Shown here: positions 1 to 64,000 of the stretch, in pieces | Layout: every line of letters begins with the position of its first letter | How positions within the stretch are numbered: position 1 is the first letter of the stretch | Origin: Herpetosiphonaceae bacterium | GTDB lineage: Bacteria; Chloroflexota; Chloroflexia; Chloroflexales; Kallotenuaceae | Assembly: GCA_036374795.1 (NCBI GenBank) | Contig: DASUTC010000037.1 | Coordinates: forward strand, 1 to 64,000 | DNA length: 64,000 nt | Reading direction: 5' to 3' | Made by a program: the position numbers and the translations under genes | The notes under the pieces: generated by a model | What the model was told of the DNA's origin: nothing | The model's input: only the letters and a program-made list of their open reading frames with translations | The model's database searches: none

Positions 1-39
1 CTCCCGGCGGGTGTCGACATCCAGATCCAGCTCGTCTGA
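1..39 (+). CDS. rpsJ: Ribosomal protein S10, 3' end only
   Basis: The first 12 codons in the window read [12 protein letters not shown] and then TGA, which matches the conserved C-terminus of S10 (LPAGVDIEIKL-type). The rest of the gene lies upstream. Its stop codon overlaps the rplC start by one base (TGATG), so the two genes are translationally coupled, as expected at the head of an S10 operon. Confidence 0.85.
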
Positions 40-671
40 TGGCAGCGCTGTTGGGCAGGAAGCTCGGGATGACGCAGGTCTTCGGCGAGGACGGCCAGGT
101 CGAGCGGGTCACGGTCGTGGAGGCCGGTCCGTGCCGGGTCACCGGCATCCGGACCCACGACCGCGACGGGTACGAGGCCGTGCAGATCGGCTTCGGCGAT
201 GTCAATCCCAAGCGGTTGACGAAGCCCGTGCTCGGCCAGATGAAAGGTGCTGGTGTATCGGTGCGCTACATCCGCGAGATGTCCGCCGACAACATCGATG
301 ATCATAAAGTTGGCGATACCCTCGATGTCGATCTGTTCAACGCCGACGATCTGGTCGATGTGACGGGCTGGTCGAAGGGCCGTGGCTTTGCGGGCGTTGT
401 GAAGCGCTACAACTTCCGTGGCGGCCCGCGCACGCACGGTCAGTCCGACCGCGAGCGCGCTCCCGGCTCGCTTGGCGCTGGCACCAGCCCGGGCAAGGTC
501 TGGAAAGGCAAGCGCATGCCCGGTCGGATGGGCAACGACCGCAAGACAGTCCAGCGGCTGCGCGTGGTGCGCGTCGACGGCGATCGGCACCTATTGTTGA
601 TCAAAGGTTCGGTTCCGGGGGCGAAGAATGGCCTCGTCTATGTTCGCCGGACAGTGAAGCCCAAGAAGTAG
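39..671 (+). CDS. rplC: 50S ribosomal protein L3
   Basis: This 210-residue protein is normal length for L3, an early-assembly 23S rRNA binder near the peptidyl transferase centre. The family signature region ([14 protein letters not shown] followed by GGPRTHGQS) is at about residues 110-135. The start ATG overlaps the rpsJ stop, and rplD follows nine bases after the stop. It is the second gene of the S10 operon. Confidence 0.97.
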
Positions 672-680
672 GTGAGAAAC

Positions 681-1337
681 ATGCAAGCAACACTGTATAA
701 CCAGACCGGCGCACAGATCGGAACCATCGAGCTCGATGATTATATTTTCGGTATCGAACCGAATGTGCCGGTTATGCACCAGATGATGGTGTTCCAGCGG
801 GCGAATGCTCGCCAGGGCACGCACAGCACGCGCACGCGCGGTGAGGTGCGCGGCTCAACCCGAAAGCTCTATCGGCAGAAGGGCACCGGACGGGCGCGTC
901 AGGGCGCGATTCGCGCGCCGCATCACTCCGGTGGTGGCGTGGTGTTCGGCCCGAAGCCCCGCGATTACACCAAGCGCATGCCGCGCAAGATGCGGCGGCT
1001 GGCGGTGCGCTCAGCGCTCTCGGCCAAGCAGGCGGCGGGCGAGATCCGCATTATCGACGCGCTGGCGCTGGAGACGATCCGCACCAAGGCGGTGGTCGAG
1101 ATGCTGAATGCGTTCGAGATGGGCAAGAGCAAGACGCTGATCGTGCTGCCTGAGAAGAACGAGGCGATCGCGCGATCGGCGAATAACCTGCCGAACGTCA
1201 AGACGCTCAACGCGATGTATCTGAACGTGATCGACCTGCTTAAGTACGACTATGTGCTCATGCCGCAGGGCGCGCTTGAGAAGATCAGCGCCTGGCTGGG
1301 CAACAGCCCTGTGGCGCAGGATGAGGAGGCCGAATAA
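681..1337 (+). CDS. rplD: 50S ribosomal protein L4
   Basis: L4 binds 23S rRNA and lines the exit tunnel; in Escherichia coli it also represses the S10 operon. The protein is 218 residues if it starts at ATG 681, which has AGGTGAG six bases upstream; an in-frame GTG at 672 lies inside that ribosome binding site and is less likely. The conserved loop segment (GTGRARQGAIRAPHHSGGG) is present near residue 70. The stop overlaps the rplW start by one base. Confidence 0.96.
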   Translation: MQATLYNQTGAQIGTIELDDYIFGIEPNVPVMHQMMVFQRANARQGTHSTRTRGEVRGSTRKLYRQKGTGRARQGAIRAPHHSGGGVVFGPKPRDYTKRMPRKMRRLAVRSALSAKQAAGEIRIIDALALETIRTKAVVEMLNAFEMGKSKTLIVLPEKNEAIARSANNLPNVKTLNAMYLNVIDLLKYDYVLMPQGALEKISAWLGNSPVAQDEEAE

Positions 1338-1636
1338 TGAACGCCCATAAGATTATTATTCGCCCCGTGATCACCGAGAAGAACACGCGCTTCAACGAGA
1401 TTGGCAAGTATACCTTTGAGGTCGCGCGCGAGACGAACAAGATCGAAGTCAAGAAGGCGATCGAGGAAATCTTCGGCGTCACCGTCAAAGACGTAAACAT
1501 TGTCAACGTACGGGGCAAGCTCAAGCGCCGCCGCACCCGCCACGGCATTACTCAAGGCTTTACGCGGGATTGGAAGAAGGCGATTGTGACGCTCGCGCCC
1601 GACAGCAAGCCAATTGAAATCTTCGAAGGGGTCTAA
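1337..1636 (+). CDS. rplW: 50S ribosomal protein L23
   Basis: This is a 99-residue L23, the tunnel-exit protein that docks trigger factor and SRP. The N-terminal [12 protein letters not shown] segment and the [14 protein letters not shown] loop are typical. The start codon overlaps the rplD stop (TAATG). rplB begins two bases after its stop, so translation is probably coupled. Confidence 0.96.
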
Positions 1637-1638
1637 GC

Positions 1639-2466
1639 ATGGGCATCAAGCGATATAAGCCAACTTCGGCTGGCCGACGTGGCATGAGCGTCTCGACCTT
1701 CGAGGAGATCACGAAGTTTGAGCCGGAAAAGTCGCTGCTGGAGCCGAAGAAGCGCACAGGTGGCCGCAACAACCAGGGCCGCATCACGGCGCGGCACCGT
1801 GGCGGCGGTGCGTATCACCACTATCGGATCATCGACTTCAAGCGCAACAAGCCTGGCGTTCCGGCCACGGTCGTCGGCATCGAGTACGATCCGAACCGCT
1901 CGGCACGCATCGCGCTGCTGGAGTACAGCGACGGCGAGAAGCGCTACATCCTCGCGCCGCTCGGCCTGAACGTCGGCGATACCGTTATGTCGGGGCCGAC
2001 GGCGGAGGTGCGCGTGGGCAATGCGCTGCCGCTGCGCAATATTCCGGTCGGCTCGCAGATTCACAACATCGAGCTGCAAATCGGCAAGGGCGGCCAGATC
2101 GTCCGCTCGGCGGGCACCGTCGCGCAGTTGATGGCGAAGGAAGGCAACTATGCCACGCTGCGTCTGCCTTCGGGCGAGATGCGGATGGTCCATCTCAACT
2201 GCATGGCAACGCTCGGCCAGGTGGGCAACCTCGACCACCAGAATATCGTGATCGGCAAGGCGGGGCGCAACCGCTGGCGGGGCATTCGTCCGCACGTTCG
2301 CGGCTCGGCGATGAACCCGATCGATCACCCGCATGGAGGTGGCGAGGGTCGCGCGCCGCGTGGCATGCCGCCCAAGACCAAGTGGGGCAAGCCCGCGTAC
2401 GGCGTGAAGACCCGCAACAACAAGCAGACCGATAAGTATATCGTTCGGCGACGGAACGAGAAGTAA
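1639..2466 (+). CDS. rplB: 50S ribosomal protein L2
   Basis: This is a 275-residue L2, a core 23S rRNA protein needed for subunit association and peptidyl transferase activity. The conserved [16 protein letters not shown] motif, with the functionally important histidine, is near residue 225-240. It is followed by a 175-bp spacer, long for this operon, that holds an inverted pair of heptad arrays. Confidence 0.97.
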
Positions 2467-2550
2467 AACAGGTACCGGGATAGAGGGGTGCAGCGCGTGC
2501 TGCCGGAGGAGCGGGGCTGATGCTCCACCTCTGCCTTCTCCCCAAACGAA

Positions 2551-2618
2551 GTTCAAAGTTCGGAGTTCAAAGTTCTACGTTGAATCTAATCTTGAGCTTT
2601 GGACCTTGAACGTTGAAC
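2551..2618. repeat. GTTCNNN heptad element, facing arrays (rplB-rpsS spacer)
   Basis: The left arm has five contiguous 7-bp units at 2551-2585, each starting GTTC or GTTG. The right arm has four units on the opposite strand at 2591-2618, each starting GTTC, GTCC or GCTC. Both arms hold perfect 7-bp phase, while the last three bases of each unit vary. The arms can pair in RNA into an imperfect hairpin. No coding function is apparent. Confidence 0.85.
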
Positions 2619-2641
2619 TGGTCGAAAAGGAAGGGTTATCT

Positions 2642-2929
2642 ATGTCTCGCTCATCCAAAAAGGGACCGTATGTTGATCTGCGCTTGCTGGGGCGCGTCGA
2701 GATGTTGAATCGCTCGAACGACAAGCGCGTGCTCAAGACCTGGTCCCGCGATTCGACCATCTTCCCGCAGATGGTTGGTCACACGATCGCTGTGCACGAT
2801 GGTCGTCGCCACGTTCCGGTGTTCATCTCCGAGAACATGGTTGGGCATAAACTTGGTGAGTTCGCGCCCACCCGTTTTTTCCGCGGCCACGGCGGTAAGA
2901 AGGCCGACAAGCGCGGCAAGATGAAGTAG
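2642..2929 (+). CDS. rpsS: 30S ribosomal protein S19
   Basis: This is a 95-residue S19, a small-subunit head protein that contacts S13 and tRNA. It starts at [12 protein letters not shown] (ATG 2642) with AAAGGAAGGG upstream; an in-frame ATG at 2606 would add 12 residues that are not part of the family and overlap the repeat element. The conserved VYNGKxHVPV-like segment appears as [14 protein letters not shown]. Confidence 0.96.
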
Positions 2930-2935
2930 GAGCCA

Positions 2936-3280
2936 ATGATGCAAGCTAAAGCTATGCTACGCGGCTTCCGTATGTCGCCGCAGAAGGTACGTCTTGTGGC
3001 CGATGTGGTGCGCGGAAAGCGTGTAGATCAAGCCCTCGCGATTTTGCGCAACATGCCCCACAAGGCCGCGCACGAGATTTATCGCACCGTCGCGTCGGCT
3101 GCGGCCAACGCCGAAAATAACTTCCACATGGACCGTGAGGATCTGGTGATCAAGACGATCATGATCGATGAAGGACCGGCGATCAAGCGGATGCATGTGC
3201 GTGCGCGAGGTCGTGCGAATATCATTCGCAAACGATCGAGCCATATTACCGTGGTCGTGGACGACGGTCAGGAGTATTAA
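2936..3280 (+). CDS. rplV: 50S ribosomal protein L22
   Basis: This is a 114-residue L22, whose beta-hairpin forms part of the exit tunnel constriction. The [21 protein letters not shown]-terminus and the [19 protein letters not shown] hairpin region are conserved. ATG 2936 and ATG 2939 are adjacent in-frame starts. rpsC begins directly after the stop with no spacer. Confidence 0.96.
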
Positions 3281-4105
3281 ATGGGTCGCAAAGTACATCC
3301 CATTGGTTTTCGTCTAGGCTACATCAAAGATTGGCAGTCGCGCTGGTACGCCGACCGCAACTATGCTGAGCTGCTGCAAGAGGATCGGCACATTCGCGAT
3401 CTGGTGCATAAAGAGCTGGACGGCGCTGGTGTTTCGCGCGTTGAGATCGAGCGCGCCGCCAACAAGGTCGAGGTGACGATCCACACCGCAAAGCCGGGCG
3501 TGGTCATCGGCAAGCGCGGCCAGAACGTCGATGTGCTCAAGGGCAAGCTGGAGAAGCTGTCGGGCAAGAAGATCAAGCTGAACATCAGCGAGATCCACCA
3601 GCCTGAGCTGGACGCTCAGCTTGTCGCCGAGAGCATCGCCGAGCAGATCACCAAGCGTGTCTCGTTCAAGCGCGCGATGAAGCAGGCCACGCAGCGGGCG
3701 ATGCGTTTGGGTGCCGAAGGCATCATGGTCAAGTGCTCCGGGCGCCTGGGCGGTGCCGAGATGGCGCGCTTCGTCTATGACATGCAGGGCCGGATTCCGC
3801 GCCACACGCTCCGCGCCGACATCGATTACGCCGTGGTGCATGCGCACACAACCTATGGTCGTATCGGCGTCAAGGTGTGGATCTACAAAGGCGAGGTCTT
3901 TCCGAGGGCCGACGGCACACTGGAGCGCGCTGAGCCGGCTCGCCGCCAGGCAGCGCCGCTGCCGGACGAGGGCCGTGATCGCGGTCGCGGTCGGGGCCGG
4001 GGTGCCGGTGGCAACGAGGGCGGCGGCGGTGGCCGTGGTCGGGGTCGTGGCCGTGGCGGTCAGGGCCAGCCTCAGGCTCAGCAGGCGACGACGAGCGACG
4101 AATAA
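3281..4105 (+). CDS. rpsC: 30S ribosomal protein S3 with Arg-Gly-rich tail
   Basis: S3 sits at the mRNA entry of the 30S subunit. The type 2 KH domain is complete, with its GxxG loop (IGKRGQN) near residue 78, followed by the S3 C-terminal domain up to about residue 210. The remaining roughly 60 residues are low-complexity repeats of Arg-Gly and Gly-Gly with a Gln-rich end. That makes 274 residues in total, longer than the common 210-240. The tail may bind RNA; this is inferred from composition only. Confident as S3. Confidence 0.96.
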
Positions 4106-4116
4106 TCGAGAATAAG

Positions 4117-4180
4117 GAACAACAGAACAAAGAGAAACGCTAGAAATACCTTGTTCTCTGTTCTTGGTTCTTTGTTTTGA
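4117..4180. repeat. GTTCNNN heptad element (rpsC-rplP spacer)
   Basis: The right arm has four 7-bp units at 4153-4180 (GTTCTCT, GTTCTTG and two more). The left arm carries GAAC units on the other strand at about 4117-4138, with one 8-bp step. The arms are complementary (GAACAAA against TTTGTTC), so the transcript can form a hairpin. The element starts about a dozen bases after the rpsC stop. Confidence 0.75.
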
Positions 4181-4199
4181 ACGGCTAGAGGGTATTGAT

Positions 4200-4646
4200 A
4201 TGTTGATGCCAAAGCGGATGAAGTACCGCAAGATGCACCGAGGCGTGCAAAAGCGCACCAAGATTTCGGGGCGCGGCACGACGGTGGCTTTCGGCGACTT
4301 CGGGCTCATGGCGGTAGAGCAGGCGTGGATCGATAGCCGCCAGATCGAGGCGGCGCGTCGTGCGATCACGCATTACGTGAAGCGCGGTGGTAAGGTGTGG
4401 ATTCGCATCTTCCCCGATAAGCCGATCACGCAGAAGCCTGCCGAGACGCGCATGGGTTCGGGTAAGGGCGCGGTGGAGTACTATGTCGCCGTCGTCAAGC
4501 CGGGCCGCGTGATGTTTGAGCTAGGCGGTGTCCGCGAGGATGTCGCTACGGCGGCCTTGCAGCGCGCGGCGCAGAAGCTGCCGATCAAGTGCAAGATCAT
4601 CGCGAAGGAGACGGCAGGGGAGGTTCCGCACGATGAAGGTGAATGA
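4200..4646 (+). CDS. rplP: 50S ribosomal protein L16
   Basis: This is a 148-residue L16, located near the A-site tRNA elbow. The start chosen is ATG 4200 ([11 protein letters not shown], the usual N-terminus) with AGAGGG upstream; a longer in-frame start at 4164 would run through the repeat. The motif [22 protein letters not shown] is conserved. The last 14 bases overlap rpmC. Confidence 0.96.
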
Positions 4647-4842
4647 GATTCGTCAGCTCGATAGCGGGCGGCTACAAGAGCGCTTGCGTGAGATCGATCA
4701 GGAATTGTTCAACCTTCGCTTCCAGAAGGAGACGGGCCGCCTGACGAATACCGCGCGCTTCGGGCAACTCAAGCAAGAATATGCCCGCATCAAGACCATC
4801 CTGCGCGAGCGCGAGCTGGCACAGGCTGAAGGCGGGAGGTAA
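4633..4842 (+). CDS. rpmC: 50S ribosomal protein L29
   Basis: This is a 69-residue L29 beginning [10 protein letters not shown], a small helical protein beside the exit tunnel. The start lies 14 bases inside rplP, in another frame, with AGGGGAGG upstream, so the two are translationally coupled. A much longer in-frame extension upstream is only the shadow of rplP. Confidence 0.94.
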
Positions 4843-4844
4843 GC

Positions 4845-5183
4845 ATGGCTCAGGGACAGACAGGCGAGCGGGCCGTCAACCGCAAAGAGAAGGTTGGGCG
4901 GGTCGTCTCGAACAAGATGGATAAAACCGTAGTGGTCGCCGTAGACTACCTGCGCCCGCACCCGATCTATCGCAAGACGGTGCGCAAGACGCACAAGTTC
5001 TACGCCCACGACGAAGAGAATCGCTGCCAGATCGGCGACACGGTGCGGATCGAAGAAAGCCGCCCGCTGAGCAAGCTGAAGCGCTGGCGCGTGGTCGAGA
5101 TCATCGGTAACAAAGATCAGCCAATCGCGATCAAGGACGCCGAGGCTGAGCTTGCGTCCGATGACAATCAGATCGCTGAGTAA
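4845..5183 (+). CDS. rpsQ: 30S ribosomal protein S17, extended
   Basis: This is S17, an early 16S rRNA binder with an OB fold. The core ([16 protein letters not shown], then [21 protein letters not shown]) is clear from about residue 18. The protein has 112 residues against a usual 80-90. The excess is a short N-terminal segment and an acidic C-terminal tail. It starts two bases after rpmC. Confidence 0.95.
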
Positions 5184-5200
5184 GGAAGGTAGGTGCAGGC

Positions 5201-5569
5201 GTGATTCAGCCACAGACTCGTTTGAAGGTGGCCGACAACACCGGTGCCAAAGAGATTATGTGTATTCGCGTGCTGGGTGGATCGAAGGTGAAGTCCGGCT
5301 CAGTCGGGGATATCATCATCGCGTCGGTCAAGGATGCGGCACCCGGCGGCAACGCGAAAAAGGGCGAGGTTGTGCGGGCCGTGATCGTGCGCGTGTCGAA
5401 GGAATATGGTCGGCCCGACGGCTCACATATTCGCTTCGATGATAACGCGGCGGTCTTGATCCGGCAGGACGGCAACCCGCGCGGCACCCGCATCTTCGGG
5501 CCAGTTGCCCGCGAGCTACGCGACCGGCAGTTCATGAAGATCGTGTCGCTCGCGCCCGAAACGCTGTAA
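5201..5569 (+). CDS. rplN: 50S ribosomal protein L14
   Basis: This is a 122-residue L14 at the subunit interface. It starts with GTG ([17 protein letters not shown]), preceded by GGAAGGTAGG. The C-terminus [22 protein letters not shown] is characteristic. A 113-bp spacer with a long imperfect dyad (CCGGCA at 5573 against TGCCGG near 5643) separates it from rplX. Confidence 0.96.
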
Positions 5570-5682
5570 CACCCGGCAGCAGGAGCAGCACGCCGCAGGT
5601 TTTGGTACAATATCCTATCCTGCTGGCTCTGGTTGCAGACCGTGCCGGATGAAGATAGCTGACTGCCAAGATAGAGGTTGAT

Positions 5683-6024
5683 ATGCACGTCAAGACTGGT
5701 GACGAAGTCTTGGTTATCTCTGGGAAGAATAAGGGCCGCCGTGGCAAAATCACGCGGTCGATCCCCAGCAAAGACCGGGTTGTCGTCGAAAATGTAAACA
5801 TGGTCAAGAAGCACATGAAGCCGCGTGGTCCGCGCCAGCGGGGCGGCATCATCGAAGTCGAAGCGCCGCTGCATGTTTCCAATGTGATGCTGGTCTGCCC
5901 GAGCTGCGGCAAGGCAGCGCGCACCGGGTATCGCATCCTGGAGGGCGAGGGCAAAGTCAGCCGCCGCAAGGTGCGCTACTGCAAGGCGTGCGACGCAGCT
6001 ATTGATCAGCCGAAGAATGCTTAG
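5683..6024 (+). CDS. rplX: 50S ribosomal protein L24, zinc-finger form
   Basis: L24 initiates 50S assembly. It has an N-terminal KOW motif (KTGDEVLVISGKNKGRRGKI) and a C-terminal pair of CxxC motifs (CPSCG, then CKACD), so it is the zinc-coordinating form. Its 113 residues are normal length. It is followed by a short heptad element before rplE. Confidence 0.95.
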   Translation: MHVKTGDEVLVISGKNKGRRGKITRSIPSKDRVVVENVNMVKKHMKPRGPRQRGGIIEVEAPLHVSNVMLVCPSCGKAARTGYRILEGEGKVSRRKVRYCKACDAAIDQPKNA

Positions 6025-6032
6025 TTGATGAT

Positions 6033-6085
6033 TTGTAATCTGTAATGCAGGATTGGGAAGACCAATAACCGGTTGCCGATTGCAA
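6033..6085. repeat. Heptad element, TTGTAAT subtype (rplX-rplE spacer)
   Basis: The left arm has TTGTAAT and CTGTAAT at 6033-6046, then a weaker unit to 6053. The right arm has three 7-bp units on the other strand at 6065-6085, including TTGCAAT. Phase is 7 bp in each arm. The sequence differs from GTTCNNN but matches the TGTGAAT-like units in the rpsM-rpsK spacer. Confidence 0.6.
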
Positions 6086-6096
6086 ATGAGGGTGTT

Positions 6097-6639
6097 ATGG
6101 CTGTACGAATGAGGGAAAAGTATCAGCGGGAAGCCGTACCTGCGCTGATGAAAGAGTTCAACTTCCAGAATATTATGGAAGTGCCGCGTATCGAGAAGGT
6201 CGTGCTGAACATCGGCATGGGCGAGGCGTTGCAGAACGCCAAGTCGATGGATGCCGCTGTCGGCGACCTGACCGCGATTGCCGGGCAGAAGCCGGTGATC
6301 ACCCGCGCGCGCAAGTCGATTGCGAACTTCAAGCTGCGCCAGGGCCAGGCGATCGGCGCAATGGTGACGCTGCGCGGCGATCGGATGTACGAGTTCCTGG
6401 ATCGGCTGATCTCGATCGCGCTGCCGCGTATCCGCGACTTCCGTGGCGTGAGCCGCCGGTCGTTCGATGGCCGTGGGAACTACAGCATCGGCCTGCGCGA
6501 GCAGATCGTGTTTCCCGAAATTGACTACGACAGGGTTGACAAGCTACGTGGCCTGGAAGTCGCGATCGTGACTTCTGCGAGAAACGATAACGAAGGCTAT
6601 GCTCTGCTGAAGCAAATGGGTATGCCGTTCCGTGACTAA
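6097..6639 (+). CDS. rplE: 50S ribosomal protein L5
   Basis: This is a 180-residue L5, which binds 5S rRNA and contacts P-site tRNA. The start chosen is ATG 6097 ([10 protein letters not shown]) with GAGGG upstream; an earlier in-frame ATG at 6073 lies in the repeat region. Conserved segments include [15 protein letters not shown] and [19 protein letters not shown]. Confidence 0.96.
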
Positions 6640-6698
6640 AATGCACCGGAGCTAGCAACCGCGAGGTTGAGCGGCTACCGTGTGAGGAGGAATCTACT

Positions 6699-6884
6699 TT
6701 GGCTCGCAAAGCGTTAATCGTCAAGTCCCAGCAGACTCCGAAGTACGCCGTGCGCCAGCGCAATCGGTGCAATCGGTGTGGTCGTTCGCGTGCAGTGTAT
6801 CGAAAGTTCGCTCTCTGCCGTATTTGCCTTCGTGAGATGGCCCTGCGCGGCCTGATTCCGGGCATGACGAAGTCGAGCTGGTAA
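6699..6884 (+). CDS. rpsN: 30S ribosomal protein S14, type Z
   Basis: This is the 61-residue zinc-binding form of S14, with CNRC and CRIC pairs (CxxC-x12-CxxC). It starts with TTG at 6699, preceded by a strong GAGGAGG, and the protein begins [10 protein letters not shown]. It is a 16S head protein in the usual place between rplE and rpsH. Confidence 0.95.
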
Positions 6885-6955
6885 TTGAGCAGCGCTGTAC
6901 GAAATATTGACATTGAATCGTGCAGCACCGTTCGCTCCATGGGGAGGACTTGACC

Positions 6956-7360
6956 GTGAGTTTTAATGATCCAATTGCCGATATGCTGACACGCATCCGC
7001 AACGCATGCATGCAGCGCCATGCTACCGTGACGATGCCGAAGTCGAAGCTGAAGGTTGCTATCGCCGAAATCCTGAAGCAGGAAGGCTTTATCAGGGATT
7101 TTACGGTACAGCCAATGGACGGCAAAGCGTTTGAAAATATTGTGATCACGCTGAAGTACAGCGCCGATCGGGAGCCAGTGATTACCGGGCTGAAGCGCGT
7201 AAGCCGCCCAGGTCTGCGGATCTACTCGAAGCACGCTGATATTCCCCGCGTGCGTGGCGGAATGGGTCTTACCATTCTGTCGACGCCCAAGGGTGTGATG
7301 AGCGGCTACGAGGCATGGCGACAGAACGTTGGCGGTGAAGTTCTGGCGTACGTCTGGTAA
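6956..7360 (+). CDS. rpsH: 30S ribosomal protein S8
   Basis: This is a 134-residue S8, a primary 16S binder and, in E. coli, the spc-operon repressor. The start is GTG 6956 ([17 protein letters not shown]), preceded by GGGGAGGA. An ATG at 6920 would add 12 unrelated residues. The C-terminal [22 protein letters not shown] matches the usual STSKGVMSDxEARRxxVGGE pattern. Confidence 0.95.
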
Positions 7361-7367
7361 ATCCTGC

Positions 7368-7439
7368 GGGCGTTCGCTAGAGCGCCCGGCCTATCTGGGG
7401 AAAAAGCGGGCGCGCGGCTCTTCAACGGGCGCGCTCCGC
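7368..7439. other. Two RNA hairpins in the rpsH-rplF spacer
   Basis: Hairpin 1 pairs 7368-7375 with 7380-7387 (8 bp, one G-U, 4-nt loop). Hairpin 2 pairs 7406-7415 with 7429-7439 with a single bulged base. Neither is followed by a U tract, so they look like mRNA processing or stability structures rather than terminators. Confidence 0.5.
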
Positions 7440-7463
7440 TAATCACCTAAGGAGTAGAGAGCC

Positions 7464-8024
7464 ATGTCGCGCATTGGCAAGAAGCCGATCTCTGTGCCGA
7501 AAGGCGTAACAGTAGATGTCGCGAACAATAATTTCGTGACGGTGAAAGGCCCGAAGGGCACGCTGAGCCAGCAGATGCCGCCTGAGATTAAGATCAATCA
7601 GGAGGACGGCACGATCAACGTGACGCGCCCAAGCGAGGAGAAGCGCCACAAAGCGCTGCACGGCCTGACCCGCTCGCTGCTGAACAATATGGTGGTGGGC
7701 GTCAGCACCGGCTTCCAGAAAGTGCTGGAGATCAACGGTGTTGGCTACCGCGCCACCAAGACCGGCAAGAATCTGACGATGTCGCTGGGCTTTTCGCATC
7801 CGGTGATTGTCGAAGCGCCCGATGGCATCGATCTGAACGTTGGCGAGCGTAACACCGTCATCGTCTCAGGTGCCGATAAGCAGCTTGTCGGCGAGGTTGC
7901 CGCCAACATTCGCGGTCTGCGTCCGCCGGAGCCCTACAAGGGCAAGGGCATCAAGTACTCGACCGAGACGATCCGCCGCAAAGCTGGCAAGGCTGGCAAG
8001 ACCGGTAAGGGCGGCAAGAAGTAA
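7464..8024 (+). CDS. rplF: 50S ribosomal protein L6
   Basis: This is a 186-residue L6 with two related domains. The N-terminus MSRIGKKPISVPKGV is typical, and the C-terminal region RPPEPYKGKGIKY contains the 23S-binding motif. It ends in a short lysine-glycine-rich tail. A heptad element begins directly after the stop. Confidence 0.96.
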   Translation: MSRIGKKPISVPKGVTVDVANNNFVTVKGPKGTLSQQMPPEIKINQEDGTINVTRPSEEKRHKALHGLTRSLLNNMVVGVSTGFQKVLEINGVGYRATKTGKNLTMSLGFSHPVIVEAPDGIDLNVGERNTVIVSGADKQLVGEVAANIRGLRPPEPYKGKGIKYSTETIRRKAGKAGKTGKGGKK

Positions 8025-8100
8025 CAACGAGAACGGAGAACAGCGGAGCAAAGAACCACGATCCGTCATGGATCACTTTGTTCTATGTTCTTTGTTCTTC
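8025..8100. repeat. GTTCNNN heptad element, facing arrays (rplF-rplR spacer)
   Basis: The left arm, read on the minus strand between 8060 and 8025, has GTTCTTT, GCTCCGC and, after a one-base slip, two further GTTC units. The right arm has three plus-strand units at 8080-8100. The two arms are separated by about 20 bp that include a small dyad (GATCCGTCATGGATC). The element begins at the base after the rplF stop. Confidence 0.75.
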
Positions 8101-8156
8101 CCGATCCTTGATGGCAGTGGATATATTCTCTGCCCGATGCGAGAGGATGTCGCAAT

Positions 8157-8522
8157 ATGGCACAGATTAATCGGCGGGAACAGCGGGCCAAGCGCCAGCG
8201 CCGCATCCGTTCAAAGATCAACGGAACGGCACAGCGCCCACGCCTGAATGTATTCCGCAGCAATATGCATATCTACGCACAGGTCATCGACGATGTGCGT
8301 CAGCACACACTGGTTGCCGCTTCGACGGTGGACGCTTCGATGCGGTCACTGCTGAGCGACAACAACAAGGTCGAAGAGGCGAAGCTGGTTGGGCGGCTGA
8401 TCGCAGAGCGCGCGCAGGCTGCCGGGATCAAGCAGGTGGTTTTCGACCGAGGCGGCTACCTGTATCACGGTCGCATCAAGGCGCTCGCCGATGCAGCCCG
8501 CGAGGCTGGACTGGAATTTTAG
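8157..8522 (+). CDS. rplR: 50S ribosomal protein L18
   Basis: This is a 121-residue L18, a 5S rRNA binder. Conserved parts are [20 protein letters not shown] and the C-terminal [24 protein letters not shown]. The stop codon TAG is also the start of the next heptad array. Confidence 0.95.
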
Positions 8523-8601
8523 TTTCAAGTTCCGAGTTTCTAGTTCCTAGCTATAGCATGACAGCCCGAAGCCTGGAGCTAGGAACTCATAACATGGAAC
8601 T
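8521..8601. repeat. AGTTYCN heptad element, facing arrays (rplR-rpsE spacer)
   Basis: The left arm has four units at 8521-8548 (AGTTTCA, AGTTCCG and two more). The right arm has three units on the other strand at 8581-8601 in exact 7-bp phase. The arms are complementary (CTAGTTCCTAG region against AGCTAGGAACT). The first unit overlaps the rplR stop codon, and the last ends about 15 bp before the rpsE start. Confidence 0.8.
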
Positions 8602-8615
8602 GTTCTGGAGGAAAC

Positions 8616-9149
8616 GTGGCGAACTCACGAATTAACGCCGAAGACCTGGAGCTTGAGGAGCGTGTCGTCCAGATCAACCGCGTTGCGAAAGTGGTTAAGG
8701 GTGGACGCCGCTTCAACCTGAGCACACTCGTGGTAGTTGGTGACGGTAGAGGCAACGTTGGGGTTGGCATGGGTAAGGCGGCTGAGGTGCCCGAAGCGAT
8801 TCGCAAGGGCGTCGAGGCGGCCAAGAAAAACATGATCCGTGTGGAGCTGGAAGAGCACACCATTCCCCACGAAGTAAGAAGTGAATTTAAGACGGCGCAG
8901 GTTGTGCTGTTCCCTGCCGCGCCTGGCACCGGCGTTATCGCGGGCGGTGGCGTGCGCGCGGTGTTGGAGGCGGCAGGCGTCAAAGATGTGTTGACGAAAT
9001 CGCTTGGTTCCAGCAACAAAGTAAATGTTGTGAAGGCGACGTTTGAGGCGCTCCGACAACTGCGCTCGCTTGAGCAAGAAGCGCGACGCCGCGACCTGAC
9101 GACGGAAGAATTGCGGCGGCGAATGGGCCGGGCGCGCCGTAGCGAATAA
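8616..9149 (+). CDS. rpsE: 30S ribosomal protein S5
   Basis: This is a 177-residue S5, important for decoding fidelity and mRNA unwinding. It starts with GTG 8616, preceded by TGGAGGAAAC. The double-stranded RNA-binding N-terminal domain carries [23 protein letters not shown], and the C-terminal domain carries [19 protein letters not shown]. Confidence 0.95.
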
Positions 9150-9168
9150 ACACTGTCGTCGCTTACGG

Positions 9169-9192
9169 TCAGCGCGGCCAGCACCGCGCTGA
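9169..9192. other. RNA hairpin between rpsE and rpmD
   Basis: Nine perfectly paired bases (9169-9177 with 9184-9192) enclose a 6-nt loop. It lies 32 bp before the rpmD start and lacks a U tract. It could protect mRNA or modulate rpmD translation; that role is inferred. Confidence 0.4.
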
Positions 9193-9224
9193 TACCTGAC
9201 GGCGGTTGATGTCTGGAGATAGCA

Positions 9225-9452
9225 ATGGCACAGCTTAAAATTACCTACAAGAAAAGCACCATTGGCTATGCGGAGGACCAGAAGGCGACCGTTCGGTCGT
9301 TGGGGCTGCGCAAGCTGAATCAGAGTGTGATCCACGAAGACACGCCGGTGATTCGCGGTATGGTCTTCAAGGTGCGGCATCTGGTGACTGTAGAAGAAAT
9401 CAACGATGCGTCGCGCGTCTACGACGTGCCAGCAACAGGAAGCGAGCGATAA
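9225..9452 (+). CDS. rpmD: 50S ribosomal protein L30
   Basis: This is a 75-residue L30. The N-terminal [28 protein letters not shown]-type fold matches L30 (IGxxxxQRxTxxxLGLxKxxxxV). It is slightly longer than the usual 58-65 residues because of a C-terminal tail. It sits between rpsE and rplO as usual. Confidence 0.93.
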
Positions 9453-9455
9453 CTC

Positions 9456-9944
9456 ATGAAACTGCATGATTTAAAGCCTGCGCCTGGCTCGAACGATAAA
9501 AGCAAGCGCGTCGGACGCGGGCACGGCTCGGGCAAGGGCAAGACCTCCGGGCGCGGTATGATGGGCCAGAACGCACGCGAGGGCGCCGGGCCGCACCGCG
9601 CGTTTGAAGGCGGTCAGAACGAGATCACCAAGCGCATGCCGTTCAAGCGCGGCGTTGGTTTCTTCAACCGCTACCGCATCGAGTACAACGTGTTCAACGT
9701 CGGCGATCTGGCCGAGTCGCAGCACGATGAGATTACGCCGGATCTGCTGCTGAAGGCGCGGCTGGTCAAGAACTTGAAGAAGCCGATCAAGATCCTGGGC
9801 GATGGCGAAGTCACCCGCCCGCTCAAGATCACGGCGCATAAGTTCTCTGCCAGCGCCCGCCAGAAGATCGAGGCGGCTGGGGGTACGGTGACTGAACTCG
9901 GAGCGCCGGTTGTCAAGCGCTTACCGCGCCGAGGACGGTTCTAA
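9456..9944 (+). CDS. rplO: 50S ribosomal protein L15
   Basis: This is a 162-residue L15. The glycine-rich N-terminal extension ([18 protein letters not shown]) reaches deep into 23S rRNA, and the globular C-terminal domain ends in [12 protein letters not shown]. It is the last gene before a terminator-like hairpin pair that separates it from secY. Confidence 0.96.
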
Positions 9945-9957
9945 ATCTGTAGCACAG

Positions 9958-9985
9958 AGGGGCGTGAGCGAATCACGCCCCTTTG
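9958..9985 (+). terminator. Hairpin terminator after rplO
   Basis: A perfect 10-bp stem (9958-9967 with 9973-9982) with a 5-nt loop is followed by CTTTGGG. The short U run makes it a weak or partial terminator. This fits attenuation rather than a full stop between rplO and secY. Confidence 0.55.
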
Positions 9986-10025
9986 GGTGCTCAGCCCTAT
10001 GTTTTGTGTTACACTACCGTCAGTG

Positions 10026-10051
10026 AGAGGGAGGGACTTCGCCCTCCCTCT
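10026..10051 (+). terminator. Second hairpin before secY
   Basis: A perfect 10-bp purine/pyrimidine stem (10026-10035 with 10042-10051) has the stable loop ACTTCG and is followed by TTGTATAATT. TATAAT at 10054-10059 resembles a -10 box, but no good -35 sits at 17 bp because the hairpin occupies that place. It may be an attenuator and/or part of a secY promoter region. Confidence 0.45.
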
Positions 10052-10097
10052 TGTATAATTCAAGGTAATTATTCGACCTCCAGGAGTTGCAACCACA

Positions 10098-11444
10098 ATG
10101 CTACAGGCTGTTCGAAGATCATGGCAGATCGCCGATCTGCGAGCCAAAATCCTATTCACGCTGGGGATACTGGCGATCTACCGCGTGATCGCGCACGTTC
10201 CGGTTCCGTACACGAACTCGGAAGGCATCCAGCAGTTGCTCAACGACAATGCGCTGCTCGGCATTCTTAACCTTTTTTCGGGCGGCGCGCTACAAAACTT
10301 TTCGGTTGCCGCGATGGGTGTGTATCCCTACATTACGGCATCGATTATCGTACAGCTTTTGCAGCCGCTCATCCCCGCGTTGGAAGAATGGGCCAAGGAG
10401 GGCGAGGCAGGCCGCAACAGGATTCAGCGGTTGAGCTACTACCTGACGGTGCCGCTGGCGCTGCTCCAGGCGTACGGTCAGACATTGACGATCGCGCGCG
10501 GCAGCCAGGGCGGCGGCGGCTTGTTCGAGCAAGGCTTCGACTTCAGCATCACCCAAAACTTCCTGCCGACCTTCACGATCATCCTGACGATGACGGCGGG
10601 CACGATGCTGCTGATCTGGATGGGCGAGCTGATCGACGAGAAGGGGATCGGCAACGGTATCTCGATGCTGATCTTCGGCGGAATCGTTGCGAACCTGTAT
10701 GGATATGTGTACCAGTTCATCCAGGGTGGCGCGGTTGGAAACAATATCTTCGGCTTTGTCGCGTTCCTGCTGATCACGTTGCTGACGATCTTCTTGATTG
10801 TGGTCGTGCAAGAGGGCGTGCGACGTATTCCGGTCGAGTATCAGCGGCGTGTGCGCGGCAATAAGGTGTACGGCGGTCAGCGCACGCATATTCCGATGAA
10901 GGTCAACATGGCCGGGATGATCCCGCTGATCTTCGCCCAGTCGCTGCTGCTGTTCCCCGGCACGGTCGCCTCGTATTTCTGTAACCTTAGTCTTAAGCCT
11001 GAGGAATACACGTTCGGCGATACGATTGCCTGTGGGATCATGAATACGCTCAGCCCGCAGGCAGCCACCAGCAGTATCGTTTACTCGATCTTGCTCTTCT
11101 TGATGGTGGTCGGATTTACCTACTTCTACACCGTCGTGCTGTTCGCGCAGCAGAACTTGCCCGAGTCGCTCAAGAATAACGGCGGCTTTATCCCCGGCAT
11201 TCGTCCCGGCAAGGCCACCGAGGTCTATCTAGGGCGCGTGCTGAATCGGATTACCCTGGCGGGCGCGATCTTCCTGGGTGCCGTCGCGGTGCTGCCCTAT
11301 CTTACGGCGGGGCTGACCGGCGTTGCCAATGTCGGTGTCAGCTCAACCGCGCTCCTGATTGTGGTCGGTGTGGCCGTCGATACGATGCGACAGCTGGAAG
11401 CGCAGTTGATGATGCGCAATTACGAAGGGTACCTGAGCAGCTAG
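10098..11444 (+). CDS. secY: Protein translocase subunit SecY
   Basis: This is a 448-residue SecY, the pore of the Sec translocon, with the expected ten membrane segments. The conserved YPYITASIIVQLL near the second segment and the cytosolic loop RRIPVEYQRR are present, and the protein ends MMRNYEGYLSS. The ATG at 10098 follows CAGGAG. It begins the secY-adk-map-infA segment. Confidence 0.96.
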   Translation: MLQAVRRSWQIADLRAKILFTLGILAIYRVIAHVPVPYTNSEGIQQLLNDNALLGILNLFSGGALQNFSVAAMGVYPYITASIIVQLLQPLIPALEEWAKEGEAGRNRIQRLSYYLTVPLALLQAYGQTLTIARGSQGGGGLFEQGFDFSITQNFLPTFTIILTMTAGTMLLIWMGELIDEKGIGNGISMLIFGGIVANLYGYVYQFIQGGAVGNNIFGFVAFLLITLLTIFLIVVVQEGVRRIPVEYQRRVRGNKVYGGQRTHIPMKVNMAGMIPLIFAQSLLLFPGTVASYFCNLSLKPEEYTFGDTIACGIMNTLSPQAATSSIVYSILLFLMVVGFTYFYTVVLFAQQNLPESLKNNGGFIPGIRPGKATEVYLGRVLNRITLAGAIFLGAVAVLPYLTAGLTGVANVGVSSTALLIVVGVAVDTMRQLEAQLMMRNYEGYLSS

Positions 11445-11508
11445 CGCTCATGCCAGGATGGCAATGTTGCTATCGCGGTTCAGCGATGAGCAGATGGAGT
11501 AGTGCACC

Positions 11509-12171
11509 ATGAACGTGATTCTCGTCGGCCCGCCCGGTGCAGGCAAAGGTACCCAAGCGGCGGTACTGGAAGAAAAAACACAGTTGAAACATATCGCCAG
11601 CGGTGAGCTGTTTCGCCAGCACATGCGCGATGAGACGGAGATGGGCCTGCTGGCGCGATCCTATGTCGATCGCGGCGAACTCGTGCCGGACGATGTGGTG
11701 ATCGGCATGATCCTGGACCGCGTGTTTCAGGAGGATTGCCGCCAGGGCGTGATCTTTGACGGCTTTCCACGGACCAAAGAGCAGGCCGACGCGCTGGCGA
11801 AGGCGCTCGAAGAGCACGACCAGACGATCGACGCGGTGATCTTTCTGAACGCGCCGCGCGATGTGCTGTTGAAGCGGATCGTCGGGCGGCAGACCTGCCG
11901 CAGCTGCCAAACGCCGTACAATATCTACTACTCTCCGCCAAGGGAAGAGGGCGTCTGCGATCTCTGCGACGGCGATCTGTACACCCGCTCCGACGATAAC
12001 ATGGAAACCGCCCGCCACCGGCTGGATGTGTATTTTCAGCAGACAATGCCGCTGATCGATCACTATCGCTCGATGGGTCTGCTGCATGAAGTGGATGGCC
12101 TGGGCGATATTCACGATGTCACCATGCGGCTGGTGCATGAGCTGGGTATTAAGAACGGGCAGGAGCACTAG
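11509..12171 (+). CDS. adk: Adenylate kinase, zinc-LID type
   Basis: This enzyme interconverts ATP plus AMP and two ADP. The P-loop GPPGAGKGT is at residues 7-15. The long LID domain carries CRSC and CDLC pairs (around residues 130-155), the zinc-binding form common in Gram-positives and Chloroflexota. The protein is 220 residues. It sits between secY and map, as in many genomes. Confidence 0.95.
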   Translation: MNVILVGPPGAGKGTQAAVLEEKTQLKHIASGELFRQHMRDETEMGLLARSYVDRGELVPDDVVIGMILDRVFQEDCRQGVIFDGFPRTKEQADALAKALEEHDQTIDAVIFLNAPRDVLLKRIVGRQTCRSCQTPYNIYYSPPREEGVCDLCDGDLYTRSDDNMETARHRLDVYFQQTMPLIDHYRSMGLLHEVDGLGDIHDVTMRLVHELGIKNGQEH

Positions 12172-12176
12172 CGCCA

Positions 12177-12950
12177 ATGCCGATCGTGCTGAAGTCGCGC
12201 AAAGAGCTGGAAAAGATGCGGCGAGCCGGGCGGCTCGTCGCCGAGTGTCATGCGCTGGTTCGCGAAGCGATCAAGCCCGGCGTGACGACGAAAGAGCTTG
12301 ATACGCTGGTCTATAACCACCTGGAGCGAAACGGAGGCCGCTCGCCGTTCCTGGGCTACCGGATGGCGGGCGCGCCGCCCTTCCCCGGCTCGATCTGCGC
12401 CTCAGTCAATGAGGTCGTCGTGCATGGGATTCCAGGGCCGCGCGCGCTTGACGAAGGCGACATCATCAGCGTGGACATCGGCGCGGTGCTGGACGGCTAC
12501 GTCGGCGACTCGGCGTGGAGCTATGCGGTAGGGACGGTCGCACCAAACGCGCAGGCGCTACTGGATGTTACGGAGCAATGTTTGTGGGCGGCGCTAGGGC
12601 AAGCGCGGGCCGGTCAGCGGCTCGGCGATCTGGGCTGGGCGATTCAGCAGCATGCGGAGAGCTACGGCTACGGCGTGATTCGGGCGCTGTGTAGCCACGG
12701 CGTCGGGCGGCGCTTACACGAAGATCCGAACATTCCCAACTTTGGCAAGCCGGGAACCGGGCTGATCCTGCGGCCCGGCATGACGATGGCGATCGAGCCG
12801 ATGATTGCCGAAGGCTCGTACGAGATCGTCGAGCTGGATGATGGTTGGACAGTTGTGACAAAAGATGGTACACTATCTGCGCATTTTGAGCATACCATAG
12901 CGATAACGCCGGATGGTGAGCCAGACATTTTGACACAGCGGGTCGATTAA
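12177..12950 (+). CDS. map: Methionine aminopeptidase, type I
   Basis: This enzyme removes the N-terminal methionine from nascent proteins. The metal ligands of the pita-bread fold are visible: two aspartates in ISVDIGAVLDGYVGDS, a histidine in SHGVGRRLHEDP, a glutamate in MAIEPM and a glutamate in HFEHTIAI. Its 257 residues are normal. It starts five bases after adk. Confidence 0.95.
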   Translation: MPIVLKSRKELEKMRRAGRLVAECHALVREAIKPGVTTKELDTLVYNHLERNGGRSPFLGYRMAGAPPFPGSICASVNEVVVHGIPGPRALDEGDIISVDIGAVLDGYVGDSAWSYAVGTVAPNAQALLDVTEQCLWAALGQARAGQRLGDLGWAIQQHAESYGYGVIRALCSHGVGRRLHEDPNIPNFGKPGTGLILRPGMTMAIEPMIAEGSYEIVELDDGWTVVTKDGTLSAHFEHTIAITPDGEPDILTQRVD

Positions 12951-12964
12951 CAGTTTAGGATTGT

Positions 12965-13201
12965 ATGCCACAGTCGAACAAAGCAAAAAAGGATGTGCTT
13001 GAAGTCGAAGGTACGGTGATCGAGCCGCTGCCCAATGCCATGTTTCGGGTTCAGCTCGATAACATTGAGCAGCCGATTCTGGCAAGTATCTCCGGGCGGA
13101 TGCGGATGAACTATATTCGTATCTCGAAAGGCGATCGGGTGGTGGTCGAGCTTTCGCTGTATGACCCAACTCGTGGACGCATAACGTATCGCTACAGGTA
13201 G
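12965..13201 (+). CDS. infA: Translation initiation factor IF-1
   Basis: This is a 78-residue OB-fold protein occupying the 30S A site during initiation. The family pattern ([16 protein letters not shown], then [12 protein letters not shown] and GDRVVVELS) is clear. It starts 14 bp after map and is followed by rpmJ. Confidence 0.95.
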
Positions 13202-13289
13202 AGTTCGGTAACAGGGTCCAAGGCTCGTCGCTCCTAACCTGTTCAGGAAGGGGCGGGGGGTCTGTGTGTGTTTGTTGGGGAGGTCGAAA

Positions 13290-13406
13290 ATGCAAGTTCG
13301 TGCATCCGTGAAGCGGCGCTGCGAGTACTGCAAAGTCATCAAGCGGCGCGGGATTGTGCGCATCATCTGTGCAAAAAATCCCAAGCACAAGCAGCGGCAG
13401 GGTTAG
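13290..13406 (+). CDS. rpmJ: 50S ribosomal protein L36, zinc form
   Basis: This 38-residue protein begins [17 protein letters not shown] and ends KHKQRQG, the L36 signature. Zinc ligands are C11, C14, C27 and H33; one extra residue lies between C27 and the histidine compared with the common CxNPKH form. GGGGAGG is seven bases upstream of ATG 13290. It sits between infA and rpsM. Confidence 0.95.
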
Positions 13407-13444
13407 AGGTTCCGTAGTTTCAGCGACTACGCGATGGAGGACAC

Positions 13445-13828
13445 ATGGCTCGTATCAGTGGGGTTGATATTCCCCGCAACAAAACGATTGAGATCGCGCT
13501 GACGTATATTTATGGCATTGGTCTGACGACCAGCCAGAAAATTCTCGGGCGACTCAACATTGCAGGCGGGACGCGCGTGCGCGATCTGACGGAAGAGCAG
13601 GTTAACCGCATTCGTGAGGTGATCGATCGGGAGCACAAGACCGAAGGCGACTTGCGCCGTGAGGTGCAGCTCAACATCAAGCGGCTGATGGACATCGGCT
13701 GCTACCGTGGCCTGCGCCACCGCCGTGGCCTGCCGACGCGCGGCCAGCGCACCAAGACGAACGCTCGCACGCGGCGCGGTAAGAAGGGCTCGCCGATCGG
13801 GATCAAGAAGAAAGCAACCAAGAAGTAG
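13445..13828 (+). CDS. rpsM: 30S ribosomal protein S13
   Basis: This is a 127-residue S13, at the head/central protuberance interface. The N-terminus [26 protein letters not shown] and the C-terminal [22 protein letters not shown] are diagnostic. GGAGG precedes the start. A 191-bp spacer full of heptad repeats separates it from rpsK. Confidence 0.96.
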
Positions 13829-13840
13829 TGGTATATCGCA

Positions 13841-13992
13841 GTTCTCAGTTCCCAATCCACAAGTGGAGCGCCCAAACCGGAATGCAGAGCTGGGAACAAA
13901 GAACAATAGAAAAGATGGCTGTTCTATGTTCTTTGTTCTATGTTCTCGATCTCAGGGCTGCGACGAGATTTGTGAATTGTGAATTGCGAATT
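13841..13992. repeat. Composite heptad element (rpsM-rpsK spacer)
   Basis: Three arrays are present: GTTCTCA and GTTCCCA at 13841-13854, four units (GTTCTAT, GTTCTTT, then two more) at 13921-13948, and three GTGAATT/GCGAATT units at 13972-13992. GAAC units on the opposite strand lie at about 13894-13905. All arrays keep a 7-bp period. This is the longest such element in the window. Confidence 0.8.
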
Positions 13993-14019
13993 TGCCCGAT
14001 TTGGGCATAGGGAGTACGC

Positions 14020-14430
14020 ATGGCAAAGCAGCAGACGGGGGTGGCTCGCCGCCCGCAGCGTGGACGCCGCCGTGAACGCAAGAATGTTCCGAGGGGCAAC
14101 GCCTATATTCAGGCGACGTTTAACAATATTATTGTGACGATCACCGATCCGCAGGGCAACGTGGTTTCGTGGTCCAGCGCGGGCATGCATGGCTTCCGTG
14201 GCTCGCGCAAGAGCACGCCCTACGCCGCGCAGGTGACGGCTGAGAATGCCGCGCGCAAGGCGATGGACAACGGCATGCGCCAGGTTGAGGTGTTCGTCAA
14301 AGGTCCGGGATCGGGCCGCGAGTCGGCGATTCGCTCGCTCCAGTCGGCAGGGCTGACGGTGCTGGCGATCACCGATGTCACGCCGATCCCGCACAATGGT
14401 TGTCGTCCACCAAAGCGACGCCGCGTTTAA
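14020..14430 (+). CDS. rpsK: 30S ribosomal protein S11
   Basis: This is a 136-residue S11, a platform protein near the mRNA exit. Conserved parts are [24 protein letters not shown] and the C-terminus [23 protein letters not shown] precedes ATG 14020. Confidence 0.96.
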
Positions 14431-14549
14431 CGAAGATCGGCGGGCGTGGCGCGTGGAGCTGAGGCCGCGTCCGCGATCGGAAAGCGTGTGCAGGATGAAG
14501 CGCCGTCGGCGTGTAAACTGCCCTGTACTATCTACAGAGGAACAAAGGA

Positions 14550-15188
14550 ATGGCACGATACAGAGGTCCTGTCTGCAAGCTGTGCCGACGGGAAGGCGTT
14601 AAGTTGATGTTGAAGGGCGAGCGCTGCCTGTCGCCCAAGTGCGCTATCGAGCGACGTAATACTCCTCCAGGCCAGCACGGCTCTTCCTTCCGCCGCCGCC
14701 AGGTTTCCGACTACGGCGTGCGTCAGCGCGAGAAGCAGAAAGTGCGCCGCATCTACGGCGTGCTGGAAAAGCAGTTCCGCCGCTACTACGGCATTGCCGC
14801 TCGCACGCGCGGCCAGACGGGCGCGACGCTGCTCCAGTTGATGGAGCGCCGCCTCGACAACGTGGTCTATCGCCTGGGCTTCGCCGACTCGCGCAAGCAG
14901 GCGCGTCAGCTGGTGCGGCACGGTCACTTCCAGGTCAATGGCCGCAAGACAAACATTCCGTCGTTTGTGGTCGGCGCGGGCGACGAGGTTGCCGTGCGCG
15001 AAAATCGCCGTGGGCGAACCTATTTCAAAGATCTCGATGCCAGCGGTATTCTGCGCAAGAAAGCGGTGCCGGAATGGCTCTCGCTCGATCCGGCAAGCCT
15101 GGGCGGTCGCGTGCTGCGTCTGCCTGAGCGCGCTGAGCTGGATCTGTCGATCAACGAGCAGTTGATCGTCGAGTTCTACAGCCGCTAA
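14550..15188 (+). CDS. rpsD: 30S ribosomal protein S4, zinc form
   Basis: This is a 212-residue S4, a primary 16S assembly protein. The N-terminal zinc knuckle uses cysteines in CKLCRREG and [13 protein letters not shown]. The S4 RNA-binding domain ([20 protein letters not shown]) starts near residue 105. AGAGGAACAAAGG precedes the start. Confidence 0.96.
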
Positions 15189-15194
15189 GTATGA

Positions 15195-15262
15195 GTTCGG
15201 TGTTGCAGGTTCAAGGTTCAACGCTCAGGGTGTTTTTGAGCTCGGAGCTTTGAACTTTGAAC
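15195..15262. repeat. GTTCNNN heptad element, facing arrays (rpsD-rpoA spacer)
   Basis: The left arm has five units at 15195-15229 (GTTCGGT, GTTGCAG and three more). The right arm has three units on the other strand at 15242-15262 (GTTCAAA twice, then GCTCCGA). Both arms are in exact 7-bp phase. The arms can pair (GGTTCAA against TTGAACC). The element starts six bases after the rpsD stop. Confidence 0.85.
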
Positions 15263-15284
15263 CGGGTTTGATGGAGGAAGGCAA

Positions 15285-16247
15285 ATGCTAGATCTGGCGT
15301 TGCCAAAAATTGAAGCAGAGCGCGCGGCTGAAAATTATGCACGGTTTCGCATCGAGCCGCTCGAACCGGGGTACGGCCATACGGTAGGCAACGCGCTGCG
15401 TCGCGTCCTACTGTCGTCGATCCCAGGCTCGGCGATTACCAAAATCAAGATCGATGGCGTGTACCACGAGTTTAGTACTATTCCGGGCGTTCGAGAGGAC
15501 GTGACCGAGCTGGTGCTGAATATCAAGGGCATTCGTCTGCGCTCGTATGCGGAGCGTCCCGTCAAGATCCATCTGTCGAAGTATGGACGCGGCGAGGTCC
15601 GTGCCCGCGACATTGACGCGCCGAGCAACGTCGAAGTCGTCAATCCCGATCACTACATCGCCACCCTGGACGACGACGACGCACGCCTGGACATGGAGAT
15701 GACAGTCGAGCGCCATCGCGGCTATCTGCCGGTCGAAAACCGTGATCCGGTGCCGATTGGCGAGATTCCGGTCGACGCGATCTTCACGCCGATTCCGCGG
15801 GTCAACTATGTGGTTGAGAATACCCGTATCGGCGGCGTGACGGACTACGATCGCCTGATCCTTGAGATCTGGACCGACGGCACGATCAAGCCGGGCGATG
15901 CGCTAAGCCATGCCGCGCAGGTGTTGAGCGAGTACAGCCAGAAGATCGCCAGCTTCAGCCGACCCGAACAGTCGACTGAGGTGGCAGCGGCGGGCAACGG
16001 CATAGAAGGCATCACGCCTGAGGTGTACGACACGCCGATCGAAGAGCTTGAACTGACGACACGTACCTATAACTGTCTGAAGCGCGCCGATATTACGAAG
16101 ATCGGGCAGCTTTTGCAGATGGACGAGAAAGATCTGTTATCTGTGCGTAACCTTGGCTCGAAGTCGATCGACGAGATCAAGGAAAAGCTGGTTGAGCATG
16201 GCTATCTGCCGAGCAGCAACGGCGATGCGTCGCAGGCAGCAGGCTAG
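15285..16247 (+). CDS. rpoA: DNA-directed RNA polymerase subunit alpha
   Basis: This is a 320-residue alpha subunit. The N-terminal dimerisation domain includes GYGHTVGNALRRVLLSSIPG, and the C-terminal helix-hairpin domain (residues about 250-310: NCLKRADITKIGQLLQM, RNLGSKSIDEIKEKL) binds UP elements and activators. TGGAGGAAGG precedes the start. Confidence 0.97.
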   Translation: MLDLALPKIEAERAAENYARFRIEPLEPGYGHTVGNALRRVLLSSIPGSAITKIKIDGVYHEFSTIPGVREDVTELVLNIKGIRLRSYAERPVKIHLSKYGRGEVRARDIDAPSNVEVVNPDHYIATLDDDDARLDMEMTVERHRGYLPVENRDPVPIGEIPVDAIFTPIPRVNYVVENTRIGGVTDYDRLILEIWTDGTIKPGDALSHAAQVLSEYSQKIASFSRPEQSTEVAAAGNGIEGITPEVYDTPIEELELTTRTYNCLKRADITKIGQLLQMDEKDLLSVRNLGSKSIDEIKEKLVEHGYLPSSNGDASQAAG

Positions 16248-16274
16248 CTACAACACGAAAGAGGAGGCTACCCG

Positions 16275-16685
16275 ATGCGGCATCGCGTCGCTGGTAAAAA
16301 GCTAAATCGCACCTCGAAAGAGCGCAAGCATCTGTACCGCGCTCTGATGTCGGCGATTCTTGAGCACCGGAAGATTACAACGACCCACGCGAAAGCTCAG
16401 GCGATTCGGCCCGAAATCGAGAAGCTGATCACGATGGCGCGCCACGTGCCGACGACGCAGCAGATCGAGGCGGCTCCTGAGGCGGAGCGCGATATGCTGC
16501 GCCATCGTCGCTCCGAGGTCTTTCGACGTGGCCTGATGGAGCTGGGCAACAACAAGCAGGCCGTGCAGCGGCTGCTGGAAGTTGCGCCCGACTACGCCGA
16601 TCGGCCCGGCGGCTACACGCGCATTATCAAGATTGGTCAGCGCAAAGGTGACGCCGCTGAGATGTCGGTGATCGAGCTGGTGTAA
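16275..16685 (+). CDS. rplQ: 50S ribosomal protein L17
   Basis: This is a 136-residue L17 beginning MRHRVAGKKLNRTSKERKHLYRAL and ending PGGYTRIIKIGQRKGDAAEMSVIELV, both typical. It closes the alpha-operon core. A 7-bp hairpin (16696-16702 with 16719-16725) lies between it and truA. Confidence 0.96.
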   Translation: MRHRVAGKKLNRTSKERKHLYRALMSAILEHRKITTTHAKAQAIRPEIEKLITMARHVPTTQQIEAAPEAERDMLRHRRSEVFRRGLMELGNNKQAVQRLLEVAPDYADRPGGYTRIIKIGQRKGDAAEMSVIELV

Positions 16686-16742
16686 CGACAATGCGGGCGG
16701 CTGGCGCTGCACGACTGTAGCCGCCTGGCGTCTGTAGCTCTC

Positions 16743-17540
16743 ATGCGAAACATTGCTCTGCAACTGGAATACGATGGCACGCGGCTGGTCGGTTCCCAGT
16801 TTCAGGCCAATGGACGGACCGTGCAGGGCGAGCTCGAAGCGGCCTGGCACAGGCTGACGGGCGAGACGATCCGGTGGCATTTCGCGGGCCGAACCGATGC
16901 CGGTGTTCATGCGCTGGGACAGGTTGCCAACGCGCGAACGCCGACACGGCATGATGTGCCAACCGTGCAGCGGGCGCTGAACGCGCTGCTGCCGGACGAC
17001 ATCAGCGTACGGCAGGCGTGGGACGTACCCCACGATTTCCACGCGCGCTACAGCGCGGTACGGCGCGATTATCGCTATCTGCTGCTGCTGGAGCGCTGGC
17101 GATCACCGCTGCTGCGGCACCAGGCAGTGCATATCGACGATGCGCTCGATGTCGAAGCCATGGGACAGGCGGTGAAGGTGCTGGAAGGCGTGCATGATTT
17201 CGCCGCGTTCGGCAGCACGCCCGAAGGACCGACGGTACGCGAGTGTTTTGTCGCTCGATGCGGTGAGCAACGCCACAACGGCATGCGGATGATCGCGATC
17301 GATCTGGCAGCCAGTGGTTTTTTGCGGCATATGGTGCGGACGATCGTTGGAACACTGCTCCTGGTTGGACGAGGTAAGCTCGCCGCCGAGGAGGTGGCGC
17401 GGATTCTTGAAAGCCGCGATCGGGCACAGGCAGGACCAACTGCGCCACCACATGGATTATATCTGATGTCGGTAACGTACCCGGAACACATGGGTAAACG
17501 ACCGGCAGGCACGACCGATGTCGGGCTATTTGGAGAGTAA
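16743..17540 (+). CDS. truA: tRNA pseudouridine(38-40) synthase TruA
   Basis: This enzyme converts uridines 38-40 of the tRNA anticodon arm to pseudouridine. The catalytic motif [13 protein letters not shown] places the nucleophilic aspartate at residue 52. The C-terminal region [17 protein letters not shown] is typical. Its 265 residues are normal. It is followed by rplM after two bases. Confidence 0.95.
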
Positions 17541-17542
17541 TA

Positions 17543-18013
17543 ATGGCAACGAAAGCGCAAACCTATCGCACTTGGAGCCCTAAAGCTTCCGAGATCCAGC
17601 GTGAGTGGTACCTCATCGACGCAGAGGGTCTGATCCTGGGCCGTCTCGCGACGCAGATCGCCACGCTCCTGCGCGGTAAACATAAGCCAACATTCACGCC
17701 ACACATGGATAACGGCGATTTTGTGGTGGTGGTGAATGCTGAGAAGATTGAAGTGACGGGCAAGAAGCCGGAACAAAAGATGTACTATAGCTACTCAGGC
17801 TATCCCGGCGGCTTGAAAGAGACGACCTATCGTGTTATGAGCCAGCGGCACCCAGACCGGATTATTCGGTTTGCGGTCAAGGGCATGCTGCCGAAAAATC
17901 GCCTGGGCCGCAAGCTGCTGAAGAAGCTGCATGTGTACGCAGGGCCGCGCCATCCGCATACAGCGCAGCAGCCCAAGCTCTACGTTATTCCGAACCCCAA
18001 GAATGCTAAGTAA
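17543..18013 (+). CDS. rplM: 50S ribosomal protein L13
   Basis: This is a 156-residue L13, an early 50S assembly protein. Conserved parts are [39 protein letters not shown] and [21 protein letters not shown]. It is paired with rpsI, as in nearly all bacteria. Confidence 0.96.
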
Positions 18014-18024
18014 TGGAGCGGAAC

Positions 18025-18426
18025 ATGGCTGAACAGAAACGCTATTATCAGGGGACTGGCCGCCGCAAAACTGCGGTTGCTCGCGTGCGACTCTTCCCAG
18101 GGACGGGCGAGTTTGTGGTCAATGGCCGCTCTGCCCAGGAGTTCTTCGGCGCGCGCGAGTTTTTGCATCACACGATCCAGAGCCCGCTGGTGCTGACCAA
18201 CAACCAGGGCTCCTTCAATGTGCTGGTGAAGGTGCGCGGCGGCGGCGATAGCGGCCAGGCCCAGGCGGTGCGTCACGGTATCGCGCGGGCGCTGCTGGAT
18301 GCCGACGAGACGCTACGCCCGGTGCTGAAGAAGGCCGGATTCTTGACGCGCGATCCGCGCATGAAAGAGCGCAAGAAGCCGGGTCTGCGTCGCGCTCGTA
18401 AGGCTCCGACTTACACCAAGCGCTAA
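18025..18426 (+). CDS. rpsI: 30S ribosomal protein S9
   Basis: This is a 133-residue S9, whose C-terminal lysine-arginine tail reaches P-site tRNA (ends APTYTKR). The start chosen is ATG 18025 ([21 protein letters not shown]) with GGAG at 18016; an ATG at 18013 overlapping the rplM stop is also in frame. It is the last gene of the ribosomal cluster. Confidence 0.96.
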
Positions 18427-18457
18427 AGCGTACCATAGATCGAACGTCGTTGTAGCT

Positions 18458-18490
18458 AGCTCTCTCGCTTGTCGAGGGAGCTTGTTTTTT
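18458..18490 (+). terminator. Intrinsic terminator of the ribosomal cluster
   Basis: A 10-bp stem with one G-U pair (18458-18467 with 18473-18482) and loop CTTGT is followed by TTG and six T residues. It is the clearest rho-independent terminator in the window, placed 32 bp after rpsI. Confidence 0.85.
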
Positions 18491-18554
18491 GGGTATACGC
18501 TGTAACTACGTGCGACGGCGATGAGTCGCAAGCGAGCTACAGGGAGGAGGAGGC

Positions 18555-19007
18555 ATGATCGATCCTCAGCTTGCGCTGCAACTGAAAGAGGCCGGGCTGG
18601 ATTGGCACCCGGCCAAGCGCGATAACTTTATGGTCCCAGGTGGAGAGCTTGCCGACGAGGTGTTTACGCTCAACGATCTCACGATCCTGGTGCAGCCGGT
18701 CAACGGCGAGTACACGGTGATGTTTCATGGCACCGCCGAGTGGGCGCTCGACAATGTGCTGCTGGCCGATGTGATCTGGCTGCCGTCTGAGGAGCAGCTT
18801 CGCGAGGCGATTCAGCTTCGGCTCGGCGGCGATAATCCAATGGTGATGCTGATGTGGAATCCGGTCGGCTATCGCTGTACGATCAGTCACCTCGATCAGG
18901 AGTACGCCTTCGACGGCGCGACCGCAGAGCATGCCTATGCCTATGCGCTGCTGTTTTTGCTGCGTCGCGAGCAGCTAAATCGCGGGCGCTGGGTGCATAG
19001 CGCGTGA
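18555..19007 (+). CDS. Conserved protein of unknown function
   Basis: This 150-residue protein begins MIDPQLALQLKEAGLDW and has the pattern DEVFTLNDLTILVQ, TAEWALDNV and LPSEEQLREAI. It resembles a family of small cytosolic proteins in Actinobacteria, Deinococci and Chloroflexota that databases often label as CpaE-like without functional evidence. It has no signal peptide or membrane segment. GGAGGAGG precedes the start. It converges with ccrM, whose stop lies seven bases away. Function unknown. Confidence 0.75.
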   Translation: MIDPQLALQLKEAGLDWHPAKRDNFMVPGGELADEVFTLNDLTILVQPVNGEYTVMFHGTAEWALDNVLLADVIWLPSEEQLREAIQLRLGGDNPMVMLMWNPVGYRCTISHLDQEYAFDGATAEHAYAYALLFLLRREQLNRGRWVHSA

Positions 19008-19013
19008 CACCGC

Positions 19014-20129
<1,116 letters not shown>

Positions 20130-20350
20130 CTACAAAGGAGTGGTGGGCGGCTGCATGTTAACAAGATGGCTGGCAACTGGCAAGTGCAGGCAGCGCTGAC
20201 CTTCGATGCGCTTCCCTGTACGGATCTTCGGAGGGCTGTAACGCTGCCATTCGTCCGACACGAGATCAATTGAGTAGAGTCTTTCGGGCCGATCTGCTCT
20301 ATAATCGCTATATCTACGCCCCCCTGTGTTGTCTTGTCCCAGGAGTATAC

Positions 20351-21880
20351 ATGCTATCCAAGGTCTTTAGCTGCGCCGTGATCGGCCTTGAAGGCGCGCT
20401 GGTTGAGGTGGAAGTTGATATTGCGCGTGGCCTACCGGCATTGAATCTCGTCGGGCTGCCCGACACCGCCGTGCAGGAGTCCAAGGAGCGGGTGCGATCG
20501 GCGATCCGCAATTCGGGGGCGACCTTTCCGATGGAGCGGATCACGGTGAATCTCGCGCCCGCCGATCTGCGTAAAGCGGGTCCGGCCTACGATCTGCCGA
20601 TCGGCGTGGGCCTGCTGCTGGCGTCGGGGCAGATCGCGGCGGATGTGTCGCGCTCGATCTTTATCGGCGAGCTATCGCTTGACGGGACGATCCGGCACAC
20701 CGAGGGCATCCTGCCGATGGTCAGCATCGCGCAGCGCGAGGGCCTGCTGACGGCGTATGTGCCGTTCGAGGACGCGCCTGAGGCGGCGCTGGTGGACGGC
20801 ATGACGATCATTCCGGTTCGCTCGCTGGCGCAGGTGGCGGCGCATCTCAACGGTGATCGCTATATTCCGCCCTTTACGATGCATGCGTCGGCGCACACCG
20901 AGGAGTCGAGCTATCCGGTCGATTTTCGCGAGATTCGCGGGCAGGAGCATGTGCGGCGGGCGCTGGAGGTGGCGGCGAGCGGCGGCCACAATTTGCTGAT
21001 GAACGGTAGTCCCGGCTCCGGCAAGACGCTGATGGCGCGGGCGCTGCCGTCGATTCTGCCGCCGATGAGCGCAGACGAGGCGCTGGAAGTGACCAAGGTC
21101 TACTCGGTCAGCGGGAAGCTGCCGCCGGGCACGCCCCTGATTCGCCAGCGGCCATTTCGCGCGCCGCATCACACCACATCGCACGCGGGTCTGGTCGGCG
21201 GTGGGCGGATGCCTCGTCCGGGCGAGATCTCGCTGGCGCATCGCGGCGTGCTCTTTCTGGACGAGCTACCGGAGTTTCCGACGGCGGTGCTTGAAGTCTT
21301 GCGCCAGCCGCTTGAGGATCGGGTGATCACGATCAGCCGCGCATCGGGCACGCTGACCTTCCCGGCGAATTTTACACTCGTCGCGGCTCAAAACCCCTGC
21401 CCCTGCGGCTACTACGGCGATACCGAGCGGCAGTGCGTCTGCCCGCCGTCGGCGGTGACGCGCTACAGCAAGCGCATCTCAGGGCCGCTGCTCGACCGCA
21501 TCGACATACATGTCGACGTGCCACGGGTCAACTACGACAAGCTGACCTCGGATCGGCTGGGCGAGCCATCCGCGCCGATTCGGGAGCGGGTGGCGGCGGC
21601 GCGTGAGCGGCAGAGCCGCCGCTTCGCCCAAGGAGCATCCGGCACGAAGCTGCTAACGAACGCCGACATGGGCGCGGCGGAGATCCGGCAGTGGTGCGGG
21701 CTGGACAGCGCGGGGCAAAGCCTGATGCGTGCGGCGATGCGCCAGCTTCAGCTCTCGGCGCGGGCCTATCATCGCGTGCTGAAGCTGGCACGGACGATCG
21801 CGGATCTGGCGGATGCGGAGCAGATTAGCCCGGCGCATCTGGCCGAGGCGTTGCAGTATCGACCGAGAAGAGCGGAGTAA
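20351..21880 (+). CDS. comM: Mg-chelatase-like AAA+ ATPase ComM/YifB
   Basis: The protein has 509 residues from ATG 20351 (MLSKVFSCAVIGLEG), with AGGAG five bases upstream. The order is an N-terminal Lon-like ChlI domain, an AAA+ domain with Walker A GSPGSGKT at 219-226 and Walker B VLFLDELPEF, and a C-terminal Mg-chelatase domain with the cysteine cluster NPCPCGYYGDTERQCVCPPSAV. In naturally competent bacteria ComM is a branch-migration helicase that integrates transforming DNA. TATAAT at 20300-20305 may be its -10 box; a GANTC site (GAGTC, 20277-20281) lies at about the -35 position, but the -35 match is poor. A 43-bp copy of part of this gene lies at 33144. Confidence 0.93.
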   Translation: MLSKVFSCAVIGLEGALVEVEVDIARGLPALNLVGLPDTAVQESKERVRSAIRNSGATFPMERITVNLAPADLRKAGPAYDLPIGVGLLLASGQIAADVSRSIFIGELSLDGTIRHTEGILPMVSIAQREGLLTAYVPFEDAPEAALVDGMTIIPVRSLAQVAAHLNGDRYIPPFTMHASAHTEESSYPVDFREIRGQEHVRRALEVAASGGHNLLMNGSPGSGKTLMARALPSILPPMSADEALEVTKVYSVSGKLPPGTPLIRQRPFRAPHHTTSHAGLVGGGRMPRPGEISLAHRGVLFLDELPEFPTAVLEVLRQPLEDRVITISRASGTLTFPANFTLVAAQNPCPCGYYGDTERQCVCPPSAVTRYSKRISGPLLDRIDIHVDVPRVNYDKLTSDRLGEPSAPIRERVAAARERQSRRFAQGASGTKLLTNADMGAAEIRQWCGLDSAGQSLMRAAMRQLQLSARAYHRVLKLARTIADLADAEQISPAHLAEALQYRPRRAE

Positions 21881-21901
21881 ACGCTGCTCCTATTTCTGCG
21901 A

Positions 21902-21968
21902 GAACAGATAAACAAAGAACCGGGTACCCTCCGGGCAGAGTACCCGGTTTCGTTGTTCTTGGTTCGCG
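21902..21968. repeat. Heptad element around a 10-bp hairpin (after comM)
   Basis: A perfect 10-bp stem (21918-21927 with 21940-21949) encloses the 12-nt loop CCTCCGGGCAGA. On the left lie GAAC units (21902-21905, 21917-21920); on the right lie GTTCTTG and GTTCGCG (21955-21968). The element separates the convergent genes comM and the SnoaL protein and may serve as a bidirectional terminator, though the T tract is weak. Confidence 0.65.
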
Positions 21969-22001
21969 ATGAGGCTGTCTCGGTGAGAGCGAGGGAAACG
22001 G

Positions 22002-22460
22002 TTAAGGTTCGACCGATTTCGGGGGCGACCGCCTGCTTCTCGTGAGCCTCCTCCATAATCGCATCAGCCCTAAGAGCAAAGCGGCAAGGCCGTTAGGTCC
22101 GTAAGGAGTATACGCTTGCAGGCGAACGACAAGACCGTCGCGAATGACAATAACGAATATTTGGGTCAACCGCACGGATCTGCCACCGGGCAGCATATGA
22201 GCCGTTGCTGTTTCGATCGCGATACTGTGTCCGTCTTCCGCCGCAAAAAAGTTGACAATCCTGAAGTTCAAGCGCTCCAGGGTTGCGAATGCCCACGCTA
22301 ATCCTTCTGCAATCGCTGGCTTGCCAACCATATGCGGGTTAGGATAATGCGGATCGATCAGCACAGCATCATCGGCAAAGTAGCTCAATACAGCAGCGAG
22401 ATCCTTCGACTCGATTGCAGCGAAGCAGCTTGCAACAAGATCGTATGCTGATGCGGCCAT
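22002..22460 (-). CDS. SnoaL/NTF2-like protein
   Basis: This 152-residue protein shows the NTF2-like pattern: an N-terminal helix pair (LVASCFAAIESKDLAAVLSYFADDAVLIDPHYPNPHMVGKPAI, here described in part) and a sheet ending in IRDGLVVRLQAYTPYGP. The C-terminus is basic. Such proteins are ester-type isomerases, cyclases or small-ligand binders; no specific substrate can be named. It is transcribed on the minus strand, with the histidine kinase upstream in the same direction. Confidence 0.7.
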   Translation of the reverse strand: MAASAYDLVASCFAAIESKDLAAVLSYFADDAVLIDPHYPNPHMVGKPAIAEGLAWAFATLERLNFRIVNFFAAEDGHSIAIETATAHMLPGGRSVRLTQIFVIVIRDGLVVRLQAYTPYGPNGLAALLLGLMRLWRRLTRSRRSPPKSVEP

Positions 22461-22543
22461 ACATACCTCGTGTTTCGTCGTGAGCAGTATAGCCTCGATG
22501 CCTCATACGTACAGCATGCTCATCTGGTCTGGCGCGACCATCC

Positions 22544-23764
22544 TCAGTGTACATGACGGGGAAAGGTTACTATAAATGTGGCGCCGCTGCCGGGCTCGCT
22601 CTCTACGTAGATCGCGCCGTGGAGCGCCGTCACAAGCTGCTGTACCACATACAGGCCCAGCCCAAGGCCTCCATAATCATTATTTGGGACCGCCCGCTCA
22701 AATCGCTCAAAGATCCGCTGGTGATCTGCCACGGCGATCCCGATCCCGTAATCCCGCACGATCAAGCACACTGACGTGGCATCGCCCGTTACACGCAGCT
22801 CGATGGGCTGTCCACGCCCGTACTTAACCGCATTGGATAGGAGGTTGGTGATGATGCGATCGATGCCCGACTGGTCCGCCTCGATCATCTGTGAAGGAGC
22901 AACGTCCAGCGTCACACGACAGTTCGCCTGCATGAACTGCTCCTCAAAGCGCGCAACAATCGTCCTGGCGATCTGACCGAGGTCGAGTGCCTCCAAATGC
23001 AGGGGCATCTGCCCTTCCCGAATCTGTGTAACATCCAGCAGCTCGTCAACCAGGTGTGTCAATCGGCCTAGCTGCTGATTGGTTACGTCGAGCTTGCTCA
23101 TAAGTCGCTCGATGAGCATATCAGTCGCGTTGTCACCTTTTTGGGCAACTCGTTGCAGGCTTTGGATGTGAAGCTGTAGGGTTGTGAGCGGTGTTTTCAG
23201 CTCGTGCGCGGCTATTGCCAAAAAGTCGTCACGAATGCGAATAGCCGCCTGAGCCTCGTGCAGGAGCCGTTCGCGCTCAATCGCCGCAAGTCGCCGCTCG
23301 GTAATATCATGGCACATCGTCAGCACGCACGGGTATCCCTCATAATCGATCAGCGCAAGCGAGGCGATAACAATACGACGCTCCTGCTGCCTGGTGCGAA
23401 ACGTAAGCTCGATGTCGCGAATCACGGGCTGCTCAAGCAACATACGCCCGATGCGGTTGCGATCTTCGGGGTTATCCCATACGCCCAATTCAAGCGCTGT
23501 TCGGCCAATGACCTCCTCCCGCTCGTATCCGGTAATCCGCGCAAAATACTCATTGACGTCAACATATCGTCCATCCGCTAACGCGGAGATAACCACGGCA
23601 ACTGGACTTGCGCGAAAGAGCGCAGCAAATGGTTCCTCCAAGTGCGGCAGCGTACCTGGGGCTTGCCCAACCTGGATGACTTGTGCCTCGAGCTGCGTCA
23701 CGCGGTGGCGGAGGTGTAGAACCTCGTTGCGCAGTTGTTCCGTGGCCTGGCTGGTATCAGTCAT
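22544..23764 (-). CDS. PAS domain sensor histidine kinase
   Basis: This 406-residue soluble kinase has an N-terminal coiled segment, then a PAS domain (about residues 43-158, ending in DITERR), a HisKA dimerisation domain with the phospho-accepting H187 in AAHELKTPL, and a HATPase domain with N box (NLLSNAVKYG) and G boxes (VRDYGIGI, GGLGLGLYVV). It has no membrane segment, so it senses a cytosolic signal. No response regulator is adjacent, so its partner is unknown. Confidence 0.9.
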   Translation of the reverse strand: MTDTSQATEQLRNEVLHLRHRVTQLEAQVIQVGQAPGTLPHLEEPFAALFRASPVAVVISALADGRYVDVNEYFARITGYEREEVIGRTALELGVWDNPEDRNRIGRMLLEQPVIRDIELTFRTRQQERRIVIASLALIDYEGYPCVLTMCHDITERRLAAIERERLLHEAQAAIRIRDDFLAIAAHELKTPLTTLQLHIQSLQRVAQKGDNATDMLIERLMSKLDVTNQQLGRLTHLVDELLDVTQIREGQMPLHLEALDLGQIARTIVARFEEQFMQANCRVTLDVAPSQMIEADQSGIDRIITNLLSNAVKYGRGQPIELRVTGDATSVCLIVRDYGIGIAVADHQRIFERFERAVPNNDYGGLGLGLYVVQQLVTALHGAIYVESEPGSGATFIVTFPRHVH

Positions 23765-24080
23765 ACAGAACCCAGTGATTTCATCAAAAGTATTCCGGCG
23801 ACCGTGGTCGCTGGTAGCGTGTTATCAAAGCTCTTAGATCCACCGTGAGGCGGCTGCAAAATGCGGCAGGCTCAGGATAGCGCCACGCTAGCCTCACACG
23901 AGCCAATTGAGGAAAGGTTGCGCGAATGAGTGGCGTGGTGTTTGGGAAACCGGCACGCCGTATTATTGCATGACCAGTTGCCGATGTCTATAGGAATAGT
24001 GGCTAGGATACGATTGAACTCTTATCTGATGCCCAGAAGACTTCCATAGAGTCGGCTACACGCTGGATCAATCATCGCGT
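23765..24080. other. Intergenic region, no gene recognised
   Basis: These 316 bp between two minus-strand genes presumably contain the promoter of the histidine kinase and the end of the upstream regulator transcript. I see no convincing small gene, repeat or terminator here. Confidence 0.4.
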
Positions 24081-26852
24081 TCAGTCTTCAATACGTAGCG
24101 CCTCGGCGATAAGATCCGCCAGCGGCATCGTACGTCCTTGCGAGCACAGGCTTTCAAAGATCACGCTGCCAAGCTGATCGCGTATCGTGGCCTTATTGCG
24201 CTCATATTCGATGCGATCGCTGATATACATGCTTTCACCACTGGCGTTCAGCATTTCCTCTGCCGCTCCGAACAACCGCGCTGCCCGCTCCGGCTGGCCG
24301 CGTGTCCCGGCCACGCCTGCCAGACCGGCAAGGCACATCGCAATTCCAACCCGGTTCTCCAGGGTCCGATAGACCGCCAGGCTCTCATGGAACAGCGTGG
24401 CTGCACGACGATGGTCGTCCTGGTGATGCGCGACATGTCCGAGATTGTGCAGCGAGATGGCGATGCGCCATTTGTCGGCCATCTCACGGTACAAGGCCAG
24501 GCCCTCTTCATAGTAGGCTGCGGCCTGCGCGTCGTTGCCAAGACTCCGCGCCAGCTCGCCCAGGTTGGTTAGTGCTACCGCAATGCCCTTTTTGTCGCCC
24601 AGCTCCTGGTACAGCGCCAGGCTCTCGGTGAGGCGGGCATGTCCTGCGACGTAGTCTCCTTCGTTCAAGGCCACACGTCCCAGGTTGTGCAGCGACGCAG
24701 CCATTCCCGATTTGTCGCCCAGCGCCTGCCATATGCCGAGGCTCTCCTGGTAGCACGCATACTCCAGCGCGTGGTCGCCGAGATAGTAGGCCGCGCTCCC
24801 AAGCCGGTACAGCAGCCGGGCAATGCCCCAGGTATCGTCCAGCGCGCGGCACAGGGCCAGGCTTTCTTCAAAAAGCGCGCGCGCGGTTACGTTGTCGCCT
24901 GTGTCGCGCGAGATCGCGCCCAGGCCGCTCAGCGCGCGGGTAACGCCCCAGGTATCGTCCAGCTCGCGGCACAGAGCCAGACTTTCTTCAAAGCACTGAC
25001 GCGCGGCACGATAGTCTCCCTGCCCGTGCGCAAGCTCGCCCAGGCCGGTCAGCACTGCGGCGATACCCTGTCTGTTGCAGTGCTGGCGATAGAGCGCCAG
25101 ACTCCGGGCGTAGTGTGTTTGGGCTGCGGCATAGTCTACCTGGCGGGAAGCAAGCACGCCCGCCCAATGAAGCGCCTTTGCTCGCACCAGCGTTTGCTCC
25201 GATGTCTCGGCAAGGAGTTTCTCCAGCCATCCGCGCCCCTCAGTCACGTAGCCGCGCACCGACCAGAACCTTCCGAGCGCTCCCGCCAGGCGCAGCCCTG
25301 CTTCCATGTGCCTGCTCTCCAGCAGCCAGACCAGCGCCGTCCGCATGTTGTCGTGATCCTGCTCCAATCGGTCAAGCAGCAGAACCTGATCTGAGCCGTG
25401 GAGCCTCAGCTCGACATGCTCTGCTAACGCCAGGAAGAAGCGGGCATGCTGTTGACGAAGGTCGTCCGTCTCGCCGTGCGCCGCCAGCCGATCAAGAGCA
25501 TACTCACGGCTCGTCTCCAGCATGAAGAAGCGCGGCTCTCCGGCCACGCCCTCAGCCTGTCTCAGCAGGCTCCGATCCACCAGCGAGGTCAGCCTGTCCA
25601 AAACCTGGGATGAGAGGAGCGAGGAGGGCGGATCGAGCAGGTGTCCTCCTTGCGCTCTGTCGAGCCGCTGGCTTCCGCAGATTGCGCCTACCGCGTCAAG
25701 CGTGCAGCCGCCCACGAAGATACCGAGCTGCCGAAACAGCGCTTGCTCGGATTCATCCAGCAGGTCATAGCTCCAGTCGATCGTGCTCCGCAGCGTTTGC
25801 TGCCGGGCGGGCAGATCGTGCGCGCCGCCGGTCAGCAGCTTAAGCCGACTCGTCAGCCGTGTGAGGAGCGCCTGAGGCGCGAACAGCTTACTGCGCGCCG
25901 CCGCCAGCTCGATCGCCAGAGGCAGCCCATCCAGGCGCACGCAGATCTCCGCCACGGCGGGCGCGTTCGCCTCGGTGAGCGTGAAGTCGGGCCTGAGCGC
26001 CTGCGTGCGCTGGACGAAGAGGTCTACGGCAGCATACCGCGCGAGCGCTGCGACAGGTGGCAGGCGGCCAGGATCGGGCAGCGCCAGCGGGGGCACGATA
26101 AACTCATGCTCGCCGGAGAGATGCAGCACCGCGCGACTGGTAATCAGGAGCTTGAGACGCGGACAGCTCACCAGCAGCTCGACCAGCGGCGGCGCTGCCG
26201 AAAGCACCTGCTCGAAGTTATCCAGCACCAGCAGCATGTGCTTGTTGCGCAGCGCATCCCTGAGGACGTCCCAGGACGAACCTTTCCCATCCTCGCGGAT
26301 GTTCAACGTCTGGGCGATCGTAGCGGCAACGAGCGCCGGATCGAAGATGGTAGCCAGTGCGACGAAGAAGACGCCATCGCCAAAGGCGCCGAGCAGCTCG
26401 GATGCCACCTGGATACCCAGACGGGTTTTGCCGATGCCGGGAGCGCCGGAGAGCGTGACGAGGCGCACACTGTCGCGCAGCAGGAGTATGCGCACCGCCG
26501 CGACCTCGCGCTCGCGACCAATCAGCGGCGTGAGCGGCATGGGCAGGTTGTTCCTGGCACAGTAGCCATGCTGCCAGGGAGCCTGGCGATTGCTCTCGGC
26601 AGGCTGCGCTCGGTGATCGGCGGGCGGTTCCCTGCGCGCCCACGCCAGAAAGGCCGGGCGCTCGTCCGGCGCGATCTCCAGCCGCTCGGCGAGCCGTTGG
26701 GCGATCTGTACCGAGGGCCGACGCTCGCCTGCCTCGATCTTCTGGATCGTTATGAGCGCGCAGCCGATGCGCCGTGCAAGCTCGCCCTGAGTCAACCCTG
26801 CTGTTTTACGCTGCTGTTTCAGCCAACTGCCGAATGATCCATGGTCGTTCAT
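24081..26852 (-). CDS. XRE-STAND ATPase-TPR regulator
   Basis: This 923-residue protein starts at ATG 26852 (MNDHGSFGSWLKQQRK); an upstream TTG at 26876 is possible. The order is an XRE-type helix-turn-helix (about 5-60), an NB-ARC-like ATPase with Walker A GAPGIGKT at 136-143 and Walker B LLVLDNFEQV, a winged-helix region, and at least eight 40-residue tetratricopeptide repeats from about residue 510 to 860. STAND proteins oligomerise after ligand binding to the repeat domain; here the output is probably DNA binding. Neighbouring genes suggest no ligand. Three phased TGTAT repeats lie upstream. Confidence 0.85.
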   Translation of the reverse strand: MNDHGSFGSWLKQQRKTAGLTQGELARRIGCALITIQKIEAGERRPSVQIAQRLAERLEIAPDERPAFLAWARREPPADHRAQPAESNRQAPWQHGYCARNNLPMPLTPLIGREREVAAVRILLLRDSVRLVTLSGAPGIGKTRLGIQVASELLGAFGDGVFFVALATIFDPALVAATIAQTLNIREDGKGSSWDVLRDALRNKHMLLVLDNFEQVLSAAPPLVELLVSCPRLKLLITSRAVLHLSGEHEFIVPPLALPDPGRLPPVAALARYAAVDLFVQRTQALRPDFTLTEANAPAVAEICVRLDGLPLAIELAAARSKLFAPQALLTRLTSRLKLLTGGAHDLPARQQTLRSTIDWSYDLLDESEQALFRQLGIFVGGCTLDAVGAICGSQRLDRAQGGHLLDPPSSLLSSQVLDRLTSLVDRSLLRQAEGVAGEPRFFMLETSREYALDRLAAHGETDDLRQQHARFFLALAEHVELRLHGSDQVLLLDRLEQDHDNMRTALVWLLESRHMEAGLRLAGALGRFWSVRGYVTEGRGWLEKLLAETSEQTLVRAKALHWAGVLASRQVDYAAAQTHYARSLALYRQHCNRQGIAAVLTGLGELAHGQGDYRAARQCFEESLALCRELDDTWGVTRALSGLGAISRDTGDNVTARALFEESLALCRALDDTWGIARLLYRLGSAAYYLGDHALEYACYQESLGIWQALGDKSGMAASLHNLGRVALNEGDYVAGHARLTESLALYQELGDKKGIAVALTNLGELARSLGNDAQAAAYYEEGLALYREMADKWRIAISLHNLGHVAHHQDDHRRAATLFHESLAVYRTLENRVGIAMCLAGLAGVAGTRGQPERAARLFGAAEEMLNASGESMYISDRIEYERNKATIRDQLGSVIFESLCSQGRTMPLADLIAEALRIED

Positions 26853-26904
26853 CCCTGCGCTCCTGAGCTCCTGCAACTACCAGGATGACGTAGCATCGCC
26901 GCTG

Positions 26905-26932
26905 TGTATGCCTTTTGTATGGGTTTTTGTAT
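26905..26932. promoter_or_regulatory. Possible operator: three TGTAT repeats at helical spacing
   Basis: TGTAT occurs at 26905-26909, 26916-26920 and 26928-26932, spaced 11 and 12 bp, that is, on one face of the helix. The repeats lie 53-80 bp upstream of the XRE regulator start, inside a 359-bp divergent spacer (26853-27211). Autoregulation is a guess. Nothing else was recognised in that spacer. Confidence 0.3.
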
Positions 26933-27211
26933 TGCTTCAAGGCTTCCATCGTCGGCAATGGTGCGCTTTAATAGCTGCGTACCAGTTTCTATGCCGTAGG
27001 AAACGGGCAAGGTACAACAACAATCACGCAGGCTCCCAACGCCATCGTGATTGGAGCTCGCCAAGACGCAGCGCTGTGCTCCTGGCTGCCTCGATCACGT
27101 CAGCACCACATCAACATCACGCTCGGTAGGAGGTGTACCGAAACAGATCCCCGAAAAGTGGCGGCAACGACGGATAGCACAAACGGTTTTCTGAATTGAC
27201 GTGAGGACACT

Positions 27212-27865
27212 ATGAGAATCTCCCGCATCCACTATCGATATTGCCTCGTGCTCGTGGCATTAGCGCTGCTGCTCATCCCAGCGCCATCGGCAACTCAGGC
27301 AGTTGGCTCACGAGCACCGCGCACGGAGGTGCAAACGACATCGGTCTGCCAGATGAGTCCGCCATATCCTTATTCTCGCGGCACGGCGCAAGACGTGGTG
27401 ATCGATGGCGGCTTTGATAACAACTGTCCGAACTGGGTATTCGGAACCGGTGCGGCCCGTGTGTCGAATGGGGTGTGCACCAATACGACGACGGCACAGC
27501 TCAGCTCCACAGTGCTGCGACCATCCTTCTATCAAGATATTACCGTCCCGGCAGCAAGCTGGGCCAATCCCCAGCACGCAGATATAAGCGCGAGTATCTA
27601 CATCGACGCGCCAGCGAATGCGAGCTGGTACGATATTTTCAGAATTGGAATCAGCTACCAGAGCAATCCGAGCGTTGAAGTCGAAAACGTGGCAGCGATC
27701 CAGCTTGCCGACCCCAGCAAGCAGCGCACGTGCGCACGGATGACGTTCCCGGTGCGTGGAGATTACCGTGGGCAGGCGATTCGGCTCAAATTCTATGCGA
27801 CGCTCTATACGCCTGGCGAATCGATCCGGATCGATGATGTGAGCTATTGGTTGTATTCGTGGTAG
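27212..27865 (+). CDS. Secreted protein of unknown function
   Basis: This 217-residue protein has a clear signal peptide (basic MRISRIHYRYC, a hydrophobic core, and a likely cleavage site after ATQA near residue 30). The mature part has four cysteines and a pattern of alternating strands ending IRIDDVSYWLYSW, which resembles the jelly-roll carbohydrate-binding modules often placed at the end of secreted enzymes. No catalytic domain is present. It is divergent from the STAND regulator. Confidence 0.6.
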   Translation: MRISRIHYRYCLVLVALALLLIPAPSATQAVGSRAPRTEVQTTSVCQMSPPYPYSRGTAQDVVIDGGFDNNCPNWVFGTGAARVSNGVCTNTTTAQLSSTVLRPSFYQDITVPAASWANPQHADISASIYIDAPANASWYDIFRIGISYQSNPSVEVENVAAIQLADPSKQRTCARMTFPVRGDYRGQAIRLKFYATLYTPGESIRIDDVSYWLYSW

Positions 27866-27954
27866 AGCAGCCCGGTCCTGCGGGCAGATACGAGGCATGG
27901 CAGGCTTGACCGAGACGGGCGGGGCAGGAGTCTCATCCGGCTTATAAAAGCACG

Positions 27955-27998
27955 AGCTACACAGAGCACCTGCGCACCGTCAGGCGCTCTGTGTAGCT
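27955..27998 (-). terminator. Strong hairpin, minus-strand terminator of the lysyl oxidase gene
   Basis: A perfect 13-bp stem (27955-27967 with 27986-27998) with a further inner CCTG/CAGG pairing lies between convergent genes. Read on the minus strand it is followed by CGTGCTTTTATAAG, a usable U tract. It may also stop the plus-strand transcript. Confidence 0.65.
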
Positions 27999-28074
27999 GG
28001 CGGATGCTCTGGGGAAAGCCTGAGGCGGGTCAAGCCCCAAGCCACGCTCCCCACAGGTAGGACAGATCGCGCTG

Positions 28075-28905
28075 CTAGCGGTTGGTCGAGCGCTCGCCGC
28101 ACATGCCCGGACTTCCACACGGCGAGTGATCCGTAACCTGGATCTTGCGGTTGCCGTTGCTGTCGGTGTAGAGCCGGAACTTGACCCACGCGGTGTTATT
28201 GGTGTAATCCGACTCAAGGAAGATGCCAGCGTAGTTGGACGTGCTGACAAGGTAGTAGTCGTCGGCATTGGGCACGCCCGTCAGATAAAGCTGCTGCCCC
28301 TCCGTCGACTGATGGTACTGGTCAACCCAGCCCGACGCGATGCCCTGGAAGCTGGTATAACAGTCGAAGAAGGTGCGCTCGGCGGAGGGCGCGTTGTCGT
28401 CGAGCTTGTACCAATCGATCAGGCAGAAGGTCGTCTTGATCGAGTTGCCGCCGACGATCGGCCCGGTTGGGCTGCCTTTACGCACCTCGAAGAGCGCGAC
28501 ATCGCCGATATGCCAGTGGTTATGCTCCGGGTGAAACGCGAAGGTACCGGCCACACGTTCGGACACGACGTTGTAGCATTCCGTCACCTGCTTGGGCTGC
28601 TCACCGCACTTGTAGTAAGCGTTGGAGTCGCGAATCTCCTGAACTGCGCTGACCGTGCTGGTCGCGCCGCTGAGTGGCGGATCGGGCCGCAGCGCCCAGG
28701 GTCCAGGCCCGGTGTTGGCGATACCGTTCGAGAAGCGTAAGATCTCTTGCTGCTGCTGGTTGACAAGCTGGAGATGCGCGGGAACGACCGTGCGCATATC
28801 GGGATACAAGCCGCTGGATTGCGGTGCAGCAAAGACGGCTGTTGCCGCGATAATCGACAGACAGCACAGGGCAAGTAGTGTGACGACCAAGCGACGTTGC
28901 TTCAT
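28075..28905 (-). CDS. Secreted lysyl oxidase-like protein
   Basis: The protein has 276 residues from ATG 28905, with AAGGAG upstream, and a signal peptide cleaved after about VFA (residue 26). The copper site HPEHNHWH (H125, H128, H130, H132) matches the WxWHxCHxHYH motif of animal lysyl oxidase. K157 in IKTTFCLIDW and Y197 in GWVDQYH align with the lysine and tyrosine that form the lysyl tyrosylquinone cofactor. LESDYTNN near residue 230 matches the AESDYSNN end of the catalytic domain. It is therefore probably an active copper amine oxidase outside the cell. Its natural substrate is unknown. Confidence 0.85.
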   Translation of the reverse strand: MKQRRLVVTLLALCCLSIIAATAVFAAPQSSGLYPDMRTVVPAHLQLVNQQQQEILRFSNGIANTGPGPWALRPDPPLSGATSTVSAVQEIRDSNAYYKCGEQPKQVTECYNVVSERVAGTFAFHPEHNHWHIGDVALFEVRKGSPTGPIVGGNSIKTTFCLIDWYKLDDNAPSAERTFFDCYTSFQGIASGWVDQYHQSTEGQQLYLTGVPNADDYYLVSTSNYAGIFLESDYTNNTAWVKFRLYTDSNGNRKIQVTDHSPCGSPGMCGERSTNR

Positions 28906-28951
28906 ATGAGCCTCCTTAGTAGCGATCCTATAACCGAACAGCCCGACGATC

Positions 28952-29923
28952 CTAGCCGCGCACCTCCTTCCATAATGCCTCGCGCCGGGCATAGCCCTCG
29001 GCATCGAGCGGCAGCCCAGGCTCCAGCTTTTGTAATATCTCCGGCGATGGATAGATCGATCGATCGTGGCGCGTCTGCTCGTCGAGCAGCGCGAGTGCCG
29101 AGCGATTGCCCGTGGCGTAGCGCGTGTAGCGCGCCTCTTGCGCCGCAATGTCGGGACGCAGCACGAAATCAAGAAAGGTGTAGGCCGCCTCAGGATGCGC
29201 CGCCTCCGCCGCTATCGCCCAGTCATCCTCCCAGATCTGCGATCCTTCGACCGGCACGACGTACTGCACCGGCACGTCGTCGGCGAGCAGGGCAGCGGCG
29301 TCGCCATTCCAGCCAAGCGCCAGGTAGACCGCACCGGACGCCAGCAGCGGTCGGTAGTTTGTCTCGAAGGCGCGCAGATGCGGCTTGAGGTTGAGCAGAT
29401 CGGCCCGGGCCTGAGCCAGCGCCGCCTCGTCGACAGCGTTATACGAGTGTCCGAGCAGCTTGAGCGCCGCCCCGATCACCTCGCCGGGCGAGTCGAGCAC
29501 CGTCACGTGGCCGGAGTAGCGCTCGGCAAGCTGCCAGAAATCGGCCCACGAGCGCGGCTGCTCGCGAATCATATCGCGACGATACATAAAGCCGGTGGTG
29601 CCCCAGTCTTTGACGACGCTGACCTGTCCATACGGGTCGTGAGCGCGGCCATAGCGGAAGCGCGGATCGATATAGTGGAGATTGGGCAGACGCGCCGGAT
29701 CGAGCGCCAGCAGCCGGTGCTCGGCGTGCAGCTCGCGCACGGCATAATCCGGCGGAACGAGCACATCGGGCGGCGGGCCGGGCGCGCGCATGCGCTCGAT
29801 AAGCTCGACAGCGCTTGGCACGACCTCCACTGTCACGGCGATCTCGAACGCGCGCTGAAACTGCTCGATCGTCAGCGGATTGATATAGTCGGGCCACGAG
29901 AGGATCGTCAGCGTATCTTCCAT
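28952..29923 (-). CDS. Polyamine-type ABC substrate-binding protein without signal peptide
   Basis: This 323-residue protein is of the PotD/PotF type (LTILSWPDYINPLTIEQFQ, then VSVVKDWGTTGFMYRRD and NYRPLLASGAVYLALGWNGD). It starts directly with the mature-like sequence: no signal peptide or lipobox is seen and no obvious upstream start supplies one. It is the last gene of the operon, 31 bp after the second permease. It could be a cytosolic or inactive paralogue, or be exported by another route. Confidence 0.8.
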   Translation of the reverse strand: MEDTLTILSWPDYINPLTIEQFQRAFEIAVTVEVVPSAVELIERMRAPGPPPDVLVPPDYAVRELHAEHRLLALDPARLPNLHYIDPRFRYGRAHDPYGQVSVVKDWGTTGFMYRRDMIREQPRSWADFWQLAERYSGHVTVLDSPGEVIGAALKLLGHSYNAVDEAALAQARADLLNLKPHLRAFETNYRPLLASGAVYLALGWNGDAAALLADDVPVQYVVPVEGSQIWEDDWAIAAEAAHPEAAYTFLDFVLRPDIAAQEARYTRYATGNRSALALLDEQTRHDRSIYPSPEILQKLEPGLPLDAEGYARREALWKEVRG

Positions 29924-29954
29924 GCGAAGCTCTTTTCACCCTTGAGCGCGTCTG

Positions 29955-30806
29955 CTACTCGACACGACGCAGACGCTCGGCCACGAAAACCAGCGTGAGC
30001 GTGCCGATCATCAGCAGCACGGCCAGCGCAATCATCACCGGCAGCCGGTTGGCAAAGCGCAGTTGACTGAACAGATAGACCGGAAAGGTCGGCTCGGTGC
30101 CAGCCAGGAACAAGGCCAGCGCGAACTCATCGAACGACACGGTAAACGCGACCAGCCAGGCCGAAACCATGCTGGGCGCGATGATCGGCAGCACAATCCG
30201 GCGCAGCGTGGTTGGATAATCCGCTCCCAGATCCATCGCCGCATCTTCGAGGCTGGCATCGAAGCCGAGCAGCCGCGAAACCACGATCAGCAGCGTGTAC
30301 GGCAGCGCTACTACCGTATGGGCAATCCCCACGGTCCAGAGCGAGCGATCGATGTCCAGCGCGGCGAAAAAGAGTAGCAGCGCCACGGCCAGGACGATAA
30401 ACGGGACAAAGAGCGGCAGCACCGTCAGCATCACCAGCAGCGTCTTCGTGCGGAACTGGTAGCGCGCGATCAGCAGGGCGACCATCGTGCCCAGCGCCGT
30501 CGCGACGAAGCTGCTGCCCACCGCCACGATCAGGCTGTTGCGCGCCGCGCGCAAGATCGGGGGCGAGTCGAAGAGCTGCTGGTACCAGCGGAGCGTGAGC
30601 CCCTGGAGCGGAAACGAGAGTGACGTGTTGTTGTTGATCGAGAACAAAAAGAGCACGACGATCGGCAGATACAGCAGCGCGATCAGCCCAAAGTAGTACC
30701 AGGTCAGCAGCGCAGGCGCGCGGCGGGCCGCGCCGCGCTCGCGGCGGAGATCGAGTCCCTGTGCCCGCAGACGTACTCGCGGCAGCAGCGTTGAACGTCG
30801 GGTCAT
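29955..30806 (-). CDS. Polyamine-type ABC permease, PotC-like
   Basis: This 283-residue inner-membrane permease has about six membrane segments and the EAA-type loop (DASLEDAAMDLGADYPTTLRRIVLP) that docks the ATPase. It overlaps the upstream permease by four bases (ATGA type), so the two are translationally coupled. The substrate could be spermidine/putrescine or a related cation; sequence alone does not decide. Confidence 0.88.
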   Translation of the reverse strand: MTRRSTLLPRVRLRAQGLDLRRERGAARRAPALLTWYYFGLIALLYLPIVVLFLFSINNNTSLSFPLQGLTLRWYQQLFDSPPILRAARNSLIVAVGSSFVATALGTMVALLIARYQFRTKTLLVMLTVLPLFVPFIVLAVALLLFFAALDIDRSLWTVGIAHTVVALPYTLLIVVSRLLGFDASLEDAAMDLGADYPTTLRRIVLPIIAPSMVSAWLVAFTVSFDEFALALFLAGTEPTFPVYLFSQLRFANRLPVMIALAVLLMIGTLTLVFVAERLRRVE

Positions 30807-31660
30807 TGGACCAGCCTCCGCACGTCTACCAGGCGTGAGGCCAGCGCGACCAGCAGCAGCGATCCGGCCAGCATGATCAGCGACAGCGCCGCGCCGAAGG
30901 GCCAGTTCGCGGCCTTGGTGAAGAAATCCTGAATGATGTTGCCGTACATGCTTCCTCGGCTGCCGCCGACGAGCAGCGGCGTGACGTATTCGCCGACGGT
31001 TGGGATAAAGACCATGAAAAATCCTGCGATCACGCCAGGCAAGCTGAGCGGAAACGTCACGCGCCAGAACTGCCGGAAGGGTGTGGCCCCAAGATCGGCG
31101 GCGGCGTCGAAGAGCGAGCGGTCGATGCGCTGGAGCGCCGCCAGGATCGGCAGGGCCACAAACGGAATCCAGACGTAGATCAAGGTGATCACGACGGCGT
31201 AGCGATTGTAGAGCAGGATCGTCAGCGGCTGATCGATCAGGCCAACGTACAACAAAAAGGAGTTGATCACGCCGTCCGATCCCAGCATGATCTTCCAGGC
31301 CATTACCCGCAGCAGATAGCTGGTCCAGAACGGCACCAGCAGCAGCACCAGATACAAGCCCGCATGGCGGCCTGCCCGGTACGCCAGGAAGTAGGCCAGC
31401 GGATAGGCGAGCGAAGTTGCGCAGAGCGCCACCACCAGCGCGATCGAGGTCGAGGTCAGCAGCAGCCGCCAGTAGCGCCCGCCGCCGAAGAGCAGCGCGT
31501 ACTGCTTGAGTGTTGGCGTCCAGGGCTGAAGCAGCTCGCCCCTCATGTCGGCCCGGAAGCTGAACGCGCCCATCAGCAGCAGCGGCACGAGCAGAAAGGC
31601 GGCCAGCCAGAGCAGCGGCAGCAGATACAGCCCCCAGAACGTGGTGCGACGATCAATCAT
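30803..31660 (-). CDS. Polyamine-type ABC permease, PotB-like
   Basis: This 285-residue permease has six predicted membrane segments and the EAA loop (RSLFDAAADLGATPFRQFWRVTFP). It is the partner of the downstream PotC-like permease. It lies 48 bp after the lipoprotein binding protein gene. No ATPase gene follows. Confidence 0.88.
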   Translation of the reverse strand: MIDRRTTFWGLYLLPLLWLAAFLLVPLLLMGAFSFRADMRGELLQPWTPTLKQYALLFGGGRYWRLLLTSTSIALVVALCATSLAYPLAYFLAYRAGRHAGLYLVLLLVPFWTSYLLRVMAWKIMLGSDGVINSFLLYVGLIDQPLTILLYNRYAVVITLIYVWIPFVALPILAALQRIDRSLFDAAADLGATPFRQFWRVTFPLSLPGVIAGFFMVFIPTVGEYVTPLLVGGSRGSMYGNIIQDFFTKAANWPFGAALSLIMLAGSLLLVALASRLVDVRRLVQ

Positions 31661-31708
31661 ACGTCGGTTGTCGGCGAGCGGCGCAAAGCCCAGGCGCGAT
31701 CGTGCTCA

Positions 31709-32890
31709 TCAGGGCGCGGCCTTGATCTCAGCCCACATCGCCGTCCATGCGTCGCGCTGCTCGGCGGTCAGGTTGGGCGTGAAGTTGGTCTTCGACAGGA
31801 TCGAGGGATCGTCGATCGAGAACGTTTTTTTGAGCGTCTCGTCGGCGATGCTCGCCATCACGTCCTGATTGGCATGTCCGTAGTAGAACTGGTTGACCAC
31901 GTTGTTGCCGGTGGCCTGCGCGAGCTTGGCGTCGAGGAACTTCAAGGCGAGATCATAGTTGGGGCTGTCTTTGCGGATGCCGTACAGGCCGACCCAGGAG
32001 TTGCGTCCTTCTTTTGGATTGGCATACGCCACGGGCGTGCCCTTGCTGAGCAGCTGGGCGTACGCTCCTTGCCAGGCATAGGCGACCCACACATCGCCCC
32101 GCGCCATCGCATCGATCAGCTCAGGCTCGCCGGTCCAGTAGAAGAGATTCAGATCGCGCTGCTTGGTCCACTCTTCTTTGATCTGCGCCAGCTGCTCATC
32201 GGTAATCTTCGTCTCGTCCCAGCCGTGGATATACGAGGAGATGGTGACAGCGCCGGGGCCGTCGTCCCACATCGAGATGTGGCCTTTGTACTTGGGGTCC
32301 ATCAGCGCGGCCCACGAGTCGATCCCCTCAGGAACCTTGTCGGTGCGATACAGGATCGAGGTGAAGCCCCAATCCCAGGGCACGAAATACTGCTTGCCGT
32401 TGACCTGCCCGATCGCCTTGAAGCTCTCCGGCAGCTTGTTCCAGTTGGTCAGCTTCGAGGTGTCAATCTCGGCGACCAGCCCTTCGTCGACGTAGAACTG
32501 GAGCCAGCCGGTGTAGATGTGAAACAGGTCGGCCTTGTTTCCGGCTTTCATCTTGGCGTACACATCCGCGTCCGAGGAGCCGATCTCGAAGTTGGCCGTC
32601 ACCTTGGGGTATGCGTTCTTGAAGTCGATCCAGAAATCTGGTGCATCGTAGCCAGCCCAGTCGAGAACGGCCAGGCTGCCTGTCTGATCGCTCTGGCCTG
32701 CCATCGCCGTGGTCTGCTGGCTGGCAGGGCTAGGGGGTGCTGATTGAGTGCCGCCCGCAGCAGAAGCGCCGGGCGTAGCTTGCGTCTGTGTAGATCCGGT
32801 TTCTGTAGGTGCGCCACAGGCCGTGGCAAACAGAGCGAACAGGAGCATGGCTGCACATGTCTGGACGAGTCGGCGTCGCGATGGCTTCAT
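31709..32890 (-). CDS. Polyamine-type ABC substrate-binding lipoprotein
   Basis: This 393-residue protein has a lipoprotein signal (lipobox LFATAC, cysteine at about residue 25), then an Ala/Thr/Ser/Gln-rich linker and a PotD-like domain from about residue 70 (SLAVLDWAGYDAPDFW). The mature part binds the substrate outside the membrane for the downstream permeases. AGGAGG precedes the start. It heads the four-gene minus-strand operon. Confidence 0.88.
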   Translation of the reverse strand: MKPSRRRLVQTCAAMLLFALFATACGAPTETGSTQTQATPGASAAGGTQSAPPSPASQQTTAMAGQSDQTGSLAVLDWAGYDAPDFWIDFKNAYPKVTANFEIGSSDADVYAKMKAGNKADLFHIYTGWLQFYVDEGLVAEIDTSKLTNWNKLPESFKAIGQVNGKQYFVPWDWGFTSILYRTDKVPEGIDSWAALMDPKYKGHISMWDDGPGAVTISSYIHGWDETKITDEQLAQIKEEWTKQRDLNLFYWTGEPELIDAMARGDVWVAYAWQGAYAQLLSKGTPVAYANPKEGRNSWVGLYGIRKDSPNYDLALKFLDAKLAQATGNNVVNQFYYGHANQDVMASIADETLKKTFSIDDPSILSKTNFTPNLTAEQRDAWTAMWAEIKAAP

Positions 32891-33143
32891 ATCCAGGTCC
32901 TCCTACAACACCTGCCAGCTTCATCGATAGAGGTATCGTCGACATCTGTGCGTTGAACGTGTTTCCGATAGTGCTCCTAGCGTTGTTTCGCGCCTCCTTA
33001 CATGTGGTAGCTGAGCGGCAACTCGGTACAGCCTGTCCTGCTCAAGAAGCCGGACGATCATAGCCATGCGCCGCCGATGAGATAGAGCCTCAGTGAACTT
33101 TAGTATATAAGGTCTGTCAAGGTGCTGTGCTGCTGCACGGCGG

Positions 33144-33186
33144 ACGAGCGCCGACATGGGCGCGGCGCAGATCCGGCGGTGGTGCG
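33144..33186 (+). pseudogene. 43-bp comM fragment in a spacer
   Basis: This stretch matches 21656-21698 of comM at 40 of 43 positions by eye, in the same sense; the copied part encodes NADMGAAEIRQW in comM. The match ends sharply on both sides. It lies in a 376-bp spacer (32891-33266) that is otherwise featureless. It is a relic of duplication, or of a second comM-like gene, and has no coding role. Confidence 0.6.
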
Positions 33187-33266
33187 TCATCGGGTGATTG
33201 ACGCTGAAATGCCAGGCGGAGCGCCGACGCCAGCGCTCCGCTCTCCGCCGCACGATCGGTCGCACG

Positions 33267-36200
33267 CTACTGCTTGACCGGAGCGGCCTTGTCTTTCAGC
33301 GCCGACAGCAGCCCCTCGACCTGATAGCCTGATTGCTCCGCCGCTGTCTGGAGCCGCTCGATCCGGCTGTAGGTTGCGCCGACAGCCTCCGCGACCTTTT
33401 TGGTCGAGGCTCTGGGAGCGGCGCTGGCGCTGACCGTTGTTTTTGCCAGCATCGCCCACAGCAGGCGCTCGAAGGCTTCCCGGTTGAACCACAGCACCTC
33501 GCGGTAGCGGTTGACCTGCAAGAGCTGCTGGAAGGCGCTGTCCTTGAACAGTTGCTCCAGCGTCGAGCCGTTGCCCTGCGCCGCTGCGCCCTCGGCGCTC
33601 GGTTGCAGATCGTGGCTGATCAGCAGCTTGATCAGCGCGACCGACCGCCACGCAGCCGTTTCGTCCTCGCCCAGGTCGCGGAAGACACCCGCGATAATCC
33701 GGTTGAGCATCCACTCGTCGATCAGGCTGCGGCTTTGCTGCGCGCCATCGTTGGGGCTGCTGAACTTGCCCAGGCCATAGGTGAAGAGCCAGCCGAAGAG
33801 CGCGCTCCATGGGATCGGATCGCCATCCAGGTTGCGCTGAAGATACTCGTTGGCGGCCTGGTACTCCTGATCGTCGGGAGCCGAGAAGCGGCGTTCCAGC
33901 GCGGGCAGGTGCAGGATTGCCTCTAGCGTCCGGCGCACCTCCTGCGCGAGCGCCGTCGGATCGCCACGGCTGCCGGTCAGCTCGCCGATGCCCTGGAACA
34001 GCGCGATCGTCTTGGACTCGACCTCGGATAGCAGCGTAGACGCAGAGGGCGCTGCAGCCTCGTCCTCGGCGCTGGCTGCGCTGGCTTTCTGCGCGGTCTT
34101 CGCGGCAGCAGGCTGTGCGACCGCCTTGGCCTTAGCTCCCTCGTCCTGTTTGGCGGATCGCTGTGTCGTCGTCGCATCCGCCTCAGATTCCAGCGTCGTC
34201 ACCCGCGCGTCGATCAGGCGGCGGAACAGATCGACGTTGACCAGCTCCTTGAACGGCTGGTGGATCGGCTGCAAGAAGATCTCGCGCTGCGCCTCCTCGA
34301 TGCTGGGCACGCCCCGCCCGCCCAACTGTGCGGCCAGGTGCGCGTACTGGCCCCACTCGGTATCGAAGACCTCGCGGAAGTCCATGAACACGTGGTGCTG
34401 GTACGCGCCAAGCTCGATGTACAGGCCGCGCTCGTACAGCTCTTTGCCGCTCCGAAGATACTCCAGCCCGGAGATCTGATCGCGGAAGATGTAGTAGCAG
34501 CGCTCGTCGGCGTTGAGCGCCAAGCCATCGCCCAGCGTGCGCTGTACCAGCCTGCGATCGCCGCCCTGGTCGTTTTTGACCGAGTACGCGACCGAGGTTT
34601 TGATCCAGCCGCGCGTCGTGGCGTATCGGTTGTGGTACAGCACCAGCGTGCGATCGTCGCCGAAGCGATTCGAGTAGGCGAAGACATCTTCGTTGACGCC
34701 GCCTTCGGGCATGTAACAGTCGTAGAGCAGGAAGTGCTCGGCGGCGGCGAAGAGGTAGCGACGATGCAGCAGCGGGAAGATCTCACGCTCATGGCGCTGG
34801 ATCAGATAGCTGTCGGGCTGCTCGTCCCAGTAGGCGCGGCGATACTCCATGCCGTACTTCTCGGTAAAGCCCTCGACCTGGCCGTGGCCGAACATCGGCA
34901 ATCCCGGCATCGTCACCATCACCGTGCAGATGCCGAAGTACTTATCGTCCTTGCCGAACTGCTCGACCGCCGTGCGCTCGTCGGGGTTGTTCATGAAGTT
35001 GACAAAGCGCTTCAAGATCTCAGGATCGAACTCCAGCGTGTTCTTCATCACCTGGCGATACTTGGCGTTCTCCTCGTCGCGCAGCAGGTTCATAAAGGCG
35101 CTGTTATAGACCCGGTGCATGCCCAGCGTGCGCACGAAGTAGCCTTCCATCAGCCAGAACGCCTCGGCCAGCAGCAGCGTGTCGGGCGCTTCCACCGCCG
35201 CGCGATCGACGACCTCGCGCCAGAACTCGTGCGGCATCAGCGCGTCGAACTGCGCCTTGGTGATGCCGAACTCGGAGCGTGAGGCAATCGCGCCGCCCGA
35301 TCCCGGCTCAGGGAACCACAGCCGCTGGATATGGCGCTTGGCAAGCGTCATCGCCGCGTCGAAGCGAATCACCGGGAACTGCCGCGCAACATGCAGAATC
35401 GTCTGGATCACCGCCTCGCGCGCCTCAGGATGGAGGTAGTTGATCTGCGCGGTATCGTTCCAGGGCATGCTCGTGCCGTCGTTGCCGTGGTAGATATACT
35501 GCGCCTCGCCGGACCAGCGATCGACGCGCTTGAAGACCACGGCGGCATCGCTGCGATCGTAGTAGTGATCTTCCAGAAAGATACCGATCCGCTCGTCCCA
35601 GGAGAGATCGGGGCCGTTGAAGCTGTAGGACGGATACGGGCTGTAGTCGAGCTTGATGAACCATTCGGGATGCTCGATCACCCAGCGCCCATCGATGCCG
35701 GTGTGGTTGGGCACCATGTCGCTGGCGAGCCGAATGCCGCGCTGCCACGCGCGCGCTTTGAGATGTTCGACCGCCGCGTCACCGCCGAGATCCGCCGCGA
35801 TCTGGTAGTCCAACAGTGAGTAGGCCGAGGCGACGGCGTCCTGGTTGCCCATCAGCTGCTTGATCGTCTTCGAGGCGGTGCTGCGCTCCCACAGGCCGAT
35901 CAGCCAGAGGCCGGTGATGCCCCAGCGCGCCAGCGTATCCAGCTCCTGATCCGGGATCTGATCGAGCCGATGGATCGGACGCTGGTACTTCTTTGAGAGC
36001 TGGTCGAGCCAGACGAAGGCGTTTTTAGCGATCAGCACCAGGCGCGGCATCCAGTCGCGATCGGGCGTGAAGCGCTCTAGCTCGTGCTCCTGGCCGGTAA
36101 AGCTATAAACCTCGACGGGACCACCGCCGCCGGGGCCGCCCGCGCCGATGAAGACCATCTTCTCTTCTTCTTTGATCAGATCGAGGCTGCTGAGCAGGCG

Positions 36201-36938
36201 GTAGAGATAGCTGCCGAGTATTCCGCTCCAGCGGCCAAGCAGGAACTCAAGCTGGCCCGCAAGCGAGTTCGGCATAGCGAGCGCCGGGCTGCGCAGGATC
36301 GCCAGCAGACTCTCGTTGCGCGGGCCGAAGCCAGGCTGGCTATCGAAAAATTCGTGCAGCCCGTCGATCATGCCCTGGTAGGGGGTCTGCGCTTCGAGCG
36401 TCGCGTCGTCGAAGAGTTCAAGGAAGGGCTGGTACGCCGGGTTGGCGTTTGCCAGCCAGAGCATCAGCATCTCTTCGAGCACAATCTCGCGATGCGCAAC
36501 GCCATCGGTTGTGTCGCTCATGTACTCGTCGAGCGTCACGTCGCCGCGATAGACCGCAACCGGCGGAAACTCGTCGGCGAAGGCGCGCAGCGTACGGTCG
36601 ACCTCCGCGCTACCGAGCCGCTGGTCGAGCGCTTCCAGGGCTTGCTGGATCACCTGCGGATTTTTTTGCTGGCGATACTGGTCGATCACCATGTGCAGGA
36701 TCTCGTCGATCAGGCCCATCGCGTTGATCTGGCCCGCGCTGACGGCGCGCTCAGGAAAATTGATCACATCTCGCTGGTCGTTGATGCGCTGCGCGAAGAC
36801 ACGAGCGGCATGAAAATTCGCGATGATCACGCTGCCGCGCGTAGAAAAGAGCGTCTCATCGAACTGGTAGCGCTCTCTGGCCGCGCGCGAGACGTGAAAT
36901 TCCATCGTTCTCCCAACGTATCCAACCTGCTGTTCCAT
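33267..36938 (-). CDS. GH13-like alpha-amylase family protein
   Basis: The protein has 1223 residues from ATG 36938 (MEQQVGYVG), with GGTGAGG upstream; ATG 36905 is an alternative. A long N-terminal helical region (1-330) precedes a GH13 barrel. Region I is DMVPNHT (407-413), region II RFDAAM has the presumed nucleophile D527, and region III LLLAEAF has the acid E592. Region IV reads FMNNPDE with D653, rather than the usual xNHD. A Lys/Ala/Gln-rich linker near residues 950-1010 leads to a C-terminal helical domain. No signal peptide is seen, so it is probably a cytosolic alpha-glucan or trehalose/maltose-type enzyme. The exact activity is not assignable. Confidence 0.8.
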   Translation of the reverse strand: MEQQVGYVGRTMEFHVSRAARERYQFDETLFSTRGSVIIANFHAARVFAQRINDQRDVINFPERAVSAGQINAMGLIDEILHMVIDQYRQQKNPQVIQQALEALDQRLGSAEVDRTLRAFADEFPPVAVYRGDVTLDEYMSDTTDGVAHREIVLEEMLMLWLANANPAYQPFLELFDDATLEAQTPYQGMIDGLHEFFDSQPGFGPRNESLLAILRSPALAMPNSLAGQLEFLLGRWSGILGSYLYRLLSSLDLIKEEEKMVFIGAGGPGGGGPVEVYSFTGQEHELERFTPDRDWMPRLVLIAKNAFVWLDQLSKKYQRPIHRLDQIPDQELDTLARWGITGLWLIGLWERSTASKTIKQLMGNQDAVASAYSLLDYQIAADLGGDAAVEHLKARAWQRGIRLASDMVPNHTGIDGRWVIEHPEWFIKLDYSPYPSYSFNGPDLSWDERIGIFLEDHYYDRSDAAVVFKRVDRWSGEAQYIYHGNDGTSMPWNDTAQINYLHPEAREAVIQTILHVARQFPVIRFDAAMTLAKRHIQRLWFPEPGSGGAIASRSEFGITKAQFDALMPHEFWREVVDRAAVEAPDTLLLAEAFWLMEGYFVRTLGMHRVYNSAFMNLLRDEENAKYRQVMKNTLEFDPEILKRFVNFMNNPDERTAVEQFGKDDKYFGICTVMVTMPGLPMFGHGQVEGFTEKYGMEYRRAYWDEQPDSYLIQRHEREIFPLLHRRYLFAAAEHFLLYDCYMPEGGVNEDVFAYSNRFGDDRTLVLYHNRYATTRGWIKTSVAYSVKNDQGGDRRLVQRTLGDGLALNADERCYYIFRDQISGLEYLRSGKELYERGLYIELGAYQHHVFMDFREVFDTEWGQYAHLAAQLGGRGVPSIEEAQREIFLQPIHQPFKELVNVDLFRRLIDARVTTLESEADATTTQRSAKQDEGAKAKAVAQPAAAKTAQKASAASAEDEAAAPSASTLLSEVESKTIALFQGIGELTGSRGDPTALAQEVRRTLEAILHLPALERRFSAPDDQEYQAANEYLQRNLDGDPIPWSALFGWLFTYGLGKFSSPNDGAQQSRSLIDEWMLNRIIAGVFRDLGEDETAAWRSVALIKLLISHDLQPSAEGAAAQGNGSTLEQLFKDSAFQQLLQVNRYREVLWFNREAFERLLWAMLAKTTVSASAAPRASTKKVAEAVGATYSRIERLQTAAEQSGYQVEGLLSALKDKAAPVKQ

Positions 36939-37208
36939 GCTAGCCTCACCTATGCATTGACCACGGCTCGTCTTGAAGATGGACAAGCCTTGCTCCGGTC
37001 GCTGTGTGTCACTCGGCACCTGGCATGGTCTATCCTGGCAAAAAGCGGGAGCGACACCTCGATCGTGTCTGGCGATGACTGTGCCCTCCTGCTATCTACC
37101 AATCGACGCAGCGGCGGTGCTGCGTCGTCGGGTGCGTCTCCGGTATACGGCGGCAAAGGTCGTGCCGCGAAGTGCCTTCAGCGCGGTGTGTTTGCAAGAT
37201 CCGGATCG

Positions 37209-38237
37209 TCACGAGTTGAATGTTGCCAGAATCTCGGCGCACACTGCCCGCAGCCGCTGATCGTCGCCTTCGCGGCAATCAGCAGACGGCAGGAGCTTCA
37301 TGTAGTCCGGCAGTTGAGCGCTATATAAGCAGATCGGGACCAGGCGCGGCTCGCCGACGGTGCGGTGCCGGTAAAAGGCCACGTTGAATTCCTCCTGGCA
37401 GGCTTTCGATCTTAAATATGCCGGAGAGTAGAGCGCGATCATCGTGTGGCTGCGGTCGATCGTGTCGTAGATCTGCTGCTGCCAGGCAGTGGCGGGGTTG
37501 AGCGCCTGCCGATCGAGGAAGATGTTCATGTCGGGCCGCTCCTGGCGTAGCTCGGCGGCGATCAGGTAGGCTTTATCGCTACTGTCTTGCTTGGAGTAGC
37601 TGATGAACACATTGTCCTGCTGGATGGAGCGGGGCGGGAGCGGCTCTGTCTGGTACTGGGCTTTCAACCGGGCGAATGCCTGCTTCAAAGCGGCTGCTTT
37701 GGGCGCCGATTGCTCGAAGAGCTTGAGCCGTCGCACCGGCAGCCCAAGGCGCATCCACTGCGTTGCCGCGTCGAGCAGCGCCGTCACCACCTGATTAACC
37801 GGCTCATCCCGATTGCTGGTCGTCATCAGCGGCATAGCAACCGAAACCGGATCGCCGATTGCGAGCACCGGCGCCAGGCTGCGAAAAATATCGCCGACGA
37901 CCTCGGTAATGTTGCCGAAGATCGGCGGCTCGAAGCACAAGATGCGCTTGAACGCAATACCCTCTGGCGGCGCGATCAGCTCATGCGATAGCCAGGCCGA
38001 GCAGATCGAGCACAGATCGACGGCCTTGTTTTTTGCAAGTTCCTCGACGGAGACACCTCGGCGGTAGAGCGAGCCGATCAACGTGCCGGATATGGGTAGA
38101 TAGCTGTTGGGAAAGGCGGAAACGACCAATATATCAACTGTTTCGTGTGTCGGCAGATTCGTCAGATCGCCACGATACAGCTCGATCGTTCGCGCCTCGG
38201 TACCATAAACGACGGTCAGCACGTCCAGTAATTCCAT
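37209..38237 (-). CDS. TIR-domain protein with conserved N-terminal domain
   Basis: Residues 208-342 form a TIR domain: the first strand is DNVFISYSKQD, the BB-loop region is FLDRQALNPATAW, and the helix SKACQEEF has E283 at the position of the catalytic glutamate of NAD-cleaving TIRs (CxxE). Residues 1-200 form a separate domain (IELYRGDLTNLP, VDILVVSAFPNSYLP, SVAMPLMTT) that recalls macro-domain topology (D-x-T and VVxA-like motifs); this is a suggestion only. It is a single cytosolic protein with no partner gene in the same orientation within 200 bp. A role in NAD-based immunity or signalling is inferred. Confidence 0.8.
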   Translation of the reverse strand: MELLDVLTVVYGTEARTIELYRGDLTNLPTHETVDILVVSAFPNSYLPISGTLIGSLYRRGVSVEELAKNKAVDLCSICSAWLSHELIAPPEGIAFKRILCFEPPIFGNITEVVGDIFRSLAPVLAIGDPVSVAMPLMTTSNRDEPVNQVVTALLDAATQWMRLGLPVRRLKLFEQSAPKAAALKQAFARLKAQYQTEPLPPRSIQQDNVFISYSKQDSSDKAYLIAAELRQERPDMNIFLDRQALNPATAWQQQIYDTIDRSHTMIALYSPAYLRSKACQEEFNVAFYRHRTVGEPRLVPICLYSAQLPDYMKLLPSADCREGDDQRLRAVCAEILATFNS

Positions 38238-38292
38238 CCCTTAACCCCCTGCCGCTCATGGGCGGTCCCGTCACCTGCGCGACGAAATCCAA

Positions 38293-38436
38293 GTTTTGCG
38301 CTCTACGTTTCGAGTTCCAGGTTTCCCTGGTGTGCCGGGCGCCCTCCGGGCATGGCGCCCGTTCTTGATGTGTTTTTGTTCCCGTGTTCCTTTGTTCTTG
38401 CGCCCCGGCCTCACGGTTCTTGGTTCCTGGTTTGCA
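38293..38436. repeat. GTTCNNN heptad element around a hairpin (upstream of the PPOX gene)
   Basis: Five units in exact phase at 38293-38327 (GTTTTGC, GCTCTAC and three more) are followed by an 8-bp hairpin (38336-38343 with 38354-38361, loop CTCCGGGCAT), then looser GTTC units, and three phased units at 38416-38436. Here both arms read GTTC on the same strand. The hairpin loop matches the one after comM. Confidence 0.75.
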
Positions 38437-38450
38437 GTACCATAGATGTG

Positions 38451-38882
38451 ATGATGCTAACCGATCAACAGTTGGCCTTTATTCTGGCACAGCGCGTCGG
38501 ACGGCTTGCAACGGTCGATGCCGTTGGCGATCCGCATGTTATTCCAGTCTGTTACGCCTGCGACGGCCATTCGCTGTATATCGCCCTCGATGCCAAGCCG
38601 AAGCGAGTCGCGCCGCAGCAGCTTCGCCGTGTGCGTAATATTCTCGACCATCCGCAGGTTGCGCTGGTCGTCGACCGCTATAGCGACGACTGGAGCGTGC
38701 TGGCCTATGTGCTGATCCGTGGTGCGGCGTCGCTGCTCGCCGTCGATAGCCCGGAGCATCGTTCGGCTGTCGAGCTGCTCAGGGCGCGCTACCATCAATA
38801 CCAGACGATGCCGATCGATCAGCAGCCGGTCATCGTCATTCGTCCATCGTCGGTTGTGGCCTGGGGGATGCTATACGTCTAA
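38451..38882 (+). CDS. PPOX-family flavin/F420-type enzyme
   Basis: This 143-residue split-barrel protein starts at adjacent ATG 38451/38454. The pattern RVGRLATVDAVGDPHVIPVCYACDGHSLYIALD with NPQVALVVDRY-like and VIVIRPSSVVAWGM segments fits the pyridoxamine-oxidase-like class annotated as probable F420-dependent enzymes. The cofactor (FMN or F420) and substrate cannot be read from the sequence. The gene lies directly after a heptad element. Confidence 0.75.
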   Translation: MMLTDQQLAFILAQRVGRLATVDAVGDPHVIPVCYACDGHSLYIALDAKPKRVAPQQLRRVRNILDHPQVALVVDRYSDDWSVLAYVLIRGAASLLAVDSPEHRSAVELLRARYHQYQTMPIDQQPVIVIRPSSVVAWGMLYV

Positions 38883-39220
38883 GCGACGCGACGATCAGAC
38901 GGCGTCATTGCGTGCTGGCTGTGGCGTGCTGGGGGTGTTGGCACGACTTTTAGGCTGTCCTGGTATGCGACGAGACGACGATCAGCCGGGCTGGTTCGGA
39001 TCTCCTGATTCGTCTCGATGCGATGCGCACGCATCTGCTCCTGTTTAAGGCATCACGCTCAACAGGATACCATGTTGTCCGAACTCTGTTGCAGCCTGAG
39101 CCGATCGCGCGAGCCGTACATGTTGAGCAGAGCGCTAGGGAAAGGCATAAATAGGTGTTTTCGTCAGTTTTTCGCATCACAGCGCGGCGCGTGCCCTCCG
39201 CTGGCCTGGAGCGGCAGCAG
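38883..39220. other. Intergenic region, no gene recognised
   Basis: This region holds one 8-bp dyad (CGAGACGA at 38971 with TCGTCTCG at 39010). Short open frames here have no recognisable product. The right edge carries the promoter for the small membrane protein. Confidence 0.35.
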
Positions 39221-39250
39221 TTGCAGCATCGAGCGTTTCTCGGCTACAAT
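39221..39250 (+). promoter_or_regulatory. Predicted sigma-70-type promoter
   Basis: TTGCAG at 39221-39226 and TACAAT at 39245-39250 are separated by 18 bp. Transcription would start near 39257, giving a leader of about 29 nt before the small membrane protein gene. ppx probably shares the transcript. Confidence 0.5.
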
Positions 39251-39285
39251 CGGTGTCGATGCAATGAACTATTCGGGAGCAGACT

Positions 39286-39444
39286 ATGCTGCGCAGTGTT
39301 GCGGCTGCCGCGCTGCTGATCGCGCTGGCGTACATTGTCCATCTGCGGCGTGAGCTGGGGCTGGCGCGCAGCCGGGGCGATATGTACCGAGACATCGCCG
39401 CGCAACTTGATCGTCAACGGGCAAACTCATCGCCGTCCGCATAA
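39286..39444 (+). CDS. Small single-span membrane protein
   Basis: This 52-residue protein starts MLRSVAAAALLIALAYIVH, one hydrophobic helix, followed by a positively charged, helical tail (HLRRELGLARSRGDMYRDIAAQ). GGGAG lies seven bases before ATG 39286, and a promoter fits just upstream. It ends 27 bp before ppx, suggesting co-transcription. No family is recognised; it may anchor or regulate a partner at the membrane. Confidence 0.55.
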   Translation: MLRSVAAAALLIALAYIVHLRRELGLARSRGDMYRDIAAQLDRQRANSSPSA

Positions 39445-39471
39445 GCGGACCTCGGTTTTTCAGGAGCACCC

Positions 39472-41010
39472 ATGCAGCATCGCAGCGCCGAAACAGGTCT
39501 TTCGGTTATGCCACAGCGCGTCGGCGTGATCGACCTTGGCTCGAATACGACACGGCTGATTGTGATGGAGTATCAGCCGCACTACGCCTACAAGCTGATC
39601 GACGAGCTGAAAGAGACGGTTCGGCTGATCGAAGGCGCGGGCAGCAGCAATACGCTCCAGGCCGCACCGATCGAGCGCGCGCTGAAGGCGGTGAAGATGT
39701 TCGCCTCGTTCACCAGGGCGACGGACGTGCCACGGGTGATCGGCATCGCCACCAGCGCCGTGCGCGATGCCGTCAATCAAGCCGATGTGCTGCATCGGAT
39801 CGCCAGGGAGACTGGGATCGATTTTCGGGTGGTGAGCGGCGAGGAAGAGGCGTACTACGGCTACCTGGGCGTGCTGAATAGCCTGCCGGTGCGCGACGGC
39901 TTTATTATCGACATCGGCGGCGGCTCGGCGCAGGTTAGCCTGGTGCGTGGCCGGGGCTTTGTACGCGCCACGAGCGCGCCGATCGGTGCGGTACGCATGA
40001 CCGAGCGCTTTTTGCGCTCCGATCCGTCTTCCAAAAGCGAGGTTCGTGCCCTGGAAGAGCATCTCGACTCGATCTTGCGGTCGCTCGACTGGTTCAAGCT
40101 CAGCCCGTCGATGCAGTTGGTCGGCATGGGCGGCACGATCCGCAATATCGCCAACATCGATCAAAAGACGCAGGATTATCCGCTGGATCGGCTGCATGCG
40201 TACCAGCTTACCCGCGAGCGTGTCGAGGAGATCTGCGATGAGCTGCGCAAGCGGACGATCAAAGAGCGCGAGGATCTGCCGGGTCTGAACGACGAGCGTG
40301 CCGATGTGATCCTGGCCGGAGCGCTGGTGCTGCGCCAGATGATGCGCTACTGCAAAGCCGATGTGCTGCATGTCGGCGGCGAGGGGCTGCGCGAGGGCGT
40401 GTTTTACGAGCAATTTCTGCCGGGTCTGCGGCCCGCGATCATTCCGAATCTGCGCGCGTTCGCCGTCGAAAACTTAGCGCGGGCCTACAACTACCAGCAT
40501 ATTCATGTCGCCAAGGTGTGCGAGCTGGCGCTGCAAATGTTCGATCAGTTGCAGACGCTTCACGGCTATGGTCCCTGGGAGCGTGAGCTGCTCGCAGCCG
40601 CCGCGACGCTCCACGACATCGGCGTTGAGGTGAACTACTACGAGCACCACAAGCATTCGGCGTATATCATTCTCAGCTCGGTCATGCCGGGCTACAACCA
40701 TCGTGAGATTGCGATCATCGCGCTGCTGGCGCGCTACCACCGCAGGGGCGCGATCGATGTCGCGGCGCTGCGGCGCGTGCTGGCCGGGGACGACGAGACG
40801 CGGGTCGCGCGGCTGGCGGCGCTGCTGCGGATCGCCGAGTATCTCGATCGCTCGAAATCGCAGGTGGTCAGCGATGTGCGCTGTGTGGTCGACGGCAACG
40901 TCCAGATCATCGCCCAGACGGTCGGCGACGCGACGGTCGAGATCTGGGATGCTAATCGCCGCGCGGGGTTCTTCCGCAGGGCGTTCGGCGTCGATCTGGT
41001 GATCAAGTAG
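39472..41010 (+). CDS. ppx: Ppx/GppA phosphatase with HD domain
   Basis: This 512-residue enzyme has the actin-like Ppx/GppA fold at residues 12-310 (GVIDLGSNTTRLIVMEY; the phosphate-binding loop IDIGGGSAQVSLV; VGMGGTIRNIA) and a C-terminal HD-type domain (AATLHDIGVEVNYYEHHKHSAYII). It hydrolyses polyphosphate from the end or pppGpp. The neighbouring CHAD and CYTH genes favour polyphosphate. Tight spacing to the small membrane protein upstream suggests one transcript. Confidence 0.9.
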   Translation: MQHRSAETGLSVMPQRVGVIDLGSNTTRLIVMEYQPHYAYKLIDELKETVRLIEGAGSSNTLQAAPIERALKAVKMFASFTRATDVPRVIGIATSAVRDAVNQADVLHRIARETGIDFRVVSGEEEAYYGYLGVLNSLPVRDGFIIDIGGGSAQVSLVRGRGFVRATSAPIGAVRMTERFLRSDPSSKSEVRALEEHLDSILRSLDWFKLSPSMQLVGMGGTIRNIANIDQKTQDYPLDRLHAYQLTRERVEEICDELRKRTIKEREDLPGLNDERADVILAGALVLRQMMRYCKADVLHVGGEGLREGVFYEQFLPGLRPAIIPNLRAFAVENLARAYNYQHIHVAKVCELALQMFDQLQTLHGYGPWERELLAAAATLHDIGVEVNYYEHHKHSAYIILSSVMPGYNHREIAIIALLARYHRRGAIDVAALRRVLAGDDETRVARLAALLRIAEYLDRSKSQVVSDVRCVVDGNVQIIAQTVGDATVEIWDANRRAGFFRRAFGVDLVIK

Positions 41011-41059
41011 GCGGAGTTTCGCGCTCAGGCCCTCACCACGCCGGGCGCCATGCCCTACT

Positions 41060-41083
41060 CGCGCGGGTTCCCTTTCCCGCGCG
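41060..41083. terminator. Hairpin between convergent ppx and CHAD genes
   Basis: An 8-bp perfect GC stem (41060-41067 with 41076-41083) has loop TTCCCTTT. There is no real T tract, so termination strength is uncertain. It sits 50 bp after ppx and 82 bp before the end of the convergent CHAD gene. Confidence 0.4.
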
Positions 41084-41118
41084 GCTTTCAGGATAGGAGA
41101 GGGGAGAAGCTCATCCCG

Positions 41119-41164
41119 GTTCTTGGTTCTTTGTTTTCCCTTTGTTCCTTTGCTCCCGTGTTCT
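41119..41164. repeat. GTTCNNN heptad element (ppx-CHAD spacer)
   Basis: Three phased units (GTTCTTG, GTTCTTT and one GTTTTCC) at 41119-41139 are followed by looser GTTC/GCTC units to 41164, next to the end of the CHAD gene. All read on the plus strand. Confidence 0.65.
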
Positions 41165-42304
41165 TTAAATTCCCGCCACCAGCTTGGCGAGCTTGCGCCG
41201 CGTCTCGCGGCTGCTTAGCTCCTGCCACATCGGCACAAGAGCCTCAACCAGCCTGGCTCGGTCGGCCAGACGCAGATCGGTGTAGCGAGCGCTGGACGCG
41301 GACGGCTGCTCGGTCGTCTCTGGGTCGGCGGTGTCGGCGGCTGATGCTACGAGCGATCCGTCCGACTCAGGCGGCGCCGACTTCGCCTCGGATGGCTGCA
41401 TCGTGTCTGGCGTGGGCTGCTGCGCCGCTGGTATGGCGGTATGCGCGTCGGCGTGCCCGTCTGTTGCCTGGTGGATGAGATGATCATCGACCGCAAAGTA
41501 GGCCAGCGCCACATCGGCATCGTGGATCTCGCCCAGATGCTCCTGCATCGCCTCGACCAGCTTGATCAACTTCCTGGCGTCGGTGCCCAGCGCGGGCTCG
41601 AACAACTCAAGCGTGTAGCGCAGATGCTTGCAGGCAATGCGCAGCTCGTGCAGCCGCTCTGAGGACGCGCGCGGCATCACGGTTTCAAAGTGCTCGGCAG
41701 CCTCGTACTCGTGCCAGATCGCGCTTCCGGCATGATGGCGCACCAGCAGCGGCAATCCATCACCGCTGGCCTGAATATCCTCCAGCGGACAGAGCAGAAA
41801 ATCGTTGAGGTCGCGCAGCAGGCGCGCGGTGCGCTTGCGCTGGAGCTCGGCGACCAGATCGGCGTGGGCGGCCTCGCGCTCGGCCTCAAGCCGCTCGATC
41901 GCCGCGTCGACCTCGCTCCGCGCGCGCTCCGTGAGCAGCGGCGCGTCCCTCCGTAGCCGGATCAGCATCACGTCGTGGTCGCGCACTTCGCCCAGGCTGC
42001 GCGCCAGCGAGCGCAGACGTTTGCGCAGATCGGCGACGATCTTCGGCTGATACGCCACTGCGGTCGATTGCATGCTGGCGCGCAGCCGACGAGTTGCGAC
42101 GCGCATCTGGTGAACATCATGCGGATCGTCGCCGCTCAGCACGCCTGGCAGATGCTCGTACAGCTTGCAGGCGTGTTTCGCCAGCGTCATCCGCGATGCC
42201 AGCGCCAGCTCGGTCGTTCCCGCGAACGAGGCCACATCGGCCAGCGCCGCGATCTGATCCGGCAGCGTGGGAAGATCGATCTTGCGTGATTTAGCCTTGC
42301 TCAT
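41165..42304 (-). CDS. CHAD domain protein
   Basis: This 379-residue protein starts at ATG 42304 (MSKAKSRKIDLP). It has two helical CHAD halves with the conserved histidines and basic residues (DDPHDVHQMRVATRRLRASM at about residue 60-80; LHELRIACKHLRYTLELFEPAL at about 215). CHAD proteins bind polyphosphate through this basic tunnel. An Ala/Thr/Pro/Ser-rich acidic linker near residues 280-330 precedes a short C-terminal CHAD end (RRKLAKLVAGI). It lies 38 bp after the CYTH gene, as a likely operon. Confidence 0.88.
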   Translation of the reverse strand: MSKAKSRKIDLPTLPDQIAALADVASFAGTTELALASRMTLAKHACKLYEHLPGVLSGDDPHDVHQMRVATRRLRASMQSTAVAYQPKIVADLRKRLRSLARSLGEVRDHDVMLIRLRRDAPLLTERARSEVDAAIERLEAEREAAHADLVAELQRKRTARLLRDLNDFLLCPLEDIQASGDGLPLLVRHHAGSAIWHEYEAAEHFETVMPRASSERLHELRIACKHLRYTLELFEPALGTDARKLIKLVEAMQEHLGEIHDADVALAYFAVDDHLIHQATDGHADAHTAIPAAQQPTPDTMQPSEAKSAPPESDGSLVASAADTADPETTEQPSASSARYTDLRLADRARLVEALVPMWQELSSRETRRKLAKLVAGI

Positions 42305-42342
42305 AGTCTTCCGCTCTCTTTGCGGGCGTTGTTCGATCAAGC

Positions 42343-42969
42343 CTACTGCTGTGCTTCGGGCGTCGAGCGCGATTGTTGTAGGAGGGCCACGCCACGGGCA
42401 AACTTCGAGCGATCTTCGGGCTGCGCCGGGAGCTGCGCCTGGATCAGCCTGCCCACAGCTTCCAGATCGTCGCGCGTGCCGCCCTTGAGTTCGACCTCCA
42501 GCTCGTGCATCGGCTCCTGCTCCGAGCCTGCAATGATCGCGCCCTCGTCGAGCGCCACCTCGCCGATCGGCTGATCGCCGCGCAGCAGCGCCCAGGTCCG
42601 CCGCCGGTTTTGCACTGCCAGCAACGGCGCGATCGGCTGCGCGCCGATCAGGTCGCTAAGCCGCTGCCGGATCGCGTCGGGCCACGCGGCGGGATCATGG
42701 CCCGTGGTCGGCTCTTCCCACTCTTCGCGGGCATGAACGCCCTGCTCGATCGTAGCCGGGCCTTTGAGCGTCACCACGGCGCTTGCGCCCCCGGCGCGCA
42801 GCCGCACCGCGTGGCGGGTCTGAATCAGCGCGCGGTCGGCGGTGTCGAAGAACGTATCGTGCTGATCGACGGTGTGGCGCTCCCCTAGATGATACTGCCC
42901 CCAGTCAAGCGCCTCCACGCGCTCGGCTGAAACCGGCTCCGTCAGCGTAAATTTCGCTTCGATTTCCAT
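42343..42969 (-). CDS. CYTH domain triphosphatase
   Basis: The protein has 208 residues from ATG 42969 and starts MEIEAKF, the ExExK signature of the triphosphate tunnel metalloenzyme fold. Further strands carry RHAVRLRAGG, VVTLKGP and REEWEEP. Members hydrolyse inorganic triphosphate or related substrates. Pairing with CHAD and Ppx supports polyphosphate metabolism. A heptad element lies just before its start. Confidence 0.88.
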   Translation of the reverse strand: MEIEAKFTLTEPVSAERVEALDWGQYHLGERHTVDQHDTFFDTADRALIQTRHAVRLRAGGASAVVTLKGPATIEQGVHAREEWEEPTTGHDPAAWPDAIRQRLSDLIGAQPIAPLLAVQNRRRTWALLRGDQPIGEVALDEGAIIAGSEQEPMHELEVELKGGTRDDLEAVGRLIQAQLPAQPEDRSKFARGVALLQQSRSTPEAQQ

Positions 42970-42980
42970 TGTGGGCCTCT

Positions 42981-43044
42981 GTTCCAAGTTCCAAGTTTCG
43001 AGTTCCAGATTCCAGGTTTTCTGCCCTTGTTCGCTTGTTCGTTC
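42981..43044. repeat. GTTCNNN heptad element (upstream of the CYTH gene)
   Basis: Six phased units run at 42981-43022 (GTTCCAA twice, GTTTCGA, then three more), with two further GTTCG units to 43044. Read on the plus strand, it separates two minus-strand genes, ending just before the stop of the C39-like gene. Confidence 0.75.
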
Positions 43045-43047
43045 GCA

Positions 43048-44019
43048 TTACGTGCCGGGCCGCGCCAGGGCCAGACCGTCGTAGGCTTGCGCGCCCCAGG
43101 CGGCCAGAAACGTCGACCAGGGCACATGGTACTCGGTTGGGCGCTGCCGGTTGCTGGAGGTTGGGCCGAGCACGTCGCGGATCGCCACGCCCTGCTCGTT
43201 GTAGCCGATCACCACGACTGCGTGGTCGTTGCCCAGCACGGTGTGCCGGGTGCGACCGTCGGGCATGACCCAGAGCGCCGGACGCCACTTTTTGAAATCG
43301 ACGGTGGTTTTGATCCAGACCAGCTCGCCGCGATCGAGCGCCGACTCCACGGCCTCGCGTGAGCTGACGGGCGTGGCGCGCACGCCGTAGTGCGCAAACA
43401 CCGGAATCATCGCTGTGCCGGTCGAGCGCGCTAAAAAGCTCTTGGTGTAGTCGCCCGAATACCCCTGCTCGATGTCGCCGCCGTGGATCATCCAGACGCC
43501 ATCTTTTTCCTCGTACCACGGCTCGATCCGCCGGTCCATCGGCGTTTGCGCGATAATCTCTTCGACGCTGGCCGCGATGCCGTAGGTCGCCAGCACCACC
43601 CAGGCGGCGTCGAACTCGCACGAGTACTGATACCGCTGTCCGTTCTTGGATGCCGCCTCGATGTAGGCCGTGTAGCGCTGCCTGCCCTTCACGATCGGCG
43701 CTGCGGTGGGTGGGATCGGTGTTGCAGTGGGTGGGATGGGCGTCGCAGTGGGTGGAATGGGCGTCGCAGTGGGTGGGATGGGCGTCGCAGTGGGTGGGAT
43801 GGGCGTCGCAGTGGGCAGAACCGTAGGCGTTGCGACCGTCGGCGTGGCGCTGGGCACAAACGCCGTGCTTTCGGGCGGAAGCTGCACGGGGATGCCCTGC
43901 TCGACGACAGCGACTGGCTCAGCGGCGGGCGGTGCGACGCCACACCCGGCCAGTCCAAGCGTGCCCAGCGCGATCAGCGCTCGCGTCGCGCTCCAACGTT
44001 TCCGTACTCGCCAATCCAT
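43048..44019 (-). CDS. C39-like cysteine peptidase lipoprotein
   Basis: This 323-residue protein starts at ATG 44019 (MDWRVRKRW). Lipobox LAGC is at about residue 27. A linker of five PPTATPI repeats follows, then a Peptidase_C39-like domain from about residue 115: catalytic cysteine in YQYSCEFDAAW, histidine in GNDHAVVVIGY, and aspartate in IRDVLGP. The fold is papain-like and extracellular; substrate unknown. The linker DNA is a 21-bp tandem repeat at about 43705-43810. Confidence 0.8.
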   Translation of the reverse strand: MDWRVRKRWSATRALIALGTLGLAGCGVAPPAAEPVAVVEQGIPVQLPPESTAFVPSATPTVATPTVLPTATPIPPTATPIPPTATPIPPTATPIPPTATPIPPTAAPIVKGRQRYTAYIEAASKNGQRYQYSCEFDAAWVVLATYGIAASVEEIIAQTPMDRRIEPWYEEKDGVWMIHGGDIEQGYSGDYTKSFLARSTGTAMIPVFAHYGVRATPVSSREAVESALDRGELVWIKTTVDFKKWRPALWVMPDGRTRHTVLGNDHAVVVIGYNEQGVAIRDVLGPTSSNRQRPTEYHVPWSTFLAAWGAQAYDGLALARPGT

Positions 44020-44029
44020 CTGTGTGATC

Positions 44030-44647
44030 CTATTCTTCTGGCCGATAGACCGGACGCGGCAGCGTAAACGTATCGGTGACACGGGCGTAATCGTTTCCGG
44101 CTAGCCGTGCGATCGGCTTGAGCGCGTCGAGGACGATGTAGCCGTTCTGATACACGTCGTCGCGCAGATGGATCAGCATCACCCGCCCGATCACCACCTC
44201 GCCGCCGCGCGCGCTGCCGACATGCACGATCTGATCGACGCGACACTCGAAGGCGACCGCCGCCTCTGCCACTCGCGGCGGCGCGACAAGCTGGCCCGGC
44301 AGCGCGCGCAGCCCGACCATCGCGAACTCGTCCAGCTCGGACGGATAATCTGCCGATGTCTGGTTCATCGTCTCGGCCAGATCTTCGCTCACAATATGCA
44401 GCACGAACTCGCCGGTCGCCTGGATGTTGCGGAGCGTATCTTTGGGCGAGCCGTCGCCGCGTCGCTGGGGACAGAATAATACCATCGGCGGATCGGTACA
44501 CGCAACGTTGAAGTAGGAAAACGGCGCGAGATTGGGCCTGCCCTCGGCGCTGAGCGATGCGACCCAGGCGATCGGACGGGGCACGACCGCGCCGATCATG
44601 ATTTTATAGATCTCTCGTTCCGAGAGCGTAGCCGGATCGATCTGCAT
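44030..44647 (-). CDS. Flavin reductase-like FMN-binding protein
   Basis: This 205-residue split-barrel protein has the pattern IGAVVPRPIAWVASLSAEGRPNLAPFSYFN, with SADYPSELDEFA and VAFECRVDQIVHVG-like segments. The family binds FMN and includes reductase components and NAD(P)H:flavin oxidoreductases. The substrate is unknown. It lies just upstream of the peptidase gene, 10 bp away, and could share its transcript. Confidence 0.85.
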   Translation of the reverse strand: MQIDPATLSEREIYKIMIGAVVPRPIAWVASLSAEGRPNLAPFSYFNVACTDPPMVLFCPQRRGDGSPKDTLRNIQATGEFVLHIVSEDLAETMNQTSADYPSELDEFAMVGLRALPGQLVAPPRVAEAAVAFECRVDQIVHVGSARGGEVVIGRVMLIHLRDDVYQNGYIVLDALKPIARLAGNDYARVTDTFTLPRPVYRPEE

Positions 44648-44749
44648 GACGACTCCTGGCGCAACATTAATCTACGGGCAAACGTATCATTGTCGTTGTC
44701 ACCATTATGCATCATCTACGACGATCTTTCCGCTCAAAGGAACTGAGCT

Positions 44750-45247
44750 ATGAATTGCCCGAAGTGTAATCGTACCAATCCTGAGGATGCGCGCTACTGT
44801 ATCTACTGCTCCGCGCAGCTGGTACCGCCAGCGCCCGACGTTCAGGATGTTGCTCCGGCAACAGGGCCGACAACGCGCCTTGGTGGGGAGCAGATTCCGG
44901 TGTACACGGTGCCCGCGCCCGCGCCGCTACCTGCGCCAGCACCCCAGGCCGCCGCTGCCAGCTATCCCGGCAGGTGGGCGCATAACAAGGAGATCGGCGG
45001 CGCTGTCTTTCTGATCGGCCTGGGCATTCTGTTCTTGACGGGCCGGTTCTGGCCCGGCATTCTGGTGCTGATCGGGCTGACCGCGTTCATCAACGAGGGT
45101 ATGCGGGGTCACTCACGTAATGCGCTGCAAGGGCTAGTCTTCTTCCTGGGCCTGGCCGTGCTCTTCTCGACGGGCTGGTTCTGGCCCGGCATCTTGATCT
45201 TGCTCGGCCTGATGGCGCTGTTCAACGGTCGCCGGGGCTTCTGCTGA
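44750..45247 (+). CDS. Zinc-ribbon membrane protein
   Basis: This 165-residue protein has an N-terminal zinc ribbon with two CxxC pairs (CPKC, CIYC), a Pro/Ala-rich linker (about 25-65), and then hydrophobic segments repeating the unit GRFWPGILVLIGL/GWFWPGILILLGL, as in LiaF-like TM domains. The function is unknown; envelope stress sensing is one possibility by fold. AAAGGA precedes the start. It is followed by a terminator. Confidence 0.7.
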   Translation: MNCPKCNRTNPEDARYCIYCSAQLVPPAPDVQDVAPATGPTTRLGGEQIPVYTVPAPAPLPAPAPQAAAASYPGRWAHNKEIGGAVFLIGLGILFLTGRFWPGILVLIGLTAFINEGMRGHSRNALQGLVFFLGLAVLFSTGWFWPGILILLGLMALFNGRRGFC

Positions 45248-45273
45248 GGCAGCCGCGCTACCGCTCGAAACGA

Positions 45274-45306
45274 CGTGAGACGGCACCAGGCCGTCTCACG
45301 CTGTTT
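45274..45306. terminator. Intrinsic terminator between convergent genes
   Basis: A 10-bp perfect stem (45274-45283 with 45291-45300) and a 7-nt loop are followed by CTGTTTT. It serves the zinc-ribbon gene. On the other strand it is followed by TCGTTTCGAG, which may help stop the hmgA transcript. Confidence 0.75.
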
Positions 45307-45327
45307 TAACCTGTTGTGATGCAGCGA

Positions 45328-46521
45328 CTAATCGGTCTGCTCGGCTCGCCAGCGCTCGCGATTGCCGCCATGCGTCCAGCTATAAGGATAGCCCGGATCT
45401 TCCACCTTCAGCGCGTCCTGCGTGATGTAGAGCGGCTTGAAGGTATCGACCATTACCGCCAGCTCTTCGGTCCTCTCCTTGCCGATGCTGGCCTCGGCAG
45501 TGCCCGGATGCGGCCCGTGCGGCAGGCCCGCCGGATGCAGCGTGATCGACGCCTCCTCGATGCCCTTGCGCGACATGAAGTTGCCCTCGACGTAGTACAG
45601 CACTTCGTCGCTCTCGACGTTGGAGTGATTGTAGGGTGCCGGTATGCCCTGCGGGTGGTAGTCGAAGAGCCGGGGCACGAACGAGCACAGCACAAAGTTC
45701 GGTCCCTGGAAGGTCTGATGGACCGGCGGCGGCTGGTGGACGCGGCCCGTGATCGGCTCGAAGTCCTCGATGTTGAAGGCGTAGGGATACAGGTAGCCGT
45801 CCCAGCCGACGACATCCAGCGGGTGGTGAGCCAGAACATGCTTCGTCAGCCGCCCGCGCGCGCGCACACGGACCTCGAACTCGCCGCGCTCGTCGTGTGG
45901 CTCAAGCTGGAGCGGCACCCGGAAGTCGCGCTCGCAGAAGGGCGCGTGCTCCAACAACTGGCCGTGCTCGTTACGGTAGCGCCGGGGCGTGGTGATCTCG
46001 CCGGTCGTCTCGATCACCAGCAGGCGCGTCTCGCCGCCGCTGGGCAGCATCCGCCACGTGCAGCCGATCGGAAGGTAGAGGTAATCGCCGCGCCGGTAGG
46101 GCAGGTTGCCAAAGATCGTTTCGAGCATGCCCTCGCCCTCGTGGACGAAGAGCACCTCGTCGCCCTCGCCGTTGCGGTAGAAGTAGCGCTGCTCCTGGGT
46201 CGGCTTGCACACGGCGATACGTACATCGTGGTTGGCGAGCATGTAGTGGCGGCCCGTCAGCGGATCGCCGCCGGGCTGCACGGCAGCCGTTCGGAAGTGG
46301 CGGTGCCGCAGCGCGCCCTCTTCTTCAAACAGGATCGTCGCCGGGCCGAGATCCTCAACCTCAAGGATTGCCGTGGGGGCATGGTGGTGATACAGGATCG
46401 ACTCGACGCCGCTAAACCCTTTGGTGCCCATGACCTGCTCTTTGAAGAGCGAGCCGTCGGGCCTGCGAAACTGGGTATGCCGCTTATGCGGAATCTCCCC
46501 TAGACGATGGTAGAAGGGCAT
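45328..46521 (-). CDS. hmgA: Homogentisate 1,2-dioxygenase
   Basis: This 397-residue non-haem iron enzyme opens the ring of homogentisate to maleylacetoacetate in tyrosine catabolism. By alignment with the human enzyme the iron ligands are H299 and E306 in the NHSNVESDE segment and H335 in LPHGPHPG. The N-terminus MPFYHRLGEIPHKRHTQFR is typical of bacterial forms. It is the downstream-most gene of the tyrosine region. The terminator at 45274-45306 lies just beyond its stop. Confidence 0.92.
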   Translation of the reverse strand: MPFYHRLGEIPHKRHTQFRRPDGSLFKEQVMGTKGFSGVESILYHHHAPTAILEVEDLGPATILFEEEGALRHRHFRTAAVQPGGDPLTGRHYMLANHDVRIAVCKPTQEQRYFYRNGEGDEVLFVHEGEGMLETIFGNLPYRRGDYLYLPIGCTWRMLPSGGETRLLVIETTGEITTPRRYRNEHGQLLEHAPFCERDFRVPLQLEPHDERGEFEVRVRARGRLTKHVLAHHPLDVVGWDGYLYPYAFNIEDFEPITGRVHQPPPVHQTFQGPNFVLCSFVPRLFDYHPQGIPAPYNHSNVESDEVLYYVEGNFMSRKGIEEASITLHPAGLPHGPHPGTAEASIGKERTEELAVMVDTFKPLYITQDALKVEDPGYPYSWTHGGNRERWRAEQTD

Positions 46522-46656
46522 CTTTGGCCTCCTTCGAGTGAAATATGCTGTTTGCTCGCGCTGTTACGCGCCATGATACGGCACCTGCGCGCTTGCATAT
46601 CTATCGTACCACCATCAAACGCTATACCAGCAACCCGGTGCGCGCTGTGCAGGGTA

Positions 46657-46755
46657 TTATGCCGTGTTGAAAAGGTGCTGGAGCACATGTAGTTGCCCAA
46701 TCCGTTCCAGGCTAATCAGTGGACTTGTGTTAGAGATAACTATATCGGCCATCAT
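46657..46755 (-). pseudogene. Truncated PIN-domain toxin (DUF3368 type)
   Basis: Reading from ATG 46755, 32 residues begin MMADIVISNTSPLISLERIG and stop at TAA 46657. This is the N-terminus of the PIN nuclease family that usually follows UPF0175 genes (ISNTSPLIxLxxIGxLxxL, with its first catalytic-region residues). The remaining roughly 120 residues, with the acidic active site, are missing. The ATG overlaps the UPF0175 stop (ATGA), the normal coupling for such pairs. No continuation was seen in other frames. Confidence 0.75.
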
Positions 46756-47012
46756 AGCAAGTCGGCACGTTCCCGTTCAGTTGCCCACTCATCCTCGGTC
46801 ATATCAAAGAAGGCAATGCCTAATCGCGACGCATGTTGAATAAATTCAAAGCGCGCCATACCAAGCATCTGGGCGGCTTTCCCGCTGGAGACGGTTCCGC
46901 GACGATACAATTCTAAAATCATCAATTCACGCGCTGCCTGCTGAATAGGTTGATTGGATGCATGCAACAGCGCTGCTAAATCTTCATCTACTTGAACAGT
47001 AATGGTGCTCAT
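46752..47012 (-). CDS. UPF0175 family antitoxin-like protein
   Basis: This is an 86-residue protein: MSTITVQVDEDLAALL, then a segment ARELMILELYRRGTVSSGKAAQMLGM with a helix-turn-helix-like part and an acidic C-terminus (TEDEWATERERADLL). UPF0175 proteins are usually followed by a PIN toxin and are thought to be antitoxins. Here the partner is truncated, so the module is probably inactive. GGAGG precedes the start. Confidence 0.8.
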   Translation of the reverse strand: MSTITVQVDEDLAALLHASNQPIQQAARELMILELYRRGTVSSGKAAQMLGMARFEFIQHASRLGIAFFDMTEDEWATERERADLL

Positions 47013-47105
47013 CGCTGTCCTCCTGCCTTGGTTGTCACGTAAACGAGCAAGTCATTCCTGGTCTATGTTTTAGACGATACCAGCAACTCAGTCGGTGGAT
47101 GGCGA

Positions 47106-47534
47106 TTATGCCGTTGCCTCGCCCTCGATCACAAATCCGGGGGGCAGCGCCGCCATCCGATCCGCCACGAACTCGATCTTAAAGGTATGCCGCATCAGCC
47201 AGTCCAGGCTTTTGGTCGCCGCGTCCTTGATCACGATGCCCTCGATGCCGTACACCTTGATCGTCAGCGGCTCGCGCATGAACGGCAGGCCGACGCGGTA
47301 CGCTACCTGCACGAGCTGCGGTGTCGTGATGTGGCTGAGATCGACGGCGACCCAAATGTTGCGCCCGTGGCTTCTGGCCTGGGCGATGCCCTGAAGCACC
47401 CGCTGCTTGTACTGAGCTTGCGCCTCCACGCTAGAGGCCAGCGGAGGATAGATGACGACATGGTACACGTCGTGTAGCTCGGTGTGTCCGAGGTAGTCGA
47501 TCTGGAAGACGGGCTGAAGCGTTGTATCTGACAC
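47106..47534 (-). CDS. Protein of unknown function
   Basis: The protein has 142 residues if the start is GTG 47534 (MSDTTLQPVFQIDYLGHTEL), preceded by AAAAGGA seven bases upstream; ATG 47558 and GTG 47612 are longer alternatives with no clear ribosome binding site. The sequence alternates strands and helices (HDVYHVVIYPPLASSV, GRNIWVAVDLSHITTP, IKVYGIEGIVIKDAA), suggesting a STAS-like or Rossmann-like alpha/beta fold. No signal peptide. No function assigned. Confidence 0.5.
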   Translation of the reverse strand: MSDTTLQPVFQIDYLGHTELHDVYHVVIYPPLASSVEAQAQYKQRVLQGIAQARSHGRNIWVAVDLSHITTPQLVQVAYRVGLPFMREPLTIKVYGIEGIVIKDAATKSLDWLMRHTFKIEFVADRMAALPPGFVIEGEATA

Positions 47535-47627
47535 CGTCGTATCCTTTTCTAGTCCCATCGGAGGGATCGGTGTACCGGGTACGGCGTTCAAACGGTGGGA
47601 TAGCTGAGCCACGACAGCGCGACGCGA

Positions 47628-48623
47628 TCAGCTCCGCTGGCTCCACAGCTCAAGGATCTCGCGCTCACGCTCAGGCCGCAGACCGGCGCGTCGCTCGTCA
47701 TCCGTGGGTCGTGTCCTGCTCCAATCCAGGGTATCGCGGATCGTCGTTGTGAGCGGGCGAAAGCTCAGGCCAGCCGCCCGCGCTTTGGCGATGCTCATCG
47801 CCAGGAAGCCGCGCATCTCCGGCTGTTCGGGAATCCACAGCGGCACCTCGGTCCACGACTCCGCGCCCGCCGCCTGTAAACACTCCTCGTCAACCCAGAC
47901 AAATCGCGCGTCGCTGCCGCTGACGCCTTTGCAAGCTGTAAGCATCTGCTCCATCGTCAGCAGCCTGTCGGGGCCGGTGGCGTGGTAGGTGCCGGTGCGC
48001 CGCTCCTCGACCATCTGCACGGTCCACTCGGCCAGATCGCGTACGTCGATGATCTGAACCGGCATCTCAGGCCGTCCCGGCGCGAGCACATCGCCGCCGC
48101 GCGCCACGCGCTCAACCCAGTAGGTGAAGCGATCAGTGGGATCGTGCGGCCCGACGATCAGCCCTGGGCGGATGATCAGCGACCGTCCGGGTAGTGTCTG
48201 CTCCACGGCCTGCTCGCAGAGCGCCTTCAGCGGGCCGTAGGTTTCTCCGGTGATCTCTTCGACGCTGGTATCTTCCAGCATGCCCACGGGCGCGGTTTCG
48301 TCCATGCCGACGGTGCTAAAATCGGCGTAGACCGAGATGCTGGAAATAAAGGTGTAGTGCTCGACGGCATCGGCCAGCAGCTCCGCCGAGTCCCGCACGA
48401 CGCGCGGCAGGTAGCCCGACGGATCGATCACCACGTCCCAGGATCGGCCACGCAGCGCCTCAAGATTGCCGTCTCGATCGCCGCGCAGCTGCTCCAGCTC
48501 GGTAAACAGGTCGGGATTGCGCTGCCCGCGATTGAACAGCGTTAATTCATGGCCGCGCTCCAGCGCCGCATTGACGATCGCCCGTCCGAGGAAGGCCGTT
48601 CCACCGAGGATCAGTAATTTCAC
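47628..48623 (-). CDS. Extended SDR / NAD-dependent epimerase-like protein
   Basis: This 331-residue protein starts MKLLILGGTAFLGRAIV, the GxxxFxG nucleotide-binding motif of extended short-chain dehydrogenases. SSISVY replaces the usual YxxxK context and no clear YxxxK follows, so classical reductase chemistry is doubtful. It resembles isoflavone-reductase-like or epimerase-like proteins of unknown substrate. It sits between tyrosine catabolism genes without an obvious role there. Confidence 0.78.
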   Translation of the reverse strand: MKLLILGGTAFLGRAIVNAALERGHELTLFNRGQRNPDLFTELEQLRGDRDGNLEALRGRSWDVVIDPSGYLPRVVRDSAELLADAVEHYTFISSISVYADFSTVGMDETAPVGMLEDTSVEEITGETYGPLKALCEQAVEQTLPGRSLIIRPGLIVGPHDPTDRFTYWVERVARGGDVLAPGRPEMPVQIIDVRDLAEWTVQMVEERRTGTYHATGPDRLLTMEQMLTACKGVSGSDARFVWVDEECLQAAGAESWTEVPLWIPEQPEMRGFLAMSIAKARAAGLSFRPLTTTIRDTLDWSRTRPTDDERRAGLRPEREREILELWSQRS

Positions 48624-48848
48624 GTTGCTATCTCCTGCGATGCAGCTCGATCTAAAGCCGCATACGTGGTAGCGTCCTACGAGCAGGATGACCAGTCGCG
48701 CAATCTGGGGGGATTAGTTTGTAGTAGCAGCCTTAGCGCGCCTGAAGGCCAGGGCAGGTGCCCTCTAAGCCCGGAAGTTCCCCGGACATTTCCCTTGCTA
48801 ACGCAGAATCGTAGACGCTGTTTCCCAAAGAGGTTCCTTGATGCTGCA

Positions 48849-49895
48849 TTAGCGACTGTATACGATTCGATTTTTGAGGATGCCCAGCCCGGTCACTTCC
48901 AGTTCGACGACATCATCCGGCTCAAGCCAGCCGCCGACCGCCTCCGGCGTTAGCTCAAGGATGCAGCCGCCGCCGACCGTACCTGATCCTAACACATCGC
49001 CGGGATACAGGGTGGCATCGCGGCTGGCGTGCGATATGATCTGCCCCCAGGTGTAGTGCATATCGGCGAGATTGCCCCGGCTGTACTCGCGCCCGTTGAC
49101 CCGCGCGATCATCTCCAGCCGCCAGCGCTCGCCGTTGTCGGTCGCGTAATCCTCTAGCTCGTCGAGCGTGACGAGATACGGGCCGAGCGAGGTAGCAAAA
49201 TCCTTGCCTTTGGCCGGGCCAAGCCCAACGCTCATCTCTTCGGCCTGGATGTCGCGCGCGCTCCAGTCGTTCATGATCGTAAAGCCCGCGACGTACTCGT
49301 GCGCGTCCTCAGGATCGATGTTGCGCCCCTCATGTCCGATCACACACGCCACCTCTAGCTCATAGTCCAGCTTCTCGGTATGCGGCAGCGGCATGGGATC
49401 GTCGGGGCCGATGATCGCCTGATGGTTGGCAAAGTAGAAGACCGGCATGCGATACCAGGCGGGCGGCACCGGCTGGTTGCGCTGCCTGCGGGCGGTCGTG
49501 ACATGCTGCTCAAAGGCGAAAAAATCACGAACTGAGCGCGGTCGGGGCAGCGGCGCGAGCAGCCGGACCTCCGAGCGCGGCAGCAGGAGGTCGCGTCCGC
49601 CGATCGAGATCGAGCCTGCCAGATCGACCGCGTTGGGATCGATTTCATCGCGCACCACGTCCACGGCACCGCCAAGCTGCTCCAGCACCGCGCTGACGAT
49701 CTCCGCAGCGCCGTCGAGATTGATCCCGATGTCGTCGCCGGTCAGCACCCGCAGCATATCGATCCGCTCGTGCTCGGTATCCTCGAAGACCAGCGGCGCT
49801 GCGGCTTGCAGATCGACCACGCCGAAGGGCAGCAAAACGCCTGCGCGCGCCTCGTAGGGTAGATCGCCCGGTTGTTTGAAGGTCACTAGCTTCAT
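48849..49895 (-). CDS. Fumarylacetoacetate hydrolase family protein
   Basis: This 348-residue protein has an N-terminal domain and a FAH catalytic domain with the metal motif in YELEVACVIG and the DWSARDIQAEEM segment near residue 210-225. The last step of tyrosine catabolism needs fumarylacetoacetate hydrolysis, and the neighbouring hmgA and hppD make that the likely job. It is shorter than the classic FahA (about 420), so other acylpyruvate-type substrates are possible. Confidence 0.85.
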   Translation of the reverse strand: MKLVTFKQPGDLPYEARAGVLLPFGVVDLQAAAPLVFEDTEHERIDMLRVLTGDDIGINLDGAAEIVSAVLEQLGGAVDVVRDEIDPNAVDLAGSISIGGRDLLLPRSEVRLLAPLPRPRSVRDFFAFEQHVTTARRQRNQPVPPAWYRMPVFYFANHQAIIGPDDPMPLPHTEKLDYELEVACVIGHEGRNIDPEDAHEYVAGFTIMNDWSARDIQAEEMSVGLGPAKGKDFATSLGPYLVTLDELEDYATDNGERWRLEMIARVNGREYSRGNLADMHYTWGQIISHASRDATLYPGDVLGSGTVGGGCILELTPEAVGGWLEPDDVVELEVTGLGILKNRIVYSR

Positions 49896-49919
49896 GCTGC
49901 TGTGTGCATCTCCTGTTCC

Positions 49920-51242
49920 TCAGTCGACCAGTCCTGTCAGTTGATCGAGCGCCCGGTTGGCCTGCGCGACGATCCGCGTTTCATCGCCTGTTAGCAATTT
50001 TTGGTCGCGCACCACCTGACGCCCGCCGATAAAAACATGCCGCACGTCAGCCGCGCGGGCAGCGTACACGATTCGTGAGATCAGCGTATGCTCGTCGGCT
50101 GGCTGCGTGTGCGCGCCGTCCAGATCCAGCAGCACGACATCGGCCTGCTTGCCCATCTCGATCGAGCCGATCTGATCGGCGAGGCCAAGCGCCGCCGCGC
50201 CGCCGCGCGTTGCCAGCCGCAAGACCTCCGAGGCGGGCATTGCCTGCGGGCCGCAGCGTGGCTTGTGAATCAGCGCCGCCAGCCGCATCTCTTGAAAGGC
50301 GTCCAGGTTATTGTTACACGCCGCGCCATCCGCGCCTAACGATACTGCGACGCCCCGCGCGATCAACTCAGGGATCGGCGCGATCCCGCTGGCGAGCTTA
50401 CAGTTGGATGAGGGACAGTGCAGCACATGGGTGCCCGTACGCGCCAGCAGCGTCATCTCGTGAGGATCGAGGTGGACGCAGTGCGCGATGCAGACGTGCG
50501 CGCCGCTGACGCCGATGCGGTCGAGATAGGCGATGTTGCGCAGCCCATGCTCGGCCTCGACGATCGCGACCTCTTCGAGATTTTCGGAGGCGTGGGTGTG
50601 GATACGTACGTTGTAGCGCCGCGCTAGGTGGGCAACTTCGCGCAGCAGTGTGTCGGTGCAACTGACGGCGAAGCGCGGCGCGAAGGCGTACCGCAGCCGA
50701 CCATCCTCGCGGCCATGCCAGCGCTCCAGCAGTTGAACGCTCTCATCTAGCGCCGTGGCGGTCGGCTCGCGCAAGATCTCAGGCGAGCGCGCGTGATCCA
50801 TCAACACCTTGCCGACCGTCGCGCGGATGCCAAGCTCGCGGCACGCCTCGAAGATCGCATCCGTGTGCCGCACGGTCGCCATATCGAGGATCGCGGTCGT
50901 GCCGCCTTTCAGCAGCTCGGCGATACCGAGCGCCGCTGAGGCGTAGAGTGTGTCGGGGGTGTGCGCGGCTTCCAGCGGCCAGATGTAGCGCTGAAGCCAG
51001 TCGAGCAGCGCGACATCGTCGGCCAGCGAGCGAAACAAGGTCTGGCACAGGTGCAGATGCGTCTGGATCAGGCCGGGGATTGCCACCAGCCCGCTGCCGT
51101 CAAGCTCTTGATCGACCGCGCCGGTATCGCTGCCGCCGACAGCTTCAAAACGACCATCGGCGATCACGAGATCGCCGTGGGTGATGGTGTTGGTATCATC
51201 GACGGTGATGATCGTGAGGTTGCGAATCCGCGTACGTCGCAT
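49920..51242 (-). CDS. Amidohydrolase, aminohydrolase type
   Basis: The protein has 440 residues from ATG 51242 (MRRTRIRNLTIITVDD). The zinc ligands of the amidohydrolase barrel are visible: GLIQTHLHLCQT (two His), RIHTHASE (His), CIAHCVHL (His) and LGADGAACNN (Asp). This pattern fits guanine/8-oxoguanine deaminase or chlorohydrolase-like enzymes. No partner enzyme indicates the substrate. It lies between the FAH gene and hppD. Confidence 0.85.
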   Translation of the reverse strand: MRRTRIRNLTIITVDDTNTITHGDLVIADGRFEAVGGSDTGAVDQELDGSGLVAIPGLIQTHLHLCQTLFRSLADDVALLDWLQRYIWPLEAAHTPDTLYASAALGIAELLKGGTTAILDMATVRHTDAIFEACRELGIRATVGKVLMDHARSPEILREPTATALDESVQLLERWHGREDGRLRYAFAPRFAVSCTDTLLREVAHLARRYNVRIHTHASENLEEVAIVEAEHGLRNIAYLDRIGVSGAHVCIAHCVHLDPHEMTLLARTGTHVLHCPSSNCKLASGIAPIPELIARGVAVSLGADGAACNNNLDAFQEMRLAALIHKPRCGPQAMPASEVLRLATRGGAAALGLADQIGSIEMGKQADVVLLDLDGAHTQPADEHTLISRIVYAARAADVRHVFIGGRQVVRDQKLLTGDETRIVAQANRALDQLTGLVD

Positions 51243-51317
51243 ACGTCCTTGCAACTCTCTCTGAGACGCGATGAGCGCTGCCGCAAGAGCCGCCGCAGCG
51301 CCCGCCGCGCCGAGGCG

Positions 51318-52445
51318 TTACAAATTCCCGCGCAACGCTTGCTCTCGCTCGATGGCCTCGAAGAGCGCCTTGAAGTTGCCAGCGCCAAAGCCACGAGCGC
51401 CCTTGCGCTGGATGATCTCGAAGAAGACCGTCGGGCGATCTTGGAGCGGTCGGGTGAAGATTTGCAGCAGGTAGCCCTCGTCATCACGATCGACCAGGAT
51501 GTTAAGCTCGCGCAGGATGTTGATGTCCTCGTCGATCTTGCCGACACGATCGGACAGCATCTCGTAGTAGGTGTCGGGGGTGCGCAGGAAATCGACACCA
51601 TTTGCCCGCAGCGCCCGAACCGTCTCAATAATATCGCCGGTGATCAGCGCGAGGTGCTGCGCGCCAGGCCCGCGATAGTATTGCAGGTACTCGTCGATCT
51701 GCGATTTCTTCTTGCCCTCGGCGGGCTCGTTGATCGGGAATTTGATCCGGCCCTCGCCATTTTCTACAACCTTCGACATCAGCGCGCTGTACTCGGTTGA
51801 GATGTCGTCGTCGGTGAACGCCTGGAGCTGGTGGAAGCCGAGTACCTGATTGTAAAACTCAACCCAATCGTTCATTTTTCCCAGCTCTACGTTGCCGACG
51901 ATATGGTCGATCGCGGCCAGCCCGGTTGGCGTCGCGGGCGGTGGATTTTTGATGGCGTGGAACTTGGGAAAGAACGTGCCGTGATACTCGTCGCGCTGAA
52001 TGAATGAGTGAACAGTATCGCCATAGGCGGCGATCGTCGACTTGATGATCCGGCCTTTCTGTCCTTCAAAGACCGTCGGCTCCATCACGGGCCGCGCGCC
52101 GCGCTTGACCGTTTCCTCAAACGCCGCTGCGGCATCGTCCACCGTAAAGGCAATATCCTTAACGCCGTCGCCGTGCTCTTTGACATGCTCGGCGATCGGG
52201 CTGTCGGGGCCAAGCGCGCCCGTCAAGACCAGCCGAATATTCCGCTGCTGCATCACATAGGATGTGCGATCCCTGACACCGGTTTCCAGCCCCGCGTAGG
52301 CGATCGGCTTGAAGCCAAAGGCTAGCCGGTAGAAATGCGCCGCCTGCCGCGCATTGCCTACATAGAACTCGACATAATCAATTCCTTTGAGGGGTAGAAA
52401 ATCCTGTTCCGAACTGCGAGAGAGTTCGCGCTCAGTCATCACCAT
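51318..52445 (-). CDS. hppD: 4-Hydroxyphenylpyruvate dioxygenase
   Basis: This 375-residue enzyme converts 4-hydroxyphenylpyruvate to homogentisate using iron and oxygen. Iron ligands are a histidine in IDHIVGNV, a histidine in AQHLALIT, and a glutamate in VFFEIIQRKGARGFGAGNFKALFEA near residues 345-365. The C-terminus GNFKALFEAIEREQ is diagnostic. It supplies the HmgA substrate; these genes lie on one strand within 7.1 kb. Confidence 0.93.
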   Translation of the reverse strand: MVMTERELSRSSEQDFLPLKGIDYVEFYVGNARQAAHFYRLAFGFKPIAYAGLETGVRDRTSYVMQQRNIRLVLTGALGPDSPIAEHVKEHGDGVKDIAFTVDDAAAAFEETVKRGARPVMEPTVFEGQKGRIIKSTIAAYGDTVHSFIQRDEYHGTFFPKFHAIKNPPPATPTGLAAIDHIVGNVELGKMNDWVEFYNQVLGFHQLQAFTDDDISTEYSALMSKVVENGEGRIKFPINEPAEGKKKSQIDEYLQYYRGPGAQHLALITGDIIETVRALRANGVDFLRTPDTYYEMLSDRVGKIDEDINILRELNILVDRDDEGYLLQIFTRPLQDRPTVFFEIIQRKGARGFGAGNFKALFEAIEREQALRGNL

Positions 52446-52715
52446 TGTGCACCTCCTTGTACACTGAGATGTACATGTCCTGAGGAGATTTCCGCAAGAC
52501 CTGTACCGCGCTCATCCTAGACGACACGCTATTACTAACGGGGCGGGGGGCCTGGTATCGTCAAGCTGCCATATCTTCGATACGTGCTATATTGTAGCAG
52601 ATACCTGCGACTCACTACTCAGCCACAAGGGTGTTCTTGGCACCAGCCATGCTGCTGGTATGCAACATGCCTCTGCTGGGCAGCGTACTAGCAAGCGAGC
52701 AGTATAAAGGATGTT

Positions 52716-53990
52716 ATGGCTATGCGTTATCGTTGGTTACTGGTGTGGATGTTGCTGGTACTGCCTGCCACAGCGCTAGCCCAAACGGCTCCGCAGCTTC
52801 ACTGGCAACAGTACGACAATATTGTCGAAATTCAGCAGGATGGGAACGTTCAGATCCGAGAGCAGCAGGTGCTGGTGGTCGATCGCGGCCCTGCCAGGGG
52901 TATGAACCGCACCTTTGAAACCGGCAACTTCGGTCGGGTGACAAACATTCGGGTGTCCGAGGACGGCCAGCTCTATCAGCGCCGTGATGGTCGCGACCCC
53001 GGCACGTACTCCGGCAGCGACGACGGCAGCCAGGCGAATATTCGGGTCAACTTCCGCGATCCCGACGCTCAACGCCACACCATCACCATTCAATATACGA
53101 TTAGCCGCTCGCTGGTCGCCGACAACAACCAGGCGGTCTTCGACTGGAACTTCTTCTGGAGCGGATCGAGTGCGCCGGAGATCAGGAATGGCAGCGTTGT
53201 GCTGCGCTTTCCTGGCACTGTCGGCGCTAATCAGCTCAAGGTTGATACCAGCGGCGTGCCCGTTCGCCAGACCTCGACAAGCGATAGCGTGCGCTGGGAG
53301 CTGACACAGCCTATTCAGGGCCAGCAGCTCGGCGTTCAAGCCGCGTTTCCGCGCGCGCTGCTCACGTCGTCGGCCCAATTTCGCTCGGCGGAGAGCCCAC
53401 GCCAGCCCCCCGCCAGTGTGCCGTCCAATGGCGTGCCGTCCAATGGTGTGCCAGCGCCGGGTGTTACAACAGGTCTAGGCATCGGCGGCGCTGTGTTCTG
53501 CCTGTTCATGCTGTTGTTCTTGTTCATCGCCTTCTCGATCATTCGCGCCTCAGTGCGTTCGCGCCGGGTGCATGGCTACCCAACCACGCAGCCGACCTAC
53601 GATCAAGATCCGTTTGGCACGCCCTATACCCGCCGTGGCTGGCGGCGTGGCCGACGATATGGCGGCTGGGGCGGCGGCTTTGGCGTTCCGCCGATTATTA
53701 TCATGCCGCCCAGCCAGCCCCACGATCACCACTCACCCTCGCCGTTTGACAACACGCCCTTCGACAGCGGCTCCGGGGGCGGCGGCTCGTCCTGGGGTGA
53801 TAGCAGCGGCGGCGGCTCGTCCTGGGGTGATAGCAGTGGCGGCGGCTCGTCCTGGGGCAGCTCAAGCGGCGGTGGTAGCTCATGGGGCGATATGGGTGGC
53901 GGCGGCTCGTCCTGGGGTGGCGGCGGTGACTCCGGTGGTGGCGGTGGCGGTGACTCCAGTGGCGGCTCCGGCGGCGGCAGCTTCGACTGA
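52716..53990 (+). CDS. DUF2207 membrane protein with Gly/Ser/Trp repeat tail
   Basis: This 424-residue protein has a signal peptide (cleavage near residue 23, ALAQ), a beta-rich DUF2207 extracellular domain (about 25-215), a Pro-rich linker, one membrane segment (about 250-275, GGAVFCLFMLLFLFIAFSII) and a cytosolic tail of GGGSSWGDSS-type repeats ending SGGGSFD. Such tails are known in the family; their role is unclear. AAAGG lies five bases before ATG 52716. Confidence 0.78.
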   Translation: MAMRYRWLLVWMLLVLPATALAQTAPQLHWQQYDNIVEIQQDGNVQIREQQVLVVDRGPARGMNRTFETGNFGRVTNIRVSEDGQLYQRRDGRDPGTYSGSDDGSQANIRVNFRDPDAQRHTITIQYTISRSLVADNNQAVFDWNFFWSGSSAPEIRNGSVVLRFPGTVGANQLKVDTSGVPVRQTSTSDSVRWELTQPIQGQQLGVQAAFPRALLTSSAQFRSAESPRQPPASVPSNGVPSNGVPAPGVTTGLGIGGAVFCLFMLLFLFIAFSIIRASVRSRRVHGYPTTQPTYDQDPFGTPYTRRGWRRGRRYGGWGGGFGVPPIIIMPPSQPHDHHSPSPFDNTPFDSGSGGGGSSWGDSSGGGSSWGDSSGGGSSWGSSSGGGSSWGDMGGGGSSWGGGGDSGGGGGGDSSGGSGGGSFD

Positions 53991-54058
53991 GCAGCCTGCT
54001 AGTGTTCGCTGCTCCATGTGGTGGAATCAGCTAAGGACGGATTGCTAGGCGGCGTGCA

Positions 54059-54087
54059 TTGACGCTGCCGCTTGCCGATGCTACACT
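54059..54087 (+). promoter_or_regulatory. Predicted sigma-70-type promoter
   Basis: TTGACG at 54059-54064 and TACACT at 54082-54087 are separated by 17 bp. Transcription would start near 54094, only two bases before ATG 54096. This points to the ATG at 54126, with GAGG upstream, as the real start of the next gene, or else to a leaderless message. Confidence 0.55.
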
Positions 54088-54125
54088 TGGGCCGTATGTA
54101 TACGATTCTATCGAGGCTGCGCCGC

Positions 54126-54374
54126 ATGAAGCGCGAAGAGATCGACAAAGCGCGCACACCTCAAGAGCTGCACGCCGCCCTGGAGGCAAAAGCGAAGGAG
54201 CTTGAGCTGTTTCCGTCGTCACAGGATCAACGCAACGACTGGGGGCCGGTGTACAGCAACGATCGCTACGATCTTCGCATCGATAAGCATCCCGGTCGCG
54301 AAGAATATATCTTGATGCTGCTCCACAAGCTTCAGCCGGGTAGCTCGCTCCTCGATCATTTCCGCCGCCACTAG
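54126..54374 (+). CDS. Small protein of unknown function
   Basis: The protein has 82 residues from ATG 54126 (MKREEIDKARTPQELHAALEAKAKELELF), or 92 from ATG 54096. It is charged and mostly helical, with a conserved-looking middle WGPVYSNDRYDLRIDKH. No membrane segment. No family recognised. A promoter lies upstream and a terminator-like hairpin downstream, so it is probably a single-gene transcript. Confidence 0.55.
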   Translation: MKREEIDKARTPQELHAALEAKAKELELFPSSQDQRNDWGPVYSNDRYDLRIDKHPGREEYILMLLHKLQPGSSLLDHFRRH

Positions 54375-54399
54375 CCGCTGGCCGTCTCTACCCACGCTG

Positions 54400-54426
54400 G
54401 CCGACCATCATGGTCGGCTCTTCTGT
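54400..54426 (+). terminator. Hairpin terminator of the small gene
   Basis: A 7-bp perfect stem (54400-54406 with 54412-54418) has loop ATCAT and is followed by TCTTCTGTT. The T-rich tail is moderate. Confidence 0.5.
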
Positions 54427-54457
54427 TGGACTCTGCACCTTGCCCCGGCAAATCAAA

Positions 54458-54479
54458 CGGCCTGCATCAGCGCAGGCCG
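54458..54479 (-). terminator. Hairpin terminator of the HD protein gene
   Basis: An 8-bp perfect stem (54458-54465 with 54472-54479) lies about 32 bp beyond the stop of the minus-strand HD gene. On that strand it is followed by TTTGATTT. Confidence 0.6.
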
Positions 54480-54510
54480 GAGACGAGCGATCGGATGGGA
54501 TGCGCCTGGA

Positions 54511-55014
54511 CTACGAGGTTCGCGCAAAGCGGCGGCGCTGATGTCGGCGGTGCCGTCGTGCCACAAAATGCGGATCGGTCGCCTGCAATCTCCGCCGCCG
54601 ATGCCAGGTGTGGCCCGTAACCATGCCGCCCAGCATCACCGTCAGGTCCGTGATCGAGGCCGCTTTGTCTGCCAGCGAGACAACCCAGGCTTCCCGCGTG
54701 CGCGGCTTTGGCCCAAACGGGTACATATGCGTCTCGATCGCGTGGCAAACGGCGTCGCACTCACCCTGCGATGCCGCCCACTCCGCCGCAATCCGACCGT
54801 GCGTGGTCAGCGTCCCAAGCCGTGAGTCAATATCGTGGATCATCGCCGCACGAACACAAATTCGCACATCCGCGCGCATAATCTGGGCTAGCTTGTACGA
54901 AATACGTGCTGTGCGCGCCAGGTGATCGTGCTTGGAGATCGAATGGTGCATGTGCTGTTGTGTTTCGACGACCTTGGGGTGATCAAGTAGGTCCGTAATG
55001 AGGCTATAGATCAT
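54511..55014 (-). CDS. HD-domain phosphohydrolase-like protein
   Basis: This 167-residue protein has the HD pattern: SKHDHLARTARISYKLA, AAMIHDIDSR (the HD pair), AIETHMYPFGPKPRTREAWVVSLADKAASI with the distal aspartate. The C-terminal 25 residues are very rich in arginine and histidine. HD proteins hydrolyse phosphate esters or nucleotides; the substrate is unknown. The overall length and the HD residues suggest it is intact. Confidence 0.78.
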   Translation of the reverse strand: MIYSLITDLLDHPKVVETQQHMHHSISKHDHLARTARISYKLAQIMRADVRICVRAAMIHDIDSRLGTLTTHGRIAAEWAASQGECDAVCHAIETHMYPFGPKPRTREAWVVSLADKAASITDLTVMLGGMVTGHTWHRRRRLQATDPHFVARRHRRHQRRRFARTS

Positions 55015-55115
55015 CTAAATGACGCCCTCCAACGCAGCGTGGCGACCGGTTTTATGTAACGTCATTATATCGACGTGATCGACGACCGTCAATTAACCTA
55101 CAGTCCCGCTTATCC

Positions 55116-56363
55116 TTAGGACTGTTCCACCCCCTGAGACACTGTCGTACGTGACTGTTGTACCGGCTCCGCTGATTCTTCCTCCGGCATCAGATCGGCA
55201 ATTGCCAGATTCGGCGGCTGCGGCGGCTCCCGCAACCGGCGATGGAGATAGATAAACACATCCCGCCCGATCGCGGCCAGCGGCGCTGATAAAATCACCA
55301 GGCCCAGGCCGCCAACAGCGGCGGCGAGCACCAGCAGGGCCATCAGAATCGCCGCGTGCAGCCGCAGCGTGTTGCCGACGATCCGTGGCACCAGGATCTG
55401 ATTCTCAAGCTGCTGGATCAGCACATAGAGGACCACCACGGCGGCAACAGTCGACCATCCACCGCCGATACCTACCAGAATCGCAGGGATCGCGCTGATA
55501 ATCGGCCCGACGACTGGAATAAGCTCGCCGATGCCCGCAATGATCGCCAGGAGGACGGTGTACCGGATGTTGAAGCCGAATAGGTTGAGTAGATTCAGCC
55601 CGATGAATGACGTGATCGCGATGATTATTCCCAGGGTGATCTGGCCGCGAATGTAGCGACCGAAAACGCCATCAATAATACGCCATATATTCCAGAAGTC
55701 GGCGCGAATCCTGGGATGAAGTAACGTATCGATCGCTTTTGGCAGCTTGTTGGTGTCTAATAAAATATAGAACAGGAAGAACGGGATGATTAAGAAGCCA
55801 AGCAAGAAGCTGATCGTCGCGAACACGCCGACGATGCTGTCGAGGATAAATCCGCCGACGCGCTGCGCGTAGGTCGTGGCGTTACGCTGAAGCGTGGTCT
55901 GGATGTTCTTTACCTGCTGATTGACCTGCTGCTGCACTTCTTCGGGAGCGGTGCGCTGAAAGTCGGCAATCCGATCGCTGACGAACTGGTTGCTTTGCTC
56001 AAACCAGACAGGAATATTCCTGCCGAATTGCTGAATCTGGTCGATCGCTGGCGGCAACACGAAGACCAGCAGCAGCTCAAAAAGGATCAGGCCCACCAGG
56101 TAGACCGACGTGATCGAGGCCCAGCGCGGCATATATCGATCGAGCCTCTTGACGATCGGCAGCAGCAGGTAGGCCAGGACCAGGCCGATAATAAACGGCG
56201 TCAGCGTCGCGCCCGCGCGCATCAAGATCCAGCCGATCAGCCAGAGCGTTCCCAGCACCAGCGCCCAGCGCCCGATCGTGCGCAGAAGCGTCGGCCAGGC
56301 GATATCGGATTGCGGCGGGCGATCTCCGGGCCTGGTGAACAGATCGTTCCGGCGCTCCTCCAC
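55116..56363 (-). CDS. AI-2E family transporter
   Basis: This 415-residue membrane protein has about eight hydrophobic segments and a large central region (residues about 120-190, QQVNQQVKNIQTTLQRN). The C-terminal half carries GIGELIPVVGPIISAIPAILV, the family signature. Members export the autoinducer AI-2 (TqsA) or act as sodium/proton antiporters, so the name does not fix the substrate. It is downstream of the VanW protein gene by 15 bp and may be co-transcribed. Confidence 0.88.
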   Translation of the reverse strand: MEERRNDLFTRPGDRPPQSDIAWPTLLRTIGRWALVLGTLWLIGWILMRAGATLTPFIIGLVLAYLLLPIVKRLDRYMPRWASITSVYLVGLILFELLLVFVLPPAIDQIQQFGRNIPVWFEQSNQFVSDRIADFQRTAPEEVQQQVNQQVKNIQTTLQRNATTYAQRVGGFILDSIVGVFATISFLLGFLIIPFFLFYILLDTNKLPKAIDTLLHPRIRADFWNIWRIIDGVFGRYIRGQITLGIIIAITSFIGLNLLNLFGFNIRYTVLLAIIAGIGELIPVVGPIISAIPAILVGIGGGWSTVAAVVVLYVLIQQLENQILVPRIVGNTLRLHAAILMALLVLAAAVGGLGLVILSAPLAAIGRDVFIYLHRRLREPPQPPNLAIADLMPEEESAEPVQQSRTTVSQGVEQS

Positions 56364-56378
56364 CGGCGTGCTCCTTCC

Positions 56379-58289
56379 CTATCGGCTGTAATAGCTGACG
56401 AAGGTATCTTCGCCCACTGTTTGGCTGCCGTTTATGACGTGCCGATGCACGCCAATGTTGCCGTTATCGAGCAGCTGCATCTCAACTTTACGACCATCCG
56501 GCGTGCCGTAGATAACCACCGTCTGGCGTTTCGTTACCAGATCCGTTTCAACTTTAAGCAAGATGTGATGCTGTGTATTGTTGCGGATCTTGAGATCAGG
56601 CCCGCCCAGCGCGATCGTCGCATCCATCCCCGGCGGCGCGTCGACCTCGTACCAGGGCAGACGCCACGTGTGATGATGGCGCTCGACGATCTCCAGGCCG
56701 CTCCAGAACGCCGCGCGAAAGACTGTCGTCGAAACCTGGCAAATGCCGCCGCCCAGCGAAGGAACCATCACGCCCGCCTCGATCATCTCCCCCCAGCGAT
56801 AGCCTTTCTCCCAGGTGATCGCGCCCACCGTCTGCGTGAACGAGAAGACCTCACCCGGCGCGATCAGCACGCCATCGATATCGTTTCCTCCGGCGGCGAC
56901 GTTGGCATCGCGCTCCGGCGAGGAGTACGTCACGAATTGCGACTCGCCCCGGCCTAGCTCGGCGAGCAGCCCAAGCTGCTCCGCCTCGCCCGGTGGAGGC
57001 TGAATCTCGCGGACCGGCAAACGAACCTGCGGCGCGTGCGCCTCAAGCGCGGCGATGATCGTCTGGATCGCGGCCTCTCGATCGAGTTCGCGCCCGACGT
57101 TGCCCGGCACGATCGTGCGCACGCGCTCTGCCTGGCGCTCAAGATACGAAGCCTGCGGCGCGACCGCAATCTGGCTGGCGATCGGCTCAAGCTGCTGCGT
57201 GATCAGCGCCGGGTCCGGCTTGAGCGCCGCCGGATCGATAACCGTCGTACGATCCATTAGCATGGATCGATCCATGGTCCAGCGCTGCTCGCCAAGCTGT
57301 ATTTCTAACGGCTGTGCCGCAAGGTCTTGCAAGCGCTGTCGTAGCGGCTCAAGCTGCGCTGCGGTGCGCGTCGGCGGCTGGTATACCATCGCGGCGATCA
57401 AAGGCTGCGGCGTGGCCTGCGCTTGCCACGCGCTGGCTTTGAGCAGATCGGCGACTTGTGCCGCGAGCTGTATCTGATCGATCGACTGTCCGACCTGCTC
57501 CGGCACGACGATCCAGCCCTGCTCCGTGCGGAGCACCTGCGCGTCGCGCCGCTCGCGCGTGATCTGGTCGGCAATCACGGCAACAAATGCTTCAATCGCG
57601 TCCTCGTCGAGCGGGGGGGCGCTGACGATGTACTCCTGCCCCAGGAAGGCGCGCGCTCGTGTTGTGGCGCGTGTCCAGAACGCGGGATCGTGTCCATACG
57701 CGATTGCGGCTCGCGCCAGCTCGGCACTCCGATCGCGGAGCAGCGCGCGCATCGGTATGTGCCAGCTCCGCCCGCCCGCGCGCACTTCGACGAGCTGCTC
57801 TGCGGTGCGCTGCTGGTGTTGTCGAATAGCGCGCTCGACCGCTGCCGGTTGGAGGTTGCCGACGCTGATCGGCCCGATGTGGACGCCGGGGAGCACGCGC
57901 TCACGATAGGCAATGTCGCTGCCAAGCAGCAGCAGCGCGAGCGTCGTCGCCCCGACAACGCCGACCAGCCGTGCCTGATACCGGCCCTGCCGTGGCACCA
58001 CCGTCGGCAGGGCCGGCGGTACCGGCTGCGGTGTCGGCTGAGCCTGCCGTCGTGTGCCTTCAACATATTCTACCCAGCGTAAGCACATCCCATGACGCGC
58101 TCCGGTCTGGGTGTCGGCCAGGGCGCGCCACGCCTCGGCGGAGCGTGCGTTAACCTGCACTGCGCGGCGGAAGAGCCGCTCGGCGCGGGCGTAGTCGCCG
58201 ACGGCAAGCGCGGTATAACCGGCAGTGAGAAGCTGCTCGACTGTCACGACGCCGGAGGATGTTATTGGGTTGATCGAATGTGTCTCCAT
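56379..58289 (-). CDS. VanW family protein with TPR and peptidoglycan-binding domains
   Basis: This 636-residue protein starts at ATG 58289 (METHSINPITSS). An N-terminal tetratricopeptide-like segment (ARAERLFRRAVQVNARSAEAWRALADTQ) precedes one membrane helix at about 112-130. Two PG_binding_4-type domains follow (GRSWHIPMRALL; EQRWTMDRSML), then a VanW domain at about 430-590 (NDIDGVLIAPGEVFSFTQTVG, LGGGICQVSTTVFRAAF, NNTQHHILL). VanW genes also occur far from vancomycin resistance loci, and their function is unknown. The protein faces the cell surface. Confidence 0.85.
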   Translation of the reverse strand: METHSINPITSSGVVTVEQLLTAGYTALAVGDYARAERLFRRAVQVNARSAEAWRALADTQTGARHGMCLRWVEYVEGTRRQAQPTPQPVPPALPTVVPRQGRYQARLVGVVGATTLALLLLGSDIAYRERVLPGVHIGPISVGNLQPAAVERAIRQHQQRTAEQLVEVRAGGRSWHIPMRALLRDRSAELARAAIAYGHDPAFWTRATTRARAFLGQEYIVSAPPLDEDAIEAFVAVIADQITRERRDAQVLRTEQGWIVVPEQVGQSIDQIQLAAQVADLLKASAWQAQATPQPLIAAMVYQPPTRTAAQLEPLRQRLQDLAAQPLEIQLGEQRWTMDRSMLMDRTTVIDPAALKPDPALITQQLEPIASQIAVAPQASYLERQAERVRTIVPGNVGRELDREAAIQTIIAALEAHAPQVRLPVREIQPPPGEAEQLGLLAELGRGESQFVTYSSPERDANVAAGGNDIDGVLIAPGEVFSFTQTVGAITWEKGYRWGEMIEAGVMVPSLGGGICQVSTTVFRAAFWSGLEIVERHHHTWRLPWYEVDAPPGMDATIALGGPDLKIRNNTQHHILLKVETDLVTKRQTVVIYGTPDGRKVEMQLLDNGNIGVHRHVINGSQTVGEDTFVSYYSR

Positions 58290-58520
58290 GCGCACACTTA
58301 ACTTTCTTGACTGTTGCAGTATAGGCAAGGCCAGAACGTGTGTCAATCGGTTAAATGCGAACAGAACCGCTGGTTTCGGTTCTGTCTGTCGCGCATTCCA
58401 TGCTGTGAGTTCGCTAATATGTGTTTATTGCGTGATCAAGGAGCCTTTTCGGGAATGGGAACTGCCGCATAGGCCCACGGTAGGGAGTGATTGGGGCCAC
58501 CCGCCCCGGCCTCACGGACC

Positions 58521-58874
58521 TCAGCCGCCGTTCTCGAATGCGATCGTATCGCCGATCTGCGTGTTGGTGGCGGCGATTACGCCTGCGGGCAGCTCGATCG
58601 TGGATCGTGCCCGCCGCGCGCCAGCGTATGGTCGGTTGGGCGGCATCGCCGGGGTCAGGCCGACCACACGGTTCTGACGGTCCACGAAGACGACATCGAT
58701 CGGAAAGCGCATCCAGAAGGTATGGACGCTGCTGTTCGGCTCGATGATTAGACCGCCGCCATCCGGCAGGCTGGAGCGGAACATCAGACCGCGCAGCCGC
58801 GCCCAAAACGATCGCGCCCACTCTGCGCGGCTGGCAAGCACGGTTCCACGGGTAGTGTTGACGATGCGGCTCAT
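58521..58874 (-). CDS. DUF192 protein
   Basis: This 117-residue protein has the DUF192 pattern: ASRAEWARSFWARLRGLMFR, then SVHTFWMRFPIDVVFVD and ARSTIELPAGVI. No signal peptide is seen, whereas many relatives are exported. It follows tadC after two bases, so it belongs to the pilus operon transcript. The function is unknown. Confidence 0.85.
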   Translation of the reverse strand: MSRIVNTTRGTVLASRAEWARSFWARLRGLMFRSSLPDGGGLIIEPNSSVHTFWMRFPIDVVFVDRQNRVVGLTPAMPPNRPYAGARRARSTIELPAGVIAATNTQIGDTIAFENGG

Positions 58875-58876
58875 GC

Positions 58877-59803
58877 CTACCCGCCGAAGACCGGATTACC
58901 AAGCAGACGCGGGATCGCCGGTCCCAGAATGGTGACAAGAATCGACGGAAAGATCAGAAACGCCATCGGGAAGAGCATCTTGATCGGAGCCTGATGTGCC
59001 AGCTCTTCCGCGCGCTGCCGCCGTCGCACGCGCATTTGCTCCGATTGAACCTTGAGGATCTTGCCGATGCTCACGCCCAGTTGCTCGGCCTGAATGATCG
59101 CCTGGACGAAGTTGGTCAGGTCTTCGACGCCGCAGCGCTCCGACATCATCTTCATCGCATCGCGGCGCGGCGTGCCCAGGCGGGTATCCGACAGCACGCG
59201 CTGAAACTCTTTCGCCAGCTCGTTGTCCCACTTATCGGCCACGCGCCCAAGCGCTAGATCGAAGCCAAGACCGGCCTCCACGCTGATCGTCAGCAGGTCC
59301 AGCGCGTCGGGCATCGACTTGAGGATGTTGTATTTGCGCGCGCGAATCTTGCGGTCGAGCCAGATGCCGGGGAAGACATAGCCGATCGCGGCGGCACCGA
59401 TCGAGAAGAGCAGACGATTGAGGATCGGCAGGCCCATCATCGAGGTCATGTATAAGCCAATCAGCAAGCCGATCAGGCCGACTGACATGCGCACACCGAC
59501 GAACATCGTCGGCGTCAGGTTGCCGGGGTTGCCCGCCATCTCAAGATTGCGCTTGATCTTCGCCGCGTTTTTGCTGGGCGAGGCCTTGCCGAAGCTGGTC
59601 AGCATCTGCTGCATCAGCGGTCGTAGCACGCGCTCGCTGAAGGGCAGCTCCAGCTCCATCTCCTCCAGCGTCTTCGGCACCTCGGTAAAGGTCGATAGAC
59701 GGCCTTCGATCGTTGCGGACTGACGGCTTTGGGCGAGGCCGATCACGACGATCATCACGCCAAAGAGCAGCAGCCCGCCAAAAATGAGCATAGTCATGAT
59801 CAT
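58877..59803 (-). CDS. tadC: Tad pilus assembly protein TadC
   Basis: This 308-residue type II secretion F-domain membrane protein has an N-terminal membrane segment, two middle segments (MFVGVRMSVGLIGLLIGLY) and a C-terminal one (MLFPMAFLIFPSILVTIL). The F domain includes ALDLLTISVEAGLGFDLAL and FVQAIIQAEQLGVSIGKIL. With TadB it forms the inner-membrane platform. It lies eight bases after tadB. Confidence 0.88.
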   Translation of the reverse strand: MIMTMLIFGGLLLFGVMIVVIGLAQSRQSATIEGRLSTFTEVPKTLEEMELELPFSERVLRPLMQQMLTSFGKASPSKNAAKIKRNLEMAGNPGNLTPTMFVGVRMSVGLIGLLIGLYMTSMMGLPILNRLLFSIGAAAIGYVFPGIWLDRKIRARKYNILKSMPDALDLLTISVEAGLGFDLALGRVADKWDNELAKEFQRVLSDTRLGTPRRDAMKMMSERCGVEDLTNFVQAIIQAEQLGVSIGKILKVQSEQMRVRRRQRAEELAHQAPIKMLFPMAFLIFPSILVTILGPAIPRLLGNPVFGG

Positions 59804-59811
59804 GCTCCTCG

Positions 59812-60792
59812 CTAGATATCAATATCGACGATCTTCATGATCGCGAAGTAGCCCATGACGATCATCGCGCCCGATGTCACCGGCAGGCAGCACCAGGCTT
59901 TCGGCGGCAGGCCGAAAGTAAACATCGGAGCCATATAGCCTGGGTTGATCATCGAGAGGAAAATTGCCAGGCCGACCGGCAGCGCGGTGATCACGTAGCC
60001 CGAAATACGGCCTTGCGCGGTCAGCGTGCGAATCTCGCCTTTGATGCGCACCCGCTCGCGGATGGTATGCGCGATACTTTCGAGGATCTGCGCCAGGTTG
60101 CCGCCGACCTCGTGTTGAATATTGATCGCCGTGATCATCAGGTCGAGGTCGTCGCTCGGCACGCGGCGCAGCAGGTTCGCCAGCGCCGTCTCGGTGGTCA
60201 TGCCAAGGCCCACCTCCTGGACGACGCGCCGGAACTCGCTGGCGACCGGCCCTGAGCCTTCTTTCGATACCAGATCCATCGATTGGAGCAGCGAGTAGCC
60301 TGAGCGCAGCGAGCTGGCGAGCATCGCGGTGGTATCGGCCAGCGCGCTGTTGAACTTGCGGATACGACTCTTCGCCCGCGACTTGACATAGATGTCGGGG
60401 AGGAACGAGCCGAGCACCGCGCCAAAGACCAGGCCGCCGATGCTGCCGGACAAGGTCCAGTAGCCCAGCAACTGGCTTGTGATCCACGCGGCGACCAGCG
60501 CCATGAAGCCCGCGCCGCCGACCTTGAGCATGACGAACTCGCCTGCGGTCAGCTTGAGATCGGCGCGAGCAAGGTCGCGGGCGATCCGCGATCCGCGCTC
60601 GGTTTTGGTGACAGCCGCGTCAACCCGTGCCCGCAGGTCAGGCGCGGCCTGCTCCGAGACGTCACCGCCCGCGAATTGGGCCAGCCGCTGATCGACGTTG
60701 GGCGCTGATTGTCCCATCAGCCGCACGATCAGAAAGAGCACGAGCGCGCCGACAACTGCAAAGACAATCAGAATAAGTAGCATTGAATTCAT
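59812..60792 (-). CDS. tadB: Tad pilus assembly protein TadB
   Basis: This 326-residue F-domain membrane protein has an N-terminal segment (LILIVFAVVGALVLFLIV), two further segments near residues 95-130 and a C-terminal pair. The F domain contains LADTTAMLASSLRSGYSLLQSMD and INIQHEVGGNLAQILESIAHTIRER. It is the partner of TadC in the pilus platform. It starts 29 bp after tadA. Confidence 0.88.
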   Translation of the reverse strand: MNSMLLILIVFAVVGALVLFLIVRLMGQSAPNVDQRLAQFAGGDVSEQAAPDLRARVDAAVTKTERGSRIARDLARADLKLTAGEFVMLKVGGAGFMALVAAWITSQLLGYWTLSGSIGGLVFGAVLGSFLPDIYVKSRAKSRIRKFNSALADTTAMLASSLRSGYSLLQSMDLVSKEGSGPVASEFRRVVQEVGLGMTTETALANLLRRVPSDDLDLMITAINIQHEVGGNLAQILESIAHTIRERVRIKGEIRTLTAQGRISGYVITALPVGLAIFLSMINPGYMAPMFTFGLPPKAWCCLPVTSGAMIVMGYFAIMKIVDIDI

Positions 60793-60821
60793 GGCGTTTC
60801 CTGGACGTTGTGATACCGGCT

Positions 60822-62228
60822 CTACATAAAGCGATCGTTAGTGCCGAAGATACCCGGCGGCAGATAGATGCCGTATGCCTCGAACTTTTCGACGAAGCGC
60901 GGACGAACACCGGTAGGCCGCAGGCGTCCAACGATTTTGCCGCGCTCATCGACGCCGGTTTGCTCAAAGACGAAAATATCTTGAAGCTGGACCGTGTCGC
61001 CTTCCATGCCCACGACTTCGGTGATGTTGATGATTTTGCGCGAGCCGTCCTTGAGCCGCGCCTGCTGGACGATCAGATCGACCGCCGAGGCCGTCTGCTC
61101 GCGGATCGCGCGGATCGGCAGGTCCATACCCGCCATCAGGCACATTGTCTCGATACGCGACATCGCATCGCGGGGCGTGTTGGCGTGCAGCGTGGTCAGC
61201 GAGCCGTCGTGGCCTGTATTCATCGCCTGCAACATCGCCAGCGTCTCGCCGCCACGGCACTCGCCGACGATCACGCGGTCGGGACGCATACGCAGCGAGT
61301 TGATGATCAGATCCATCATCGTCACCTCGCCGGTGCCCTCAACCGATGCGGGCCGCGATTCGAGCGTAACGACGTGATCTTGCCGCAGTTGCAGCTCGGC
61401 GGCGTTTTCAACCGTCACGATCCGCTCGTCGTCGGGGATGAAGCCCGACAAAATGTTTAGCGTCGTCGTCTTGCCGGAGCCGGTACCGCCCGCCACCACC
61501 ACATTCAGGCGCGCCTTGATACAGGCATTGAGCAGATCGGCCATCTCGCGCGTGATCGTCCCGTAGCGGATCATATCCTCGACGGTGATGCGCTCCTTGG
61601 CAAACTTACGGATCGTGATCACCGGGCCGAGCAGCGAGATCGGGCGAATAATCACGTTGACACGCGAGCCGTCTTTGAGCCGCGCGTCGACCATCGGCGA
61701 AGACTCGTCGACACGTCGGCCAAGCGGCGCGATAATCCGGTCGATGATCCGCATCGCGTGCTCGTCGTTGAGAAACGTCGTCGCGACTTTCTGGAGCTTG
61801 CCTTTGCGCTCGACATAGATCTGCTGCGGGCCGTTCACCATAATTTCGCTAATATCCGCCTCGGCCAGCAAATCTTCGAGCGGGCCAAGGCCGGTAATAT
61901 CATGCATGATCACTTCCAGCAGCCGCGCGCGCTCCGTCCGTCCGATCACCATGCCCTCGCCGTCCAGCACGCTCGTCAGAATCTCGTCGACCTGGCGCTG
62001 GATCACGGCGACATTATTGGTATCGATCCGTGGGTCCATCGTTTCGATCAGCCGCTCCTGAACTTTGCGGCGGATCTCGGCGGTCTTGGTCTGATCAGGC
62101 TCGCGCACCGCTGTTGCCGCGCCGGGGCGTCCAGGTGGGGGAGAACTTGGGCGCTGTGCGGGCGTAGCTGATGGTGCGCTGTTTGTGCCACTCGCTCCTG
62201 GTTCGCCGATTCGCTTTAACAACGACAT
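60822..62228 (-). CDS. tadA: Tad pilus secretion ATPase TadA/CpaF
   Basis: This 468-residue type II/IV secretion ATPase has Walker [10 protein letters not shown] near residue 246, an Asp box and a Walker B region with [23 protein letters not shown], followed by [14 protein letters not shown]. The N-terminal 60 residues are Pro/Ala/Ser-rich. The hexamer powers pilin polymerisation. A heptad element and hairpin lie between it and the upstream cpaE. Confidence 0.93.
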
Positions 62229-62253
62229 GCGTTACCTCGTCAGGCTGTAGCTA

Positions 62254-62348
62254 GTTTCGAGTTTCACGTTTCAAGTTTCGAGTGCGTCGAACGTTGAACG
62301 TTGAACGCAGCGCCTTGCCCGGAGCGACACACCTGCTTCAGGCAAGGC
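62254..62348. repeat. GTTYNNN heptad element with hairpin (cpaE-tadA spacer)
   Basis: Four phased units run at 62254-62281 (GTTTCGA, GTTTCAC and two more). Three units on the other strand run at 62286-62306 (GTTCAAC twice, GTTCGAC). An 8-bp hairpin at 62312-62319 with 62341-62348 follows, containing CTCCGGGCA on the minus strand, similar to the hairpin loops at 21928 and 38344. Confidence 0.75.
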
Positions 62349-62355
62349 CGCACAC

Positions 62356-63654
62356 CTATCGTTTGGTGAGCAAGCGTCCGAATAAACCTTTGCTCGTCTC
62401 CTGCACCACCGGCGCTGCGGCGGGCGTAGGCGCGCCCTTCGAGCTTGCCGCCTTCCCGTTTTCGGGAGTGGCCGGAGCCGGATTGAGCGCATTCGCCGTC
62501 AGCGCCGCCAGCCCCGTAATATCCTTGGCTACCGGGTGGTTGCGCCGATCGATGACCAGGGGCACGCCCTGATTGAGCGCCAGCGTCATCTCGTAGGGCG
62601 CGTTGCCGATCTGCGCAGCCACTTTATGACGAATCTGGCCCTCGATGCTCTCGGCTCGAATACCCAGCCGCGAGTCGGCTTTGTTGAGCACCAGCATCAG
62701 CTTGTCGTCGGCGTAGCCGAGCGGCCCTGCCAGCTCGCAGAACTGCTTGACGTTTTTGATCGCCGTCAGCTCCAGCGTCATCAGCACCAGGATGCGATCG
62801 GCAACGTCCAGAATCGTCAGGGTGCGATCGTCGTAGGCGGTCTGCGTATCCACCACCACATAATCGAACTGGGTGCGCAGGCCCTCCAGCACGGTCCGCA
62901 GTTGGTCCGGGGTAATCCCCTCGCCGCTCTGCGAGTCGGGCGGCGCGAGCAGCACGCGCACCTGCGAGGTGTGCGGCACGGTGACATCGTTGATCAACTG
63001 CGCATCGATGTCATGCACCCGTGACGCCAGATCGAGCACCGTCTTGTTGGCGACAATGTTCATCGCCACGCCGACATCGCCGAAGACCAGATTGCCGTCG
63101 ACCAGCGCGACGCGCTTGTTGGTAATCTGCTTGAGCGCCACCGCCATGTTTGCGGCGATCACCGTGCAGCCGGAGCCGCCCTTGGGGCTGAACACCGCCA
63201 CGATCTTGCCCTGGTCGGTACGCGCTGCGGCGGTTTCGATCGGCCCGGCGGCGAGGCGTGGTGCCGACGCGCGCAGCTTGTACACGTGGCGGATGCTGCG
63301 AACCAGTTCATCCGTATCCGGCGGCTTGATCAGGTACTCGCGCGCTCCGGCGAGCATCGCGCGGCGCAGATACTCCTGCTCGCTCTGCACGCTCATGATG
63401 ATCACTTGCGTACCAGGTATTTGCGCGACGATGGCTTCCGTGGCCGCGATGCCGTCCAGCTCAGGCATGTTAATGTCCATCAGCACCACATCCGGCTGAT
63501 GCTGCTTGCACAACTGGACGGCCTCGCGCCCGTTCGCGGCCTTGGCGACGACTACGATGTCCTTCTCGAAGTACAGCGCTTTTTCGAGGATTTCGCGTGT
63601 TTCGGCGACATCATCGGCAATGATGACCTTGATCTTATCGTCGTGTTCAGCCAT
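62356..63654 (-). CDS. cpaE: Pilus assembly ATPase CpaE/TadZ with receiver domain
   Basis: The protein has 432 residues from ATG 63654 (MAEHDDKIKVIIADD). Residues 8-122 form a response regulator receiver with the acidic pair, the phospho-accepting aspartate in DVVLMDINMPELDG (about D58) and the lysine in EYLIKPP. Residues about 145-390 form a MinD/ParA-like ATPase with deviant Walker A SPKGGSGCT and VVDTQTAYDDRTL. CpaE/TadZ localises the pilus machine; the receiver here appears able to be phosphorylated. Confidence 0.88.
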   Translation of the reverse strand: MAEHDDKIKVIIADDVAETREILEKALYFEKDIVVVAKAANGREAVQLCKQHQPDVVLMDINMPELDGIAATEAIVAQIPGTQVIIMSVQSEQEYLRRAMLAGAREYLIKPPDTDELVRSIRHVYKLRASAPRLAAGPIETAAARTDQGKIVAVFSPKGGSGCTVIAANMAVALKQITNKRVALVDGNLVFGDVGVAMNIVANKTVLDLASRVHDIDAQLINDVTVPHTSQVRVLLAPPDSQSGEGITPDQLRTVLEGLRTQFDYVVVDTQTAYDDRTLTILDVADRILVLMTLELTAIKNVKQFCELAGPLGYADDKLMLVLNKADSRLGIRAESIEGQIRHKVAAQIGNAPYEMTLALNQGVPLVIDRRNHPVAKDITGLAALTANALNPAPATPENGKAASSKGAPTPAAAPVVQETSKGLFGRLLTKR

Positions 63655-63679
63655 GAGCTTCTTCTCCGCTCCTTCCAAC

Positions 63680-64000
63680 CTATTGGTTGTTTGTATTGGT
63701 TTTTGGCGTAAACGACTCGGTATCGACTCGCGGCATCGTCGGCACCTGGTCAAGCTGCGTCGGGCCAGGCTGCTGCACCACCTGCGGGAAGCTCGGCATC
63801 GGCATACCGTAATTATCTACCAGAATACGCATCGTTGCACCCACCGTGCGCTCGGTGGTGTGGTCGCCAGCGCGCCGCAGCATCGTCGTGATGTTGATCC
63901 CACGGTCCAGCGCGAAGCGCAGCACCTCGGCCTCCTGGTTGGAGACGGCGATCACGATGATCCAGTTGCCGCTGTTCAACACATTGGCCTGCGAGGACGT
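63680..64000 (-). CDS. cpaB: Flp pilus assembly protein CpaB/RcpC, C-terminal part
   Basis: The reading frame stays open to the window edge; 107 residues are visible (from TSSQANVLNSGNWIIVIAV, ending KTNTNNQ). The segment SNQEAEVLRFALDRGINITTMLR matches the C-terminal part of CpaB/RcpC (SPEEAERLxLAxxxGxLxLxLR), which assists secretin assembly or function. It is the most upstream Tad gene visible, and its position before cpaE is standard. Confidence 0.7.
   Translation of the reverse strand, partial: TSSQANVLNSGNWIIVIAVSNQEAEVLRFALDRGINITTMLRRAGDHTTERTVGATMRILVDNYGMPMPSFPQVVQQPGPTQLDQVPTMPRVDTESFTPKTNTNNQ

Follow-up and report, generated by a model that had tools for sequence, protein, structure and literature searches.

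The window, by which we mean the whole stretch of 64,000 nucleotides that was analysed, encodes a protein in which a TIR domain follows some 200 residues of another kind, and the question raised by this locus is what these residues are and how they might serve the TIR domain. A sequence-only reading had guessed, with stated uncertainty, that they form a separate macro-like domain, and had pictured a self-contained protein whose macro domain binds the product of its own TIR domain. The features concerned are the following.

37209..38237, minus strand: macro-TIR gene (P0001, 342 amino acids); open reading frame call, with the orthologue L013/L038
37623..38237, minus strand: residues 1-205, strongly supported as a divergent macro domain (core 1-198) plus linker; profile, hhalign, AF2 and Foldseek
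38163..38171, minus strand: G23-D24-L25, counterpart of the macro 'GDI' with the putative adenine-contact Asp; hhalign register
38067..38120, minus strand: residues 40-57 (SAFPNSYLPISGTLIGSL), counterpart of the 'NAAN..GGGGVDGAI' loop 1; hhalign register
37797..37832, minus strand: residues 136-147 (PLMTTSNRDEPV), counterpart of the phosphate loop 'PSLSTGAYGYPV'; hhalign register
37248..37610, minus strand: TIR domain, residues 210-330; Pfam TIR_2, E 2.2e-20
37389..37391, minus strand: E283, predicted NADase glutamate (CxxE); invariant in 6/6 macro-TIR proteins
33267..37019, minus strand: downstream alpha-amylase-like (GH13-type) neighbour, 1250 amino acids; sequence inspection and synteny

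The reading frame for these 342 amino acids, on the minus strand at 37209-38237, starts with ATG; a short distance of a few bases 5′ of that codon there is a purine-rich AGGGGG. It is more than a chance open reading frame because an orthologue in a sister species of the same genus (L013/L038) is 54% identical overall, because dN/dS between the two is about 0.32 (dN 0.34 and dS 1.09 over the whole gene), and because the same large gene lies downstream in both species with a similar gap. The macro half taken alone has a dN/dS of about 0.25, and the TIR half, which evolves faster, one of about 0.38; GC3 is 0.75 as against a GC2 of 0.42. These comparisons indicate that the gene is real and under purifying selection. 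The shared neighbour, a GH13-type gene on the same strand after a gap of 189 bp, encodes a protein (33267-37019) with long N- and C-terminal extensions; we do not claim a functional tie between it and the macro-TIR gene, the synteny being within one genus only. The macro-TIR gene is flanked by a ribosomal-protein operon and housekeeping genes, and no signal-making partner gene was identified near it.

Judged by its Pfam matches, the C-terminal half is unambiguously a TIR domain: PF13676 (TIR_2) matches residues 210-330 with an E value of 2.2e-20 and 73.8 bits against a cut-off of 28, and PF01582 matches with an E value of 4.6e-6. Its CxxE motif is C280-Q-E-E283, and all six macro-TIR proteins keep both E282 and E283. 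The catalytic Glu conserved in helix alpha-C of TIR NADases is thus present as E283, as the sequence-only reading had said, and the domain is likely an NADase of the NAD+-destroying kind. Two other TIR proteins (L002 and L005) were seen in the same genome, on contig C150; their frames exceed 1000 residues, include an NTPase-like region and lie a few kilobases apart.

The identity of residues 1-200 was less apparent from family models. They have no match to PF01661 or any other Pfam family, and PF01661 was not found in the window protein or any of seven members of the N-domain family even at an E value of 10; weak matches to Sid-5, SulA and TFIIB were dismissed as chance, each occurring in single members only and under the cut-off. 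A profile built from the window N-domain and three relatives, when run against 400 genomes from the phylum, gave 22 weak matches outside its own family, of which 21 proved to be macro proteins when their translations were read; these distant matches share the pattern GDIT...DAIVNAAN..GGGGVDGAIHRAGG...IAFPSLSTGAYGYP. A second profile, made from seven members of the N-domain family, matched 29 sequences in the PDB, led by PARP14 (3e-4), YmdB (6e-4) and AF1521 (2e-3), and each of the matches listed was, as read, a macro domain, a macro-containing protein or a macro-based design. Alignment of the same profile with ten canonical macro domains by hhalign gave a probability of 96.6% over 174 columns, nearly the whole domain. 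AlphaFold2, which was given the window and locus sequences only, returned a pLDDT of 82 for the full protein and of 84, with a pTM of 0.82, for the N-domain alone, and Foldseek placed both models among macro domains (macroH2A1, YmdB, OiMacroD, PARP14 and PARP9), with an E value of 1e-9 and a TM score by target of up to 0.74 for the N-domain alone. The model also contains a low-confidence linker, residues 201-205, that separates residues 1-200 from the TIR domain. Profile, profile-profile and fold evidence together strongly support the assignment of residues 1-200 to a divergent macro domain. What had been an uncertain guess is borne out by three agreeing lines of evidence; the region is a separate domain with a macro fold, not an unrelated one, and the motifs that suggested the guess, GDLTNLP at 23-29 and VDILVVSAFPNSYLP at 34-48, lie within it.

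The ADP-ribose pocket of canonical macro domains is only partly kept in this family: D24 is retained and the loops are partly degenerate. G23-D24-L25, D35, S40-A41, P43 and Y46 are invariant among the six macro-TIR proteins, and D24 is kept in all eight sequences that cover its position. In EcThsA the Asp that contacts adenine is D83 (PMC11204291), to which D24 would be equivalent from its place in the fold. S40 and A41 (8/8) and Y46, W82, S84, R98, I99 and E103 (9/9) are near-invariant. In the hhalign register the GGGG run of canonical macro domains aligns to I49-S50-G51-T52, and the whole GGGGVDGA loop lies opposite I-S-G-T-L-I-G-S (residues 49-56); the catalytic Asp of MacroD falls at I54, which is Ile or Leu in 9/9 sequences. 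The GGGGVDGA loop with its catalytic Asp, the feature of MacroD-type hydrolases, was therefore found in none of the nine sequences. At loop 2 the TG is retained in four of nine members, some of which hold TGN or TGA forms at the counterpart of the phosphate loop, and the window copy reads TTSNRDEP, without TG. Because the MacroD catalytic Asp and the GGGG loop are lost and the adenine-contact D24 is kept, these residues suggest a macro domain that binds as a reader rather than hydrolyses, possibly with altered ligand specificity. By the same residues, the window domain may not bind ADP-ribose, since canonical loop 1 is gone and the TG of loop 2 is lost in this copy.

The partners of the N-domain bear directly on its role. 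Macro-TIR proteins occur, besides the window and its sister species, in Nostoc sp. CHAB 5824 (L039), an alphaproteobacterial MAG (L040) and a Chloroflexi MAG (L042), and an Oscillochloris MAG encodes a NUDIX-macro-TIR protein (L011 = L041; NUDIX E 4.8e-9, TIR_2 E 7.8e-18). Three further proteins lack a TIR domain and carry DUF4145 instead: L049 exceeds the Pfam cut-off (4e-7), and L050 (1.6e-4) and L007 = L043 (3.5e-4) fall just under it and share with L049 the motif R..GN...H. DUF4145 is a member of the HEPN superfamily that occurs in conflict systems (PMC3710099). Since the same N-domain is fused to TIR and to HEPN-type DUF4145, the architectures suggest that the C-terminal part is an exchangeable effector. 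One of these genes (L007:961-1950, L043:977-1966) lacks the first ~44 residues, and stop codons precede the only start that is open to it; it is possibly decayed or truncated.

The distribution of the N-domain family is rare, patchy and sporadic. Within the order, 4 of 82 genomes contain it, as do 3 of 339 genomes in the phylum of Nostoc; the seed alone was found among 235 genomes of the order of Nostoc and among 398 genomes of the phylum of the alphaproteobacterial MAG. Residues 1-205 as a single-sequence query gave nothing useful against GTDB contigs, plasmids and phages, and the sole phage match (E 0.2) was put down to chance. Three scans of viral contigs returned no relatives, plasmids held no relative of the Nostoc N-domain or of L049/L050, and a plasmid search with L011 gave TIR matches only. 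Matches at L008, L009 and L026 were rejected, as the matched frames did not resemble a macro domain on reading. Two other macro proteins were noted in the phylum. One (L035:613-2241, plus strand) carries DUF4062 (E 6e-8), which has been reported as a TIR-like NADase (PMC13174449), after a canonical Macro domain (E 7e-12); the other (L022:523-1767, plus strand) joins an N-terminal nucleoside-2-deoxyribosyltransferase-like region to a Macro domain that weakly resembles ThsA_Macro. Macro domains have thus been joined repeatedly to NAD-acting or related domains.

The locus had been described as standing alone, outside any known defence operon. This holds for the window gene with its housekeeping neighbours, but not for its relative in L041, where gaps of 9-10 bp separate the NUDIX-macro-TIR gene from the two helicase genes that flank it, DruE-like on the upstream side and DpdE/DrmD-like on the downstream side; the downstream helicase matches DpdE in PADLOC with an E value of 1.9e-195, and a DrmMI-like methyltransferase lies further downstream. 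The operon (L041:2265-16585, CAIXLU010000623.1) is an unusual mixture of Druantia, Dpd and DISARM-like parts, in which the DruE-like helicase is in two frames or split and a small GxxExxY-type protein precedes the DrmMI-like methylase. L043 has a candidate-defence gene nearby, which is a strong match to PDC-M28C (E 3e-211). In Nostoc a NUDIX hydrolase gene (L039:10261-10692, minus strand) lies on the opposite strand ~1.2 kb from the macro-TIR gene, which recalls the L011 fusion and may be coincidence. The family evidence makes a defence role of macro-TIR likelier, because one relative lies in a defence operon and the C-terminus is swapped with HEPN.

One hypothesis that would accommodate these observations, and to which we give about an even chance, is that the protein is a single-chain sensor-effector in which the macro domain gates a TIR NADase, leading to NAD+ loss and abortive phage defence. 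The divergent macro domain would act as a non-hydrolytic module sensing an adenine nucleotide, an ADP-ribose-type ligand or an ADP-ribosylated target that appears during infection or stress; binding would shift the oligomeric state and bring TIR domains together, the E283 active sites of the clustered TIRs would cleave NAD+, and NAD+ loss and/or an ADP-ribose signal would result in growth arrest or abortive infection. The ligand, the oligomerisation, the NADase activity and the anti-phage outcome are all inferred here. Gating by the macro domain is favoured because TIR and HEPN are exchanged behind it, because hydrolase residues are lost, and because there are precedents in TIR effectors controlled by an attached domain or by a partner domain (Cat1, SAVED-TIR and SpbK), among them SpbK, whose TIR NADase is activated through assembly driven by the attached N-terminal domain. 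Against it stand the missing canonical loop 1, the lost TG of loop 2, the housekeeping surroundings and the failure to identify a signal-making gene close by. A broader and more tentative proposal is that divergent "reader" macro domains, as a family not described before, provide the shared sensor for modular immunity encoded by single genes. The killing part would be exchangeable among a TIR NADase, a HEPN RNase and NUDIX-macro-TIR in a helicase/methylase operon, and an ADP-ribose-type infection signal would be sensed outside Thoeris.

Alternatively, as the sequence-only reading had pictured, the macro domain might bind what its own TIR domain makes, which could be ADP-ribose or a base-exchange product such as His-ADPR. 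In type II Thoeris a TIR protein makes the ligand that a macro domain reads (PMC11204291), and His-ADPR is stated to be its signal (PMC12847820); the adenine-contact Asp is kept here, and the phylum contains other fusions of macro domains to NAD-consuming or related Rossmannoid domains (L035, L022). The survey of N-domain fusions nevertheless weakens this model, because the same macro family is present with HEPN-type DUF4145 in proteins that have no TIR domain, so that a TIR in the same chain is not required as the source of its ligand. Given also that the family does not conserve loop 1 of the ADP-ribose pocket and that the protein has no membrane helix or output other than the TIR domain itself, we think that product sensing, which would lead to feed-forward assembly or product inhibition within one polypeptide, is unlikely.

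One could also envision a macro domain that works without a nucleotide ligand, as a protein-interaction scaffold for a phage or host protein, in the manner of the N-terminal domain of SpbK, which recognises a phage portal protein. The diverged pocket loops and the new family-specific invariants Y46, W82, S84, R98 and E103 would fit such a role, but the domain shares its fold with nucleotide-reading modules, the adenine-contact D24 is present in every covered member, and the NUDIX domain fused in L011 points to nucleotide chemistry; we consider the scaffold quite improbable. Least probable, and in our view a poor candidate, is a macro domain with enzymatic activity, taking off ADP-ribose or breaking down what the TIR makes and serving as a built-in brake with DarTG-like logic, for although many macro domains are hydrolases and NUDIX, fused in L011, is a typical ADP-ribose pyrophosphatase fold, the MacroD catalytic Asp is replaced by Ile or Leu and the Gly-rich loop is lost in all members.

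The sensor-effector reading can be set beside several known systems. Type II Thoeris, which consists of a TM-macro ThsA and a TIR ThsB, likewise pairs TIR with macro; there the macro domain reads an ADP-ribose-type signal and sits on a membrane effector, and at least two genes are involved, whereas the window protein is one soluble polypeptide that starts with beta-strands and has no TM helix. PF20016 (ThsA_Macro) did not match the window protein or seven members; elsewhere in six genomes it also gave no match, a search in which the control likewise matched nowhere. Membership of type II Thoeris was rejected on these grounds: a single gene, no TM helix, no PF20016 match and housekeeping neighbours. 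The protein resembles SAVED-TIR, STING-TIR, Cat1 and SpbK in that an accessory sensing domain would gate a TIR NADase within one chain, but the macro domain that takes the sensor position here has no relation to SAVED, STING or the four-helix bundle of SpbK. With MacroD/YmdB, PARP14 and macroH2A it shares the fold, the order of secondary structure, the putative adenine-contact Asp and an IAxPLxxTG-type motif; it differs from them in having neither the GGGG loop nor the catalytic Asp and in its extra invariants. L035 and L022 similarly combine a macro domain with a TIR-like or related Rossmannoid domain, but they carry canonical PF01661 macro domains and other partners and are apparently independent fusions.

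PADLOC gave no full-length match for the window protein, only matches to the TIR part, the best being to SAVED-TIR (5e-8). The open-access literature searched yielded no name for a macro-TIR fusion; most subscription journals fall outside that search, so that a prior description is possible, and regulation of TIR anti-phage systems by macro domains has already been predicted in general terms (PMC9503650). Each of the two domains is known from other systems of phage defence, but the divergent macro family and the macro-TIR fusion are absent from the family databases and open-access papers searched. Known TIR/macro ADP-ribose signalling, as in type II Thoeris, runs across separate proteins, and here there is a conserved single-chain fusion. 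The compact single-chain macro-TIR and macro-HEPN proteins would allow the sensor ligand and effector activation to be probed directly, and they may extend macro sensing beyond Thoeris to a family missed by Pfam, NCBIfam and PADLOC models.
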